DNA of 64,000 nucleotides from assembly GCA_037833965.1 (NCBI GenBank), contig AP031358.1, forward strand, positions 22,080,001 through 22,144,000, given 5' to 3'. A model generated the notes under the pieces. It saw only the letters and a program-made list of their open reading frames with translations. It had not been told where the DNA came from and searched no databases. The stretch comes from Marchantia polymorpha subsp. ruderalis (taxonomy: Eukaryota > Streptophyta > Marchantiopsida > Marchantiales > Marchantiaceae). Every line of letters begins with the position of its first letter. Positions within the stretch are counted from its first letter, which is position 1. Position numbers and translations under genes: made by a program. Shown in pieces: positions 1-64,000 of the stretch.

Positions 1-187
1 GCCACGTTTGAAAGAAAGTTCACCACAAGGGGTGGAGTGAAAATTTTCCTGCGAGGTTGGCTTCTTCTCATATATTTTGTCAAATTTTGCTTTAATTTCT
101 CAAAAAACTTCAACCATATCCGAAGACATTGTCTGCGCCCATAGCAGTGAGTAAGATTTCTGAACTGGTTCTCAGTTTACTTACCAG

Positions 188-2430
188 CATCAACGGTTGT
201 TGCTCACGCCAGTATGGATGCTTTTAGAAATTTGCTATCGACTCCTTATATCGGGGAAACGAGCAACCCAGCGCGAGATTTATTACAGGCTAGTGGGTGA
301 TCCATCCTGCTGCGTCGAAACTCCGCAACAAGTCAATGACGCAATCCAAGGCAAGCAGATTCGTGGAAAAATGAGAGTACCGTTCTTAAGCAGCGGCTTC
401 GCTTTTCCATTTTCGACATTTCACGTTAACACCGAAGAAATACTCAACGAAGTTTGACATTGTTGGCAGATGCTGTGGCCCTTCTGAAGTGTAGCAGACA
501 CAGTCTTGGAATTTATGCTTCCGGTAAAGGACTCCTGGTTGGCCGGCTCGTAATTCAGGTAAAGGGCAGATTACCTTGCTAACACCCACAGAGAAATTTT
601 TAGCTGCTACTCAGCTCCAAATAGAGCGTTATACCTATTCGCCTTTTTGTTCACATCGACTTATTTCAGAACGGAGATCGCCTAGGCTACTCTAGGGTCG
701 AATCTGGATGCGCTCACATACAACTTTCAAGGGACAGGTTGCTCAGCTCTCCCGTATAATTTTCTGACAAGCTTGGCCAGTAACTAAACTTTTATTGATG
801 ACACTCCAAGCCCGTATTTTGCAGCGTAAGTTCTGCAGCAGATTTTAAGCATCTAAGAAATGTACTGGTGATTTCCGGTACTGTTTTCCTTTCCGTAGGG
901 ACCTGATGGCAGAAGGATTGACTGCACAAAATTGGGACCGAATCATTTCCCGATATCGGGTGATATAAATTACATAGAAAGACTAGAGTTTCTCTCGGAC
1001 GCACGGTACATTTTTGTTGTAGAGAAGGTAAGTCTCGGTTTTGTCTGTTTTTTGCCTTACGAAATATGTTTGACTATCGTCCGTGATTTCTTATCACTTC
1101 TTGCAAGCGACCATGGACAAGCCAGGCGAGTGGTGTCTTGAACGCAGTTAATGACGTTTTGTGTCACGATCTGTAGGAGACTGTCTTTCAGCGGTTAGCC
1201 AGAGATCGTTTCTATCATTCTGTCCCTTGCATTATAATCACGGGGAAAGGTTACCCTGATTTGGCGACGAGGTACAAGTGTGACATATGTTCGCGCATGC
1301 CTGCGAACTTTTTGTATGTTATGTACGTAGGGCATTTTTCATCAACAACACAGTAGACTTCTACGGAGATGTTTTTTAGGCACGGATCAAGTTTTCTTTT
1401 AGATTGATTTCTTAGTCTTTACGATACGATCCACTCTTATTGCAATTTGTGTTTTCCCATCTAAGCGGGTTAAGCTCAGTCACCAGCTGTGAGATTGGTG
1501 CTGCAGAGTCATACTTCATCGAATACATCGGACTTTTCCAACTTTGTCCATTTTTGCTCTCGTTGACTGGTAAGTTGAAAAGTTTATGTAGCCAGTATGT
1601 TTGTGTCCAATTGAGATTCCATGCTCCCTCCTTGACTTGCTCTTAGCTAGTGATCTAACATGATGGATGGATCCAACCTGTTTATTTGATGGTGACAAGG
1701 AATCCCTCCGGCTTAGCTATATTGTGTACTTACAAGTTTGGGAGCATAAGAATGGGGCTGGAAACTCCTCATCATGGTGAGTAGCTCGAGCACTCGAGTT
1801 TTTTCAAACTGGTTACCCTCACGCACCGAGGCTTCAGTAGAAATTTAGATTTATTGAAGCTACGATGTTAAAGAGTAAGCGCCATGACCTCCAATTGGGG
1901 TTTACAGAAAGCCGAAATCTTGAAGAATCTTTATACTAAATGCTAACTTTCTCCCTCGTAGTTTGTGATGTCAAATGGCTGGGATTGAGACATGAAGACC
2001 TTCAATATATCTCGTCAGAAGCCATGCTAGATCTCAAAGGTCGTGATAAGGTGTTGGCCAAGAGTCTACTTGTTTCCAAGATGCTACAGGTGATGTTAAG
2101 CTGACTTATAGGTAGGAAGTTTCTGCGCTATATCGATACGTGTGGTCTTAAAGGTTCTTGTGGATTCATACCTGTCCTGAGTTGTCACGCCCTCAGAAAC
2201 ATTGGATTCTGGGAAGCCTTCAGGCTGTGCCACCTAGCACGGTGTTGTCGTGAACAGGCATTTGAGACTGACAAAAGAGACTTGTGCAGAACAATGAGAA
2301 GTTAAAGAACGAGCTCATCCAGATGATACAAAACGGGAAACGCGTCGAAATTGAAGCACTGCATGCAAATGGCGAAAGGTTTTTGGGGAATTTTATAGCT
2401 GAAAAAGTCGTCCAGCATGACTACATATGA
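188..2430 (+). CDS. SPO11-2: SPO11-2-like meiotic DNA topoisomerase VI A-type subunit (5' partial)
   Basis: Family role: SPO11 proteins make the DNA double-strand breaks that start meiotic recombination, as the A-type (catalytic) partner in a topoisomerase VI-like complex. Eight exons join in frame: 188-350, 470-558, 899-1027, 1177-1271, 1507-1569, 1700-1776, 1962-2089, 2290-2430, giving 294 residues to a TGA. The winged-helix part has [10 protein letters not shown] with the expected catalytic Tyr, then [20 protein letters not shown]. The TOPRIM part has [10 protein letters not shown] (metal-binding Glu) and [14 protein letters not shown], whose Asp-Trp junction is split by an intron. It continues with [21 protein letters not shown] and ends in VVQHDYI. 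From memory, motif wording fits plant SPO11-2 better than SPO11-1 or the somatic SPO11-3. Arabidopsis SPO11-2 is about 383 residues, so roughly 90 N-terminal residues are absent and should lie left of the window or in an unrecognised exon. Nothing in the visible exons is broken. Confidence 0.9.
351..469 (+). other. GC-AG intron in SPO11-2
   Basis: The first visible SPO11-2 exon ends ATCCAAG and is followed by GCAAGC, a typical GC-type 5' splice site, with acceptor TTGGCAG before ATGCTGTGG. Joining here restores the reading [14 protein letters not shown] in phase 1. The other six introns of this gene use GT-AG. No GT donor nearby keeps the conserved reading. Confidence 0.75.
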
Positions 2431-5400
2431 CTGATAAGGGTGACAGTGGTCTGCTCACGGACTATTACGGCGCAGTGATTGTCAGGTAGGTTCTGCATTG
2501 TACTGGACACCTTCACTGTGGGCATAAAGTTTACAGCTTTTGCAGAGTTATTGATCGAGTACACTGTTTGTTTGCGTTCTGGCGCACAGTAAGAAGCCAG
2601 CTTCTAAACGCACGTGGGAACCCGTGAATGATACTCCTCTTGCAGATTGTCCACCAGGAGTCGTTAGACGTTTTCATGTCCGTATATCGTACGACTACGT
2701 CTGGACATTGCCCAATGAATTCTCCTCTTCACAGTTTTCGTGGACTGGAATTCAACCTTTACGATTCTGGTCTGGTCCTTTCCAGGCTCAGGAACAGTTT
2801 CCATTTGATTCCTCTATACCCCTTGAACACTACTCCGTTCTTGAAAGTCGTAGTCTATCATCCCAGTATCTACAATCCCATCAGTACTCATTCAGAGCTT
2901 GCATCTGTTCAGGTCAGATTTCTACGCACTTGACTTTCCACGAGTCCTCTGCAGTCTCCTCTTGCTTTACTGATCTCAGAACTTTGGTTGCTTGTGTACG
3001 TGAGGCTTCCTTGACAGATCATTAGTCAGTATGAAGCTGAACATACCTGAACATACCTTAGTACTGTTGCATATCTGGCTGAGGGATATGGTTTTCGCCA
3101 TGGCACTACTGCAGGACTCCTCTCACGAGGTAACCTGTTTCCATAAGGTAGTAAGAGACACCGAACTTGTATGCACCGTATGGTGGAAGTCATTGGACAA
3201 GGGAAGTTCACTAGGCCAAATGTTACTTTCCCTTCTACTTCTATCGTTGCACAGCTTGACCCATAGCTAAAGCCTGAGTTCCGAAGGTCGGACTTGGCAA
3301 GGAATTTCAACAACACCATTTAAATGTCATAACTCAAACCGTTGATTTGAATCTGCACATAAGCTTTTATATTTATGATAAACTAAAACAAATATTTTCA
3401 TGATCCAGTTTCATCGTTAAATATCCTACACATAGTCCCAATATATAGCACGCTAAGTTTTAACATTAAACGTTGGTATAACTAAGGACCTTTAGAAGTG
3501 TATAGATACTCATACGAAGTTGTTAACACATTTTTCATTTAACATTTTCAGTGACTAAGTTTCTATAACTCTGCCCGAAGTGCGAGATCACAAAAGTACA
3601 TCATTTTTATGCACAAAAGTCATTGACGCAGTCCCACATATAACATAGAACTATTGTAGTGTAGTTAGGATTCAACATAGCTGAGTATCTGACCAGTGAG
3701 CAAGATATAATCTACAATTAATATCACAAAACACGTATTAAAAATTTTATTGATGACTTTATTGGTTATTGACGTATAGTAGTGTATGGATTATAAGATT
3801 CAACGTTATCCTTCAGATTTTAGACAGTAATTTTTGAGTTCATCCGATATTGTATTTTTAAGAAGCATAAATTAATGAGAAATCTCGACCTTTTTAATGG
3901 TTATTTTAAATAAAAGTTGGATTTTATTTATCAAATATAGTTTCCAAGAATTATGAAAAGATCTTAAGACAAATTGTAAATATTTTTTACAAATTGATTT
4001 AGATGTTCTAAAGCAGCGTTGAATATGTAATAATTTATCAATGTAAACTAGTTTTTTCTGACTCATTTCGATTGTTGATTTAGTATTTTTCGTAAAGCTA
4101 TCTATCTTTAGTTAAAAAAGATGACACTATTGAGATATGTGTGTATATATTTCGATTGACAGACAAGTGTTATTTTTTTAAATAAAAGTTGAGTGCTAGT
4201 TATCCCTCACTTAGGCTAATTAGACTTCACCCTAGTATGCGATCTCATCTGATTTTCGAACACCTATAGTTGCTATTGCGCCCCTATTACAACCTTGCAT
4301 CGACCAACAAAAGAACTGAGTATATTGCACTGACCAATAAGAAAATTACATATACTAGAGTGAAGGCTAAGTAGCCCTAAGTGAAGTATAACTCATCGCC
4401 TCCTAAATAAAACCATGGACTAATTTAAAAAGATTTGTCTCTGAGTATTATATGGTCAACATTATACGTATGTTCATCGTCACATCAATATGCATATGGA
4501 GGTGAAAAAACAAAAATTACATAGATATCAAATTCAAATTATGACATGGATAGGTTGTGTGAGTACATGAGAGCTTGTAACTTTGCAAGCCGGTCACATT
4601 CAATCATGGACCATGATCACATTTAGCATATGGGATGAACAATCTTCATAGGCTTTTTGAAATATAAATAGTTAAAATATCATAAAATATGCAATTTTGA
4701 TAGAGTATTTTTCTTTTAGCTTATTTCCAATTTCTTGTAACTCGACGTAAAAGTCACGAAAGGAGCAATTGGATGAATAACTTTACATGAAGAAGAGTAA
4801 TAATCCTTTACTCTTTACACTGACTTTGTGTTAGATTTCATTACTTTGTCCGAATTTTGTTATCCAGTCGCCTTATCTTTGATCCAATGCATGTCTCCTT
4901 CAATCACCACCATTCGATATGGAAGTCGTTTCCTGATTACCTCGCCAACAGATGGTCCGACTTGAGGAAGAAAGGCAGATCTAAACCCCATCAATATCGT
5001 CCACCAAATTATCACCATCTTTGCCATCACTTGGGCATTTTAGCGGCCAGCAATTACACTCCTCTCAAGTCCAAACAAACCCGCCAGTCCTGCCTTACAT
5101 GTTCATGTTCGCTCTCGCTATAGATAGAACAATTATAATATCTCATGGTTGACAATTTGTTGTACTATTGTGTTCTGTCTGGATATGTTCCAGCACCTGA
5201 AGAATACAGGCAATAACATGCGACCTCCAAACCCCAAAGAACGATTGATTGGCGAATAAGCAACAGCATATCCAGAAACCAGTGCGAATCATCCTCAGCC
5301 ATTTCTCATGTTCTCAAATAGAATATAAATATTCTTTTAACTATTATTACAAAGAAGTTGACATTGGCAAAAAGTAGAAAATCACCACACAAATCCTGAT

Positions 5401-6321
5401 GCTCTTCTTGATCTCTTATTGAGAAACTAGATGGGAATTATGTCTCCTTAACATGGAGGAATAAGAATTGAATTTAAATTTTAGTATATAATAGGGATTG
5501 TAAGGAAGGTGAATCTGTACTCTTCCATAAGAGACATAGAACATAAAAGTAGAGCAGGTTGTGGGTTGGAGTAGAACAATGCAAGCATGTAGGCTTTGAG
5601 GCGTTGCTTTTGTGGGACCACAAGTCTGTTTCTAGTGAATCATGTTTGGAGTGCTCTGGGCAGTTGAAGTGTGAACTTTCGGTTTTATGCAAAACGACAT
5701 GAACAAACCCACTCCCCACTTCTTCCCAATTCTGCAGCCTCGTTATCACGAGTGGGAATTTCTCTTTGTGGGTCCCTTGGAACGCAGCCACCCAACTCAC
5801 TCACATACAACAAAGCTCCAGGTATGTTTCCTCTCTCTCAACATTTTCAAAAGAGATTGTCACATGTATGTTCTACATAAATGCCGTTGTGAACGGAATC
5901 TCGAAATATTTTATGCACATTTGGGCTCAACTTCAGACATGGGAGATTAGTTGGTACACAAATCTCTCTTAGTCGTACAGGATTCAATCGTTGACCGAGG
6001 TTCTGTATTGTTTTTTCTCCATAGTATCGGACAAGGTAGTAGCACAATCAAAAAGGCGAAATGTCCTTCTAACGGACCTTGAAAATTCAACTGGACATGA
6101 CAGTCGGGAAAAGATTTGTATATAATGAATTTGCAAATAAAAGAATGATTGAGTCCTTCTAAATTATTATTATATATTTCATTTCTCGTTGTAAATCAAA
6201 TTTGTAAATGTATTGCAATTTGCACCAAACTATATTTTATAATTACATATATACACACACTTTGATAGGATAAATTGTTTTGGAAACTTTTATGAGAGTT
6301 AAAGATAATGTAGTGATAAGT
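2431..6321. other. AT-rich intergenic DNA downstream of SPO11-2
   Basis: No recognised gene was seen here. A 133-codon plus-strand open stretch at 2624-3025 overlaps a second open frame and shows no known domain; it may be SPO11-2 3' UTR or chance. From about 3300 the DNA is strongly AT-rich with frequent stops in all frames. An 88-codon plus-strand stretch at 4857-5123 and a 108-codon minus-strand stretch at 5474-5800 also lack recognisable motifs. Confidence 0.5.
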
Positions 6322-6348
6322 TATATATATATATATATATATATATAT
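6322..6348. repeat. (TA)n microsatellite
   Basis: An uninterrupted run of about 13 TA dinucleotides lies in AT-rich intergenic DNA. The AT-rich tract continues to about 6770 without open frames. Confidence 0.95.
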
Positions 6349-6769
6349 GTCAAAAGATTGAGTGCAAGAAACAATAATTCTTAAATAATTTCAAAGTAAC
6401 ATGCTTGCAGAGTATTTTCGTTTTGACATTTAGTTTAAAAATATATAAAAAATTTGATACTTTAAATAAACAAGATCAGGAATATATTTGAAAATTTTAA
6501 ATATTTTCAAATTTTTATCATAAATAAAAAAATTGGAATAAAATATTTGATTTTTTACCCCAATAATGCCTTTTATTTTAATATATTTTATAAATTTATT
6601 TTGAAATTATTTTATTTTATTATTTTTTATATTGCTTTAAGATAATTTTATACAGTTTAATCTTAAAATTTCAGATAAAAAATAATTAGAAAAAAAAATT
6701 CTTGAAAATAACTTTGAAAAATAAAATTTTTAAAGTTAAAATATTTTTAAATTCTAATTAGAAGCAAGT

Positions 6770-7046
6770 TGTGGTTAGCCATAGTTTTTACCGTAGTTAG
6801 ACTTGGCCTCTAGTTAGGGTTTGAGATACATAAAACTAGTATGAACATGTTTTAGTAAAATTTCATCTGTACACATGAGAAGAAAGATAATAGAGACCTA
6901 AGCTATGGAAATCAGATGTAACATCTTGCTTTAGTGAAAGTTTTATCTTGATCGTTGACGTAATCTAATAAAGTTGAACCACGTACAACGGTGTGTGATT
7001 CTAGTTTGTGATTCTGATGATTTTTTTGTATAATTGGTATCAAAGC
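6770..7046 (+). mobile_element. Possible LTR-retrotransposon fossil (LTR end plus primer-binding site)
   Basis: TGGTATCAAAGC at 7035-7046 closely resembles the primer-binding site that many plant Copia-type elements place just inside the 5' LTR (usual form TGGTATCAGAGC, matching initiator Met tRNA). About 250 bp upstream could be the matching LTR. No second LTR and no recognisable internal genes were found, and a pogo-like transposon begins about 280 bp further on. Treated as an old, broken fossil; family and boundaries are uncertain. Confidence 0.3.
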
Positions 7047-7325
7047 TAGTTCAATGCACGCAGAATATTTATTTACAAAGTTTCCTAGAGATCGGGGAAC
7101 ACAAAAGCGCTGTCAAAATTTCTTCTCTCAATTTGGAGTAGAATGTTGGTTGATTCTTTGCGGAAGTGGAGCCCGAGGCATTGATTATATTTTGATGAAA
7201 GATTAAGATCGTTTCATTGAGTATAGTAGTCTCCCACTTAGCTACGCACCTTAATTTTTGTGGGTAGTTATCTGGGAGATGCGTACTTAACATTTTCATT
7301 TCTAGATCATTTGTGTAGAGCTTAA

Positions 7326-8767
7326 ATGTCGAAGAAATTGAACACCAAGCGTCTGAACGAGTCACAACGACGTGAGATAATTTCAAAATTGAGAAAGTAA
7401 AATCCTCCAAGCAAACGCGCTTTAGCGCATGAGTTTGAAATTAACGAATGTGCTATAAGAAAAATATGGGAAAAACAAGATTTCATTCTCGAACGATTAG
7501 TTTTATTCTCCAAAGAAATTAGGCAGATTACTTTTAGAGCTCTAGTTGGACGAATTTCCGAACTTGAAGAAATGTTCTACACCTGGATCAACAGCATGCG
7601 TCGTGTCAGGTTTCCTGTACCGCCATCTTTCGCAATTGCAAAGTCAGAAGTTATCGTTTCTACATTATCAAAAATTATTTAAAAAAAAAATTAAGTCCTC
7701 ATGGCAATGGCTTGATCCTTTCAGGACACGCCAAGATCTACAGATAATGCTTCAGCATTGAAAACGCTCAGAGGTTGACAAGAATAATCCTTTATTACTA
7801 TCAGCCTTGGAGGTATTATCACTCATCATCGCTCCATACAATCCTGAGAACGTGTATAACATCGGACGAGACAAGATTGATTTTTTGTTTGCTTTCTAGA
7901 TATTATTTTTTTATGTCGAATGAGGATATTTCAAGAATTAAAGGAAAAAAAATCAAAAGATCGTGTTTCTTGGATAGTTTATGCAAACTCTTCTTGATCA
8001 TTTATAATTTCTTGCATAATGATTAAAAGTCGAAGGATGCAACTTGTATCAAAGATCGACACTGATTAATTCCTTATTTCAATCAAGCAAAGCCTAGATG
8101 GACGAGAAAATCTGATGTAGATGATTCAACAAACTCTTTGTTCCAAAAATCAAAAGTCAAATATGATGTTGCGTTCTTTTACTGATGTATAATGCACCAT
8201 AACACTTTGATGCTTTCAAACGTGACAACATCAGTGTGATATTTTTTACTCTAAACTATATCAACTGGAAAACAATCTTGTGACATGGAAATTATTGCTG
8301 CTCTCAAGAAACAATAATAATATTTATATGTCAAGTATATCATTAACTTCTACAAACTTAACAAGGAGTTGAAGGAGCGGAAAATAGAATTGGAAAATTA
8401 CAAAAATTACGACAAGATGCAGCAAGAGTTTTTTACATAAATTCAACACATCTATTGGACGCTGCAAGCTATGTGAAAGATGCTTGGGATTAGATCTCGT
8501 CAAGTTTTATTAAAAATGCATTTGTACCGCAGAGCTCATGAATTTGAACCTCAAAGCAGTATTGAAAGCAAAATTAGTTTGATTGTTGTTGAGTTAGCCG
8601 AAGCGATCAAAAACTTAAATTTATTGATTAACAAATTAGATTTGGAAAGGCCAAAAAAGTATGTTACAGACGCCCATGTGAACATTTCAAAATGGAATGA
8701 AATTGTAAGCTTGATTTTTGGCAATTTGGAAGATTTGATCAAGAAAACTACCTTTGTCTTTACATAA
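7326..8767 (+). mobile_element. Decayed pogo/Tigger-like DNA transposon (transposase pseudogene)
   Basis: The plus strand encodes remains of a cut-and-paste transposase with an N-terminal CENP-B-type helix-turn-helix and a DDE domain. From ATG 7326 the reading MSKKLNTKRLNESQRREIIS begins the helix-turn-helix, and after an in-frame stop it continues RALAHEFEINECAIRKIWEK. A second DNA-binding part reads FYTWINSMRRVRFPVPPSFA and, in another frame, SSWQWLDPFRTRQDLQIMLQ. The DDE region shows NPENVYN, MSNEDISRIKGKK and KQSCDMEIIAALKK. The tail reads AHEFEPQSSIESKIS to about 8767. Several stops and frame changes make it inactive. A further relic may lie at 9048-9230. Terminal inverted repeats and a TA target duplication were not identified. 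Family assignment rests on motif order and wording known for pogo-like transposases. Confidence 0.75.
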
Positions 8768-10914
8768 TTATTTTTTGTATGCAAAAGACGATTTTTGATA
8801 CGGACAACGTAAGAATCCATGGTTCTAAGTATTACTTCAGAGATACAAATTCAAAGATTTATTTTCCTCTAGTATAGGATTAATAACTTTTTACTCAAAA
8901 GTGATTTTGACAAAATGCTTTCACATTCTAACGAATTATCTTGTTGCTACGCGAAGGTGGACTCAGATTTTAATTCCAAGATTATTCATTTTTTAACCTT
9001 TTTTTTGGTTACATGTTAGTAGTAGATACGAGATTTTTGCCAAATCCTTGAGTAATGAACAGTTTGAGCAATCTAAACAAAAAACAACTCAAGTGCATTT
9101 GGGCGAGAAGAATACACTACTAGACTATCTCACGTTTAAGGATAAAAAGCGATCGATGGCGATGAGTAAGCTTAGAGTTCCAAACTTTGAGGTGGAAAAA
9201 TTTGATGTACAGAATGACTATGTCTTGTGAGAACGGACAAGTCACTAGTGTTCTTGATGTTAGGAATTTGGGCAAGGTGTTTGAGCCAATATCTGACGAC
9301 GTAGATGATGATGATTGGAATGAAATTTAATACCATACAATGCGTATTGTGATATTGCATGTCAACCCAAATTTCTTCAAGAGAATGGAGGTGGCAACAA
9401 TCGTTGTTATATATATTTAATGTCGTTGGTTTTGAAAAAAGCTGGGTAAGGTTTTTAGGTTTTGATCTAATTTTCTAAATAAAATCTCATTTTGGTTGTA
9501 AAAAAAATATGTATAAGATAGTGTTATTAACGATGAATTAGTATGCGTCAAAAATCGACAAGGTTTCAACAAAAAGGTAGCACTAATCGAGATCATTCAA
9601 ACATGCAATAGAAAAAACAAAGAATACATTGGGGAGAATTATGGTAGTGGAGCACCCAAAGGAACAAGGAGGTCAAAAAAAATATAGTTAAATCTAGGGG
9701 TAAAAGTCAAAATTACGGATAAGATTTTTAGTATTTTTGTGTTCTAATTTTGCTTCATTAAAGTCGTATGTTTTTGTGTACTAGCTAGAGACGTACATCA
9801 TTTTTTGTTAGATGTTTAATTAATATAACTATCTTGTCTCATCATAAAATGCAAAAATATATTTAGTTTAAAATTATTTTTTAAGTTAAAAATTGTAAAT
9901 AAATAAATGAAGAAAATTAAATTTTTAGAATAAAAATTACAATTCAAATCATGTGCACATTTATTTTGATGCATTAATTTAATATATTTCACAAAAAATT
10001 AAAACTTAAAATAATATTATTCTTTAATTATCCTTATATGATAAAAATTAAAAATATAATATTAAATTTATTTTAAAATTTATTTAAAGAAATTTATTTT
10101 AATTATAATTTTAAAAAATTAAATAATTTTTTGCTGATAATTTTTTGCATTTTATATGGAATTGAACTAAAAAACATTAGCATATACACTTTATTCACAA
10201 TCAATACATGAGAATATGAATATAATGAAGCAAACTTTTATTTTTAAGAGAATCTTTTAGAGCTATCAATCATACTGAAGAGGCTTAGAATTTATTAGAA
10301 TTTTTTCAAGCTACAAACCAAAAATTGATAACTTTCTTATCATAAATATCATGAAATTTATTTATTACAGATTTTTATGCAATTCTTTGAAAAAATAATG
10401 CCTGAAATTTTTCCTTGTATCGATGCCTTGGTTATAAAAAATATATTCAAGCAACTAAAATTTGTGTTAAAAGAAAATTGAAAATTTCGGATTTTTCTTT
10501 GATAAATCGATAAAACATTTTGAAGATGTTTTTCCCCATTAGAAAGACTTCAAATTTGTTCTCATTCAGAAGATGTGGATTTTTCGATCAGACAGAAACT
10601 CCAGCAGAGTCAGACAGAAATGAAAGGAGCATTATAACTTGACTTCATGACTTGATCCAAATTACTCCTCTCCCAAAGTAGTTAGAGCTATTAATGTCGT
10701 TCGAACAAATTGCATCCGATTATTGAGGACATGTCATGTCAGGTTGTAGGCGTGGATGTAAGCCAGTCCCCGCTGGACTCGTCAGTTGCGGAGGTGGAAC
10801 AGTACGTGCAGTACATGTCGGATTTCCTTGTCTGTGACTGAGGCGGACGCAATGGTTAGACTGCCCCGAAATGAAAAACTAAATGACATGTACGAGCATG
10901 TAAATTTTACGTGG
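8768..10914. other. AT-rich DNA, transposon tail and no recognised gene
   Basis: The stretch holds short open frames (a 60-codon one at 9048-9230, possibly C-terminal transposase remains) and then very AT-rich sequence from about 9700 to 10600. Nothing recognisable was found. Confidence 0.5.
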
Positions 10915-11274
10915 CTACATTGCTTCATGCGTAGAAGTTGTCACTTGGCCCCGAACGAGAATAGAAAACTGGTGCCGTTTGGACATTCGTTTCCCATGCA
11001 TTCCCAGAAGCGAAATGGCGTGATGACATGCATCGGGACGTGGCGAGGTTCGTTGCGATCGAGACGGTGAATGCATTCTGAATAGATGAAAATAGCCAAA
11101 TTGACGGCGCACGAAATTACGTTCGTGATTGACTCCTTCGAAATCATGTTTAAATAGTTTGGTATTCATCGTATTTGTTAATTCATCCCGTTTCCAGCTC
11201 CAAGTGGACAGTGTTGAAATTTTTTTTGGCCGACGTGAGGCCTTTTCGGGTGATTTATCATTGCAAACATCCAT
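10915..11274 (-). CDS. Unassigned minus-strand open frame, 119 codons
   Basis: This is the longest open frame in an otherwise stop-rich AT region, in a locally more balanced base composition. The product is basic, with Arg-, Ser- and His-rich stretches, no signal peptide and no membrane segment. An overlapping minus-strand frame at 10941-11147 encodes a different 68-residue peptide, and a 94-codon plus-strand frame at 10786-11070 overlaps too. I recognise no domain in any of the three. It may be an old exon or chance. Confidence 0.15.
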   Translation of the reverse strand: MDVCNDKSPEKASRRPKKISTLSTWSWKRDELTNTMNTKLFKHDFEGVNHERNFVRRQFGYFHLFRMHSPSRSQRTSPRPDACHHAISLLGMHGKRMSKRHQFSILVRGQVTTSTHEAM

Positions 11275-13440
11275 GTTAATAGGAAAAGTGACACCATAGC
11301 GTCACTTTATCCAATTATTGATGTTTGTCATCATAGGATGTTCGCACTCTTATTCTCTGCTATACTGTAGGTTGTTTGCAGATTATTCCCATGGAATATA
11401 CCTTCAGAATGATGTATTTACAAGGCCCTTGAAACAACACTTCGATAGTAAAGAATGACTACAACCAGAAACTTGGAAGATTGGAGGTCAATATCACTAT
11501 GTAATCATACCTGAACGCTGCTGAGCTATATATTAAAAAATGTGAAAGATCCGATGGACTCCCCTTACCTTGTCTCCACCTGATTTGTATTAAATAGCTG
11601 GGAACTATTGGTCCAGGAAAAGTCCAAAGGGATTGTAGTCACTACTCATTCCCTCCTGTCCTAATAAGGAATTTCCTTTGTAAGAAACTGCACTTTTGCA
11701 TATATAAGCTTTACACAACTCTATGTGTTTTACTTAGATCATTTCGTTGATGAACTTGCACCAGTTGCAACCATATGTAGGCAGTTTCATAACAATTTAG
11801 TAGAAACAAGATTTCATGTCGTCCCTTTCCACTGAACTTCTTGGATTATAATTTCATTCTCGAGCGCGATCAGGTGTGTGAAGGTGGTGGAGAAACGATC
11901 CAATGAACCAAAAAAAGAAATGAACAAATTTTTTTTAATAAACAACACCTATGTTAGAGGTGCATTGGCTTTCAATCCTACTCACTTGTTATGTACAGAA
12001 TGTTCAGATAGCACATGCTGAAATATAAATAATCATCCATTTAGTTTAAAATACCTTGCATGGAATAGATGAATGATTTAGTTTTATTAAGACAGTCCAA
12101 AATCATGGATAGATTTTACATTATTTTACAATTTGAAGCTGAAAAACTTGAACTTAAAAAATAATCAGGATCGCAAACAATTTAGATGATAGATATATCT
12201 AGGTAAATACCCACTTCATCCGATGATATGTATCAATAGAATGATAATGATGAAGGATTTCAAAATAAAAATAAGTAAAAACTAAAAACTAAATCATATA
12301 AGATGAAAACACATTTCATGAAAATTTTATACTTGAAATTATTAATACAGAAATTATTAGAAATTATTTATGAGATTGGAAATTTGATTATGTAGACTTC
12401 ATAGTCAATTATTTGAACTTCAAATTAAGTAAAATTATTGTACATATGTACAATAATTACACAACATTAAAGATTGCATAGGTTCAGTTTACTATATTAG
12501 ATTTCATTCATACTCAGAATATTTTCATAAAAATAAAATGTAAAAAAGTTCAAACTCAATATTAAACTTCAATTATAAAACGCATGAAATAAATAATGAA
12601 TAATCCAGATTCACTTGTTCCAAACATGTTTGGAATAGAATTGAAGAATTCACTAGACTTTTATTTATAATTCCAACATTCATCAATTTGTAACAAATTG
12701 CTTAGCGTGATCTTGTTTAAGTTTAAAATTTCTAAATGGTGTTTCATTTCGCATGACCATATTGCAGTGAAGCAAAATCACCGGGCACTAATAGCTTTTC
12801 AAGATGGCGTACATATTACATTTCCTGCAAATATAAAAGAAAACTCCTTGAGTTGATTAGCTTTGGGACTGCACACAAATCTTCATTAAGCAAACCTCTT
12901 TTCCAGAACTGCAGTATTTCTTTGTTAGTACAAATCTAAAGCTCCAGTCTGTGGACTTTGCCAATGCATAGTAAAAAGAAAGACCAAACTCGTAATTTTT
13001 TAAGGTCAATGTGAGTTATTGCAGATGTGGTAAGAAATAAATCGACTTGAAGAGCACTTTACTGCGACGTTTTATAAAATGGCGTATGGACCAAATCCTC
13101 CTTGCTCGACTCGGGGTTCCAAAGCTCTGTTGAAATCATTATGAGCTTACGGAAAGTTAAAAATAAATATCATGTTGGAATTATGGAGCAATCACCGGGA
13201 GTGAGAAGTGCCCAGTTCGGACGAATATTAGAAGCACGTATCCAGAACTTACGCTGCAGGAAGAATGTACAGTCCGATGTTCTCAATATATAAACGAAGG
13301 TCTTTCCAAGGAAAAGTCAATAGATTATATCATAAATCTAAAAAAATAAGCAAAAGCACGAGAAAACCATGTGTACGTGGAGAAATGAACCAAATAATAT
13401 TAAAAGAGATCTCCTTCGACATGGCATGAAATAAATCCGA
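11275..13440. other. AT-rich intergenic DNA
   Basis: There are frequent stops in all frames and no recognised gene or RNA. A 63-codon plus-strand open stretch at 13102-13293 shows no motif. Confidence 0.5.
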
Positions 13441-15480
13441 AATGAGGAATGAGTAAAAGGAGAGGAGGGCTGGAAAGGTCACGAAATTTGACAGATGCCG
13501 ATGAGCTACAGGCCTCCAATCAGGAAGGCCATGGCGAATCTCATGGGGAGCATTGGCCAAGCGAGCGGCGATGTCGCGGGAGCTCGGAATCCTTGGCGAG
13601 CAAGGAAGGCAAGCGCTGGGATCTCAACATAAATTCCTCATTACATCATCTGCCACCCAAATGCCATCGTACGACCAAATCAAAGAACAGCCCATATCCG
13701 AATGATTTAATGCTCAAAGGATGTCGTAGAGCTCCGGATGCAAGGACGAACTACTCATGAACCTTTACAGCCAATTGCCCCATGTGCCGGCCGGCTCATG
13801 TCCGCGTGCTGCGCAAAGGTCGTACAACGGACGATGCCAGCGTTCGCAGGCGAGAATTCGACGCACATCGCACCCAATTGTGCAACCCCGACCTTCCGCT
13901 AATTGGTCGCTCTCGTGCCCTTAAGCGCCTGTTAATTAGGTTTTCTTCCGTGTTACTCTTCGAGCTCTGAGGACCGGGTCGGACGGGATCCAAGTCTTTC
14001 TGCTGTACTGTGGTTGACACTTTTCGCCTCCGAGTCGTCATCTGCCAGATACCCGGCGGCATGGTGGTGGAAGAAGAAGAAGAAGAAGAAAAGCCCGAGG
14101 GAGTGTGGCGATTTCGGTTCGAAGGTGGGTTGACACGTACTCGCTCACTCTAGGGCAAAGCGCGTGCTGCTGCGTTTGACAAGAAGTCTCGATCGGATTC
14201 ACGACCCGATGTTGTCAAGTGCCGATCCGATGCGTGTCGCGGTTTGAGATTGAAGTGTAACGCGACAACAGTTGTCGACTCGTCGGATTGTTCGTAGGAT
14301 TTCGGGCTAGACAGGAGAGTAGAGCAGCGAGTTGTACTCGATTTGCTCCTGGATCACCGGGTAATGATTCTCGTAAGAAGCCAGCAAAATCTGAGCGGGA
14401 AGCGAGCTTCGTAGCGAGGAGGAGGAAGAGGAAGAGGAAGAGGAGGAGGAGGAGAAGAAGAAGGAGACGATGGTGCGCAAGAAAGCGGGCGCCGGTCAGA
14501 ACACGTTCGTCATAATGTCAGTGAATCAAGATAAGCATCAATCTGCGCCTGCTGCAATCCAGCCAGCAGGCCTGCGAAATCGGACCGAGCCCTGGCAAAA
14601 GCCATAGCCCGCCTCGCTTCGCTTCGCGAGACAAAAGATTTGCGTACGAGAGGATTTGCCTCGAAGCGGCGATTCCACGGGCCTTTGTCTCGTCCACTGT
14701 CGGACGAGAGAACGCCATCTTTTCCCGAACAAACGGAAGCATAAGCATGAGCATGCGCGACCAGCTATTCAGCACTCGACCCGGTTCGACCCCCAACCAC
14801 GTCCACCACCACGTCCACCCACCACGCTGCGGTCCGTCAGCCGCAGTCACCATCCATTGACCCGCTGGCACGCTTGATACACGGACTCCTTGAAGATGAC
14901 GCTTGCGCGTCCACCAACGCGGCGAACGTCAACAGCGTCGTCGTCGTCCCGCAAGCTACAAAACAGTCCCGTCGTCGGGTACGACGACGGATTTTCGCGA
15001 CGGAGGTACGATTACGTATCACGTCCGGCATGCTGTCGCGTCCGCCAATTTGGAGAGAGAGGCCGCTACCGAATGTTGGCTCTGGGGAAGGCGGCGCTTG
15101 GCGGAGCCCCCACTGGCGGGAGCGCTCCATCCGTCCACGATGACATTCTCCGGCGGGTGGTGCTTACGTAGTGCGTGACCGGAGAGTGGACCCGAGGTCG
15201 CGACAAAAAGCTTAGCCCCCGACGGAGCGAATGCGAGGCCCTTTTTTAGGGTTACAGTGAACGCTACATACTGTACATCATGCTGACATCGACCTCCACA
15301 GTCTGAGAATCTTCGTCTCTCGAGACGCCTGCGTCTCGTAGTGTCCCTCATGTGCATTCCCATAGTAAATACTTGTATCGCTCTCTTTCTTCGTCCGGTT
15401 ATGCGCAATAACGAATCGTTCTCGTCTTCGTTGGAGATGTCTGCGGTCATCTTGTACGATATACCCCATTAACCTCTCGA
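13440..15480. other. GC-rich island without a recognised gene
   Basis: Composition rises sharply from AT-rich flanks. GAA/GGA triplet tracts occur at about 14068-14091 and 14418-14466. Open frames of 60-140 codons overlap on both strands, as expected from few stops in GC-rich DNA, and none has a known domain. It could be a promoter or leader, or a decayed gene. Confidence 0.45.
14470..14607 (+). CDS. Possible 45-residue small ORF after a purine-rich leader
   Basis: ATG at 14470 follows about 50 bases of GGA/GAA-rich sequence, as many plant 5' leaders have, and opens a 45-codon frame beginning MVRKKAGAGQNTFVIMSVNQ and ending at TAG 14605-14607. I recognise no family. The start could also belong to a first exon of a spliced gene, but no continuing exon was identified. 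Confidence 0.15.
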   Translation: MVRKKAGAGQNTFVIMSVNQDKHQSAPAAIQPAGLRNRTEPWQKP

Positions 15481-15940
15481 TTCGACGAGGCCATATCACA
15501 CCGTCATGGAAACGGAAGGGATATGACGAAGTCATATGATCGTTTATTAATTTTTAGAGGGCGGTCTGATTTGCCAGTCCTCGTTGTGCCGACGGACTTC
15601 GAACTTTTGACTTCTTCTTTTGTCATGTTTTCGTCGTCAGGTGAACTCTTTTCCTAGTTGGCTAGATTGCAGAAACTTATGTCAATAAATATTGTTCGCG
15701 TGCAGCTGAAATTTCGAATTTTCTAGTGGCTTGCATTTTCTCCGGCAGCGCTGTGCTATGTTTTGGTGTAGGTGCAGGAAGAAGCATATTACGACGAAGA
15801 TGCGGACAACATGCCTCGGATCATTGCATCGAAAACCATTGATTTTATCTGAAAGACTTCGCCGTATAATCATTGTACTGGAGAACATATTCGTTACAGC
15901 ATACCAACGTCTATACATGTCGACTGTACTCACTGACTGC

Positions 15941-15980
15941 CTCTCTCTCTCTCTCTCTCTCTTCCTCTCCCTCTCCCTCT
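15941..15980. repeat. (CT)n microsatellite
   Basis: A CT dinucleotide run of about 22 bases grades into CCCTCT-type pyrimidine sequence. It lies inside opposing open frames (plus 15731-16132, minus 15682-16260) whose Leu-Ser or Arg-Glu strings come from this repeat, which argues against either frame being a gene. Confidence 0.9.
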
Positions 15981-17233
15981 CTGCGTCTGTACTTGGTTTC
16001 TGCATGCAGCCGCTTATAGAAAGATTTAAAAGACCACTTTTATCATCCCTCATCAACATGCACCACTGTGCGCAAACAAAAGCATCGTACGGGTGTACAC
16101 GGAAATATGTCCAAGCAAAGGAGCAGAAATAAGATACATGGCAAAGCGATGCCCTGCTGCAACAGAGTCCAGACCGCAGGTAGGTATATGTGTTAATGAC
16201 TGTAGAATGGAAAATCCTCGTCCTCACGGTGAGCAACTCTGATACTAAACAAATACTCAAAACTACAAGTCGTAGACATTGCAGGTAACCTCACAAAGAT
16301 ACTTGAAACACTAAAAATAATACTGCTTTTGGAGAAAATCACAAAACTTCGTTTCTGAAAGTAAGAAATGCCCTTCGATCTCGTCCTCACAAGGACGAGC
16401 ATTCATGTCAAAGGACGAGTTGGTGACGAGAATTCAGACCTGTTTAGATAAGAAACTATAGGAGTCCGATGAAGAAGAGGAAGCTTTTCTAACATTCTGT
16501 TCCGAGTACATTCTCGTCTCAGACTCAAATCCACATCCATAGGGATATGGATTTGAATACGTTTGTATTCCGGGTCTACTTATGTGACGCAGAGTCAGCT
16601 AATACCTGGATACAGCAATGTCAAGTACTGAGATTAGGCACGACCAGAACTGACCCTAACCATTGTACACTTTGAGCAGAAACCCAGCACAATGCTTGGA
16701 TAATTTATTTACCTCCAGGTAAGAAGAAGAGGTCTTTGGCATGGAGTGTTGATATCAGCACCGTCCTTTATGGATAATTATTTGGAAGTGAGTCGAGCTA
16801 AAGCAGTGGATGCGCAGTCTACAGCATGACTTGTGCAAAGTAAGTCGCCCGCTTGCCTTTATGAAGAAATGAGATAGCAGAGCAAAATATCTTTGCTCTC
16901 TATCCCACAGAATGACGAGAGAGACCCACGAGGACGGGTACTATAACCTCTTATCTAAGCCTCCTTGCTTCCCAGAGGCTTCCGAGCAGAGAAAATCAGT
17001 GCCAAGAGGAGAATGTCTGAGTTGTCCGGCACATTCTTCCAAGCCCAGGAGAGAAAGCATACCAAATATCGCGAGAGCCATTATCTAAACATTGAAACTG
17101 CATCGTTGGGTGGAGCAAAGATCGACGTCCCTCCCTCGGAATAAAAACTCATTTTTCCCTAGACTGAGGAGTTGGGGATGCTTTCCATAAATCATAGCTC
17201 ATATAGAAAAATGAAAGCCAGTTCTGGTTGGCC

Positions 17234-17272
17234 GGGGGGGGGGGGGGGGGAGGGGAGGGGAGGGGGGCCGAG
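17234..17272 (+). repeat. G17 run followed by AGGGG repeats
   Basis: Seventeen consecutive G residues (17234-17250) are followed by AGGGG units, giving many G-tracts in a row. This is a strong G-quadruplex candidate on the plus strand and a likely polymerase-slippage site. Confidence 0.9.
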
Positions 17273-20200
17273 GGAGTGGCGGGATTTTCGCTCAAAGGGT
17301 TGCATTGCTGTCGAAAGCATGTACTTGCAAAAAGGCTCACCTCCCTTCCAGATAGTCAAAATAGTCCAGCCGGGAACTATTGTACCAAAATAACGCGTTC
17401 GATTTAAGTGAGCTCGAACGAAAGAGCGAGAAAAGCTGTCGCCCAGCTCTTGCCTTTTCGACCCCCTACTCCAACTATTGCTTTAACACGATTTCTCGGT
17501 ATGCAAACCCTCGGGAAAAATAATGCTTTTCTTCTTTAAGGGGAGAGGGGAGAGGGGAGAGGGGGGAGATGGGGGGTTGTGCTTCGGTAAACATGCCCTT
17601 GTCTGGTGGCGGGGTTCTTTGCCATTAATAGACGGGGAAACGGAACCCCCGGTTGGGTCCGGGCTGCCTTTCGGTCAGGGGCTCCACCTAGACCACTGGT
17701 CCGAGTCAGAGCGTAGCGCAATGACACGCACGCAGCTAGTGGATGTCAGGGCCGGTCTGACGGGGCGGAGCGGGACGGGCCGAGCCAACGTACAGCGGAG
17801 AAAGGAAGAAACCAGTTCCTTGCGCTCGGCGCGGTCCTCGGCGCGGAGAGCGACCGCTCGTCCATCCTCGCCTCGCGCTGGTTTACCATTACTGCGGTAA
17901 AAGGGGGTTAGTGAAGGGCGGTGAGCGGAGCACACTCTGTTTGACGACGACGGAATCAGGGGGGCTCGCTTTCACGACGCGCCTGCTGCCGAGCCTGGGA
18001 CGAACCCGGCCCGACCGGCCTTCAGGTTCGGTGCCCGCGGTTATCCGGTCGTAGACTCGCACGTCGTGGAGGAGGCAAGAGAGATTCTGCGCTATTCCCA
18101 CGGGCGGGAGAATGGTGTGAGAAATCCGCGCGACGCGCGGATTTGGACCGGGTTATTTGATGCCGCGAAATGTCGTGCGTGATATGGTGCGTGCGCGGGA
18201 GTGGAATTTGGAGAGCGTCCGCGCCAGGCCGTCATTCTGGGGCGGAGTATTTCACGGCACGCCGCCGGCAGAGCTCGCAACTGCGACCGAGGCCATTATT
18301 ACGTGGTGAACTCGCAGTTCTTGGGGAGGGAAGTTTTCAGTGACGCGTTATCCTTGATGCCCCTTGGAAGGATTAGAGGAGGAAAAAGGTTCAGCCTTGC
18401 AACTTCCAATAAATCATCAACAAATTAATTCTAGGAACTTATATCATTTCATCTCAAAATACTTCTTACTGTACCACACCTGTCCAAAATTTATCGTGCT
18501 ATATATTAACATAGTGCATCGAGAGGTACTTCTAATGAACCTCACAACAAAGCATAAGTTCCCTTGCAAAAGAAAGACAGAAAAATCCGATAAAATTTCA
18601 TAATGAGGAAAAAAACAGGGACTAGCCCCAATGAAAAATAAAAGCTACCACTTCTAAGAGTTTTCAACCATCTAAAATAATTTCTCTGCTTTGCATAAGT
18701 TAGTTCTCTCTATACATCGATGAATTTATATTACCAAGAATGTCTTAATAGAGCCTACAGTTTAGTATGACGGTCTCTTGCGTACTTTTCCACTAACGTA
18801 TTGAAGTTTGCGTACATAATTATACATAACTCAAATGCCACAAGAACGAAGAGATATCTCTCGATATCTTTACATTTGGCTGTCTTGGCTATCATCACTT
18901 TGCTTGCTGCCTGTCTAGAAAAAACTGTGACAAATAAAGTAACAAAGAAATTGATCTTGTATCACATAATTGACAGGTCTTGCATATGTTTTTATAAATA
19001 TGTCAAAATTTGTACCCATAACTAGATATAGCCCCAATAATAAAAGAATAAAGAATCTATTTATGCATAATATTATATCTGGAGATTACTGGCCGCTGCC
19101 ACCGCATTCTCCACAGATCCAATGAATGCTCTGAAAATTTATTGGCCTTATTTTAATATGTATATTTTAACATTTCAAATCATGTTCATCTAAAACTTGG
19201 GAAAAAAATTTAAACATTTCTATTTTAAGAAACGATCAAATCATATACATCTTGTACATAATGATATACATGGAGCCCATACCATACCTACAGATTGAAC
19301 AAGAAATTGAAGAAAAGAAGATGTCAAAGAATGAACGTTGTTGTCATTCTATCTATGTGATGGATAGATGAGTTTTTTCAAGAAAATTCAAATGGAAATA
19401 ACTAAAAATGATTAGAAAAAAAAGGGGAAATAATAATTCAAAATGGGAAGAGGCCAAAAGGTGTATTATTTTCAAGAGTTTTCCTTCTATTCCAATGGAT
19501 CGGATGAGCTGCATGAAGGAGAAAACGAGAAACCAGTGAGAATGGAATGTACTCGGTCGACGCCGGAGAACGAACAAGGGCGACGTCGCGAGGAAGGAAG
19601 AGCATCATCGGAAAGCGTCGAACGTGATGCATGCCAAAGCCTCCACGGCCACGTCCGCCGCGAAGCACCGCGAGGAGAAGAACATGTGGCAGCCCGGGCC
19701 GAGACGGGGCCGCGGGAAGGGGCCTGGCTCACGGCGCCGATAACTGTCGGTGGGTCCGGCGCTTCCGGCGTCCCGTCACTCTCCCGCACCGCAAGACATC
19801 GGATCCTCCTGAGCCCTCTTTTTCTTGTCTTGCTCGGCGGAGAGAGAGAAAGAACGACGACCCCAGTCCTGTGGTGGGCCCGGCCTACCCCGGGTCGGGC
19901 TGCTGCCCCCCTCCTCTCCCCGTGCCCGCTCGGAACAAGTCCTCCTAATAGCCATGACTAGTATTCCCGCTGAAATGGCGGTCCCCCCTCCCCTGGCCCC
20001 GAAACATGTCCTGCGGAATCTCGCCTCGTGAAGAAAATAACCGGACGGATGACCTTCCCCCAAAAAGGCGAGCACCCGCTACGCGACAAAGGGGGAATAT
20101 TTCCTCAGCAGCAGACGGTCCGGCCGCGCTCCTGCCCCGTGCCCGCTGTGTACAAGACATACTCTGCGGTGAGTCCTGACACGCTCTGCGACCGGGGCCA

Positions 20201-20771
20201 GCATGGATGCGTGCCTCGGTGGCAGGGGCAGGCTCTTCGAGAGGGGCTTATGAGTGCAGCCCACACCAGGAAGGCAGTCGAGCCCCTGGCGCTCAGAGCT
20301 GGGGGGTTCATACGTGCGCTGCTTTCACTTTTATTCTTTTGCACAGCAAGATCGCTTTCGGGACACAGAGGCCTCGAGGAGGGGACGAGGGGCCGATTCA
20401 TTCAACTTTAGTTGTCTCCACTCACGGTGATGATTGAAAGCGGATGGACGGGATTCCAGGACGGACAGAACTGTGGTCGCCGGTCACTCTCTCACTCAGT
20501 CCCTCCCGTCGTGGTGGGCCTCCGACAAACTCGGAACGCCTCGTCCTACAGCGTCCTGCAGTCACGGGATCGAAGCAGGCAGGTCCTTCTCTCGGAGCCC
20601 CCGTCCTCCCCGTGAAGGACCCGTCCCTTCCCGGGCCTGCGTCTCGTCTCTCCTGCCCCCGTCGTCGTTCTCCAGAAGTCGCGGCTGAGCCCTCCCCTGT
20701 GACTCACCGGACGGAGTGAAGTCCTGCCGCGGAGGAGGCACGGGAGAGAGGTTCGGTTGGCGGACGCATGT

Positions 20772-20795
20772 GGCTGGCTGGATGGATGGATGGAT
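20772..20795. repeat. (GGCT)/(GGAT)n tetranucleotide repeat
   Basis: GGCTGGCT runs into GGATGGATGGATGGATA. Similar GGAT/GGAC arrays occur at 22199-22224 and 27026-27092 on the same strand, and in reverse complement near 47107-47130. Confidence 0.85.
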
Positions 20796-21339
20796 ACGAC
20801 GGGTGGTATCGGTTGTGTTGGAGGCTCCAGATTCCGTTTCCGGCGGAGAGGGTGGACAAATTCGGCCTCTGGAACTGTGCTCTGCCCTGTCTTGATGCGG
20901 ACGTGGCCGGGAAGGTGAGGGCTCGAGTGTGCGGGCTCCTAACCTAGGGTTAAATGCGAGAACAGCCGGCACATCGGAGGGAGGGATCCGACGGCGGGCA
21001 CCGGTCCACCTCAGACCTTTCAGAGCCGATGGTTGTTACGGATCGTTCTCGCTCTTCCCACGGAGGAGACTGGTCGGGGGTGGAAGTGCAGAACGGGAAG
21101 TCCAGAGATGCGGCGCCGCATGTCGGTGAAGACGTGCCCGCGATCCGGGGACGGGATGCCTTTTGCGGAGCAGAGAACGGACGGACGCGAAACCACGATG
21201 ACGACGAGCAGGGACGGAGGAGGCGGATGAACAGCGGCCGCGAATTCGCCGTGCAGGATCGACGGAACGTCGGCTTGGCCATTTTACGGCCAGACTCGTC
21301 CCAACCAGTGCTGCGACGAGAACGGCTGGCGTCTCGCCG

Positions 21340-21370
21340 CGTGCGTGCGTGCGTCCGTGCGTGCGTGCCG
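21340..21370. repeat. (GTGC)n tetranucleotide repeat
   Basis: GCGTGCGTGCGTGCGTCC followed by GTGCGTGCGTGCC forms an imperfect array of about seven units in the GC-rich island. Confidence 0.85.
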
Positions 21371-21636
21371 CGGTGGGGCCGCAAACTGTGCGACTGCCCG
21401 CCCCATTCGCTGCCCATTGGAATGCATGTATCTCACATGACATGTCCTGTGCCATCGGAAGAATCTTCCGCCGTCCCGCGCTCGGTCTCCTCTGAATATT
21501 CGATCCATGTTCCGCATATCTCGTCTCTTCGGGCGCGCCTCCACTGGCGACCGGCCTTTCCGGTATCTGTTATCGACCCGTCCTCGCCTGGAGTCCCAAC
21601 CTGACAAGAAGCTTCCACGGCCCGCTACAGGTCAGA

Positions 21637-21657
21637 AACCTGACCCCGGGTCAGGTT
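21637..21657. other. Perfect 10-bp inverted repeat
   Basis: AACCTGACCC and GGGTCAGGTT are exact reverse complements separated by one C. A further AGGTCAG just upstream could pair with either arm. No neighbouring gene explains it. Confidence 0.8.
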
Positions 21658-22198
21658 CATCCGGGCCTGAGGACAAACCCAGGATTCATGGTGGCAGTAC
21701 GGTCCGCCTTAATCCACCTCCGCTAATTAATTAGGCAGTAACCCCGGATCAGCCCCAGACGGATTAGGCTGATTCGGTCTGCTTAGGACGAGTCAGCCGA
21801 CCATGTCAAGTGGGGCCGGACGCCGGACGCCGGCAGTCGGACGTGGTTCCCTCGAGTTCGTCGAATGCTCCATCGTTCGCTTTGCCAAATTAAGGGCGGC
21901 AGAAAATAATGCGCCCCTTGTTTGTTTGCGTAGCCCCAACTTTCTCAGAGCTTCTGGTCATTCTATCAAGGGGCCGGGACTAAGGGGACACGGGGACGCC
22001 ACCCCCTGCCCCCAAAAAGGCAAGGTGACGTTTACCATTTCGGGAGCGGGGAAGGAGTTCGGCATTGGCTCGGAGGTACCGTACAGCTCGAGAGCAAGGG
22101 GCTCGAGCCTAGTGTGGAAAACGAGCTTCGCCAGGGGGTCCGACTGCTCTTGTCTCTTCTTCATTCCGATCCCGCCGAAGCGGAGGGTGGGCAGCGGA

Positions 22199-22224
22199 CC
22201 ATGGATGGATGGACGGACGGACGG
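22199..22224. repeat. (GGAT)/(GGAC)n tetranucleotide repeat
   Basis: ATGGATGGATGG passes into ACGGACGGACGG, so one array changed its unit by substitution. It resembles the arrays near 20772 and 27026. Confidence 0.85.
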
Positions 22225-23133
22225 AGGAGCCGAGGGGGAGATTGCCCAAGCACCTTCTTCGGTGGGTAATCTCCTCAAGCACCTATGGAAGCGCGGGCGA
22301 AGACGTTGTGGATAATGTACGGGAGCAGTCCTTGAGGAAGAAGAGAAGAGAAGAGAAGGGAAGGGAAGGGGAACCCAGCCACCGGATGACAAGAATGCCA
22401 CAAGCCCTTGTTGTTCATTTGAGGGGATGGTGGCAGTGGAGTTCATGTCACTGGGGGGCTGGACAGAGAGAGGTTGCAGCTGTTGACGTGGTGGATAATG
22501 AAAGTGCTGATTAGAGAAGGGAATGCGAGAGACGAGACGAGGCGTCGGGGACCGAGATCCGAGGGTTAGTTAGTGGTCACAAAGCAGCAAAGGGGCCAGT
22601 GAGCCGAGCTCACTGGAGGGGGAGGGACAAGGCCATAAAGAGAAGAGGTGTGGGTTTTGCATAGGACGGGGGAAGGGGGGATGCGAGATGATTCGAGCGT
22701 GGGGATTCGAGCCCGGGGCTGGGCAGGGGCTCGCCTCCCGACGAGCAGTGAGCATGTGGCAGCAGCTGAATGCGGCCTCGCTCCCACATCTGCTCTGTGG
22801 CCCAGACGGACGCAGCCAGATGGCAGACGGCCATCTGGCACAGCAAGTGACATGGTGAATAGGAGGAAGCAGAAGCGAGTCCGAGCGATCGACTGCAACA
22901 ACATGCCAGCGGCTTAATGGACGGAACCTACTTCCCTCCCGGCGGGGCCAGTCGAGAGAACTGGAGGGGGCTCACTAATTCCCCCCCCATCCCTTACCCC
23001 TTCCCCCGCGCTCACCGGGCCTTAAGAGTGGCGGGCGGGGCTATGCTCCATAGCCCCCGACGAGCCCCCGACGAGGCACTGTTCCAAGATGATTAACGTC
23101 CTCTCCGGGTCCCTCGCAACAGGCTCATGCGAA

Positions 23134-23626
23134 GTGGAGCGGGTGGTAGTTCGCACAGTCTCTGTTTGTGAGCTCTCGATGGTCACGTACCCTCGAGCTC
23201 CCGTGACAGCTCGCTCTGGTTCATTAGAGGTGGAGGAGCTGAGCTGGTGGTGAATTTCACGGACTGACATGACATTCTGTTCATGAAACCTCGATGGTAA
23301 TTCGACTGAGTCCACTCGAAAGGGGTTAAGCTCGATGATAGCTTCCTCTCAAGACCCTGTAAAAAGCTCCATTCTAAGTGTAGCGGGTGGTAGACTCTAC
23401 AATTTAACGTGGCATTCTGTTGGTGAAAAGGCTCCAGCTTGGAAGAAGAGGTGGTCGGCTGCCCCCCTGGAGCCCCCCCTCCTGCAAACTGGGTCAATCT
23501 GAAATGGAGCGGGGGGTAGATTGTCTGCGCCATGAACGACATTCCGATCTTGAAACGAAATCCCGACGGTCCTTCAGAGAGCCTCCCAGAGTGCGAGCGG
23601 TGACCGGCAGTGGAGCGGGGGGTGAG
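23134..23626 (+). repeat. Degenerate tandem repeat, about five units of 100-140 bp
   Basis: An anchor like GTGGAGCGGGTGGTAG recurs at about 23134, 23236, 23378, 23504 and 23609. Three units carry a second shared block about 30 bp later (GACATTCTGTTCATGAAACC at 23271, GGCATTCTGTTGGTGAAAAG near 23411, GACATTCCGATCTTGAAACG near 23538). Units have diverged by substitution and length. No gene is recognised over it. Confidence 0.6.
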
Positions 23627-24233
23627 CTTCAGGGTCTTTTGGGTCGAGGGGAGCCGGCTTTGTCCTTAGCGGGGGATGGTGGCGGGTGGGACTGGACTCG
23701 GTCCTTCCGCCAGATTATGGCCCGAGCCCCATCATACAGAGTGCCACTAAAATTAAGGCCCGGGGGGAAATGTTGTCGGGTGCTCCCGAACCGAAGACAA
23801 CGAGCATCAACTCGTCGAAAGGCCGACATTCCCCCGCGAGGTCCCCAGCTCCGTTCCGACGAGAGAAAGAGAGAGAGCTCGCACCTTCGGAACGTTTCCC
23901 TCCAATTCGCACGTTGCGGACAATCTCCGCAGCCCTCGAAAGCTCGAAGGCTCCCCCGAGTGCTTGCCACTCGCCTCTCCCCCAACCCCCCTCGATCCAC
24001 CGGACACTTCCTCCTCGCCACCGAAACGGCAGGTCGCCTCTCCCCCCCCCTCCCCACACCCCACACCCCCACCCCCAACCCCAACCCCCCTTGCCGACGA
24101 TCTACGGAGAAATCCCTCTCGGAGCGGATCGCGCTCCGGTCGGAGACTCGGAGTTCGGAACCACGAGCACTTCAGGATGCGGTTGCAGATTGCGAAGTTC
24201 GCTCCGTCACGCCCATAACGCACAGCGAGGGTT

Positions 24234-24249
24234 GGGGGGGGGGGGGGGG
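24234..24249 (+). repeat. G16 run
   Basis: Sixteen G residues in a row lie in the GC-rich island, about 150 bp after a C-rich CCCCAACCCC-type stretch at 24040-24092 on the same strand. Confidence 0.9.
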
Positions 24250-26703
24250 TGGGCATCCACCGAGGCTGACTCGTACCGGTTCAGCCACTAGATCCTGAAG
24301 TAAACGCTTTACCGGAGCTAATCCAGGGGGCGGGGGGGGCAAGTCGAAAGAGATTGCCGAGTCGAGTGGTCGGAGGACCGAGGCGGCGGAAGGGGGGAAA
24401 ATCGCCAACACGAATCACGGAGACCGAAGCCAGTGTCGCGAGCGGCAATGATTTCGCGACGAGAATAACTCCGCGCCTCGACCGCAGGTAGGGGAGCCCA
24501 CGCAGTTGGCGATATTTGTCGCGAACATCCGCATCGGGCTCGGCTGGCTCGGTCACCAACCGTCGCGATGCGGGGGGACAGGGAGCGAGCGAGTGGCTAT
24601 ACGGACGTGGTGCCAAAACGGCAAGGCGGAGAAGCCCTGCGACAAGCGGAGCGTGGATGCGAGCCCCAGAGAGATTCCGGAATCTTATTGTGGTTAAAAA
24701 AAGAGCGGGCATTAAATTTGGCTGCCGGAGGGGGGAGAAATAAATGGGTCCTGTTGAGGGAAGGGAGTGGAGGAGGCACTGGAGGGCACTGAGGTTAGGA
24801 AGGGGGGGAGGGGGTGGGGCAATGGATGGGGCAGAGTGGATTGCCAAGAAACCGACAGGTGGTGAAGTGGCCTGCCCCTGGGTGCATCCCACTTTCTTGG
24901 CGTTTCGCAGGGGAGGTCGCACCCGCAACGACCGGTGTCCCGGTCACTACTGGAGAGGAGGAGAGGCTGGTGGTCACTGCCAACGAGTATGCCAATCATT
25001 TGACTAACTGGCCTTCGACTTTAAGCTCCATGACTATCGCTACTTTTGGCAGGACTCCGCCAAAGTGCGGCACTGCGCCAGCAGGGGACTGGCCTAGCCA
25101 CCGTCCGGTAGCTGGACCAGTGACGAGAGTTGCACTTCCGTCGTCCAGTGGCTGCGAGCCCCTTCCGAACCGGGTTCGGTTTGGTTTTTGTGACGGCCCG
25201 TTGCTAACTCGGGCTACCAAAATAAAATCCGATAAAATAGCAAATAATCGGCCGGAGGTTGACTTCACCATTCGCTGTCCAGTTTGCGAGTCGCTTTTTG
25301 GGTTGGTTTCGGACTCCCTCCTGCTTCGCATCACCTCTCTCCCCGTGCCCGAAATCCGACAAAATAGAATTTTTTTAATTGTGAAATACGATATTTTAAG
25401 TGCAAGTTGACTGGTGGAGGCGGAGACTTTCCCCATCCGGCTTTGTCAACACGGTGTCGCTTTCGCCTTTTTGGCCCCCGTCTTGCGCGCTCATGAGCCT
25501 CGAGCATTCCCACTCCACTCCCCTTGAGCACATACCTCCAACGAGTCCATCACCTTGAGACCTGAAAATAAAAATATTTTTTTAACCCTCAAAACTTAAA
25601 TTGATAAAAATCTAATGAAGGGAAAATTTTCCTGAATGATATATGGACTTTGGTTCCTGTCTCTTTGCCCGGCGTTGATTGAATTTTCCTATTTGGGCTT
25701 CGTACTGGACGAGTCCAGGAGTCCCATGAACTGGAGAACATTATAATCAACCACACATACGAGCAAAGGAGGGAGAATGTGGACAAATTATTTCGGGTCT
25801 ACAAGCGATCTTCCATGTGAACGAATAGCTGAGGACTTAAGAAACCTCGGGGCTCACGAGAGTCGACACACATCCTCGTAACTGGCTTCCAAGACGACGC
25901 ATTTGGAACGCAGTTGTGTTTTGACTAATCATGCAAAGAGCTGGAAATGTAGAACTATAACACTTTTTCGACGTTTGCTAATTAAATAATGCCAAATTTT
26001 GCTTCAGGCGTCTTAAATCGCGTGATGACAAAGTTTCTTCAATGGGTTGCTTTGAAAAACGAAGGGAGCAAGTTTGACCACAATAAAAGATGAAATCTAG
26101 AAAGGCAGTGTTATCAGTTGTAATGCCAAACTTTTGTGCCAGACGATGCAGAGGATTGTATCATATCCTGCGATAAAGTGAAGGGGGCTATTTATTTAAT
26201 TTTCGATTAAAGTTCTTCCCAACATCTTGGTCTTGGAACATATTACATTCTTATATGGAGTGTACGACGGTTTTATTATATGCCGACCTGGTGTGCCACT
26301 CAATATCGTGGACGACCTTTCTTACGATGATGAAAGAGAAAAGGTCGCGCCCGCAGTCCCGTCGTCGTCGAGAGCATTCGCTCGTCACTAGACAAAGCGC
26401 GGAGCTCTGAGCAGTGCCGCACTGGGCACATGAGCGATATTTTCCCGGGACCGAGCGAGCGCAGCAGAGAGCAGAGGGCAGCACCTGTCTGGAGGATATT
26501 CGACATGATATTCCCTCGGCTGCCAGCAGGAATGTCCCGCGGTCACGACACGTAGCCGCGGAGGTGACATGCCCACTGGTCTCCATCCCCCCTCCCCTCC
26601 CCTTTTCGCCACACGAGAGCGAAAACGCGAGAGAGCACTGGCCCTCGGCGCTAGAGGACAGCAAACGGTAGTTGTTTCCCCTCTGGAGCTCAGAGGTGGG
26701 GGT

Positions 26704-26718
26704 GGGGGGGGGGGGGGG
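26704..26718 (+). repeat. G15 run
   Basis: Fifteen G residues follow GTGGGGGT, making a third long plus-strand G-run in the 17-27 kb interval. Confidence 0.9.
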
Positions 26719-27025
26719 AGACCGGTCATGAGGGTGTCACTGGGCGGGCGAGAGATCCAGCTGCAGCTCCGGCTCCAGAAGCAGCCAGGCAATGCAAGGC
26801 AGGGCAAAGTCAGGCAGGCAGGCAGATCGGGAGTGGGATTGAAGTGAGAATGAAGGCAGTGATGCGGGAAAAGAGAGGCGATGCTGCACATGGGGAACCG
26901 ATTCCAGGCTGGGAAAGAACGAAGTACGTACCGAAAGGCCACTGGAAGTCCACAATTGATCATGGCCCCCTTTCTGGAGCAGAAAGAGATGGTCCAACCG
27001 TTTTGACAAAAGAGCAGAAATAGCC

Positions 27026-27092
27026 GGATGGATGGATGGATGGGCGGACGGACAGACGGAATGTTGGATGGTTGGGTGGGTGCATGGATGGA
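27026..27092. repeat. (GGAT)n/(GGAC)n tetranucleotide repeat
   Basis: GGATGGATGGATGGATGGGC is followed by CGGACGGACAGACGG and then by imperfect GGATGGTTGGGTGGG and GGATGGATG units. Confidence 0.85.
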
Positions 27093-27584
27093 TGCTGGAA
27101 TCGTGCAGGTTTCCGAGAGAAGTGTGCATATGCTTCTCAGGAAGCTGACGACGCTCTAAACCGTCGCCCTCAGACGATCTCAATGATTTCTCCGACTTGC
27201 ACATGCCCGTCGTTCTGCAGAGTCGTCTCCCGGAAGCACCGAATGGAGGCACGATGATGATCAGGCGCTATTGCAGTCACGAAGGACAGTCTCTGCCCTC
27301 AAATCCCGAAAGAGAACAGCATAACAAGTAGACCGAGTCGTTAGTTTTGCCCAGTCGATTCCCCAACCTCAGTCTTCCCCTAAGTCCGTGTTCTCTTAGC
27401 TCCATATACGAGACTCAGGTCCAAATTAGTAGGAGAGCCTCGATTAGCCCAGCAGTACCATCGAGAGCCCACTAGATTCGCGGACGAGGTAATGAAATAG
27501 CAGAAGGTTTTTTAACATGTGCACGAATTTTTCAGCCTTCGGAAAGTAATGCCTGAGTTTAGCCTGAACCGTGCCCCGATTTGG

Positions 27585-27616
27585 ATTTCAGGTCCACCTT
27601 CAAGTAGACCTGAAAT
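27585..27616. other. Perfect 10-bp-arm hairpin
   Basis: ATTTCAGGTC and GACCTGAAAT are exact reverse complements around a 12-nt loop. No gene is called within 1 kb, so a terminator role cannot be claimed. Confidence 0.75.
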
Positions 27617-29179
27617 TCGAGCCTTTACAGCCACGGCAAAACTTTTGGGAAAATATCTAAACCGGTTAAATTTGCAGCCACTGCTGTATCACAACGTCGA
27701 GTATTTGTTATTCGTTGACATATGATCATCTTTGTCTTCTGAGGATCATGAGTTACGTCGTGTTCGAGACTGGGACCATGGGTTAGAGGGCAACCTTGAA
27801 ATCCATACCTTTACAGCTACCAGACTGCATAGAGAAAATATTCATCACAGTAATACTTACAGCCATGGAATGTGATCGTTTCGTCTTCTACGAATCGGAG
27901 AAGTAGATAGCGTTCGAGCATGGGGGTGGAGCTGAACCTGGAAAGCTCATGAGATTACGGTATTGAGATGGACATGCGCAGCAAGATAACTGGGAAACAC
28001 CAAAGGATGACAAGTCGAGCTCGTGTGAAATCATATCACCTTGCAGCGGGTTTCGTAGCAGATATTTGACTCCTGAAAACGAATCTGCACAGTGGTCTGC
28101 CATGATGTAAAAACTTTTGCTGGTGTCAGATAAGTTTGTGTCTTTGCGAGTATGGCCCCACGGTTATGCTATTGACTAGCGACATAAGTGATGCAAATAT
28201 CCCCGAGCAACTTCAGAAGCGAGCTAAGCCTTCATTATGCTCGGCTTGCTGTGTGTTGGAAACGCAAGCGATGACTACGAGAGCACAGTGCGATCGAATG
28301 CAAGATCGTGCTTCATTCACCTTAAGTCATGGATCCGACGACTTTAGGCACAAGTGAACTTCTCTGGATTAATTATACTATCGTGAGCTAGGAGGATGAG
28401 ATCCACCGATCCTACTTTCTTTTCAGATTTTTCCGTATTATTCACTTGATTTCTTTCCAAAACACCAAAATAATATATATCGCTCAACCCACCAGAAACA
28501 ACACGAGGAAATAATTGCAGCAAATCAGAATGACGCAAGATCGGAAGCTGAAAACCACAAACGGGATTCATGACATCGTCCAGATTTAATATGACAAAGA
28601 TATGGAAAAAAATAAAATGAGACTCATTAACTGGATACAAAGCAACATCACTGCACACGGTATTCAAGCTTATCTAATTGTTTTTCGACAACGAAGAGCG
28701 TCTTGTTTTAATCTCTTGACTAAGTTACTAGGTCGAAACACAGCTGGTTTCTGGCATCGTGTAATCACATCTGAAGTAAGAAGCTTAAGCAGCCATATAT
28801 AATGTAGAAGCATGAGCCATTGAACGATTTTTCTTATTTGAGAGGGAGAGTATATATGAGAAAAGTGGCCTGATGATATGGGAATGTTCTACAGTAAGTA
28901 AAAAGACGTCATTAATTCACATCTTACACAAAAAATATACTACGATAAATTACCCTAGGCTCTGACCGCTGAAATATCCGAATGGGGTCAAAGGGCTCTC
29001 CTGGAGTTCAACGGGTGATTTAGGCCATGCCGGAGGTTGGCTAATAGGGCGTGAATTGGACTTAGAGCTGGATTGACCTCGAAGGAATAGAACAATGATG
29101 GAAGTTTGGGATGGAAAAGTTTTTGAGACAAAAACACTGATAGAAGCTATTATCTGATGCTCACGGTCATGATAAGGAG

Positions 29180-29480
29180 TTTTCAAATAGCAAGCCCACC
29201 ATTCAGATCAAACTCCTGCCTCGTTCAACATACAGTTTCCATGAAAGAAGACTTGACAAGCTCAGCGACCTCATGAAAGTCCATTCTGCCCTCCCCAAAA
29301 ACCACAAAGAAATCTGCTTACATCACTTGCTCTCACAAAGGTGTAACTACGACATCCACCACGTTGAAACTCCCGACATTGTTCCCATGCGAGGTCTAGA
29401 ACAAATCGGTCGCTTTTACCAATCAACATGCTCGAGGGTGTGGATGAAGTTTCAGATGAGGGATCTTAGGTGAGCAGAAA
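29180..29480 (+). CDS. Unassigned protein-like open stretch (possible exon)
   Basis: A plus-strand frame open from before 29180 to 29473 reads QIKLLPRSTYSFHERRLDKL and later CNYDIHHVETPDIVPMRGLE. Residue use is balanced and looks like a real protein, unlike the low-complexity frames of the GC islands. A start in the track frame is at 29273 but the open reading extends further 5'. I know no family for it. The next protein-like stretch in the same direction is at 29581-29841, so these may be exons or pieces of one decayed gene. Confidence 0.3.
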
Positions 29481-29580
29481 GTGCCATGGAACCGAAACTC
29501 TGAACTCCCAACAGATGGATTTGCTTCACTCCACAATGAGCGAATTAAAATCGAAGCTTTAGTCAATCTTCTTCTCGATC

Positions 29581-29841
29581 ATGTCGACTTTTTCATACCC
29601 TGAAGCATACGCAAATCTGAAAAAGGGCAGGCACGGCAGGGTTAGAACTCCAGGTCTGTTGCAAAACTATGGATTCAGGGCCTTTTTCACCAATACATTT
29701 GGGGGCCTAATCAATCAACAAATCAATCCGCGACCTACCGACGAGTTTTGGAGGCAAAAGGTCGAATGTGCTACGCGTAAACAAGTGAAAATTGATGGAA
29801 AAGTTGCCACTTTTGTATTAGTTGGAGATGGCCAATCATAA
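29581..29841 (+). CDS. Unassigned protein-like open stretch, 86 codons (possible exon)
   Basis: The plus-strand reading includes GRHGRVRTPGLLQNYGFRAF, FGGLINQQINPRPTDEFWRQ and KVATFVLVGDGQS, with a mixed, globular-protein-like composition. It sits about 100 bp after the stretch at 29180-29480 and another frame upstream reads ALVNLLLDHVDFFIP. No domain is recognised. The short distance and the frame changes suggest either small introns or a decayed gene. Confidence 0.3.
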   Translation: MSTFSYPEAYANLKKGRHGRVRTPGLLQNYGFRAFFTNTFGGLINQQINPRPTDEFWRQKVECATRKQVKIDGKVATFVLVGDGQS

Positions 29842-32800
29842 AATTCTAATAAAATCCACCCTCTGACTTCTGCCTCAGACTGGAATGATGAAATCTCCCA
29901 GTGACTTCAGGGAGCGCCGTGTGGATATTCCAAAACGTGTCTGGCCAGTACGATGGAGGGGAAAAAGGACATGGAGGAAAGAATAAGGCTGTCTACAACC
30001 CTACAAGAACTTGCCGAGCTAAAAAGAATAGCTACAGTACTCCAAGTCTCTCATGAGGCAGCGAGAGGTAGGGAATGAAATAATGCAAGGAAGAAAAGTC
30101 CTTACTACACTTTAGCCCATGGCTTCGGACATGGAAAGAGAATGAAAGACAGGCACAGGATTGCTTCACGTTGCTGCAAACATATGTTTATAATGGTGTG
30201 CTCGTCAGAGTGGTGGCGACGCGAAATATATAGCACAATATTGCCAAGCAGAATGTGAGGGAGAAGCACACTCTAAGGGACGAGGAAGGAGTGATTCGAA
30301 GATTCCTGCCCACTTCTCGTGGTGGGAATCAAAAGAGAGAAGTAATATACATGCACCCAAAGAAAAAGCAGCTCTTGGGAAAGGGTTTGGGGGTTATTAA
30401 GAGAAAAAATTGAAGAAAAATCTAAGTCGCAAAGTTACCTGAAAGATCTTAGCTATGCTGCAACATGTGGGACAAAAAGATGAAAGGAGGCGGTTTGAGA
30501 GAAAAGAGAAGGAGTAATAATGGGGACGGATTCGTTGGTGCATACGATCAACGTAGCATGGAGTCTATGCGGATGGGCTACAACGTTATGAGAAACCTTT
30601 TTTCCTCACGTGGTCCGAGAAAATACACAGTGTCAAGAAATGTGTTCCCCCGGAGCTCCTCTCGAGAAATGTTTCCATTTTACTGGTCGTGAATTTCTTG
30701 TTGTACTTTTTCACTTCTCCAGTCAGATAAATATTCCCTGTTCAAGGTTCCGCATTCCATGCATCTACATGCTTCTACAGAAAAGAAATTAAGTGTTTCC
30801 TGTAGTGAAAACTATATCGATCTACGAGTTGAGAAATCCCTGTGATATTTTATTTTCTTTTCTAAATTATCGCGAAATGGTGGTTGAAATTCATGGATTA
30901 CGAAGCAGAGCCCTAGACTCTCACTCGAAAAGTAGAAAGTGGGTGAAACCATGCAACAGCTTCAAAGCATATCGGGAACAAATTGCAAATGTGACAAGCT
31001 TTATATGCTAGAGAAAATAAAGCCTACCAGCAAGCGAAAGGGCAAGGACGGCGGAATATCAGAAGGATTTCGTGTGCTTTCTGTTTTGGTCTCACTCTAG
31101 TGGGTGTGACCGATGGAGCTTTTGATTCAAACCGCAAACGATGTCAAAGGCAGCTTTGCATGCGTTACAATGTGAGCCAAATGCAGAGGATATTATGACA
31201 AAATATAAATGCATGAAGCATTTCTAGGAAGATTGTAATATCGAAAACAGGAAAATCCCATGTGGCCCGTTTGAAGCAACAGGCTCGTAGGGTAGGGTCA
31301 TAAAGGAAGAAAAGGACTTAAAAATACCCATCAAATGTCAAAGTGGAAATCCGCTACAAGGACATCTCGGGCGATTTGTTTTTCAGCTGAAGGAGATGGA
31401 AAAGTTCGGTTTTCAAGAATTGAAGCAGACTGTTCACCGTGAAAAGCAGAAAAACTGTTTCTATGACACGGGGCCCAATTTTCTCACTATGCAGCTGTTC
31501 ATATTCGAAGATATCATGCTAGCTGTAAGAGAGAAAATACAGAAACGTGTTGATAGCGAGAGAGGGGCATGGTTGTCAAGTCTTGTCGTCCACCTCCGTG
31601 CCCATTTCCAGATGACATCCGTGAGAAGTCTCTCTCTCATGAAGAAGAATCTTATCTTCATGTATGCTTATCGATCAATCTTCTTAAGTGTCAGGAATCA
31701 TGTCAAAAGAAGGCAGACGTCTGTCCAAATCACCGAGAGGGGTTGGCACCAACACTAAACCTACCACATCTCAGGAGCCAGCTTGTCAACTCTTCTGGCA
31801 GTCATGAGCACGCATGCGACATCTGAACTTTGTCCTAATGTTAGTCGTGATGATGTTTCGCTGGTTTGGCATGCCGGCGATTTGAGGTTTTTGTGCCGCT
31901 AGGTACTTTACGAGTGAAAAGATTAACTCTTCAAATCATCTATCACAAAGAGGTGGAAAGTTGTGGGAACGACGAGGACATTAAAATCATGTTAGACATC
32001 GATCCAAAAAGAAAATCCATAGAAACTAACAAAAGAAGAAGAAAACGAAATTTAGAGAACAAAAAAGTTCGTCGAAGAGGATTGTTGGATCTTAAAGTTA
32101 TTTGACACTGGCTCTTACGAGATCATGTAGAGCGACAGAGTAGGACGAGCAACTACGCTCGATGTATCTTTTCTGTGTCCCACTCTCAAAGCCCAACGTG
32201 GACAGAGACTCTAAAGATAAAAAACGACATTCGAAGATCAAAACATGCAGATTAGAACCCAGCGATTTGATCTTGAGCCGAATGTTTCTGGATAAAACCA
32301 ACGAGAAAGAGCCCAGCATTTGGGAATATCTTTAGAACCAGATCGGCAGGATCATAAGCCATGCAACAGCTCAATGCTACTCGTGCTATTGAATTAAAAT
32401 ATAGGCGGATGTTCGGCATATCAAGAAACATAAGCTTGACCTTAAGCAAAGAATATTCTAGTGGAGAAAGAGGATACCGACCACGACTCTAGAAGTCCCT
32501 ATGTTAGCGTCCAAGGTTATGTTGCTTGCAGTTTACTTCCGAATCGAATGATCCGGAAAAAGCTAATGTTTCCAAACATGATAGCAAATGACAAAGCATA
32601 ATTGGAGAGTGATTTTGTCTCCGTGGCCTTTGTCTCCGAGCCCTTTTTCCTGCTCGTCTTTGCCTCTTTTATTCAAGTAACTGGTGCTTCTGACTATGGC
32701 TTGTTCATCATAAACGCATTGCCACCACAAAAAAGAACCGGAGAATCTACAGCGAAAGAAATGGCTTTGACGAGGCCTTTCGTTGTATCAATACTACACG

Positions 32801-33488
32801 ATGGTCATGACTGCCCGTGTGATGTTGGCTGGCACGAGAGTCCAAAAGAACTGGATGTTGTGGACGCAATATTTGCTCGCGTGGCGAAGGCAGGAAAGAA
32901 CATTTGGAAAAACAGTATTCGAGCTGGGAAGTCATAACGGTTTTGTCAGTAGGCTGGAAAAGATGTAAGCAAGGTTCAATTCTGAGGAACATCATGCAAG
33001 CGCAGAAATGGGCGAGACGTTTTCGCCCTTATGAACATTACCAGCAAGTTTCTCCAAAGCTTTCCGGGGAAAGGAAAGGGAAAGATTTGGACCAGCAAAG
33101 AGTTGAGGTTCAACTTGTGAAGATTGCCAACATCGAAAAATAATGTGCGAAATAATGTGCGAATATCGCCGCCGCTCAAGGAACAAGGGACAGAAGGTGG
33201 AGATAAAGCTTGTTGAGATGCTCTTATTCATGTAGACAATATCGTGTGGGTGAACCTTCGTTGTGACATCTTTATTGGGATCGAGAATATATGTTTATCC
33301 GGACATCCCATGCATACCCCGAAGAAACTCGAGGAAGAAGAAAGAAGATGGTTAACCCCATGCAGCTCGTGTTTTTTTTCCCTAGCATCTTGAGTGACTA
33401 CATCGACGTGTATGCATCAACCTCAAGGTCAGTTTTCCCGCAACCACTTTGCTAGAACATACTTCTTGCTTCTTGGCCGAATATTACC
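29842..33488. other. Region with scattered protein-like open stretches, no recognised family
   Basis: Plus-strand open stretches at 31396-31758 (120 codons, basic with hydrophobic patches), 31866-32105 (79 codons, Lys/Arg-rich end) and 32602-32937 (111 codons) are candidates for exons or relics. None has a motif I can name, and no continuous exon chain with consistent phases was assembled. Confidence 0.3.
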
Positions 33489-33707
33489 GTGGCTTTTATG
33501 GCAAGCTTCGTCAGACATGACAACCTCGAAGAGGTAGAGCACCTCGGTGGGAAAAGTGTATCCTTCCACATTGATCCTTTGGTGAAATGTTTGCCACAAA
33601 GCATTATTGTATTGGAAGAGGACCGGGGTTGGACTCTAAACACTCCAAACGTGATCCTTGTGTCACTAGCAGAATCGGATCACAAGCCTAGCATCTTCAA
33701 TAAATGA
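33489..33707 (+). CDS. Unassigned open stretch, possible AAA+ ATPase-like fragment
   Basis: The 72-codon frame reads MASFVRHDNLEEVEHLGGKS, then LPQSIIVLEEDRGW and TLNTPNVILVSLAESDH before a TGA. A hydrophobic strand ending in VLEE about 20 residues before NVILVSLAESD resembles the Walker B and sensor-1 order of Clp/torsin-type AAA+ domains, but Walker A was not found upstream. The likeness is weak and could be chance. It may be the last exon or a fragment of whatever gene once filled 29-33.7 kb. Confidence 0.2.
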   Translation: MAFMASFVRHDNLEEVEHLGGKSVSFHIDPLVKCLPQSIIVLEEDRGWTLNTPNVILVSLAESDHKPSIFNK

Positions 33708-33710
33708 AAC

Positions 33711-36070
33711 CCTTATAGCAATTGTTTGTTGATCGCAAGCAGCGCTAGAATGAGGCCCGAGTGACAGATCACCGGCCTCGGGACCAAAGGGACCACAACG
33801 TGATCTTTGTACCCTCCAAGATTCGACGCACATGAAAATGAATGAGTTTCATACAGTGCCGATCAGATGCACTCAGACGGTGACATTCCTTCCTCACCAC
33901 CACCCCCTTTGCAATTACCCCCAGAAGCCAACCATATTTGCACTACCCTAAAATCAATCTCTATTATTAACCTCACCACAAAACACAATTTCCCAATTGC
34001 CAACTTTCGATCCCAAAAAATAGAAATCGAGCAAGAACTCATAACTCCGATACGCAAACCCTACTATTCAGCTCGCCAGAAGACAAATTTCCAATTTACG
34101 ACGTGCACAAAGAAATAGCCTTTTCCAATTGCCACCATAACCCGACCATGTTCGCATCACCATCGGATCAGAAACCCTAGTTATATTACGGCGTTCTCTT
34201 CACCATAACATGATCACCATGATTTGCAACTTACCATCTTGAAAAGGAGAGCCAACAAGCCGAGGATCAAAAACCCTACCAGTCAGCCCACCAAAAGACC
34301 ATTTCCGAAAATTGCCAAATTTTACGATCTATTTTTTAAATGCAGAAAAAAGGAGAGAAAAAAAAACTCATAACTCCGAGAAGGAAGCCGGCGAATGTCC
34401 AAGATCAAGAAACGCACCATAACTCCAACATCCTTGAACCCACCATACTCGTCAAAACGACGAGTGTCAGCTCGCGCGAATATCATGCCCACTAAACCTG
34501 CACGCTCGCCTCACTTCACATCACTCACCTCAAGTTAAGGCCTGCAGTTGATAATCTGGCCCTAATATCACGCCCGCTGCCCAATTAAGCCCCGGCGAGC
34601 GCATTGTGCGACGACACCCGGTCGATGTGATGGCGATCGGATCGAGCGCTGATTACCACATATCTCGTCACCGGAGGGCCGGAACCATGGCCATGTACAA
34701 TCGCGCAGAATCCCCCACTCTTTGCCGGAGCGAGTCACGTCATCGCGGAGCACTGGGTTGTGGTTGGGCCAAGAGCACCAAAAGGCATGGTTCGATATAA
34801 ATAGACGGGCCATGATCCTGCATCTCACCTGTCGCCATGCACTAAGTGTGTTTAGGTGGTGGCTATGGACCCCACGATCCCGCCCAATTTAGCCGGTTTT
34901 ATCATGCCCCCGCTGCGCCTCCACGGGAGCCCCGTAAAGTACCCCCAGCCCCAACCATGATTTATTACCGCCTCTGTACCACGTACAACTCCCTCCCCCC
35001 TCCCCCCTCCTTCATCTGCCCGGTCACAAAAGGCTGGCGCTGGTCAACCACCTCGGCACCCCCCCATCCCATCCCGAATGCCATGCCATCATCATCCGAG
35101 GACGCCCCATTTCCATAAGTGGAAAGGCCAGGCCCAGGCCCCGCACGCCGTACCTACTCGACGACCACGGAGACGACCACGACCACGATCACCTCCCGAC
35201 GAGCCCTTTCCCCCTCCCTCTAACCGGTGGGAGTTTCCAGCCCCCTCCCGCCCGCCCGCCCGTCGGACATCGACGCGGGGACGAACATTTCGATGACGAA
35301 CGTTCGTGCTATCTCAAGACCCCCTCCTCGTCTAGTCATCCGTCGGCTGTCGAGTTAACGCGGGGCCGGCAGCCGATTAGCTGTCGACAGAACAGGCCAG
35401 TTAGCACTAACGGAACGCGGCGAAGGTCAAACCGCTTACGGGGGGGGGAGGGGTTGGGGGGGGAAACGGAGTTTCGGCTGCGGGCGAAGCGAAGGACACG
35501 ACCTGAAAGTGTACCACAAAGTACAGCGGCGTTATTCGAGCTTACCACGGCACCTTAGACCGGGCCTGAGGTAACATGACATGCGTACCGCGGGAGGCCA
35601 AGGCCCGCGCGGACGGGACCGGCGTCCGCCATCGGTAAACGGAAGGTCGCGGCTCGCTGCACGGATGTCTCGCTGACTCCGTCCACCTCTTCCGTTCAAC
35701 GTCCGCCGCAGGCCAGGTTGAACTTCGGAGCGTGGAATAACCCTCGCCCCCGTTGTCGTCAACGGACTGATCCGTTTCCGTTCCCCGTCCCAACCGACCC
35801 TTCGCCCTCAGACCCATTCAACGTCGCAACACTGTACCCCCAATTGAGGACGGAATTAATTTCGGGGCTAGCGTCCCCCGGGAGACCTTCTCAGGCGAAA
35901 GTATCAAAACGCCATCCATGGGCTTCCATCGCTGCCCCGCGCAAAGGAGAGCGGTAGCTTCCTCGTGAAGCCAGCAGCGTTCGCACTGAGTATTCGACCG
36001 GGGAGACGGACGTTGGAGGAATATTCGCGATGATTTAGAAGGGAAATCAAATTAGCCGCGGACATCTATA
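33711..36070. other. Intergenic DNA turning GC-rich toward CSLC
   Basis: From about 34500 the DNA becomes GC-rich with pyrimidine- and C-rich tracts, for example about 34980-35020. Open frames of 60-90 codons on both strands lack motifs. This is probably distal upstream sequence of the CSLC gene. Confidence 0.45.
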
Positions 36071-36320
36071 ATGAAGCTACTCTGCCGCATGTGGCAGGGG
36101 GTAGGTCCGCGGGGGCTGTGCAGGGGCAGAGGACAGCCAGGTCCGTCGGCCGACCGACGGAGGGAGGGAGGCAGGGTCGGCCGAGGGCGAAGGCGCGGCA
36201 GCGTCAGCCGAGCGGGGGAAGCGGCAGGCTCCGTTAGCCCATCACACTCTTGCTGCGCACCTCGCTCTCGCTCTCGCTCTCTCTAGCACTCTCACGCTCT
36301 GTAAGCCCTGCCCCTTCCTG

Positions 36321-36601
36321 TCCGCCATAGCCAGAGCCCACAAGCTCGTTGCGCAACCGGAGCGGGAGCGGATCTGCCTTTTCCGCCATAGCGAGCGACA
36401 TCCGTCCAGCCGACGGAGCTCCGAGTTCCGATCCTGAGGCTCCGAGGCCGGAGCTCGCGATCTGATCGCTCGCTCTCTCTCTCGCTGGTGATCGCGGCTG
36501 GCTGCCTTTTGCGCCATCGCCAGGCCAGGCAGGCAAGCGGCGGGCGGGGGGTTAGTCTACAGAGTCCGGTGCGGTTGGTTGCCTTTCCGTCCGCCATAGC
36601 C
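36321..36601 (+). repeat. Four copies of a TCCGCCATAGC motif
   Basis: TCCGCCATAGC occurs at 36321, 36382 and 36590, and a variant GCGCCATCGCC at 36511. Each follows a CCTTT/CCTT-like pyrimidine stretch (for example TGCCTTTTCCGCCATAGC). Copies are 60-130 bp apart in the CSLC upstream region. Confidence 0.7.
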
Positions 36602-37139
36602 CCAAATCGGGGCGGGGGCTGTTCGTTTGCTGTGCTGTACTGGGATTTGCTTTTTCTTGTTCTTCCCCTTTCTTCGCGAGGGGAAAGCTCGGGGGCTTAC
36701 TGTATCTTGTTTGTTTCGGAGCGGAGCGGGGGAAAAAGAATCATCGTCGGGGGGGGGGGAGGGGGAGGGACGAGGAAGAGGAGGAGGGGAGGGGGAAGGA
36801 GCAGGCAGGGGGTAACCGAGCCGAGCGTGAGAGGAGAGGTGAGTTGATTGCGGATGATGATGATGATGATGCGGGGGCTTAATTTTTAATGCGCAATTTG
36901 GTGGGTTTGTTTTTTCCGGTTGGCTTCTTCGGTAGGGATTTCGGGCCGGGGGAGTATTTGTTGTAAGGCTTGATGCTCTGCTCGGGCCACTCTCGCTCGG
37001 TCTGACCGACTCCGACTCCTCCCGCAGTGGGCTTGGGCTTGGGCTTCGGGCGCACCGTTGACGACGTGTGCTTGCTCGCTCTCGCTGCTCCTGCTGCATG
37101 CATGCCCGCGCCTTCCTCTCAGCTCCGCTCCGCTCTTGC

Positions 37140-37560
37140 TGCCGCTCCCCCATCCCCTCCCCCTGCCCCAACCCCTGCCCCCCTTCCTTCCTTCCCTCCC
37201 TCGCTCGCTCGTTCCATCGCTTGCCTGCCTCCCTCCCTCCTGGTGCTTGCCTCCTCTTCCACCGCGCCACTGCTCCTCCCCCGCCCGACTTTTGTCATCC
37301 TCCTCCACCTTCGCTGATCACTACATCTTCCCTTCCCCCACCACCTGCTCAGCATCGCAGCACAGCAGCTTCCTGGGAGAGCCGCTCCCACACAAGCTTG
37401 CTCTGGCTCCCCTCCCCCTCTCTCTCTCTCACTGCACTACTGCACCTCGCCTCGCCTCGCCTCGCTCCTCCTCCTCTTCCTCTCCTCGCCTCTGCTCTGC
37501 TCTCGCCATTCGCCTCGCCCTTCTTCCCTATCTTCCCGGCCTCTTTCTCCTATTCCACGG
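37140..37560 (+). repeat. Pyrimidine-rich block in CSLC upstream region
   Basis: About 420 bp is dominated by C and T on the plus strand, including CCTTCCTTCC, CTCGCTCGCTCG and CGCCTCGCCTCGCCTCG units. Plant core promoters and leaders often carry such pyrimidine patches, so this may lie near the transcription start. The block also produces several spurious Ser/Leu/Pro frames. Confidence 0.6.
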
Positions 37561-38423
37561 ACGCATATTCATCCAGTCGTGCTGCGCAGCGGGTCCCCTG
37601 GTCGACGAGCAAGACTTACTTCTTGAGGCCTCGCGGTGCGTGTATCGTCGGGAGAGATAGAGAGAGGGTGCGCGATAGAGAAGCGGCGAGGGAGGGTCGT
37701 TCGACGGAGCGGGCGTGACGAGTTTTTTTTTGCGCGCACGAGAGAGCGCGCAGGGACAGATTGGGCCCGCGTAGCGTAGCCCTCGCAGCGCGGAAGAAGT
37801 GACATTGTGCGAATTGGCTGCTTCTTCTAGGTTTCGGAGGCGAGATTGAGGCGTCGGAAGTGTCGGGGTTGCCCGCCGGTCGATGCGCTTTGCCTCGCTC
37901 GCAGTCGAGGCGGCAGCGGAGGAGGCTCGTGGGCGAGTCGACGAGCATGGGGTCAGTGGCATTGTGCATTCAACCGGAGGTATGAAGGCCGCAGGTCTCT
38001 GAGCAGATTGTCTCGGAAGGATCTGCGATCAGGCCCCCCGGTGGTGCTCTGCCCGCGGCTCCGCGCGTTTGAGACGAGTGCGCACTCGTTTCCGTAGTGG
38101 TCCCAGCTCCGGAAGCTGTAATATTATGTCTTTTAAAGGTGGAGGGCCTTGATATTCAACAGGTGATGCGGAGGAAAGGAAGAGAAAGGGTTCTCCGGAA
38201 CGTATCCGAGTTCTGAAACCCTTCGTGACAGCTGCACCGGTGCTTCGGCGTGGAATGATCACCTCGCCTCCCGTCGTCCAGCGCAAGCGAGGCTAAGAGC
38301 CTCCGAGAGTTGGTTTGCTTTGGGAGCGCTGCAGCTCTGCAGGGCTTCAATAATAGTTAGAAGAGGACAGCCCCGTCTGTGGTCGCTGCTGTCGACAGGT
38401 TGCCCGGCGCATCCCTCGAGAAG

Positions 38424-41277
38424 ATGCCACCAAACTTCGATTTTGTGGATTGGTGGAACAAAGAATCGCACAGAGGAACACCCGTGGTCGTGAAGATGGA
38501 GAATCCGAATTGGTCCATGCTCGAACTGGAAAGCCCTAAGACTCCCTTCGCCAACAGCGAGAAGGATAAGGGGAAAAATGCCAAGCAGCTCACCTGGGTC
38601 CTTCTGCTCAAGGCTCACCGCGCAGCAGGATGTTTGGCGTGGATGGCTTTGGGTCTGTGGACGGTTTTGAATGCGATTAAGAAGCGGCTAATTCTGAGGC
38701 AGGGAGTTGCTCCTCAATCCGACAAGCCGCACAAGGGGAAACTTTACAAGTTCATTACAGGTTTCTTGACTTTCGCCGTGTGTATGCTGGTGTTTGAGAT
38801 CGCCGCTCACCTTATGGGATGGCACTTCAGTCGCCCTCAATTCCACATGCCCAACTCCCTCTCTCTCCAAGGCCTCCTTCAGACCGTCTATCAGACGTGG
38901 GTCTTCGTCAGGTTGAAATACATTGCCCCGCCTCTCCAAATGCTTGCGGATGGGTGCATTGTGCTGTTCCTGATCCAGTCGGCCGACAGAGTGATCCTCT
39001 GCCTGGGATGCGCCTGGATCAAGATCAAGGATCTGAAGCCCATTCCGAAAGTGGCCTCGCTCGAGTCGGATGATGCGGAAAATCCCGATGCCGGATACCC
39101 CATGGTTCTGTTGCAGATTCCAATGTGTAACGAGAGAGAGGTATGCACGCACTGAACAGCTTGACGGATTGTGAAATTAGGGCTTTTCGTTGTAGAGAGA
39201 CGCGGACATCGCGTGATGCGCTTGTTGGAACTGGTGACTGCCACTTTAGTGTTGTTTCCCTCTGTTATACACTTGTGCCCTCGTTTGTTCTTGAAGAAGC
39301 TGAGTTGAAGTGAATGCCTGGCAGGTCTACGAGCAATCCATATCAGCTGTCTGCCAAATCGAGTGGCCAAGACACCGCATGCTGGTGCAAGTTTTGGATG
39401 ATTCCGATGACGAGGATACCCAGATGCTTATCAAGGCTGAAGTCCAGAAGTGGCACATGAAGGGCGTCAATATTGTATACAGACATCGAGTCATCCGAAC
39501 CGGTTACAAGGCTGGAAACTTGAAGTCTGCCATGAACGTTGACTATGTCAAGGATTACGAATTTGTAACTATATTTGATGCCGATTTTCAGCCCAAGTCC
39601 GATTTCTTGAAGAGAACTATCCCTCATTTCAGGGTAACTCCCCTCCTCTAGCTTCCTCAGTGTCTCGTGTTCGTCTTTGATGATGCCATTCGTGCAATGG
39701 CTGAAGTTAGCCTGCCATCTTAACAATTTATCGGCAGCATCTGACGTCCTCCTTGGGATCAACTTTTTGCAGGATCAACCCGAGCTGGCATTGGTCCAGT
39801 CCAGGTGGACATTTGTGAACAGAGATGAGAATCTTCTTACTCGCCTTCAAAACATCAATCTGTCCTTCCACTTTGAGGTTGAGCAGCAAGTGAATGGTAT
39901 CTTTATCAACTTTTTCGGCTTCAATGGAACTGCCGGGGTGTGGAGAATCAAGGCATTGGAGGATTCAGGTGGTTGGTTGGAGAGGACCACTGTCGAGGAT
40001 ATGGATGTTGCAGTCAGGGCACATTTGAAGGGATGGAAGTTCGTCTTCTTGAACGATGTTGAGGTGCGTGTCTCGTAATCTGCATCTCCTTGTTCACGGC
40101 AGTATTCGTTAGAATTCGCAAGAGCGTTGGTCCTCAGTCATGCATATTTTGGAGACTTACGTCCAAATGCAGTTCACCTGCATCTATCCTGAGAACTATG
40201 GATGACTATGTACGATCTGTTGATGACAAATCTCAGTAGACTGGTGATGTGATCGTCGTCCAATTGTCGTGGGAAGTTATTTGTCACCGTTCCCTGAGAC
40301 CTTCGAAATTGCAGTGCTTGTGTGAATTGCCAGAGTCGTACGAGACCTACAGGAAGCAGCAGCACCGTTGGCACTCCGGTCCCATGCAGCTGTTCCGACT
40401 GTGCTTACCAGACATCATCACATCTAAGGTAAGAACCGACAGTTGTGATTGATCGCATGGCGGATGTCTTGTTTTGGAGTAGTATCTCGAAGCAGTTGGT
40501 GGTCAAATGCAGCATCATCATCCTGTTCAACCATGGGGGCTTGTCTTGAGTCCTTGGGCCCGTCTTACCATGCAGTCGATCAAGGATGTCAAGGTTCTAA
40601 TTCCGCGTTTTCGTCCCTATGGCCTGCAGATCTCGATTTGGAAGAAAGGGAACTTGATATTCCTCTTTTTCCTCCTGAGGAAGTTGATTTTGCCGTTCTA
40701 TTCTTTCACCCTGTTCTGCATTATTCTTCCCTTGACCATGTTCGTGCCTGAAGCTCAGCTGCCTGCCTGGGTGGTTTGCTACATCCCTGCCATCATGTCT
40801 TTCATGAACGTGTTTCCGGCACCTAAATCCTTCCCCTTCCTTGTGCCATATCTATTGTTTGAGAATACAATGTCAGTGACCAAGTTCAATGCCATGATCT
40901 CTGGATTGTTCCAAATGAGCAGCGCCTACGAGTGGGTTGTGACCAAGAAATCTGGAAGAGCTTCCGAGACTGACCTTGCCAGTCTTGTCGAGAAGGAGAC
41001 TCCACAACCTCCCAGTATCCGACACAACCGGGGTACTTCAGAGTCTGGCCTTGATGTTCTAGCGAGATTACAGGAGCAGCAACCAGTTGCGCCGGTTGTT
41101 GTCAAGAAGAAGGTGAACAGGTTGTACAGAAAGGAGTTGGCACTGTCCTTCCTGCTGCTGACAGCAGCTGCCAGGAGTTTGCTGTCGGCTCAAGGGGTTC
41201 ACTTCTACTTTCTACTGTTTCAAGGGGTTTCGTTCCTGGTTGTCGGCCTCGATCTGATTGGCGAGCAAGTAAGCTGA
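38424..41277 (+). CDS. CSLC: Cellulose synthase-like C (xyloglucan beta-1,4-glucan synthase)
   Basis: CSLC enzymes are Golgi membrane GT2 glycosyltransferases that use UDP-glucose to make the glucan backbone of xyloglucan. Five exons join with every junction in phase 0: 38424-39140, 39325-39633, 39773-40063, 40315-40428, 40630-41277, giving 692 residues (Arabidopsis CSLC4 is about 670). Catalytic landmarks are intact: DDSDD at residues 264-268, DADFQP at 324-329, TVEDMD at 415-420, QQHRW at 454-458. ECLCELPES spans the exon 3-4 junction. Membrane segments are predicted near 111-131, 172-199, 484-516, 524-550 and two near the C-terminus (645-687). The N-terminal FDFVDWW and [13 protein letters not shown] are typical of CSLC. 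I chose ATG 38424 because upstream in-frame codons offer only a GTG. No breaks are seen. Which CSLC paralogue it is cannot be decided. Confidence 0.95.
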
Positions 41278-43200
41278 GGATTTATCAAGTCTGCGAATGT
41301 TAATAGCTGCCAACGGAGTGGATGCGTAAGTGGAAATGGTTAGAGTATAGCACAGATGGTACATTCACATTGTGTCTAGCCCAAACCAGGCGGTTGTTGA
41401 TGGTGGCAAACTCGAGCCCACGTCAATCGACAAGCAAGCAACCTCCGATTTGGCTTAGTCACTCTGGTTTGTAGTAAGCAATCTAAGGACTCCTTATGGC
41501 GAGGTGGGCGGCTTACTCCTAGGATCATGAAGACGGAGCGGCAATTTACATCACATGCATGCGGCTTCTCTTCGGTGTCCTTGATTCAGGACTGAAGATT
41601 TTTGGGTGACAGGCAAAAGTAATCTACGTAAGTCTCATGAGATGCTGAAGATTCTGCAGATGGGAGCATCTTGAAGTGAAGGCTTGTCCTTGAAGTGAGA
41701 GTATTAAGAGAAGCCAAGCCAGCCTATTTGAGTTGCTCTCCTATTTGATCATCGCCAGTTGGAAGTAGTCCAGGCCGCATCTCTGGCACCTCTGTGATTG
41801 ATGCGCCTCCATTTCGAGGTTTACAGAGTGTCTTCTAATCTGGATCGAAGGCTGTGTCCTCAGCGAATGTACGGTTCTGTGCATCAGCGGGCTTTGACAC
41901 TTTTACCCTTGTATTGTGAAGAAGAGACCGCAAAGGTGTCATTAGACTAGGGTAGGCCAGCCTACTTATCAATTGCTGGAAGGTACCTCATCCTCCCTTT
42001 ATTTATTTGTGTTAAATTCTCAGGTCATTCTTTTGAGCCCCATACCAACCTCATCATTATTTTAGACGCCCTCCCAATTTAAGGGTATGCTTAGGATACT
42101 ACCCTTTCGCAGTTCTGCCGGCATGCTTGCTACATCAACAAAGGACTCCTGTACTAAAAGTTGTGCCTCCGGCTTATGTGAATAAATTACCAACGTCAAT
42201 GTAACTGGGTGGGAATTCAATTTCTGCAATTCTTGCTTGGAGGCTGTGTGCTTGTTTGCATACCTTCTTAGTAAGGGCAATTGATTAAAGCTTTCTGGCA
42301 AAACAGACAAACCATTGTTTTATTTGAAAGAACGATGGGCCAATTTTTGCTCATCTAGAAAGTAGTCGGTGTTTGTCGTTCTTTTTCCTTTTCTCGCTTC
42401 CGAGCTCATCTGGGTTACATTCGTTCATGGTGAGAGTAGGTAGCGAGTGGCCAGGAGATAGGAGATGTTGACCTGCGAATCTCTTGACTTCTGGAAGTAG
42501 AGGCCTTCACCGGCAGTTATATGACCATCTGAGGTCGATTTTTCAGAAGTTCACCTGATCGAGAGATGTACACATTGTTGCTATGTATTTTGCTTGGTGT
42601 ACTTTTTCTAAGCATCCTCCGATGGCTTTCTTTCTGCCAGTTGTAACCCTCGAGTATCAAGGGATCAACTGTCCTGGTACAACTGTTTTCTCCTGTGGAC
42701 TTCTGCGGCCCACTAGTCCTTGGCCGTTGGTCAATGCGCGCAGCTGAGCTGTTCCGACAATGAACCTCCCCTCGGGGCCTTCTGCACTGTCGTCGTCGCT
42801 GTCACTTCGTTGTCACGTCTATTCCAGCCAAGCCACCCCTTCTGTCCTTCCTCTTTCGTGCTTTCGAGTCTTTTCCCTCGCATTGTTGTTTTCGAGTTCT
42901 GACATCACATGCTTCTCTTGTGTCCCCGACTGATGGTAGAAAAAGAACGCTGAAGTGTGTAATTTTTGTTGGGAGCTGATGGATTTGCATGTCGAAGTGG
43001 AGTGAATGTATTCGTAGAATGTGTGCTTAGGATCGAATTGGCTGCGCGAGTGGGCTCAGCACTCAGTGGATATACAGTCCTCAGCAGCTACGGTGACAGA
43101 TCCACTCTAGGCTTGAAGCTGCTCCTGTCCTTTGGAGCTCGCAGAGAGCACGTACTTCCCGTGGGCTCGGTTGACTTGTGACTTGAACCATGTCTCTTCA
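41278..43200 (+). other. CSLC 3' flank, probable 3' UTR then intergenic DNA
   Basis: No other gene is recognised. Sequence after the CSLC stop has balanced composition. AATAAA-containing TGAATAAATT near 42179 is a possible polyadenylation signal, implying a 3' UTR of up to 0.9 kb. The 82-codon minus frame at 42062-42310 has no motif. Confidence 0.4.
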
Positions 43201-46200
43201 AGCCCAACGCTGTTAGTGAGCGCGACGCCGCGATACGGGTGGTAGTGGAGCTCATCTCAAGGATGTCCGTGGAAGGGAAGCAACTGCAGGATAGACCGCA
43301 TTATGAAGGCCGCCGAGGAAAATATGGAAAATGCGAATGCTCGGATCGGCAAGTACTGTAGGCTGTAATGAACGTGAGCCACGCTAGATCTCTAGAACAC
43401 GGTGTCGAGTTAGCATGAGCTAGCTCCAAACGACACGTTGGGGCCTGCTGTTTCGCGTATCCGGGGGAACAAATCTCGACGGATCTCGACTTCAGTGTAC
43501 TCGGTCACTTCCACGACACCGGTGGCGATTTTGTACATCGCCCCCGAAGCTCGTGAAACAGGGAAAGGATTGAGGAATAGAGTTTCCGTCCATGTGCACT
43601 CAATGCCACTGAGAGCATGTCGCAAGGAATGAGTAGGCTCGTCGCAGGCAGGCGGGTGTTAATGTGGGGTTTGAGGTCGGGGGTTCGGGGTTGTGTGGGG
43701 GGTGGGGGTGGGGTCGTGGTGATGGGGGCAGGGGGAGGGGGTTCTCTTTAGGGCTTGCCTACAATGAAGTGGGGCTGGGGGGAGGAGGAGTGCTAAGATC
43801 GGAGCGCAGACTGAGAATTATGCATCTTCGTTGGACCGTTAATCTGGAGAAGTAGGCGAATGGGCGCTCGACACGTGTCATGAAGGGGTCGATCTCGCCC
43901 ATTATGGCGGAGAGCGCCGTCAACTGCAACGTGGACCGGACGAGGCCGTATCAAGAAGGCGGACGCAGTGTCGACGGAGGGGCATGACATGAATGAAGTG
44001 TGCGCGCAACCATAATCCCCGACGCCCTCGTCCCCCAACCCCTTCCCCCAAATCTTGTCAACGTAATCTCGGGCGGGTAGCTCTCCACTGTTTTAACTGC
44101 CGGGAGATGAGGTCCTCTCTGTACAATTCGCGTTGGCCCAGACGTCGTCGACCGAATGGCTTTCATTCGCAAGGTCCAAAGTCCGCAGTCCCCCCCCTTC
44201 CTGTCCCTTGAATGGGATTCGATCCCCCACTTAAAGGTACTCTCACCTTCTCTTCCATTCTCACGCCGAAGCCCATTCCTCCCTTCCCTTCCTTTCTCTT
44301 CCCTTGCTCTCTTCTCTGTCGGTCCCTCTGTCTCCCTCTCTCTCGCTCTGAGCCCCTGTCCCGCCGTACCACCATGTGAACGGACAGACACACATACACT
44401 TGGAAGAATATGGTCAGGGGCTCGTCTCTGCCAATCATGAATTCCGGCACAGATCTGTGCCAGGCTTTCCGATCGGGGGTCCCTTGGATCACTCGAGCTT
44501 AGAGCTAGCAGCCTATGACCACCTCGCCCCGTCGTCCTGTCCTCTCGTGCTCGCGAATCGACGGCTGTCGTTCATCGGGGCGGCCCGATCGACTCGCCAA
44601 GTGGCGTCCACGCTCCCGGCTCGGGCTTCCCTCCTTTGCCCCCTCCTCCCGACCGCGATCCGCCAATCAGAGCCCCACCCTCCCTGCTTCTCTCTCGGCC
44701 GGTCCAGGTTTCCGGTTACCGGCTGGGGCAACGAACGAACTAACTCTCTGTCCCTCTCTCCCCCCACCTCTGGAATCCCCTCTTCTTGCCCTTCGATCCG
44801 CAGTTCCCCATTCCGGAAGGCTCGTTCCTCTCCCCCATCCCCCCCGGCAGCCCCAACCCCCGTCCCTAACGCCCTCCTTCTCTTGGCCTCGCTTCGACTC
44901 TTGGGTCGTCCATCCGCTCCATCGCCCGCGTGAGTCGCTGTGCGCTGCTGCTGCTGCCGCCGTCGTGTGCTCATTAGCCCCCGGACGGAGTTTACGGGAG
45001 AAGAAGCTTTTGCTGATTCTAGGTGAGGAGGTACGTGGGCATGATCCAGCACGTCTTGTGAGACCCCCTCCCTTGCCTTGCCCTCTGAACCCCGGGGCTA
45101 GAATGGTACTGCGAGGAGGGGGTCAAAACCCCGGTCCATGGAGGGGTGGAAATCATCCCCGGGGTTAGCAAGGAAGCCTTTTGTGTCCAGACACTTCGGT
45201 TCATGAGCCACTGGATTTCACTCTCGTCCTCCGCATCCGCATCCCATTGTCAAGATGCGAGGGCTTTTGTAAATTCGTTATATAAGGCTCATATTCTCAT
45301 GTAATGGATAGACTACACACAAATACCGTCTTGTACATCATGTGCCGGAAATTTCCATTTTGACCACCAACTGTGTACAAAGTTATCTCCTTCATCTGGA
45401 CAATGGAGTATAAGTAGGAGGTTGATATACATACACCATAATCTTTCCTAGCCAATGAATTGTATGGAGAAAATAAAGTATACAAGGTTGGTTATCGTTG
45501 GCTATATTTCGATTTTTTAATGGGAGATGAAGGGATCACTAAGTCAAATATTGGTCTTCGTAGGAAGAAAAGTGATTTGGAAGAATGAGCTCACTCTGCA
45601 CAAGGTAGGTCCAAAGTTCGGAGATCCACAAGGAGAGTAACACCTCCCCCAACAGCACCGGCGCACGGGAGGGAGGCAGATCCTCAAACTTCTTTGACTT
45701 TGCCATCCCACTCAAATGCGCTCTTTTGGAAAGTAGATGTAGTGTTTGCAGCTATGGGATCCAACATTTGGATTTTCGGTGTTTGCAGAAAAGGTCTTCC
45801 CTTCGCCGGGGACCCAGCCCTGGTCAGTGAGTGTGTGAGTAATATCATGATTTTACGTAGACCCACTCCCCAACAGCATGAAATTTACGGCGGCTCCCTT
45901 CCACAGGTCTTATTGCCGTTACTTCCACCACTGCTCGTGCGTCCCCCCACAGAACGCGGGACCACATTCTGACTTTACGTCTACCGAACCAGGTTGGGCC
46001 CGGAGGGCGGGGACCAGGCCTGACCAGCCCCTGCCCCAGCCCTTTCCACTTTCCTGCCCGTCCGCGCTGCCCTGACCTGGCTTTAGGCCCATCATCCGCG
46101 CTCGACCGTTGCGCGCCGTCTCGGATCTGGAATATACTCCTAGGATACCGTTTTTGCAAACCGCCCTCCTGGTCAGTCGAATTTGGCTCGCTCCTGCCCG

Positions 46201-47760
46201 GTCAGTCCCGGGCCGGGGTCCGCTGCCCGGGACGAGGGGACCCGGTTGTACCCCGAGGGACTGTGATCTCCCCCCTTCGTCATGCTGAAGCTCATAATTT
46301 CGTGCGCAGGATATCCCCAGCCCCCCGACGCATATTCTTGACTTATTGACCGTAAATATTCAAAGCCAAGCGGCCTCTCTCCCTTCTGACCTGCTCTTAA
46401 TTTCTGCGCCTAACACATTCAACGCTCCTCCTTTTGTTTATTTCTCTCATCCTTTTGTTGTTTGGAGCTTTTCCATACAATTTAAATTGAAGTATATGTA
46501 AAACATGTAATCGTATGAGTAATTGTCTCCAGAGTAGACTGCAGAAAATATTTCATCTTCAAAATATGCAAAAAAACCGTTGGGAAATAATTATTTTTTG
46601 TGTTATGTTGTGTCACTGAATAATCAAATGAACAATCGAGCTCCATTCTGCGAGGAAGATATTAACAGTACATCTGTGCACGAGGGAAGCCCGAAAATTT
46701 TGTCATTTGGGGTACGAGTCTCGGAACAAAAGGGGCGTCAAATAATTGAACTGGAAATGACTGGGACAAGAAGGAACCAGTGTATATGACAAAACGAGCC
46801 ACGTGCACAACGAACTGCCACTGCTGGCAGGGAATATCTCTCGAACCTCTCTCCGAGTGGGACACAAAGGTGGGCTCTGAGAAGAGCACCCGGCCTGTCG
46901 CTGCCTTGCTGGCCAGGCTCCAAGGATGTGGGGTCTACTCTGGCAGCGGATGACATGGCATTCCAGTTCCAGCGTTGCCATTGCGGCAGAGCCGCGGGAA
47001 AGAGACCGGCCAGCTGTGAACCAGGCCCCCTCTCACGTGCACATCTCTACGTCATCATCTTGCCTTCCCGCTGGTTTTCAGACACCGTCTCGCATGCATG
47101 TCATGCATCCATCCATCCATTCAATCATCCATTCGTTCCCTGAGACTCAAGTGCCTTCTTCCATGCTGCGTACTCCACCCCATCCATCTTTCCATCCATC
47201 CATCCCAGACCCCTCTGCCGGGATTCTGTCTCGCGTTCCTGTCGTCCTTAACCCCTCCCCATCCCCTACCCCCAGCCCCAAGCCCCCAAGGCCCTCAGCC
47301 CCCACAAAATAATCTCCACATTCGCAATCATCCGACGTTTCTCGTGACTTCCAAACGGCCGACGAGGAATGTGATGCTCCATTTCCTCCTCCATCATGAG
47401 TGCGAGACGCTGTCATCGGTGGGCACCCCGACGAGTGGAAGAGCATCGCCATTCTGATAATTATCTGCGACTTTATTAATTATTCTCACGAGGTTACGGA
47501 ACGGACACTTCTCTCAGTAGCTTTCGTCGAGGACGGAGCTCTTCGTCCTCGTTGCCCCTTCCCCCTGAAGTTCGGTCAGTCGCAGGTGTATCGCATTTCG
47601 TCTCGCGACTCTGATCCGGCAGGCCCTCCAACGAGGGGGGCACGCTGAGCCGAGGAGGACTCACCGGACAGCCTGTGCTAACAATCATGGGCGCCTCGTC
47701 TCGTTCTTCCTCCTCCGCAGGGGCAAATAATGGTCGCGTAGATTGACAGTGGGATGTGCT
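43200..47760. other. GC-rich block without a recognised gene
   Basis: Overlapping frames of up to 217 codons (44515-45168, plus) and 179 codons (44513-45052, minus) are mutual shadows in stop-poor DNA, Pro/Ser/Arg-rich and without motifs. G-rich tracts (43670-43790), C-rich tracts (44180-44360) and a reverse-complement GGAT array (CATCCATCCATCCATTC at about 47107) are present. Possibly upstream sequence of an unseen gene; nothing coding can be supported. Confidence 0.45.
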
Positions 47761-50574
47761 ACCCCTTCCCTTCGTAGTCCCTCATTCACACCCCCAACCC
47801 CAACCCCACCGGAGCCCATCATCATGGCCCAACGGTGCATCGCAGCCGTGCGCTGTCAAGGCCTCGATCCCCTCCTCCTGTAACACTACGTCCAGCTCGC
47901 CGAATTAGGGTAGGGAGGGCTAGAAAGGCCCGGAACGAGCGAAATGCATGCTCTTCTTGATTGATCGAGGGAGCGAGAGCATGTGGAATGAGGATAGTTT
48001 TGCCAAACCTAAACCTACTCCGCTCGATAAATATATATTTCTTTTCTGCCTTCTCTCGTGCTTTGCTCGGATCACAACAGGCAAGCGCCATCACCATCAC
48101 CAGTCGGAGAAGAATCATGACAGCGAAGGAATGAGGGGAGAGTGCCTCTAGACAATCAGGCTAGAAAATCCGTAGACTTGGCTAAATTATTTGTTCCACT
48201 GAGTGACAAATATCTATGACATTATTCCCACCTTCGTCGTGGAATATGACTTGTAAAGGCTACCACCAGTCTAGGAGCAGATTCAATAATATGGAATTTG
48301 CACAGTTTGTGGTAAGCATAGATACTTAAGGCCTACTAAGATACAGGGAACTGTTTAGTCTTTCCCTTTCGAAAAGTCCCTTCCTATATCATATATAGCC
48401 CCAATTGATAGGAGCATAGAAAAGAAAAGAAAAGAAAAGGAAGCATGATCAGTCTCGTGAGTGTATGGATGGAGTCGTCATCCTCATCATTCCAGCATCA
48501 TAAAGGAAAGAAGACAGTTTGGAATTACGACATTCGATCAGTGTGAACGGCGAACAGGCTTTGAAGTCAACTGCGTAGAGGTGGAAGAGAACATGAATGG
48601 CTATCCAAGTGACCATTAGTTTCCTTTTCAGGAAACATGAGAGGAACCCACCTTATTTAAGTTGAGAAAAGCTGAATTGTACATTTTCGACAATAGACGC
48701 ACTCAATATGATCATGATCATGTCTAGGGTACATTTCCACATCTTATGTTGCAAAGGCTACTTATAAGTGGCAAAAGTGCGTACTTGTGCACATATTTCT
48801 AAAAGTGTGCACAGCATCAAAGAAGGGCTTCGGGTTTTCCATTTGCATCTTTCTCGTTGTGAAACATGACGTAATAGATTTGTTCAAGTAGTGAACATAA
48901 GAACATTAAGAGATATGAACCCAATAGATTCACCCCTTATGTGACGATATATATATATAAAGTACGATCTTAACATAACTCAAACACTCATCATTCTTTC
49001 CTTAAATGTTGTGAATTTAGTTGAAGCAATTTTATTTTATTTTATCCATTCCATCAAAAATTGCTCTTTCTTATAGAAAATTGAATTATCTACTAATTTC
49101 CTATGATAACTATTCTTCAGTTAATACTTTATTTTGGATAAGAACAAAGAAATTGTAATGCGAGCCTAGCATTTACAAGGTTATGCCTCAGAATTGTCTT
49201 ATATCTAGCCTATTCATCCTTTCTAATTATGAAGACGGTGTCCAGCTACAAAACCTAGTTGCTATTGTGAATAGATTCTCACACTCTAATAACACTAAAA
49301 ATATACAACTGAGTAAAAGACTGGCTTCATTTATTACTCTATTATATTTTCGGTTACTTGTAAAAGATACCTTCATTCAATATATTATATTTGATTATTT
49401 TAAAAAAACTTTAACTAAATATCGTCAAATTGATTGAGCACTAAGCTTGCATATAAGAGTACCATATATTCATACTTAAGCCAATATGAATTTAATTTTT
49501 TTTCGAATATATCCAGAAAATACATTTTTTATAAAATAATTCTGAAATCTGCACTAGAGGAACTTGTCTGCTTTCTTATTTTAGTGTTTTGAGAGTGGAT
49601 AATTTAACGTAAGCACTTCTGAAACATGTTTTGGTCAGTCCTGTACTTGTATGACAGGTTGATTGGATTTCTCAAGGGGAGCTTGATTTTTTGTTGTTGA
49701 AGATTTCAGTTCTGAACCTACCTTCAAAGTACATAAAATTCTTTCGGTTTAGACAGCATCAATAAATATATCTATTTAACTACATTCTATTCAGGGCGAA
49801 AATAGCTTGTGGTTGAAATTATCTTGTTTAATGCAGCAAGTTATACTTGAGACTTTATGCCATTGTGTCTAAACATTTTACTTGAAAATTTGAGTTGTAC
49901 ATATGCTAACCACCCGTTATCAATATCGATATGTGTTTGGTTGTAATAGAAAAGTATTAGATTATCCATCTCTTGACCGACTTTTCCGAAAGTAAGCACA
50001 GTAGTTCTCTTCTCTCTTTAGAAGGATCCAGAGCCGTGAAGATTCACGCAACAGAAGTATCGGACTATCTATCACATGTTCATCCTGGAGGTTCAAGCTT
50101 GTCGAAGCTACGTCAATTCCCCAAGAAAAGAAAAGAAATGTACAAGACACACAACCAAAAATTGTCTGGCAACAAAAAAATACACAATTTGCCTGCACCA
50201 AGCTCAAGTTCAACTGTAAGATTTCATGATCTTCTTCAAAGACCATGCCATATTTACAGGTATGTGTATTTACAATATGTCCAAGTATCTGTATGTCAAA
50301 CTTCTTGATACTGAACACAACCATGAGACCAAAGGCAGAAAGTTCTCAGAAGCTTTAAGAAGTTCACACGTGCTTGCTTAACAATAGTTGCCCATGACAA
50401 TAGAACAAAGCTGAGAGACGTGAATTCCGACTGTGCAGAAGGTTCGTTGGAATGATTTTTGGCAACTGCTTACTCCCATCAAAGCAGTATACAAGCAAAC
50501 AGGCTTGCGAGATAGCATTCCCATAAGAATGCATAACGTCGTTTTCATATAAACACAGTCGAAAAGTGGGAATA
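47760..50574. other. AT-rich intergenic DNA
   Basis: Short AAAAG repeat at 48417-48440 and a TA-rich patch near 48946-48958. Opposed frames at 49973-50308 (plus, 111 codons) and 49962-50324 (minus, 120 codons) lack motifs; one or neither could be real. Confidence 0.45.
48417..48440. repeat. (AAAAG)n microsatellite
   Basis: About five AAAAG units in tandem in AT-rich intergenic DNA. Confidence 0.85.
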
Positions 50575-51346
50575 AATTGTTCTGAATGTTTCACAAATTG
50601 AACCGAGCACCCAATTCAGACGAAAATCATCAGAGACGACAGGTTGGGCGCAACAAATTTAGCAAACTGCAGTCACATATCTAAGAAGGCATTCGGATTC
50701 TTACTGCTTGACCTCTTTCTCTTAACTCTGCACCATCCTCAACGTAAAACTGCAATGTCTTTCCAATCACAGGCAAAACAATCTGACCCAGGAGGTCTGC
50801 GCCGCTGGTTTAGTCTCTTCCAGATCTTGCCGCTTGAATTCATGACGAGTGTTGCGAGTGCCAGGTTAGGAAAGTCCACAACTTGAACACAGGATGTGGT
50901 CCTACCATGCAGATATCCGACATTTAGTTTGACTTAACAGAGACTACAATTGTCGATAGAAAAGCACCGTATTTTAAAATGCTAATCTGGCTCATTACAA
51001 GTAATCAAGCAATCGGCGTACATCTTTGTTTCGTTTGGGATACTTCTCTAAACACTTTTCTGGTTTCTGGGTGGCTGGGTTGCACTTATCATGGAATTAT
51101 TCACAGCTTAATGCAGAAAATCTTCAAGAAAACCTTGGACGTTCAGCGAAGAATTAATAGAGGTATTCTATTACTGTTAGTTTTTTGGTTGCATCTTTCC
51201 ATGACGATTTGGTCTCTCGTCTTCATGGCATGTTCCTCACAACTCTCAGGGAGGAGCCGAGGGAAGCCAAAGCTCGGAATTTCGCATTGGTGCGCAACAG
51301 CTCCTTTTGATCGTTAATCAACTACCCAATGACATGTGTGTAATCG
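50575..51346 (+). repeat. Segmental duplication, copy A
   Basis: This ~770 bp segment matches 62775-63540 in the same orientation at roughly 85-90% identity by eye, from ATTGTTCTGA to GACATGTGTGTAATCG. One sub-block around 51235-51310 is essentially identical in both copies. Both copies keep a plus-strand open stretch reading AKQSDPGGLRRWF and LPLEFMTSVASAR. Family and function are unknown. Confidence 0.85.
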
Positions 51347-51864
51347 TTTACTAACTTTAAACAAAACAGATTTTTTTGACTAACCATCAAGCAATTCTTA
51401 ATTTTAGTGTTCAACAATGACCGATCTAGTCTTTGGGTATAAAAACACGTTTTTGTTGTCAAGCGGCCAACTTCGTTGTTGATTTTGCACTCGGTTTTAA
51501 ACAATGCTACCAACTCTAAAAAAAATAATAACATAACTTTAATTCCTGTCCATTATTACAGTTGTTGGACCCTCATCATTCAGTATATGTATTGGAATTT
51601 AAGGCTGACCTCCCCACTTGTAAGTGAAGGGATTTCATCATGGAGAGACTTGCAACAAGGCATACTTAAAAGGTTTTCCTCAAAGTGGAATTTTTATAGT
51701 TTAGCCAAAATCCTCTTCAGAAACATATATGCGAGATTGACATGATTGCATAGATTATAAAAAGATTTGTACAAGTGAAAACTCGAAGGAAGATTTTGCA
51801 GAGGTTCATATTGCATGAGTGTCTGAACATATGCTTGTCATTTGCATCATGACATTCAACCTCT
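51347..51864. other. Spacer between duplication copy A and the Roco gene 3' end
   Basis: About 500 bp of AT-rich DNA, presumably including the 3' UTR of the minus-strand Roco gene. No gene is recognised. Confidence 0.4.
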
Positions 51865-54800
51865 TCAATTTCGCGACAAAATCCCAGTTCTAAAACCTTT
51901 CGTCATGCACTCCTCGCACACCCATGCATGCCCACCTAATTCTACTCTCACGTATTTCACCTGATACAACTTGAAGATCTTCGAATAGTTAATAGGCGCA
52001 AGTGTTTGCTGAATCCTCAGCCATGCTTCTTTAAGTTCCATGCTTTCCCTACCTTTTAAAATTGCACTACGATCACTACGGCTAATGTCATCTAGTTTAA
52101 GAATATCAGATTTTAAATCTGCGAAGTCTGGAATAGCTTGGCCCAACCCGAGGGTCTTACCCAGTGCAGCCTTTGCAGCATAATACAAGACCTTGTAAAA
52201 AATTTCAATAGTTTTCCTAATCCACTTCTTATTGTATCGATCCACGCGTATCTTCAATCCTTCTTGATCTTTCACAGTGTGAACCCCAGTCGTCGACTCA
52301 CACATCAAGTGTAGTCGAACAATTGTCCCGACATGCAGACTTGCGCTGATCTTATATAAACTGTTAACATCATCCGTAACGTAAGGTCGCTTGGGGGTTC
52401 CAGTCTGCCGAAACTCTTGAGAATACTCAATAATCCTGTCCACTTTAGACATGAACTCACTCAGCTTTGACTGCAGTTCTTGTTGCAAAGAGAGTACCTG
52501 TTTCATCTTCATCTCCCATCTCTGCAGATCGCTCTGCACTGATCTCAACCTCTCATCAACACCATCAACCTTTTTTTCTACCCGATCAATACTTTCCAAA
52601 ACAAGTCGGATTTCACGATTTTCCACACTTGTGCTCACCAGACTTAAGCAACTGGATGAAGGTCGATTGGAGTCTTTCATATCAGGAAAATTTGAATTGG
52701 TAACCATGTTATCATTTTCAGGGTAAGAATGAATCAAATCATTGTTCACTTCGATTACACCTTGCTGCAATGACTCCAGTTGTTGCATAAGGCCTTGCTG
52801 CAGTGACTCCAATTGTTGCATTTGCTTCTGTCGGATCTCATTCACAATCGCCTCCACATCGCCCTTCCACAACAAATCCCTCGCTTTTTTGAATATAACC
52901 TCTGTGATGTGCCCTTCAATAGAGGGCCAAGGGTGCTCATGGCTGAACAAGTCTTCCTCCTTCATCAAGTGAAACCTATCCAACGCAATATCCTCAAGTT
53001 TGTCATTGATGTCTTGAATGAAGTTTGATTTGAGCTCCTCGATCAGAATGGCTCCTCTGAGATGAATGGGAATCAGCATTTTCACGCAATGTGTTTGGAT
53101 CACACCGAGCACTAACGCCACCCCGGGACAGCCTTTCGGTGATGCGCAAAATGATATCAACTCCTGGACGATATGCTTCATCACATATTTAATAGCCACC
53201 TCTCTTGACTTATGGTCCGAGCATAACATCAGAACATCCACGTAATTGCGAGACGTTCCTTGCTCCAGATATATCTGGTGCCCATCAAGGAAAAGTCGCA
53301 GATAATGTCGAGAGCAGGTCAGAGTCTTCTTGGAAACATGCATCTCCGATATCAACTTTCGTCTCATGAACATCTACAATGATACAAAATTTGGTAAATA
53401 TTGAGCTACATATTCCAAAAATTGAATTCAACTCATGAAAAGGAAACACTTCATTCATTGAACACAAGTTACAATCATAACTCATCGCATTCACTTTTCT
53501 CTCAGTTTATAAGAAATCACCTGGAAGCGTGGGAAAAAAGCATCGGTCAATGACATTGTTCTGCCATCTTGGCATTGGATCCGGATGCCGACAAACTGTG
53601 AAGTCTCAACCCTAGTTTCCCAAGCCAATTCTTGACGATTCTGTTCATCTGTGCTTGCATGCTCAGGTATGAAGGAGGGAATGAAATACTGAGAAGTATC
53701 TTCCACCTTGAAACACAAATCTAAATTGAAAAGTATGTCTTCAAGCACCTGTCTGTCCACACGTCTCTCTCCATGTGATTGCTTTCGCTGAAACTCCTTT
53801 ATCAACCGAGCAAAGACACTCTCGCTCACAAATCCGTCCTTGCTTGTGTATGACTCACTTGATATCGATTTGCTAGAAGACACGGACTCATGAGCTTGAA
53901 AGTCTTGACCTAGAGCTACAAGCTCGCCCAATAATGTATTGGTGAGCCAGTTTGGATCTACAATGATGTAATCAAGGTTGGGAATAGAAATTATAGATCC
54001 TACGTCATTCAAATAAGATATGATTGATGTCATTATCTTTGAATGCTCAACGGTGCCAGCAGAAGATGATGAAATAAAGGTCAAGCTAGGGGCGCAGAAT
54101 TCATGAAATTTTTTTGATGGCCAAAGAGGGAAACTTCTGATCTCCTTGGTCTTTGTAACCAACGAAGAAGAAAGTTGTGAACACAATTGAGGAACCTGTG
54201 GAGATTTTTCACTTAACAATCTATCAAAGATCTCAGAAATCACCTTTTTGAGAGGAAGAACTTGTTTCTTGCTTTGACCATTCACATGAAACAACTCTTG
54301 AACAGGGTGCAGATCCACAAAATTTGCAAATCTTTTTCTGAGGTCCTTGACTATGCACTCAGCCCAATTTAGAGAGCTGTATATGCCTTTATCCTTGTGT
54401 GAAATCACAACAAGAACTTGAGGAAGATTGTGTCCCGTGACCCTAGTGCTGGATGTGATGAAACTCAACCATTCCTCCAACTCTGATTGAAAACAAGATT
54501 CTGGTTTGTTCAAAGATCTTATCTGACAGAAGGGGCTATAGACAAATAAAAAAACACAAAAATTGCTACTTTGAGGGAAGAGTACATTTTGAAGGGTACG
54601 GAAAATCCATTGTCCTGCAAGATCCCAAATTGAGATTTGCCTTTTCTCATCGTTTTGCAAGAACTCCACTTCTATACCTTTTGTTCTCCTCAATTCAGCC
54701 CATTTGTTTCCTAGCCAACTTTTGCCTTCAACTATCCTCATCAGGGTTTGACGCAATTTGGTCTTGCCTGCAGATTGAATAAAGAGAATCACAACAAATA

Positions 54801-56772
54801 CAACTTGTTACTTTGAGATAAGTTTACAAAATACTTAATCATATTTTGTAAATAAACAGGAATTGGAAAAAATTTCAAATTTCACATCAAAATTTGAGAA
54901 TTCCAATAAAATTTATATCATAATGTTATTCAGAATTCACATTTATTTGCATTTTGGTTTTCTTTTTATACTTAAAAAAAAAAGTTTTTACAAAATTGCA
55001 AATACATCTGGTTTAAAAAAAAACTTCATAATTTAATCTTAACTTTTTTAAATGTAAAACCTTAGATTGCTAGTTCAAATAACTAAGAAGTTAGGGAGCG
55101 CGTTACCTGCTCTAGGAGAGCCGCATAAGAAGAGTCGACCAGCTTTTGCATCTCCAAATGTTAATTTGGCTTCTCTGAATATGGACATGTAGACGGCCCG
55201 CTTCTGGTTCTGCTTGAGGGCCTCCTGAATCAGCCCCTCTTTTCCGTCAGTTGCCCATGGGGTTCCTGAGACATCTATTTCCTGAAGAGTCAAGTTGACT
55301 TGCAGTAGGCCCATCAGGTCTCTAAACTCCTCTTCGTCGAGCTCCCTCAAATGCAAATCCAAGTGGGTGAGACTTGTGTTCCCTCGCAGGCACAAAAGCA
55401 GGTCCTTCCATACTCGCTTCCAAACATCTTTGCTTCCAATTACTAATTCGAGTCTCTTAAGGACGGAAGTTTCTCCAGTTTGTCCATTCATAGACAGGAT
55501 ACCTTCCGTTCTATCCTGGTAGGGTTGTGTCCTAAAATCCCATATTCTGAAAGATTTCAGAGATTTGATTTCCCCGCGCAGTACCCTGCCTAATAGGTTT
55601 AATGAAAACATCAACTCCGACTCGTGGGAAAATTCTTGTGAAAGCTCCAATGTGGGATCCTTGGCTTCGGAGCTAGCAGCATACGCAAGACCTTCTATTG
55701 ACTCATGCTTATATGTATCATCTTGGTCTAACCAAAGGCTTACATTTATAGTTGTTGCTGTAGCATTGTCACGTATCACTTCGCCGAGCTGGCGCCATTC
55801 CTCAGGACTCATCCGCAAGTAATTCAACGTCACCCCCTTCAATGATCGGTTGGAAGTAAGAAGTTCCCTGAAACAGCTTCCGAGTCTATCCATGTTACTC
55901 AGCCAAAGACGTTCAATGGATCGGTTGCCATCATCTCGGGCCAAAGCGTTCAGCAACAAGGCCGCTCCCCAGTCTACCTGCTCTAAGTACAATTCCTTCA
56001 AAGACGAGCTCTGGATCAAAGCCTTGGACAGGATTCCAACGTCCTCCTCCTCCACGTCCTCCACGTCCTCCGTACCGGCTAAACTCAACGTTTCTAATCG
56101 AGTAGCACTGTTGATTATGTCAGCCACATGCTTCACCGCATTCGAGACTAGTTTTAAAGACTGGAGTTTAGAATCGGAATTTCCTCGCAGTCCTGAGGCG
56201 AGATGCAACCAACATCTGGCACTCAAATTGGTATTAAATATTTCCAATTCTTGTACGCTAGAGGAATTCAGAATTCTCCCTATCTGTGAACACAAGCTCT
56301 CCACTTCCGCATCTGAACTCCATTTCAAATTCTGGAGGCATATCGATCCTAGAACGGTGCTAGATTTAAATCCTCTGAAAACAACCTCCCACTCACTTTC
56401 CGTAAACCTCGATATATCTCGACCACAAATATCGTCCACCTTTAGACTCTCAAAGGTATTGCAGCTGCCGATTGCCTCCAGCACTCGAAGGCGCACTTGC
56501 CTTCTCCACCCTGTGATCGTGGAGAGCGGTGCAATCTCCGGGAAGAAATCCCAAAATTCTTCCTCGCTTAAGTCGGGAAGCCCCGTGATAGGCTCGCCTT
56601 CTCCTTCCAGACGCCGTATAAGGTCCTGGACAGCGGAGGGAAGCTCCGGTTCCTCGTCTGCAGAGTCCATTCCCCGTCTCTCAGCAGCGTGACTGACTAT
56701 GGACTCACCTGCACCTTCCATTTCTCTCCTCCACTCCCGCTTTGTAAGAAACGTTTGCTTCTTGGCATGCAC
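51865..56772 (-). CDS. LRR-Roc-COR (Roco family) protein with coiled-coil C-terminal half
   Basis: Roco proteins are large GTPases in which a Ras-like Roc domain is fused to a COR dimerisation domain. Three exons on the minus strand, 56772-55107, 54767-53521 and 53373-51865, join in frame to 1473 residues. Exon 1 encodes a leucine-rich-repeat region of the ribonuclease-inhibitor type (about residues 100-535). The P-loop GSPRAGKT (551-558) is split by the first intron in phase 1. Then follow DLAGQ (604-608), SHKD (678-681) in the guanine-specificity position, and a COR core with DPNWL (826-830). Exon 3 (972-1473) holds an unassigned region, a duplicated QLESLQQG coiled coil (about 1157-1178), a second coiled coil (about 1220-1285) and a CEEC pair near the end. 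No kinase domain is seen. I chose the first ATG; MEGAGES at residue 18 is an alternative. Signalling role is inference. Confidence 0.85.
52760..52825 (-). repeat. 33-bp in-frame tandem duplication inside the Roco coding sequence
   Basis: Two 33-bp units with few differences encode QLESLQQGLMQ and QLESLQQGVIE. The 11-residue period suits a hendecad coiled coil, so the duplication lengthens the helix without breaking the frame. Confidence 0.85.
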
Positions 56773-57699
56773 GAGCGAAATGTCACCTGGCAGTAGGCCT
56801 CCTTTTTGATCTGAAGAACCGGCTCACCCGAAGAGAACTAACTTCGCGACGCAGTGTGACAAAGTTGTGTGCATGTGAGTGCTGGGCATGACACTTCTTG
56901 CACTCTGCATCAACAGATACATAAGATTAATCTTGCCTCTGTAAGGAATGGGATCAAGAGCAATCACCACGAACGCAGGGAAATCGTGCAAGCTAGAAGT
57001 AAGACGCTGCTCGCACTCAGAGCTGGGCAACACAAGCGATGTAAATCAAAATCAACGCAGATAACCAATATTCTGGTTCCAAAGTAGAGTGTGTGCAAAG
57101 GGGACTTCATATCTCTCGTGAACAAACCTTTTGTGAAGTTCAGCGGAGAGAGCTGTTTGATTAGCACTGGTGAGCCAACTGAGTGGACAAGCTGAAAGCT
57201 CTGCAAAGATGGTGCGATGTGTACGTAGAATGTTATGGAAAGCATGGAATCGCAGATATCTCAGATGTGAAGTAATCTGCCTTGTGTAAAACTCCATGTA
57301 CAATTGGACTGGGAGAATGCGAATCTAGCTGCGTCAACACCCACGGGAAGACAGACCCTCTGAAGGGTAGCGCGTAGAAATTGGCAGCTTAAGGATCAGA
57401 TCTTCTCATTACATTGTGTGGATGATCGAGGTCAAGACAACATACGAACAGAACAAGCGTGTTCCTCCATACTCGCTGTGATAGGAAAATGTTCTTAGAG
57501 AAGGTGAGAGTAAATCTTGACTTTGTTGTGCAAGCGAACGTGATCATTGAGTGCGTGCATCAGTGTGCTGATACACTCATGTCGTCACGCTGACAACAGA
57601 GATTTCAAGAATCTTTGATCTATTCAAGCAAGTGGATGTGTTGTGACAACTGAGAGGCACATGGGTAGTCAGCTCGGTGGGCGAAGTCTGTTGTGCTTT
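56773..57699. other. Upstream region of the Roco gene
   Basis: About 0.9 kb with no recognised gene; the minus-strand 93-codon frame at 56964-57245 has no motif. The Roco promoter should lie here. Confidence 0.4.
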
Positions 57700-57730
57700 T
57701 TTCTTGCTTTGACGAAGTCAAAGCAAGAAA
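57700..57730. other. Perfect 14-bp-arm hairpin with GAA loop
   Basis: TTTCTTGCTTTGAC and GTCAAAGCAAGAAA are exact reverse complements around GAA. A chance perfect 14-bp palindrome with a 3-nt loop is unlikely. It lies about 180 bp left of the 150-bp direct repeat and about 0.9 kb upstream of the Roco start. Confidence 0.9.
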
Positions 57731-57911
57731 GCAGTTGTCTACATTTCTCTGCATATCTTGTAGGTTAAGAAACTGATAAACTTTGTGGGAGTTTTCTAAA
57801 CATAATGTCGAAAGAATGGGTACCGAGCACTCGAGGTTTTCAACTGCTGGTATGATTGTTCTTCTACCTCAACTATCAAGCATGCACAGTTCTAACAGTT
57901 GTCTGGAGGTC

Positions 57912-58223
57912 TTTCAACCTCAAACATTAGAATGAAATCAGATTTCGTCCGTGCTAAGAGCACTCTTGCTTGTTTATCACGGCGTATAGAACACGACAGA
58001 GCCAGCATAATTACTGCTAAGGTCAACATCAATCTCCGAAGAATTTGCAATTTTTTAATCTCAATCTCAATTTTTTCAACCTCAAACATTAGAATGAAAT
58101 CAGATTTCGTCCGTGCTAAGAGCACTCTTGCTTGTTTATCACGGCGTATAGAACACGACAGAGCCAGCATAATTACTGCTAAGGTCAACATCAATCTCCG
58201 AAGAATTTGCAATTTTTTAATCT
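57912..58223. repeat. Perfect 150-bp direct repeat (two copies, 12-bp spacer)
   Basis: 57912-58061 and 58074-58223 appear identical base for base, separated by CAATCTCAATTT-like spacer. The 162-bp period is a multiple of three, so frames stay open through both copies on both strands (plus 57899-58264, minus 57892-58257, each 121 codons). Identity points to a very recent duplication. I recognise no domain in either frame. Confidence 0.95.
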
Positions 58224-59243
58224 GCTTGCAATTGAAGAAAAACTTTCTAGTATACATGAGATGAAAAATAACTCATATGCTAAATTTTAGATAACAATGA
58301 TTCAAAACTTCAGATGAAGATCTCGTTTAAAGGCTAAAGGGTAAGACAAACTTATATGGAAACTGCAATATCTGATATTTTAACTAAAATGAAACAAGTA
58401 TTACTGCAGCTTTTGCACTAGTATGCTCATATCAATATGTCAGAGGAAAAGATCAACGCACAATGGTCAATTGATAAAATGGTTCAAACGCGAACGTGTT
58501 AATTCATGTCTTTAGTACTCTCTCTTTTGTGTAAAGCACATTCACTTGAATTTTTGTAACAAAATTTAATATTGTGAATAAATACCTTTCTATTATATGT
58601 GGTGTATGTTTAGCGTCTTTATTTGATGATACGTCAAATCTGAAAATGTTCAGACGTAAACAATGTGTAATACTTTGTTTCTGTCGAGACATTATTCAAT
58701 GAAGTTACAGTTTTACATTTTATAAATTTTTATTCATAGCTTTAGAGATTTTGACTCTTAATTCTTCAGCTGTTTTAGTTATTTTCAATTTTTTATTCTT
58801 GGACTGTTTTATATAGATGCATCATCTAGATTAATGCAACTGAATGATTCTCAAATACTACAAGTACACAAATGAGATGATTGATGGATGTCTACATGTT
58901 TACTTGTTCCAACTTTATTACTAAATTTGGAACAAGGAGTTGATAATTCCATTGTAAGTAATTTTTTAAAGTTTCTATTAACATACATACACAAAAAAAA
59001 CTCTTGATGCATAATACATTCAAGTTAAACTAACCCTGAAGGGATGAAATGTTGATGAAAGAAATGACTCCCTAGTTGTTCTCTCCTTTGGGTAAAAATG
59101 TATCCATATATTAGAAAGAAATATGTTATCTCAGTTTACATGACATGTTTTCTTTTCTACTTTTCCATGTTATTTGATTTTTTGGGTTGGATATTCTCAC
59201 TATTGATACTGCCCAGAATTTTCGGATTCTGCAGATTCCTCAG
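58224..59243. other. AT-rich spacer
   Basis: No gene is recognised; a 62-codon minus frame at 58504-58692 has no motif. Confidence 0.45.
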
Positions 59244-60660
59244 TGCTCCAGAAACTTATATATAATTTAAATTTTACAACTCCAACAGGAAATTGTTTAG
59301 CAGACTCTTTCTCACTCCCGACTTTTATTGATACAGTTCACTCCACAAAAGAAGAAAGTGAAGATGCTTGATTGGATACTTTTGATTTTATTTCGGTAAT
59401 CAAAAGAAGAGGGTAGTTGATGTTGAGTGTGTAGTACTCATCCACATCAACCCTCCGTCCACTTCATAAGAATCAATACACGATCTGCTCACAGAGATAG
59501 AATATCGTGACTTATGCCATGACAGTATGTAGCGATCATGCAGATTGCTACAGACTGTATCTTCAATAGCAATCTTCACTTGTACACGTTTTCTTTTGTT
59601 TTTTTAAACAGCCATGTGAAGTATGTTTTAGAAACTTCATCGTGGCTGGCTTGTTTATTTTTTGTTAACACTTGCTGTGGTATTAGAAAATCGGATTTCA
59701 AATGCCACGACACACATTAGACACTATGCTCAGAAGGATACTTTTGATTTTTATTGTGGAGCCTTACCTAACAAGTACAACGCACATGAAAATGCCTCAA
59801 GTGTAGAGTTGAATCAGAATCACGCCACGGCTTTATTTCCTTTTTTAACAGGTATTTCAATACCCTCATCTCAGTTGAAATCTTCAGTGCAGAAGCTTCC
59901 TTATACCTTCGGCTTATTCCAGGTGCCAACAGGAGGAACGTTGACGTTAGAAACCGGTATATACCCTTTCCTGGTTTATCAGTCTGAACGCAGGGTGTGC
60001 TAACCACATTGTCACAGTGAAACTGAGCATTTTGTTCATGGAGATCGGTGCGACTAAGTAGCACCATCCTCCAAGAAGATGGACGCTGATGAGGCTACTT
60101 CCAAAGCAATCATGAAGAAGTCTCTCCTCTACGGGTGAGTATTATCAAGCTGCTGGGATACGAGAATAGTAAAATTCAAGCAGAATCGTCTAGATTAGCA
60201 CAAGTATGGTATTGTGGGTGATTGATTAAAATGCTATGAAACACGTAACATCTCCATACTGTGTTCCACCAGCAACTCTACCTCATAAGTGACGGCCTGA
60301 TGTTTGTTCTTCTGGAATGCAGCGTCAGGGTCTGAGATAAAACCTTATTCACCATGTAGGAATAATGACAGCGCTATGAAGCTTCTGAGTTGGATAGAAT
60401 CTAATCTCGAAACATGTATCATTGTGACATCCAGAAAATAGTTTCACATACAGCACGTTCGAAATTCCAGTGACTCTATTCGATTTACAAATAACTGTAC
60501 CACCTTGAGTCGCATGGAGCTCGGAGATGCCCGACAATGAAAAAGAATCCAGAAACGAGTCGTAGTCCAGCAGCCGAATTCACTTCATGCACTAATATTC
60601 ATATTTTCGGTGACTCATATGTAATACTCTTTGACCATGCGCAATCTGCACAAGTCGAGA
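59244..60660 (-). repeat. Tandem duplication unit, copy 1, with gene-like fragments
   Basis: This ~1.42 kb unit matches 60691-62148 in the same orientation (offset about 1447-1491 bp). Read on the minus strand it carries three protein-like blocks in order: SFSLSGISELHATQGGTVIC followed by GCHNDTCFEIRFYPTQK (60349-60560); a block at about 59950-60105 that is open in two frames (for example VHLLGGWCYLVAP or LSRTDLHEQN); and IAIEDTVCSNLHDRYILSW (about 59400-59580). Copy 1 differs from copy 2 in the last block by single-base length changes that alter the reading after the Gly-Gly-Leu, so it is probably a pseudogene copy. I do not recognise the family. Confidence 0.7.
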
Positions 60661-60690
60661 AATTCACAATATAATTCCTTATTATTCATT

Positions 60691-62148
60691 GCTCCAGAAA
60701 CTTATATATACTTGTAATTTGTCAAATCCAACCGGAAAACGTTTGGTTTATTATTTTTCACTCCCGACTTGTATTCAACTTACTCCACTTCATCCACAGA
60801 AGAAAGTGAAGATGCTTGGCTGGATACTTTTGATTTTATTGTAGTATACAAAAGTAGAGGGTCGTTGACGTTGAGTGTGTAGTACTCATCCACATCTAAC
60901 CCTCCGTTCACTTCATAAGAATCAAGACACGATCTGCTCACAGAGATAGAATACCGTGACTTATGCCATGACAGTATGTAGCGATCATGCAGATTGCTAC
61001 AGATTGTATCTTCAATAGCAATCTTCACTTGTACGCGTTTTTCTTTTGTTTTTTTAAACAGCCAAGTCAAGTATATTTCAGAAGCAGCATCGTGGCTGGC
61101 ATGTTAATTTTATGTTAACAGTTGCTGTGATATTAGATAATCGGATTTCAAATGGCACGACACACATTCTACACTATGTTCGGAACGATACTTTTGATTT
61201 TATAGTGTTACCTTACAAAACAATCACAATGCACAGGAAAGTGTCTTGATGGCAGAGTCTAACAAAATCACGCCACCTCTCCTTTTCTTTTTGGATAAGC
61301 ATTTCGAGCTACCCTGATCTCATGTCAGTTGAATAAGAAACCTTTTGCGTTGCAAATTTACTCGCAGAAGCTTCATTATTCCTTCGCCTTTTTCACTGCA
61401 ACCGGTGCCAACAGGAGGAAAGTTGTCATTAGAAACCGGTATATAGCCTTTTGTCGTTTATCAGTCTGAACAGAGAGGAAAGTGCCAACCACGTTGTTAC
61501 AATGAAATGACAACGTGGTTGTTTCATTTTGTTCATGGACATTGATGCGACTGAGTACCACCATCCTCCAAGAAGATGAAGGCTTATGAGGTTGTTTCCC
61601 AAGCAATCATGAAGAAGCCTCTCCTCTACGGATGAGTATTATCAAGCTGCTGGGATGCGGGAATAGTGAAAATCAAGCAGAATCGCATATATTAGCACAA
61701 GTATTGGGGGTGATTGATTAAAATGCTATGAAACACGTAATATGATCTGGTGGAACACAGCAACTCTAAATCATAAGAAACGGCCGTCTTGATGTTTGTT
61801 CTTCTGGACTGCAGCGTCCGCGTCTGAGGAAAAAATTATTCACCATGCGGGAATAATGACAGCGCTATGACGCTGCTGAGTTCGATAGAATTTAATCTCG
61901 ACACATGTGTCGTTGTGACATCGAGGAAATAGTTTTACGTAGAGCTCCCTCAAAATTCTAGTGACTCTATTCAGTGTACAAATAACTCTACCACCTTGCG
62001 TCAAATGGTGCTCGGAGATGCCCGGCAATGAAAAAAAAATCCAGGAACGAGTCATAGTCCAGCAGCTGAATTCACTTCATACAGTTGTATTCAAAGTTGT
62101 GCTAACTCATATTCAACTCTAGTTGGCCGTGCGCAATCTACACAAGTC
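60691..62148 (-). repeat. Tandem duplication unit, copy 2, with gene-like fragments
   Basis: The second unit keeps the longer open last block: minus strand 60780-61070, 96 codons, reading KIAIEDTICSNLHDRYILSW, then NGGLDVDEYYTLNVNDPLLL, ending in SSVDEVE and a stop. Its first block (61840-62055) reads SLPGISEHHLTQGGRVICTL and GCHNDTC becomes RCHNDTC. A T-run just upstream shifts frame relative to copy 1. A splice acceptor-like GAATTCAG precedes the first block here but is altered in copy 1. A short insertion at 61487-61520 forms an 11-bp-arm inverted repeat. Family unknown; both copies may be decayed. Confidence 0.7.
61487..61520. other. 11-bp-arm inverted repeat specific to copy 2
   Basis: AACCACGTTGT and ACAACGTGGTT are exact reverse complements with a 12-nt loop. 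The matching place in copy 1 lacks the second arm, so the hairpin arose after the duplication. Confidence 0.75.
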
Positions 62149-62774
62149 GGGGGACCTCGGCGTTTTCGTCGATGCATTGCTGCAGTAAGTGGTGGTCGAT
62201 GACCTCCTGCAACTTACTGAAGTGGGCAGTGCTGAATAAGAGATTTACTCGAAGTGCCACAGTGGAAACTAAAAACCTCTCTAGAATATTTTCGCACATT
62301 TTCTTGTTTTGACTTTCTGGGAGTCCAGTTGGATCGGAAAATTTTGTTAAATTTGCAAACTTAAAACGAATGAACCTGAATACAGAAAAAGCATAATGAG
62401 TTCGTGGTGCTTAGAAGAAAGACTATTCACCAGTTCAAACCTCACACCACATCATCAATCTTGCCACCAGAAACAGGTCTGCTGCCCTTTCTGCAAGTCG
62501 GCACCGCCTTGCCAGGCAAGCCGATTCCAAAGAATCGACTAGAATTGCCGAGCTTCAGCGAGCGAAATGTCTCAAATTGCGTACTAAGGAAGACTTTCCC
62601 GCACCTGATCTCAGCGTACGCACATGTAAGAACTTGTGGACGTTTACTACTGCAGACTCTAGATCAATCCTTTTGTAATCAAGTCCCTTACGCATAGACT
62701 TTACAGCAGACAATTACGCTGCTATTGAATCATATATTCTGTTACTCCTGACATCAGTTAAAAAAAACAGAAAA
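62149..62774. other. Spacer with an unassigned open stretch
   Basis: A plus-strand 97-codon frame at 62404-62697 and an open minus-strand reading containing SSRFFGIGLPGKAVPTCRKG overlap. The minus-strand GLPGKA resembles a phrase seen in some plant GAF-like domains, but the match is too short to call. Confidence 0.3.
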
Positions 62775-63540
62775 ATTGTTCTGATTGTTTCACAAATTGT
62801 ACCGAGCATCCGGTTCAGACGAAAATCAGCAGAGACGACAGATTGGGCGCAACAAATCTAGCTAGCTGTATTCACATATCTAAGAAGTCTTTTGGATTCC
62901 TACTTCTTGACCTAATTCTCACAAACTCTGCACCATACTCAACGTAAAACTGTAATGTCTTTCCAATCACAGGCAAAACAATCTGACCCAGGAGGTCTGC
63001 GCCGCTGGTTTCGTCTCTTCCAGGGCCTGCCGCTTGAATTCATGACGAGTGTTGCGAGTGCGAGGTGAGGAAAGTACACAACTTGAACACTGCATGTGGT
63101 CGGACCATGCAGATATCCGTGATTTAGTTTGACTTCACGTAAACTACAATTGTCGATAGAAAAGCACCATATTCTAAAATGCTAAACTGGATCATTATAA
63201 GTAATCGGCGTACATCTTTGTTTCGTTCTGCATACTCCTCTAGAACACTTTTCTGGGTGGCTGGGTTGCACTCATCATGGGATTATTCACAACTTAATGC
63301 AGAAAATCTTCAATGAAACCTGGGACGTTAAAGGAAGAATTAATAGAGATATTCCATGAGAAATTCACTGTTAGTTTGTAGGTTGCATCTTTCCATGACG
63401 ATTTGGTCTCTGGTCTTTTTGCCATGTCCCTCACAACTCTCAGGGAGGAGCCGAGGGAAGCCAAAGCTCGGAATTTCGCATTGGTGCGCAACAGCTCCTT
63501 TTGATCCTTAATCAACTACCCTATGACATGTGTGTAATCG
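62775..63540 (+). repeat. Segmental duplication, copy B
   Basis: This matches 50575-51346 in the same orientation, 12.2 kb away, so the two copies bracket the Roco gene and the tandem units. Copy B keeps a GTGAGG donor-like sequence after the plus-strand SVASAR stretch where copy A has GTTAGG. The block at 63425-63505 is nearly identical to copy A. It does not encode a protein I recognise. Confidence 0.85.
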
Positions 63541-64000
63541 CGGATCTTGAGGGACAGCTGTGATAGACTTCGTGTCTCTGCTGCATTTTTTCCACATTAA
63601 AACGTAAATTGAACACAACCCAGACAAAGCTTCTGCCAGTCTGAAAATGCTTTGAATAGAAAGTAGCAGAAGTGATGCTTTTACGTGAAAGCGGGTAATT
63701 CTCCAGACGATGTTATTCAGCGCGTCGAAGGCCACCGAGGAAGATTATTACATGTGAGATTGAAGCAACAAGGAGGAGGTCAGCGGGTCTTCAGATGCTA
63801 ATTTGAGATTCGCCGAAAGTGATAAGAATTTTTGACTTTTTCCAATTAAGCACTTCGAATCTAAAGTATGTACCGGTTTGAAACCATGAAGAAGCTAGCT
63901 ATATATGGAAGTACTTCAACTCATCGATGGTGGAACTTTGACTTTATACAATGAGGCTAACAAGGTAAACAAATTGATTTCAATTGTTGTTTTGACTTTT
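63541..64000. other. Right-edge sequence
   Basis: A 75-codon minus frame at 63508-63735 contains a hydrophobic stretch (LLLLSIQSIFRLAEALSGLC) but no recognised family. It could be part of an exon continuing outside the duplicated block. Confidence 0.25.

Follow-up and report, generated by a model that had tools for sequence, protein, structure and literature searches.

An expanded, clustered family of LRR-Roc-COR genes in Marchantia polymorpha, probably NLR-like recognition receptors with a diversifying LRR exon

The window analysed here, a stretch of 64,000 nucleotides from Marchantia polymorpha subsp. ruderalis (contig AP031358.1, positions 22,080,001 to 22,144,000), contains a gene for an LRR-Roc-COR (Roco) protein and raises the question of whether such a gene stands alone in a land plant and what its product could do. 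The portions of PMC4104024 and PMC11378527 that deal with plants describe ROCO genes as one or two per plant, or as confined to flowering plants. The gene of the window lies on the minus strand, has three exons and encodes a product of 1456 residues. The exon chain and core motifs given in a first-pass annotation (P-loop, DLAGQ, SHKD and DPNWL) were confirmed, while its length of 1473 residues had to be corrected: the earliest in-frame ATG is at 56721, the codon at 56772 being GTG. Both predicted introns were placed by splice sites conserved across loci L001-L028, where donor 1 is GT in 19 of 19, acceptor 1 is AG in 27 of 27, donor 2 is GT in 27 of 28, and acceptor 2 is AG in all 27 testable loci. 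The features are the following:

55107..56721, minus strand: exon 1, with the ATG at 56721, an acidic N-terminus, an RI-like LRR (about aa 124-510) and the start of Roc up to GSPRAG
55192..56352, minus strand: LRR region, with the ten LxxLxLxx motifs used in the site tests (spacings of 23-33 aa, one of 94)
54768..55106, minus strand: intron 1, GT-AG, interrupting the codon of a P-loop glycine
53521..54767, minus strand: exon 2, with the remaining Roc (from K540), COR-A and the start of COR-B
54610..54624, minus strand: switch II, DLAGQ (aa 587)
54391..54402, minus strand: G4-like SHKD (aa 661)
53374..53520, minus strand: intron 2, GT-AG, 147 bp
51865..53373, minus strand: exon 3, with the putative remainder of COR-B, a linker, a coiled coil, the C-terminal module (CTD) and the stop
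53029..53373, minus strand: putative COR-B part of exon 3 (aa 955-1069), containing ISFCASPKGCPGV and aligned with the single-ORF Rocos L029-L032
52396..52623, minus strand: coiled coil (aa 1205-1280), heptad z 5.8, with a weak match to the p62 coiled coil (E 0.014)
51868..52398, minus strand: CTD (aa 1280-1456), with LHLMCE..G.H.V..QEGL, a helical segment and WxCxxC
51907..51918, minus strand: CEEC pair (aa 1440-1443), with its two cysteines unchanged across 23 alignment rows

The P-loop, GSPRAGKT, occupies aa 534-541 and is divided by intron 1; the COR core DPNWL is found at aa 809. The Roc-COR assignment, which the first-pass annotation had staked on a profile match, is borne out: the window protein matches Pfam Roc with E 9.6e-7, above the curated cut-off, and COR-A with E 9.9e-6, but the latter at 26 bits against a cut-off of 35.3, which a three-exon relative (L010) exceeds with 48.1 bits. 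A profile of exon 2 built from 23 rows, four of them from single-ORF Rocos, has matches to LRRK2 (E 9.1e-10), 4wnr (1.7e-8) and the Chlorobium tepidum Roco 3dpu (1.6e-5). The strength of this profile is owed to the single-ORF rows, since the control without them reaches only 1e-4 for 4wnr, 0.097 for 3dpu and 7e-4 for Rab35, and LRRK2 is absent from its matches at E 0.1. The single-ORF Roco L031 of the same genome matches exon 2 of the window gene directly (E 6.7e-13). Family profiles and this bridge place COR directly after Roc, COR-B being positioned by alignment. The lysine and threonine of the P-loop, together with W47, D48 and G51, are invariant in all 23 exon-2 rows, single-ORF rows included; switch II is less strict, as L012, L014, L018 and L032 deviate from DLAGQ.

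The homology to LRRK2 and to the C. tepidum Roco is thus one of Roc-COR, mainly via single-ORF relatives. Unlike LRRK2, the window protein has neither kinase nor WD40 among its Pfam matches at E<=10, in agreement with the first-pass annotation, and it cannot be classed as an LRRK-type Roco. NB-ARC is likewise absent from these matches, and membership of the plant NLRs was rejected. With respect to the LRR, exon 1 of the window gene as a single sequence has no Pfam match at 0.01, its only match being LRR_4 with E 0.59. An exon-1 profile with divergent rows matches the ribonuclease inhibitor with E 5e-13, weakening to 4.1e-6 when these (single-ORF) rows are removed. Family profiles support an N-terminal LRR of the RI/NLRP type.

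The C-terminal half had been described as some 500 unassigned residues. This was an overstatement, because the first ~115 residues are placed in COR-B by alignment position, although no structure matches them directly; about 387 are left. The stretch ISFCASPKGCPGVALVLGV (aa 1027-1045) falls within this putative COR-B, whose exon-3 part gives omega values of 0.28 and 0.35. Beyond it come a linker, a single coiled coil that scores strongly, and the CTD with its invariant WxCxxC. Two C-terminal coiled coils had been proposed: that at aa 1205-1280 stands, while the second-ranked heptad score belongs to the N-terminus (aa 15-84, z 3.8-4.2) and not to the Q-rich stretch near 1145. The terminal CEEC pair was found as described (WVCEEC at aa 1438). 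The CTD falls reliably in no known PDB or Pfam family; the best Pfam match is ABC_tran_2 (E 0.0057, in one of six members), and the exon-3 profile gives only weak or coiled-coil-like PDB matches, the best at 0.014. AlphaFold models of single window sequences, exon 3 (502 aa) and the last 203 aa, have a mean pLDDT of 39 and 41. The C. tepidum Roco is not known to have such a CTD.

It had also been asked whether this C-terminal region always follows Roc-COR in other bryophytes. Within the Marchantia genome itself, 20 loci were taken in contig order, and all 20 have the exon-3 region downstream of their Roc-COR exon, with exceptions in form (L027 keeps only a 52-residue piece, and in L011 the region is displaced and partial). 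The rule fails for two of the four single-ORF Rocos examined: the CTD is present in L029 and L030, but L031 stops shortly after COR-B and L032 has a repeat tail. This single-ORF class is small, with 8 loci and two partial matches.

The window gene does not stand alone. About 160 related loci are present in this small genome (the merged list, which is approximate, holds about 162). The exon-2 query finds at least 101 places, 94 of them without internal stop (101 of 318 candidates scored), and the exon-3 query at least 85, of which 78 lack internal stops (85 of 399 scored). For comparison, NB-ARC gives 66 rows in this genome, fragments included (76 of 76 candidates scored). The loci are clustered: 91 of about 162 lie less than 100 kb from another, against 20 expected at random (200 placements, maximum 38). 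The window gene itself is, as judged from its third positions, a mosaic of paralogs, differing from L002 at 110 of 408 of them in exon 2 and at 55 of 499 in exon 3 (p 8.5e-10).

Selection differs between the exons. In eight matched array genes, the LRR exon has an omega of 1.79 (389 N/67 S, p 3.2e-6), whereas exons 2 and 3 have 0.47 (p 5.6e-5) and 0.53 (p 1.1e-7), the contrast of exon 1 being significant with both (Fisher p 1.1e-6 and 1.4e-9, respectively). The CTD alone gives 0.66 (p 0.059) in these genes, only marginally below neutral. In 13 array copies, the exposed strand positions of the LRR show an omega of 1.81 and 2.40 nonsynonymous changes per codon, against 0.43 and 0.41 at the core leucines (Fisher p 1.2e-4), although synonymous changes per codon are also raised at exposed positions (0.33 vs 0.18). 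The elevation extends beyond the concave face, to the pre-LRR segment (1.94) and the remaining LRR (1.65). These values suggest a diversifying sensor LRR joined to a conserved switch, a pattern that is weaker over 28 more distant copies (pN/pS 0.84 for the whole of exon 1; 1.17 at exposed positions, interval 0.98-1.41). Adjacent copies diverge so quickly in their LRR that the family resembles a group of immune receptors which has so far escaped recognition.

Plant NLRs form tandem arrays of mosaic paralogs that combine a fast LRR with a conserved nucleotide switch. The Marchantia genes share all these traits, but their switch would be Roc-COR instead of NB-ARC and their LRR is N-terminal and of the RI type. 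We consider it probable that they constitute a greatly expanded, tandemly duplicating family of NLR-like, Roco-based recognition receptors. The protein would then be an LRR-Roc-COR switch, probably intracellular, whose fast-diversifying LRR recognises variable ligands, probably pathogen-derived or modified-self; ligand binding would alter the nucleotide state of Roc and COR-mediated dimerisation, and the coiled coil and the conserved WxCxxC CTD could thereafter serve as the signalling output or recruit it. The immune role is one that we infer solely from the evolutionary signature. The first-pass suggestion of an immune-type switch gains strong, if indirect, support from the ~160 loci, the arrays, the positively selected LRR exon and the constraint on the other exons.

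Receptors for something other than pathogens, acting in allorecognition or in gamete or symbiont recognition, would use the same kind of switch with a different ligand and output, and would predict the arrays and the LRR diversification equally well. We regard them as rather unlikely and rank them below immunity only because the large, diversifying LRR-switch families of plants are mostly immune. Less likely still is a simple multiplication of developmental signalling proteins. Arabidopsis TORNADO1 (TRN1) is described as having an RI-like LRR followed by Roc-COR (PMC4104024), the order found here, and the small single-ORF class could contain a developmental gene. However, TRN1, which has a role in leaf patterning, is presented as belonging to one or two genes per plant (PMC11378527), and more than 100 copies with an LRR omega above 1 clash with a conserved developmental role. 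A decaying or selfish amplification under relaxed constraint and with no common role, which could explain why 7 of 20 whole loci contain stops or are fragments and why some copies are near-identical and evenly spaced, is the least probable of all, since pure relaxation would give an omega of about 1 throughout, while exons 2 and 3 and the core leucines are constrained, the value for the LRR exon exceeds 1 significantly and nearly all exon-2 places lack internal stops.

The preferred reading, that of NLR-like recognition receptors, has a parallel in brown algae, for which PMC11378527 describes 9 to 47 LRR-ROCO genes per species, positive selection on LRR sites and a proposed immune role. Expansion, a selected LRR and a candidate immune function are common to both; in the brown-algal genes, as that account has it, every LRR occupies a separate exon and these exons are shuffled, whereas a single exon holds all the LRRs here. 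Moreover, introns interrupt the P-loop and COR of the Marchantia genes, which also have a distinct CTD, and brown algae are a distant lineage. It may well be, and we put it forward tentatively, that a land plant has built from Roco GTPases a receptor repertoire that is larger than its NB-ARC set and has a C-terminal signalling module not borrowed from elsewhere but its own: a Roco counterpart of NLR immunity convergent with that of brown algae.

A family of more than 100 members contrasts with the accounts of one or two genes, or of flowering plants only, given for plants in PMC4104024 and PMC11378527, and no bryophyte Roco family is named among the matches listed in the open-licence literature on Roco, TORNADO1 and Roc-COR. 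If its NLR-like evolution holds true, the family would represent a new class of nucleotide-switch receptors in land-plant immunity, would parallel brown algae, would allow direct tests of Roco switches outside animals, and would bear on sensing and signalling by LRR-Roc-COR proteins such as LRRK2. As to cell location, the highest hydropathy of a 19-residue stretch is 1.82 (aa 1039-1057, inside the putative COR-B), and the CTD of L030 reaches 2.02; the window protein may therefore have some link to a membrane, although an intracellular location is preferred.

The window gene is predicted to encode an LRR-Roc-COR (Roco) protein in three exons, joined by GT-AG splicing into a single open frame:

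56721-55107, minus strand, exon 1
54767-53521, minus strand, exon 2
53373-51865, minus strand, exon 3, stop codon included

The joined exons form an uninterrupted frame of 1456 residues, in which the P-loop glycine codon is divided by intron 1. The first-pass annotation had placed the start at 56772, where the codon is GTG; exon 1 begins at 56721. The predicted splice positions recur in the same genome. Of the testable members among 28 family loci, all keep donor 1 (19 loci), acceptor 1 (27 loci) and acceptor 2 (27 loci), and donor 2 is kept in 27 of 28. A 162-bp unit in perfect tandem duplication (57912-58223, 1.9 copies) lies upstream of the gene, some 1.2 kb from the start codon. Two long plus-strand frames at 38361-41277, pieces of which gave nothing at 0.01 in a Pfam search, may represent a cellulose-synthase-like C (CSLC) gene.

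The genome searched comprises 241 Mb in nine contigs, one of them of 5.6 Mb. The exon-3 query found at least 85 places, at least 78 free of internal stops (85 of 399 candidates scored), and the exon-2 query at least 101, at least 94 of them stop-free (101 of 318 scored). Several genome searches merged into an approximate list of about 162 loci on contigs C2-C9, which leaves out rows resembling small GTPases (both C1 rows included), second pieces, repeat rows and some single-ORF loci, and in which a few genes may be counted as two halves. A neighbour lies within 100 kb for 91 of the 162, versus 20 on average and at most 38 in random placements; the biggest groups are at C5 16.81-17.31 Mb (17), C9 18.42-18.83 Mb (15) and C5 17.48-18.01 Mb (10). 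The first 20 loci by contig order were fetched whole: exon queries matched all 20, 13 were stop-free in every exon, and two, at 35-36% in exon 2, belong to a divergent subfamily. NB-ARC gave 66 rows in this genome, fragments counted. At C9:18562704-18629261, four exon-2 copies with identical scores are spaced exactly 21,765 bp apart, a pattern that either a very recent duplication in tandem or a faulty assembly would produce.

By itself, the window protein exceeds the Pfam cut-off for Roc and stays under that for COR-A. The Roc-COR link of the window exon can be considered firm by steps, because the single-ORF Roco L031 is above the Roc cut-off and, as a query, matches this exon at E 6.7e-13 across 393 residues, while the COR-A cut-off is passed by the three-exon relative L010 and also at three main-family places, neighbours in frame included. 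An exon-2 profile of 23 rows, including four single-ORF Rocos, matched LRRK2 at E 9.1e-10, 4wnr at 1.7e-8 and 3dpu, the C. tepidum Roco, at 1.6e-5. The control profile minus those four rows matched 4wnr (1e-4), Rab35 (7e-4) and 3dpu (0.097), LRRK2 being absent among matches at 0.1. Exon 1 alone gave nothing at 0.01 in Pfam, and exon-1 profiles match the LRRs of ribonuclease inhibitor (RI) and NLRP; RI is best with divergent rows (5e-13) and reaches 4.1e-6 without them, when the top row is 9fqr_Km (6.1e-8).

The C-terminal half, of about 500 residues, had been described as unassigned and as holding two coiled coils. Four single-ORF Rocos (L029-L032) align unbroken from COR into the exon-3 region and, therefore, the initial ~115 residues encoded by exon 3, ISFCASPKGCPGV included, are probably COR-B, a part into which no structure match extends. 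Behind it lie a variable linker, a single clear coiled coil at aa 1205-1280, and a C-terminal module (CTD) that is conserved and has no reliable match in PDB or Pfam. In 23 aligned rows, from which broken or near-identical copies, L031 and L032 were omitted, the CTD residues C358, E359, H365, Q370, G372, P415, W484, C486 and C489 (exon-3 numbering) are invariant down to 18-19% identity. A divergent CTD query found six places at E 0.01, itself included, every one within Roco genes. Single-sequence structure models of this C-terminal part were unsuccessful.

Selection was estimated by counting methods that assume equal mutation rates, as opposed to codon models. The median dN/dS among distant paralogs is 0.69 in exon 1 (11 rows; five loci skipped for stops or partial matches, five omitted as divergent or broken), 0.35 in exon 2 and 0.48 in exon 3; by part, it is 0.28 in COR-B, 0.30 in Roc and 0.65 in the coil region. 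For the C5 array, changes counted by parsimony on a tree of eight matched genes give omega 1.79 for exon 1 (389 N, 67 S, p 3.2e-6), 0.47 for exon 2 (p 5.6e-5) and 0.53 for exon 3 (p 1.1e-7), the latter divided into COR-B (0.35), linker and coil (0.52) and CTD (0.66, p 0.059). Across 13 copies, predicted concave-strand positions reach omega 1.81, with nonsynonymous changes numbering 2.40 per codon, versus 0.43 and 0.41 for core leucines (exposed versus core, p 1.2e-4); the synonymous rate per codon is likewise higher at exposed positions (0.33 versus 0.18). Omega is 1.94 in the N-terminal segment and 1.65 in the remaining LRR, both above 1, and thus diversification spans the entire sensor exon, beyond the concave-strand positions. 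Pairwise counts for these copies give 1.48 for exon 1 and 2.10 for exposed positions. The signal is weaker in 28 rows (whole exon 1, 0.84; exposed, 1.17, interval 0.98-1.41).

DNA identity between the window gene and L002, a family locus on contig C8, is 82.0% for exon 2 and 89.5% for exon 3, with third-position differences at 110 of 408 and 55 of 499, respectively (p 8.5e-10, the smallest among 20 comparisons, three more being below 0.01). Identity steps at about nucleotide 1051 of exon 2, and intron 2 lies within the high-identity part. The simplest reading of this mosaic is exchange between paralogs.

The data establish how the gene is built, its homology, the number and clustering of copies, and the difference in selection between exons; to these we would add a possible working mode: the LRR would bind a variable ligand, Roc would change its nucleotide state, COR would dimerise, and the coiled coil and CTD would signal. 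This mode would resemble that of plant NLRs, although the window protein is not an NLR. The protein is probably intracellular; its hydropathy is highest, at 1.82, within the presumed COR-B region. The available text of PMC4104024 places ROCO genes only in flowering plants, named Tornado1, and that of PMC11378527 gives plants one or two and notes LRR-ROCO in Chara and Klebsormidium. The latter also reports 9-47 ROCO genes per species in brown algae, where LRR sites are under positive selection and a role in immunity is proposed; Roco immune candidates are therefore already known in principle. Among the open-licence papers listed, no Roco family as large as this, with a CTD of its own, came up for a land plant.

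The separate single-ORF class comprises eight loci (open frames of 695-1355 aa) plus two partial matches, with places at C6:14.796, C6:15.566, C4:28.299, C3:10.878 and C4:20.968-21.135 Mb. An exon-2 tree splits it from the three-exon family with 100/100 support, subject to a long-branch warning. L031 stops soon past COR-B, and the tail of L032 consists of repeated NQQLVRRD-ESIKR units. In the exon-1 N-terminus of the family locus L017 (2804-3244; C3:25.456 Mb), a 32-residue piece of the PAPS reductase domain (PF01507, E 6e-8) replaces part of the usual sequence, resembling a captured exon or an integrated domain. PF01507 occurs at three genome places, one other of which, C7:5291811, has the same end as L017.
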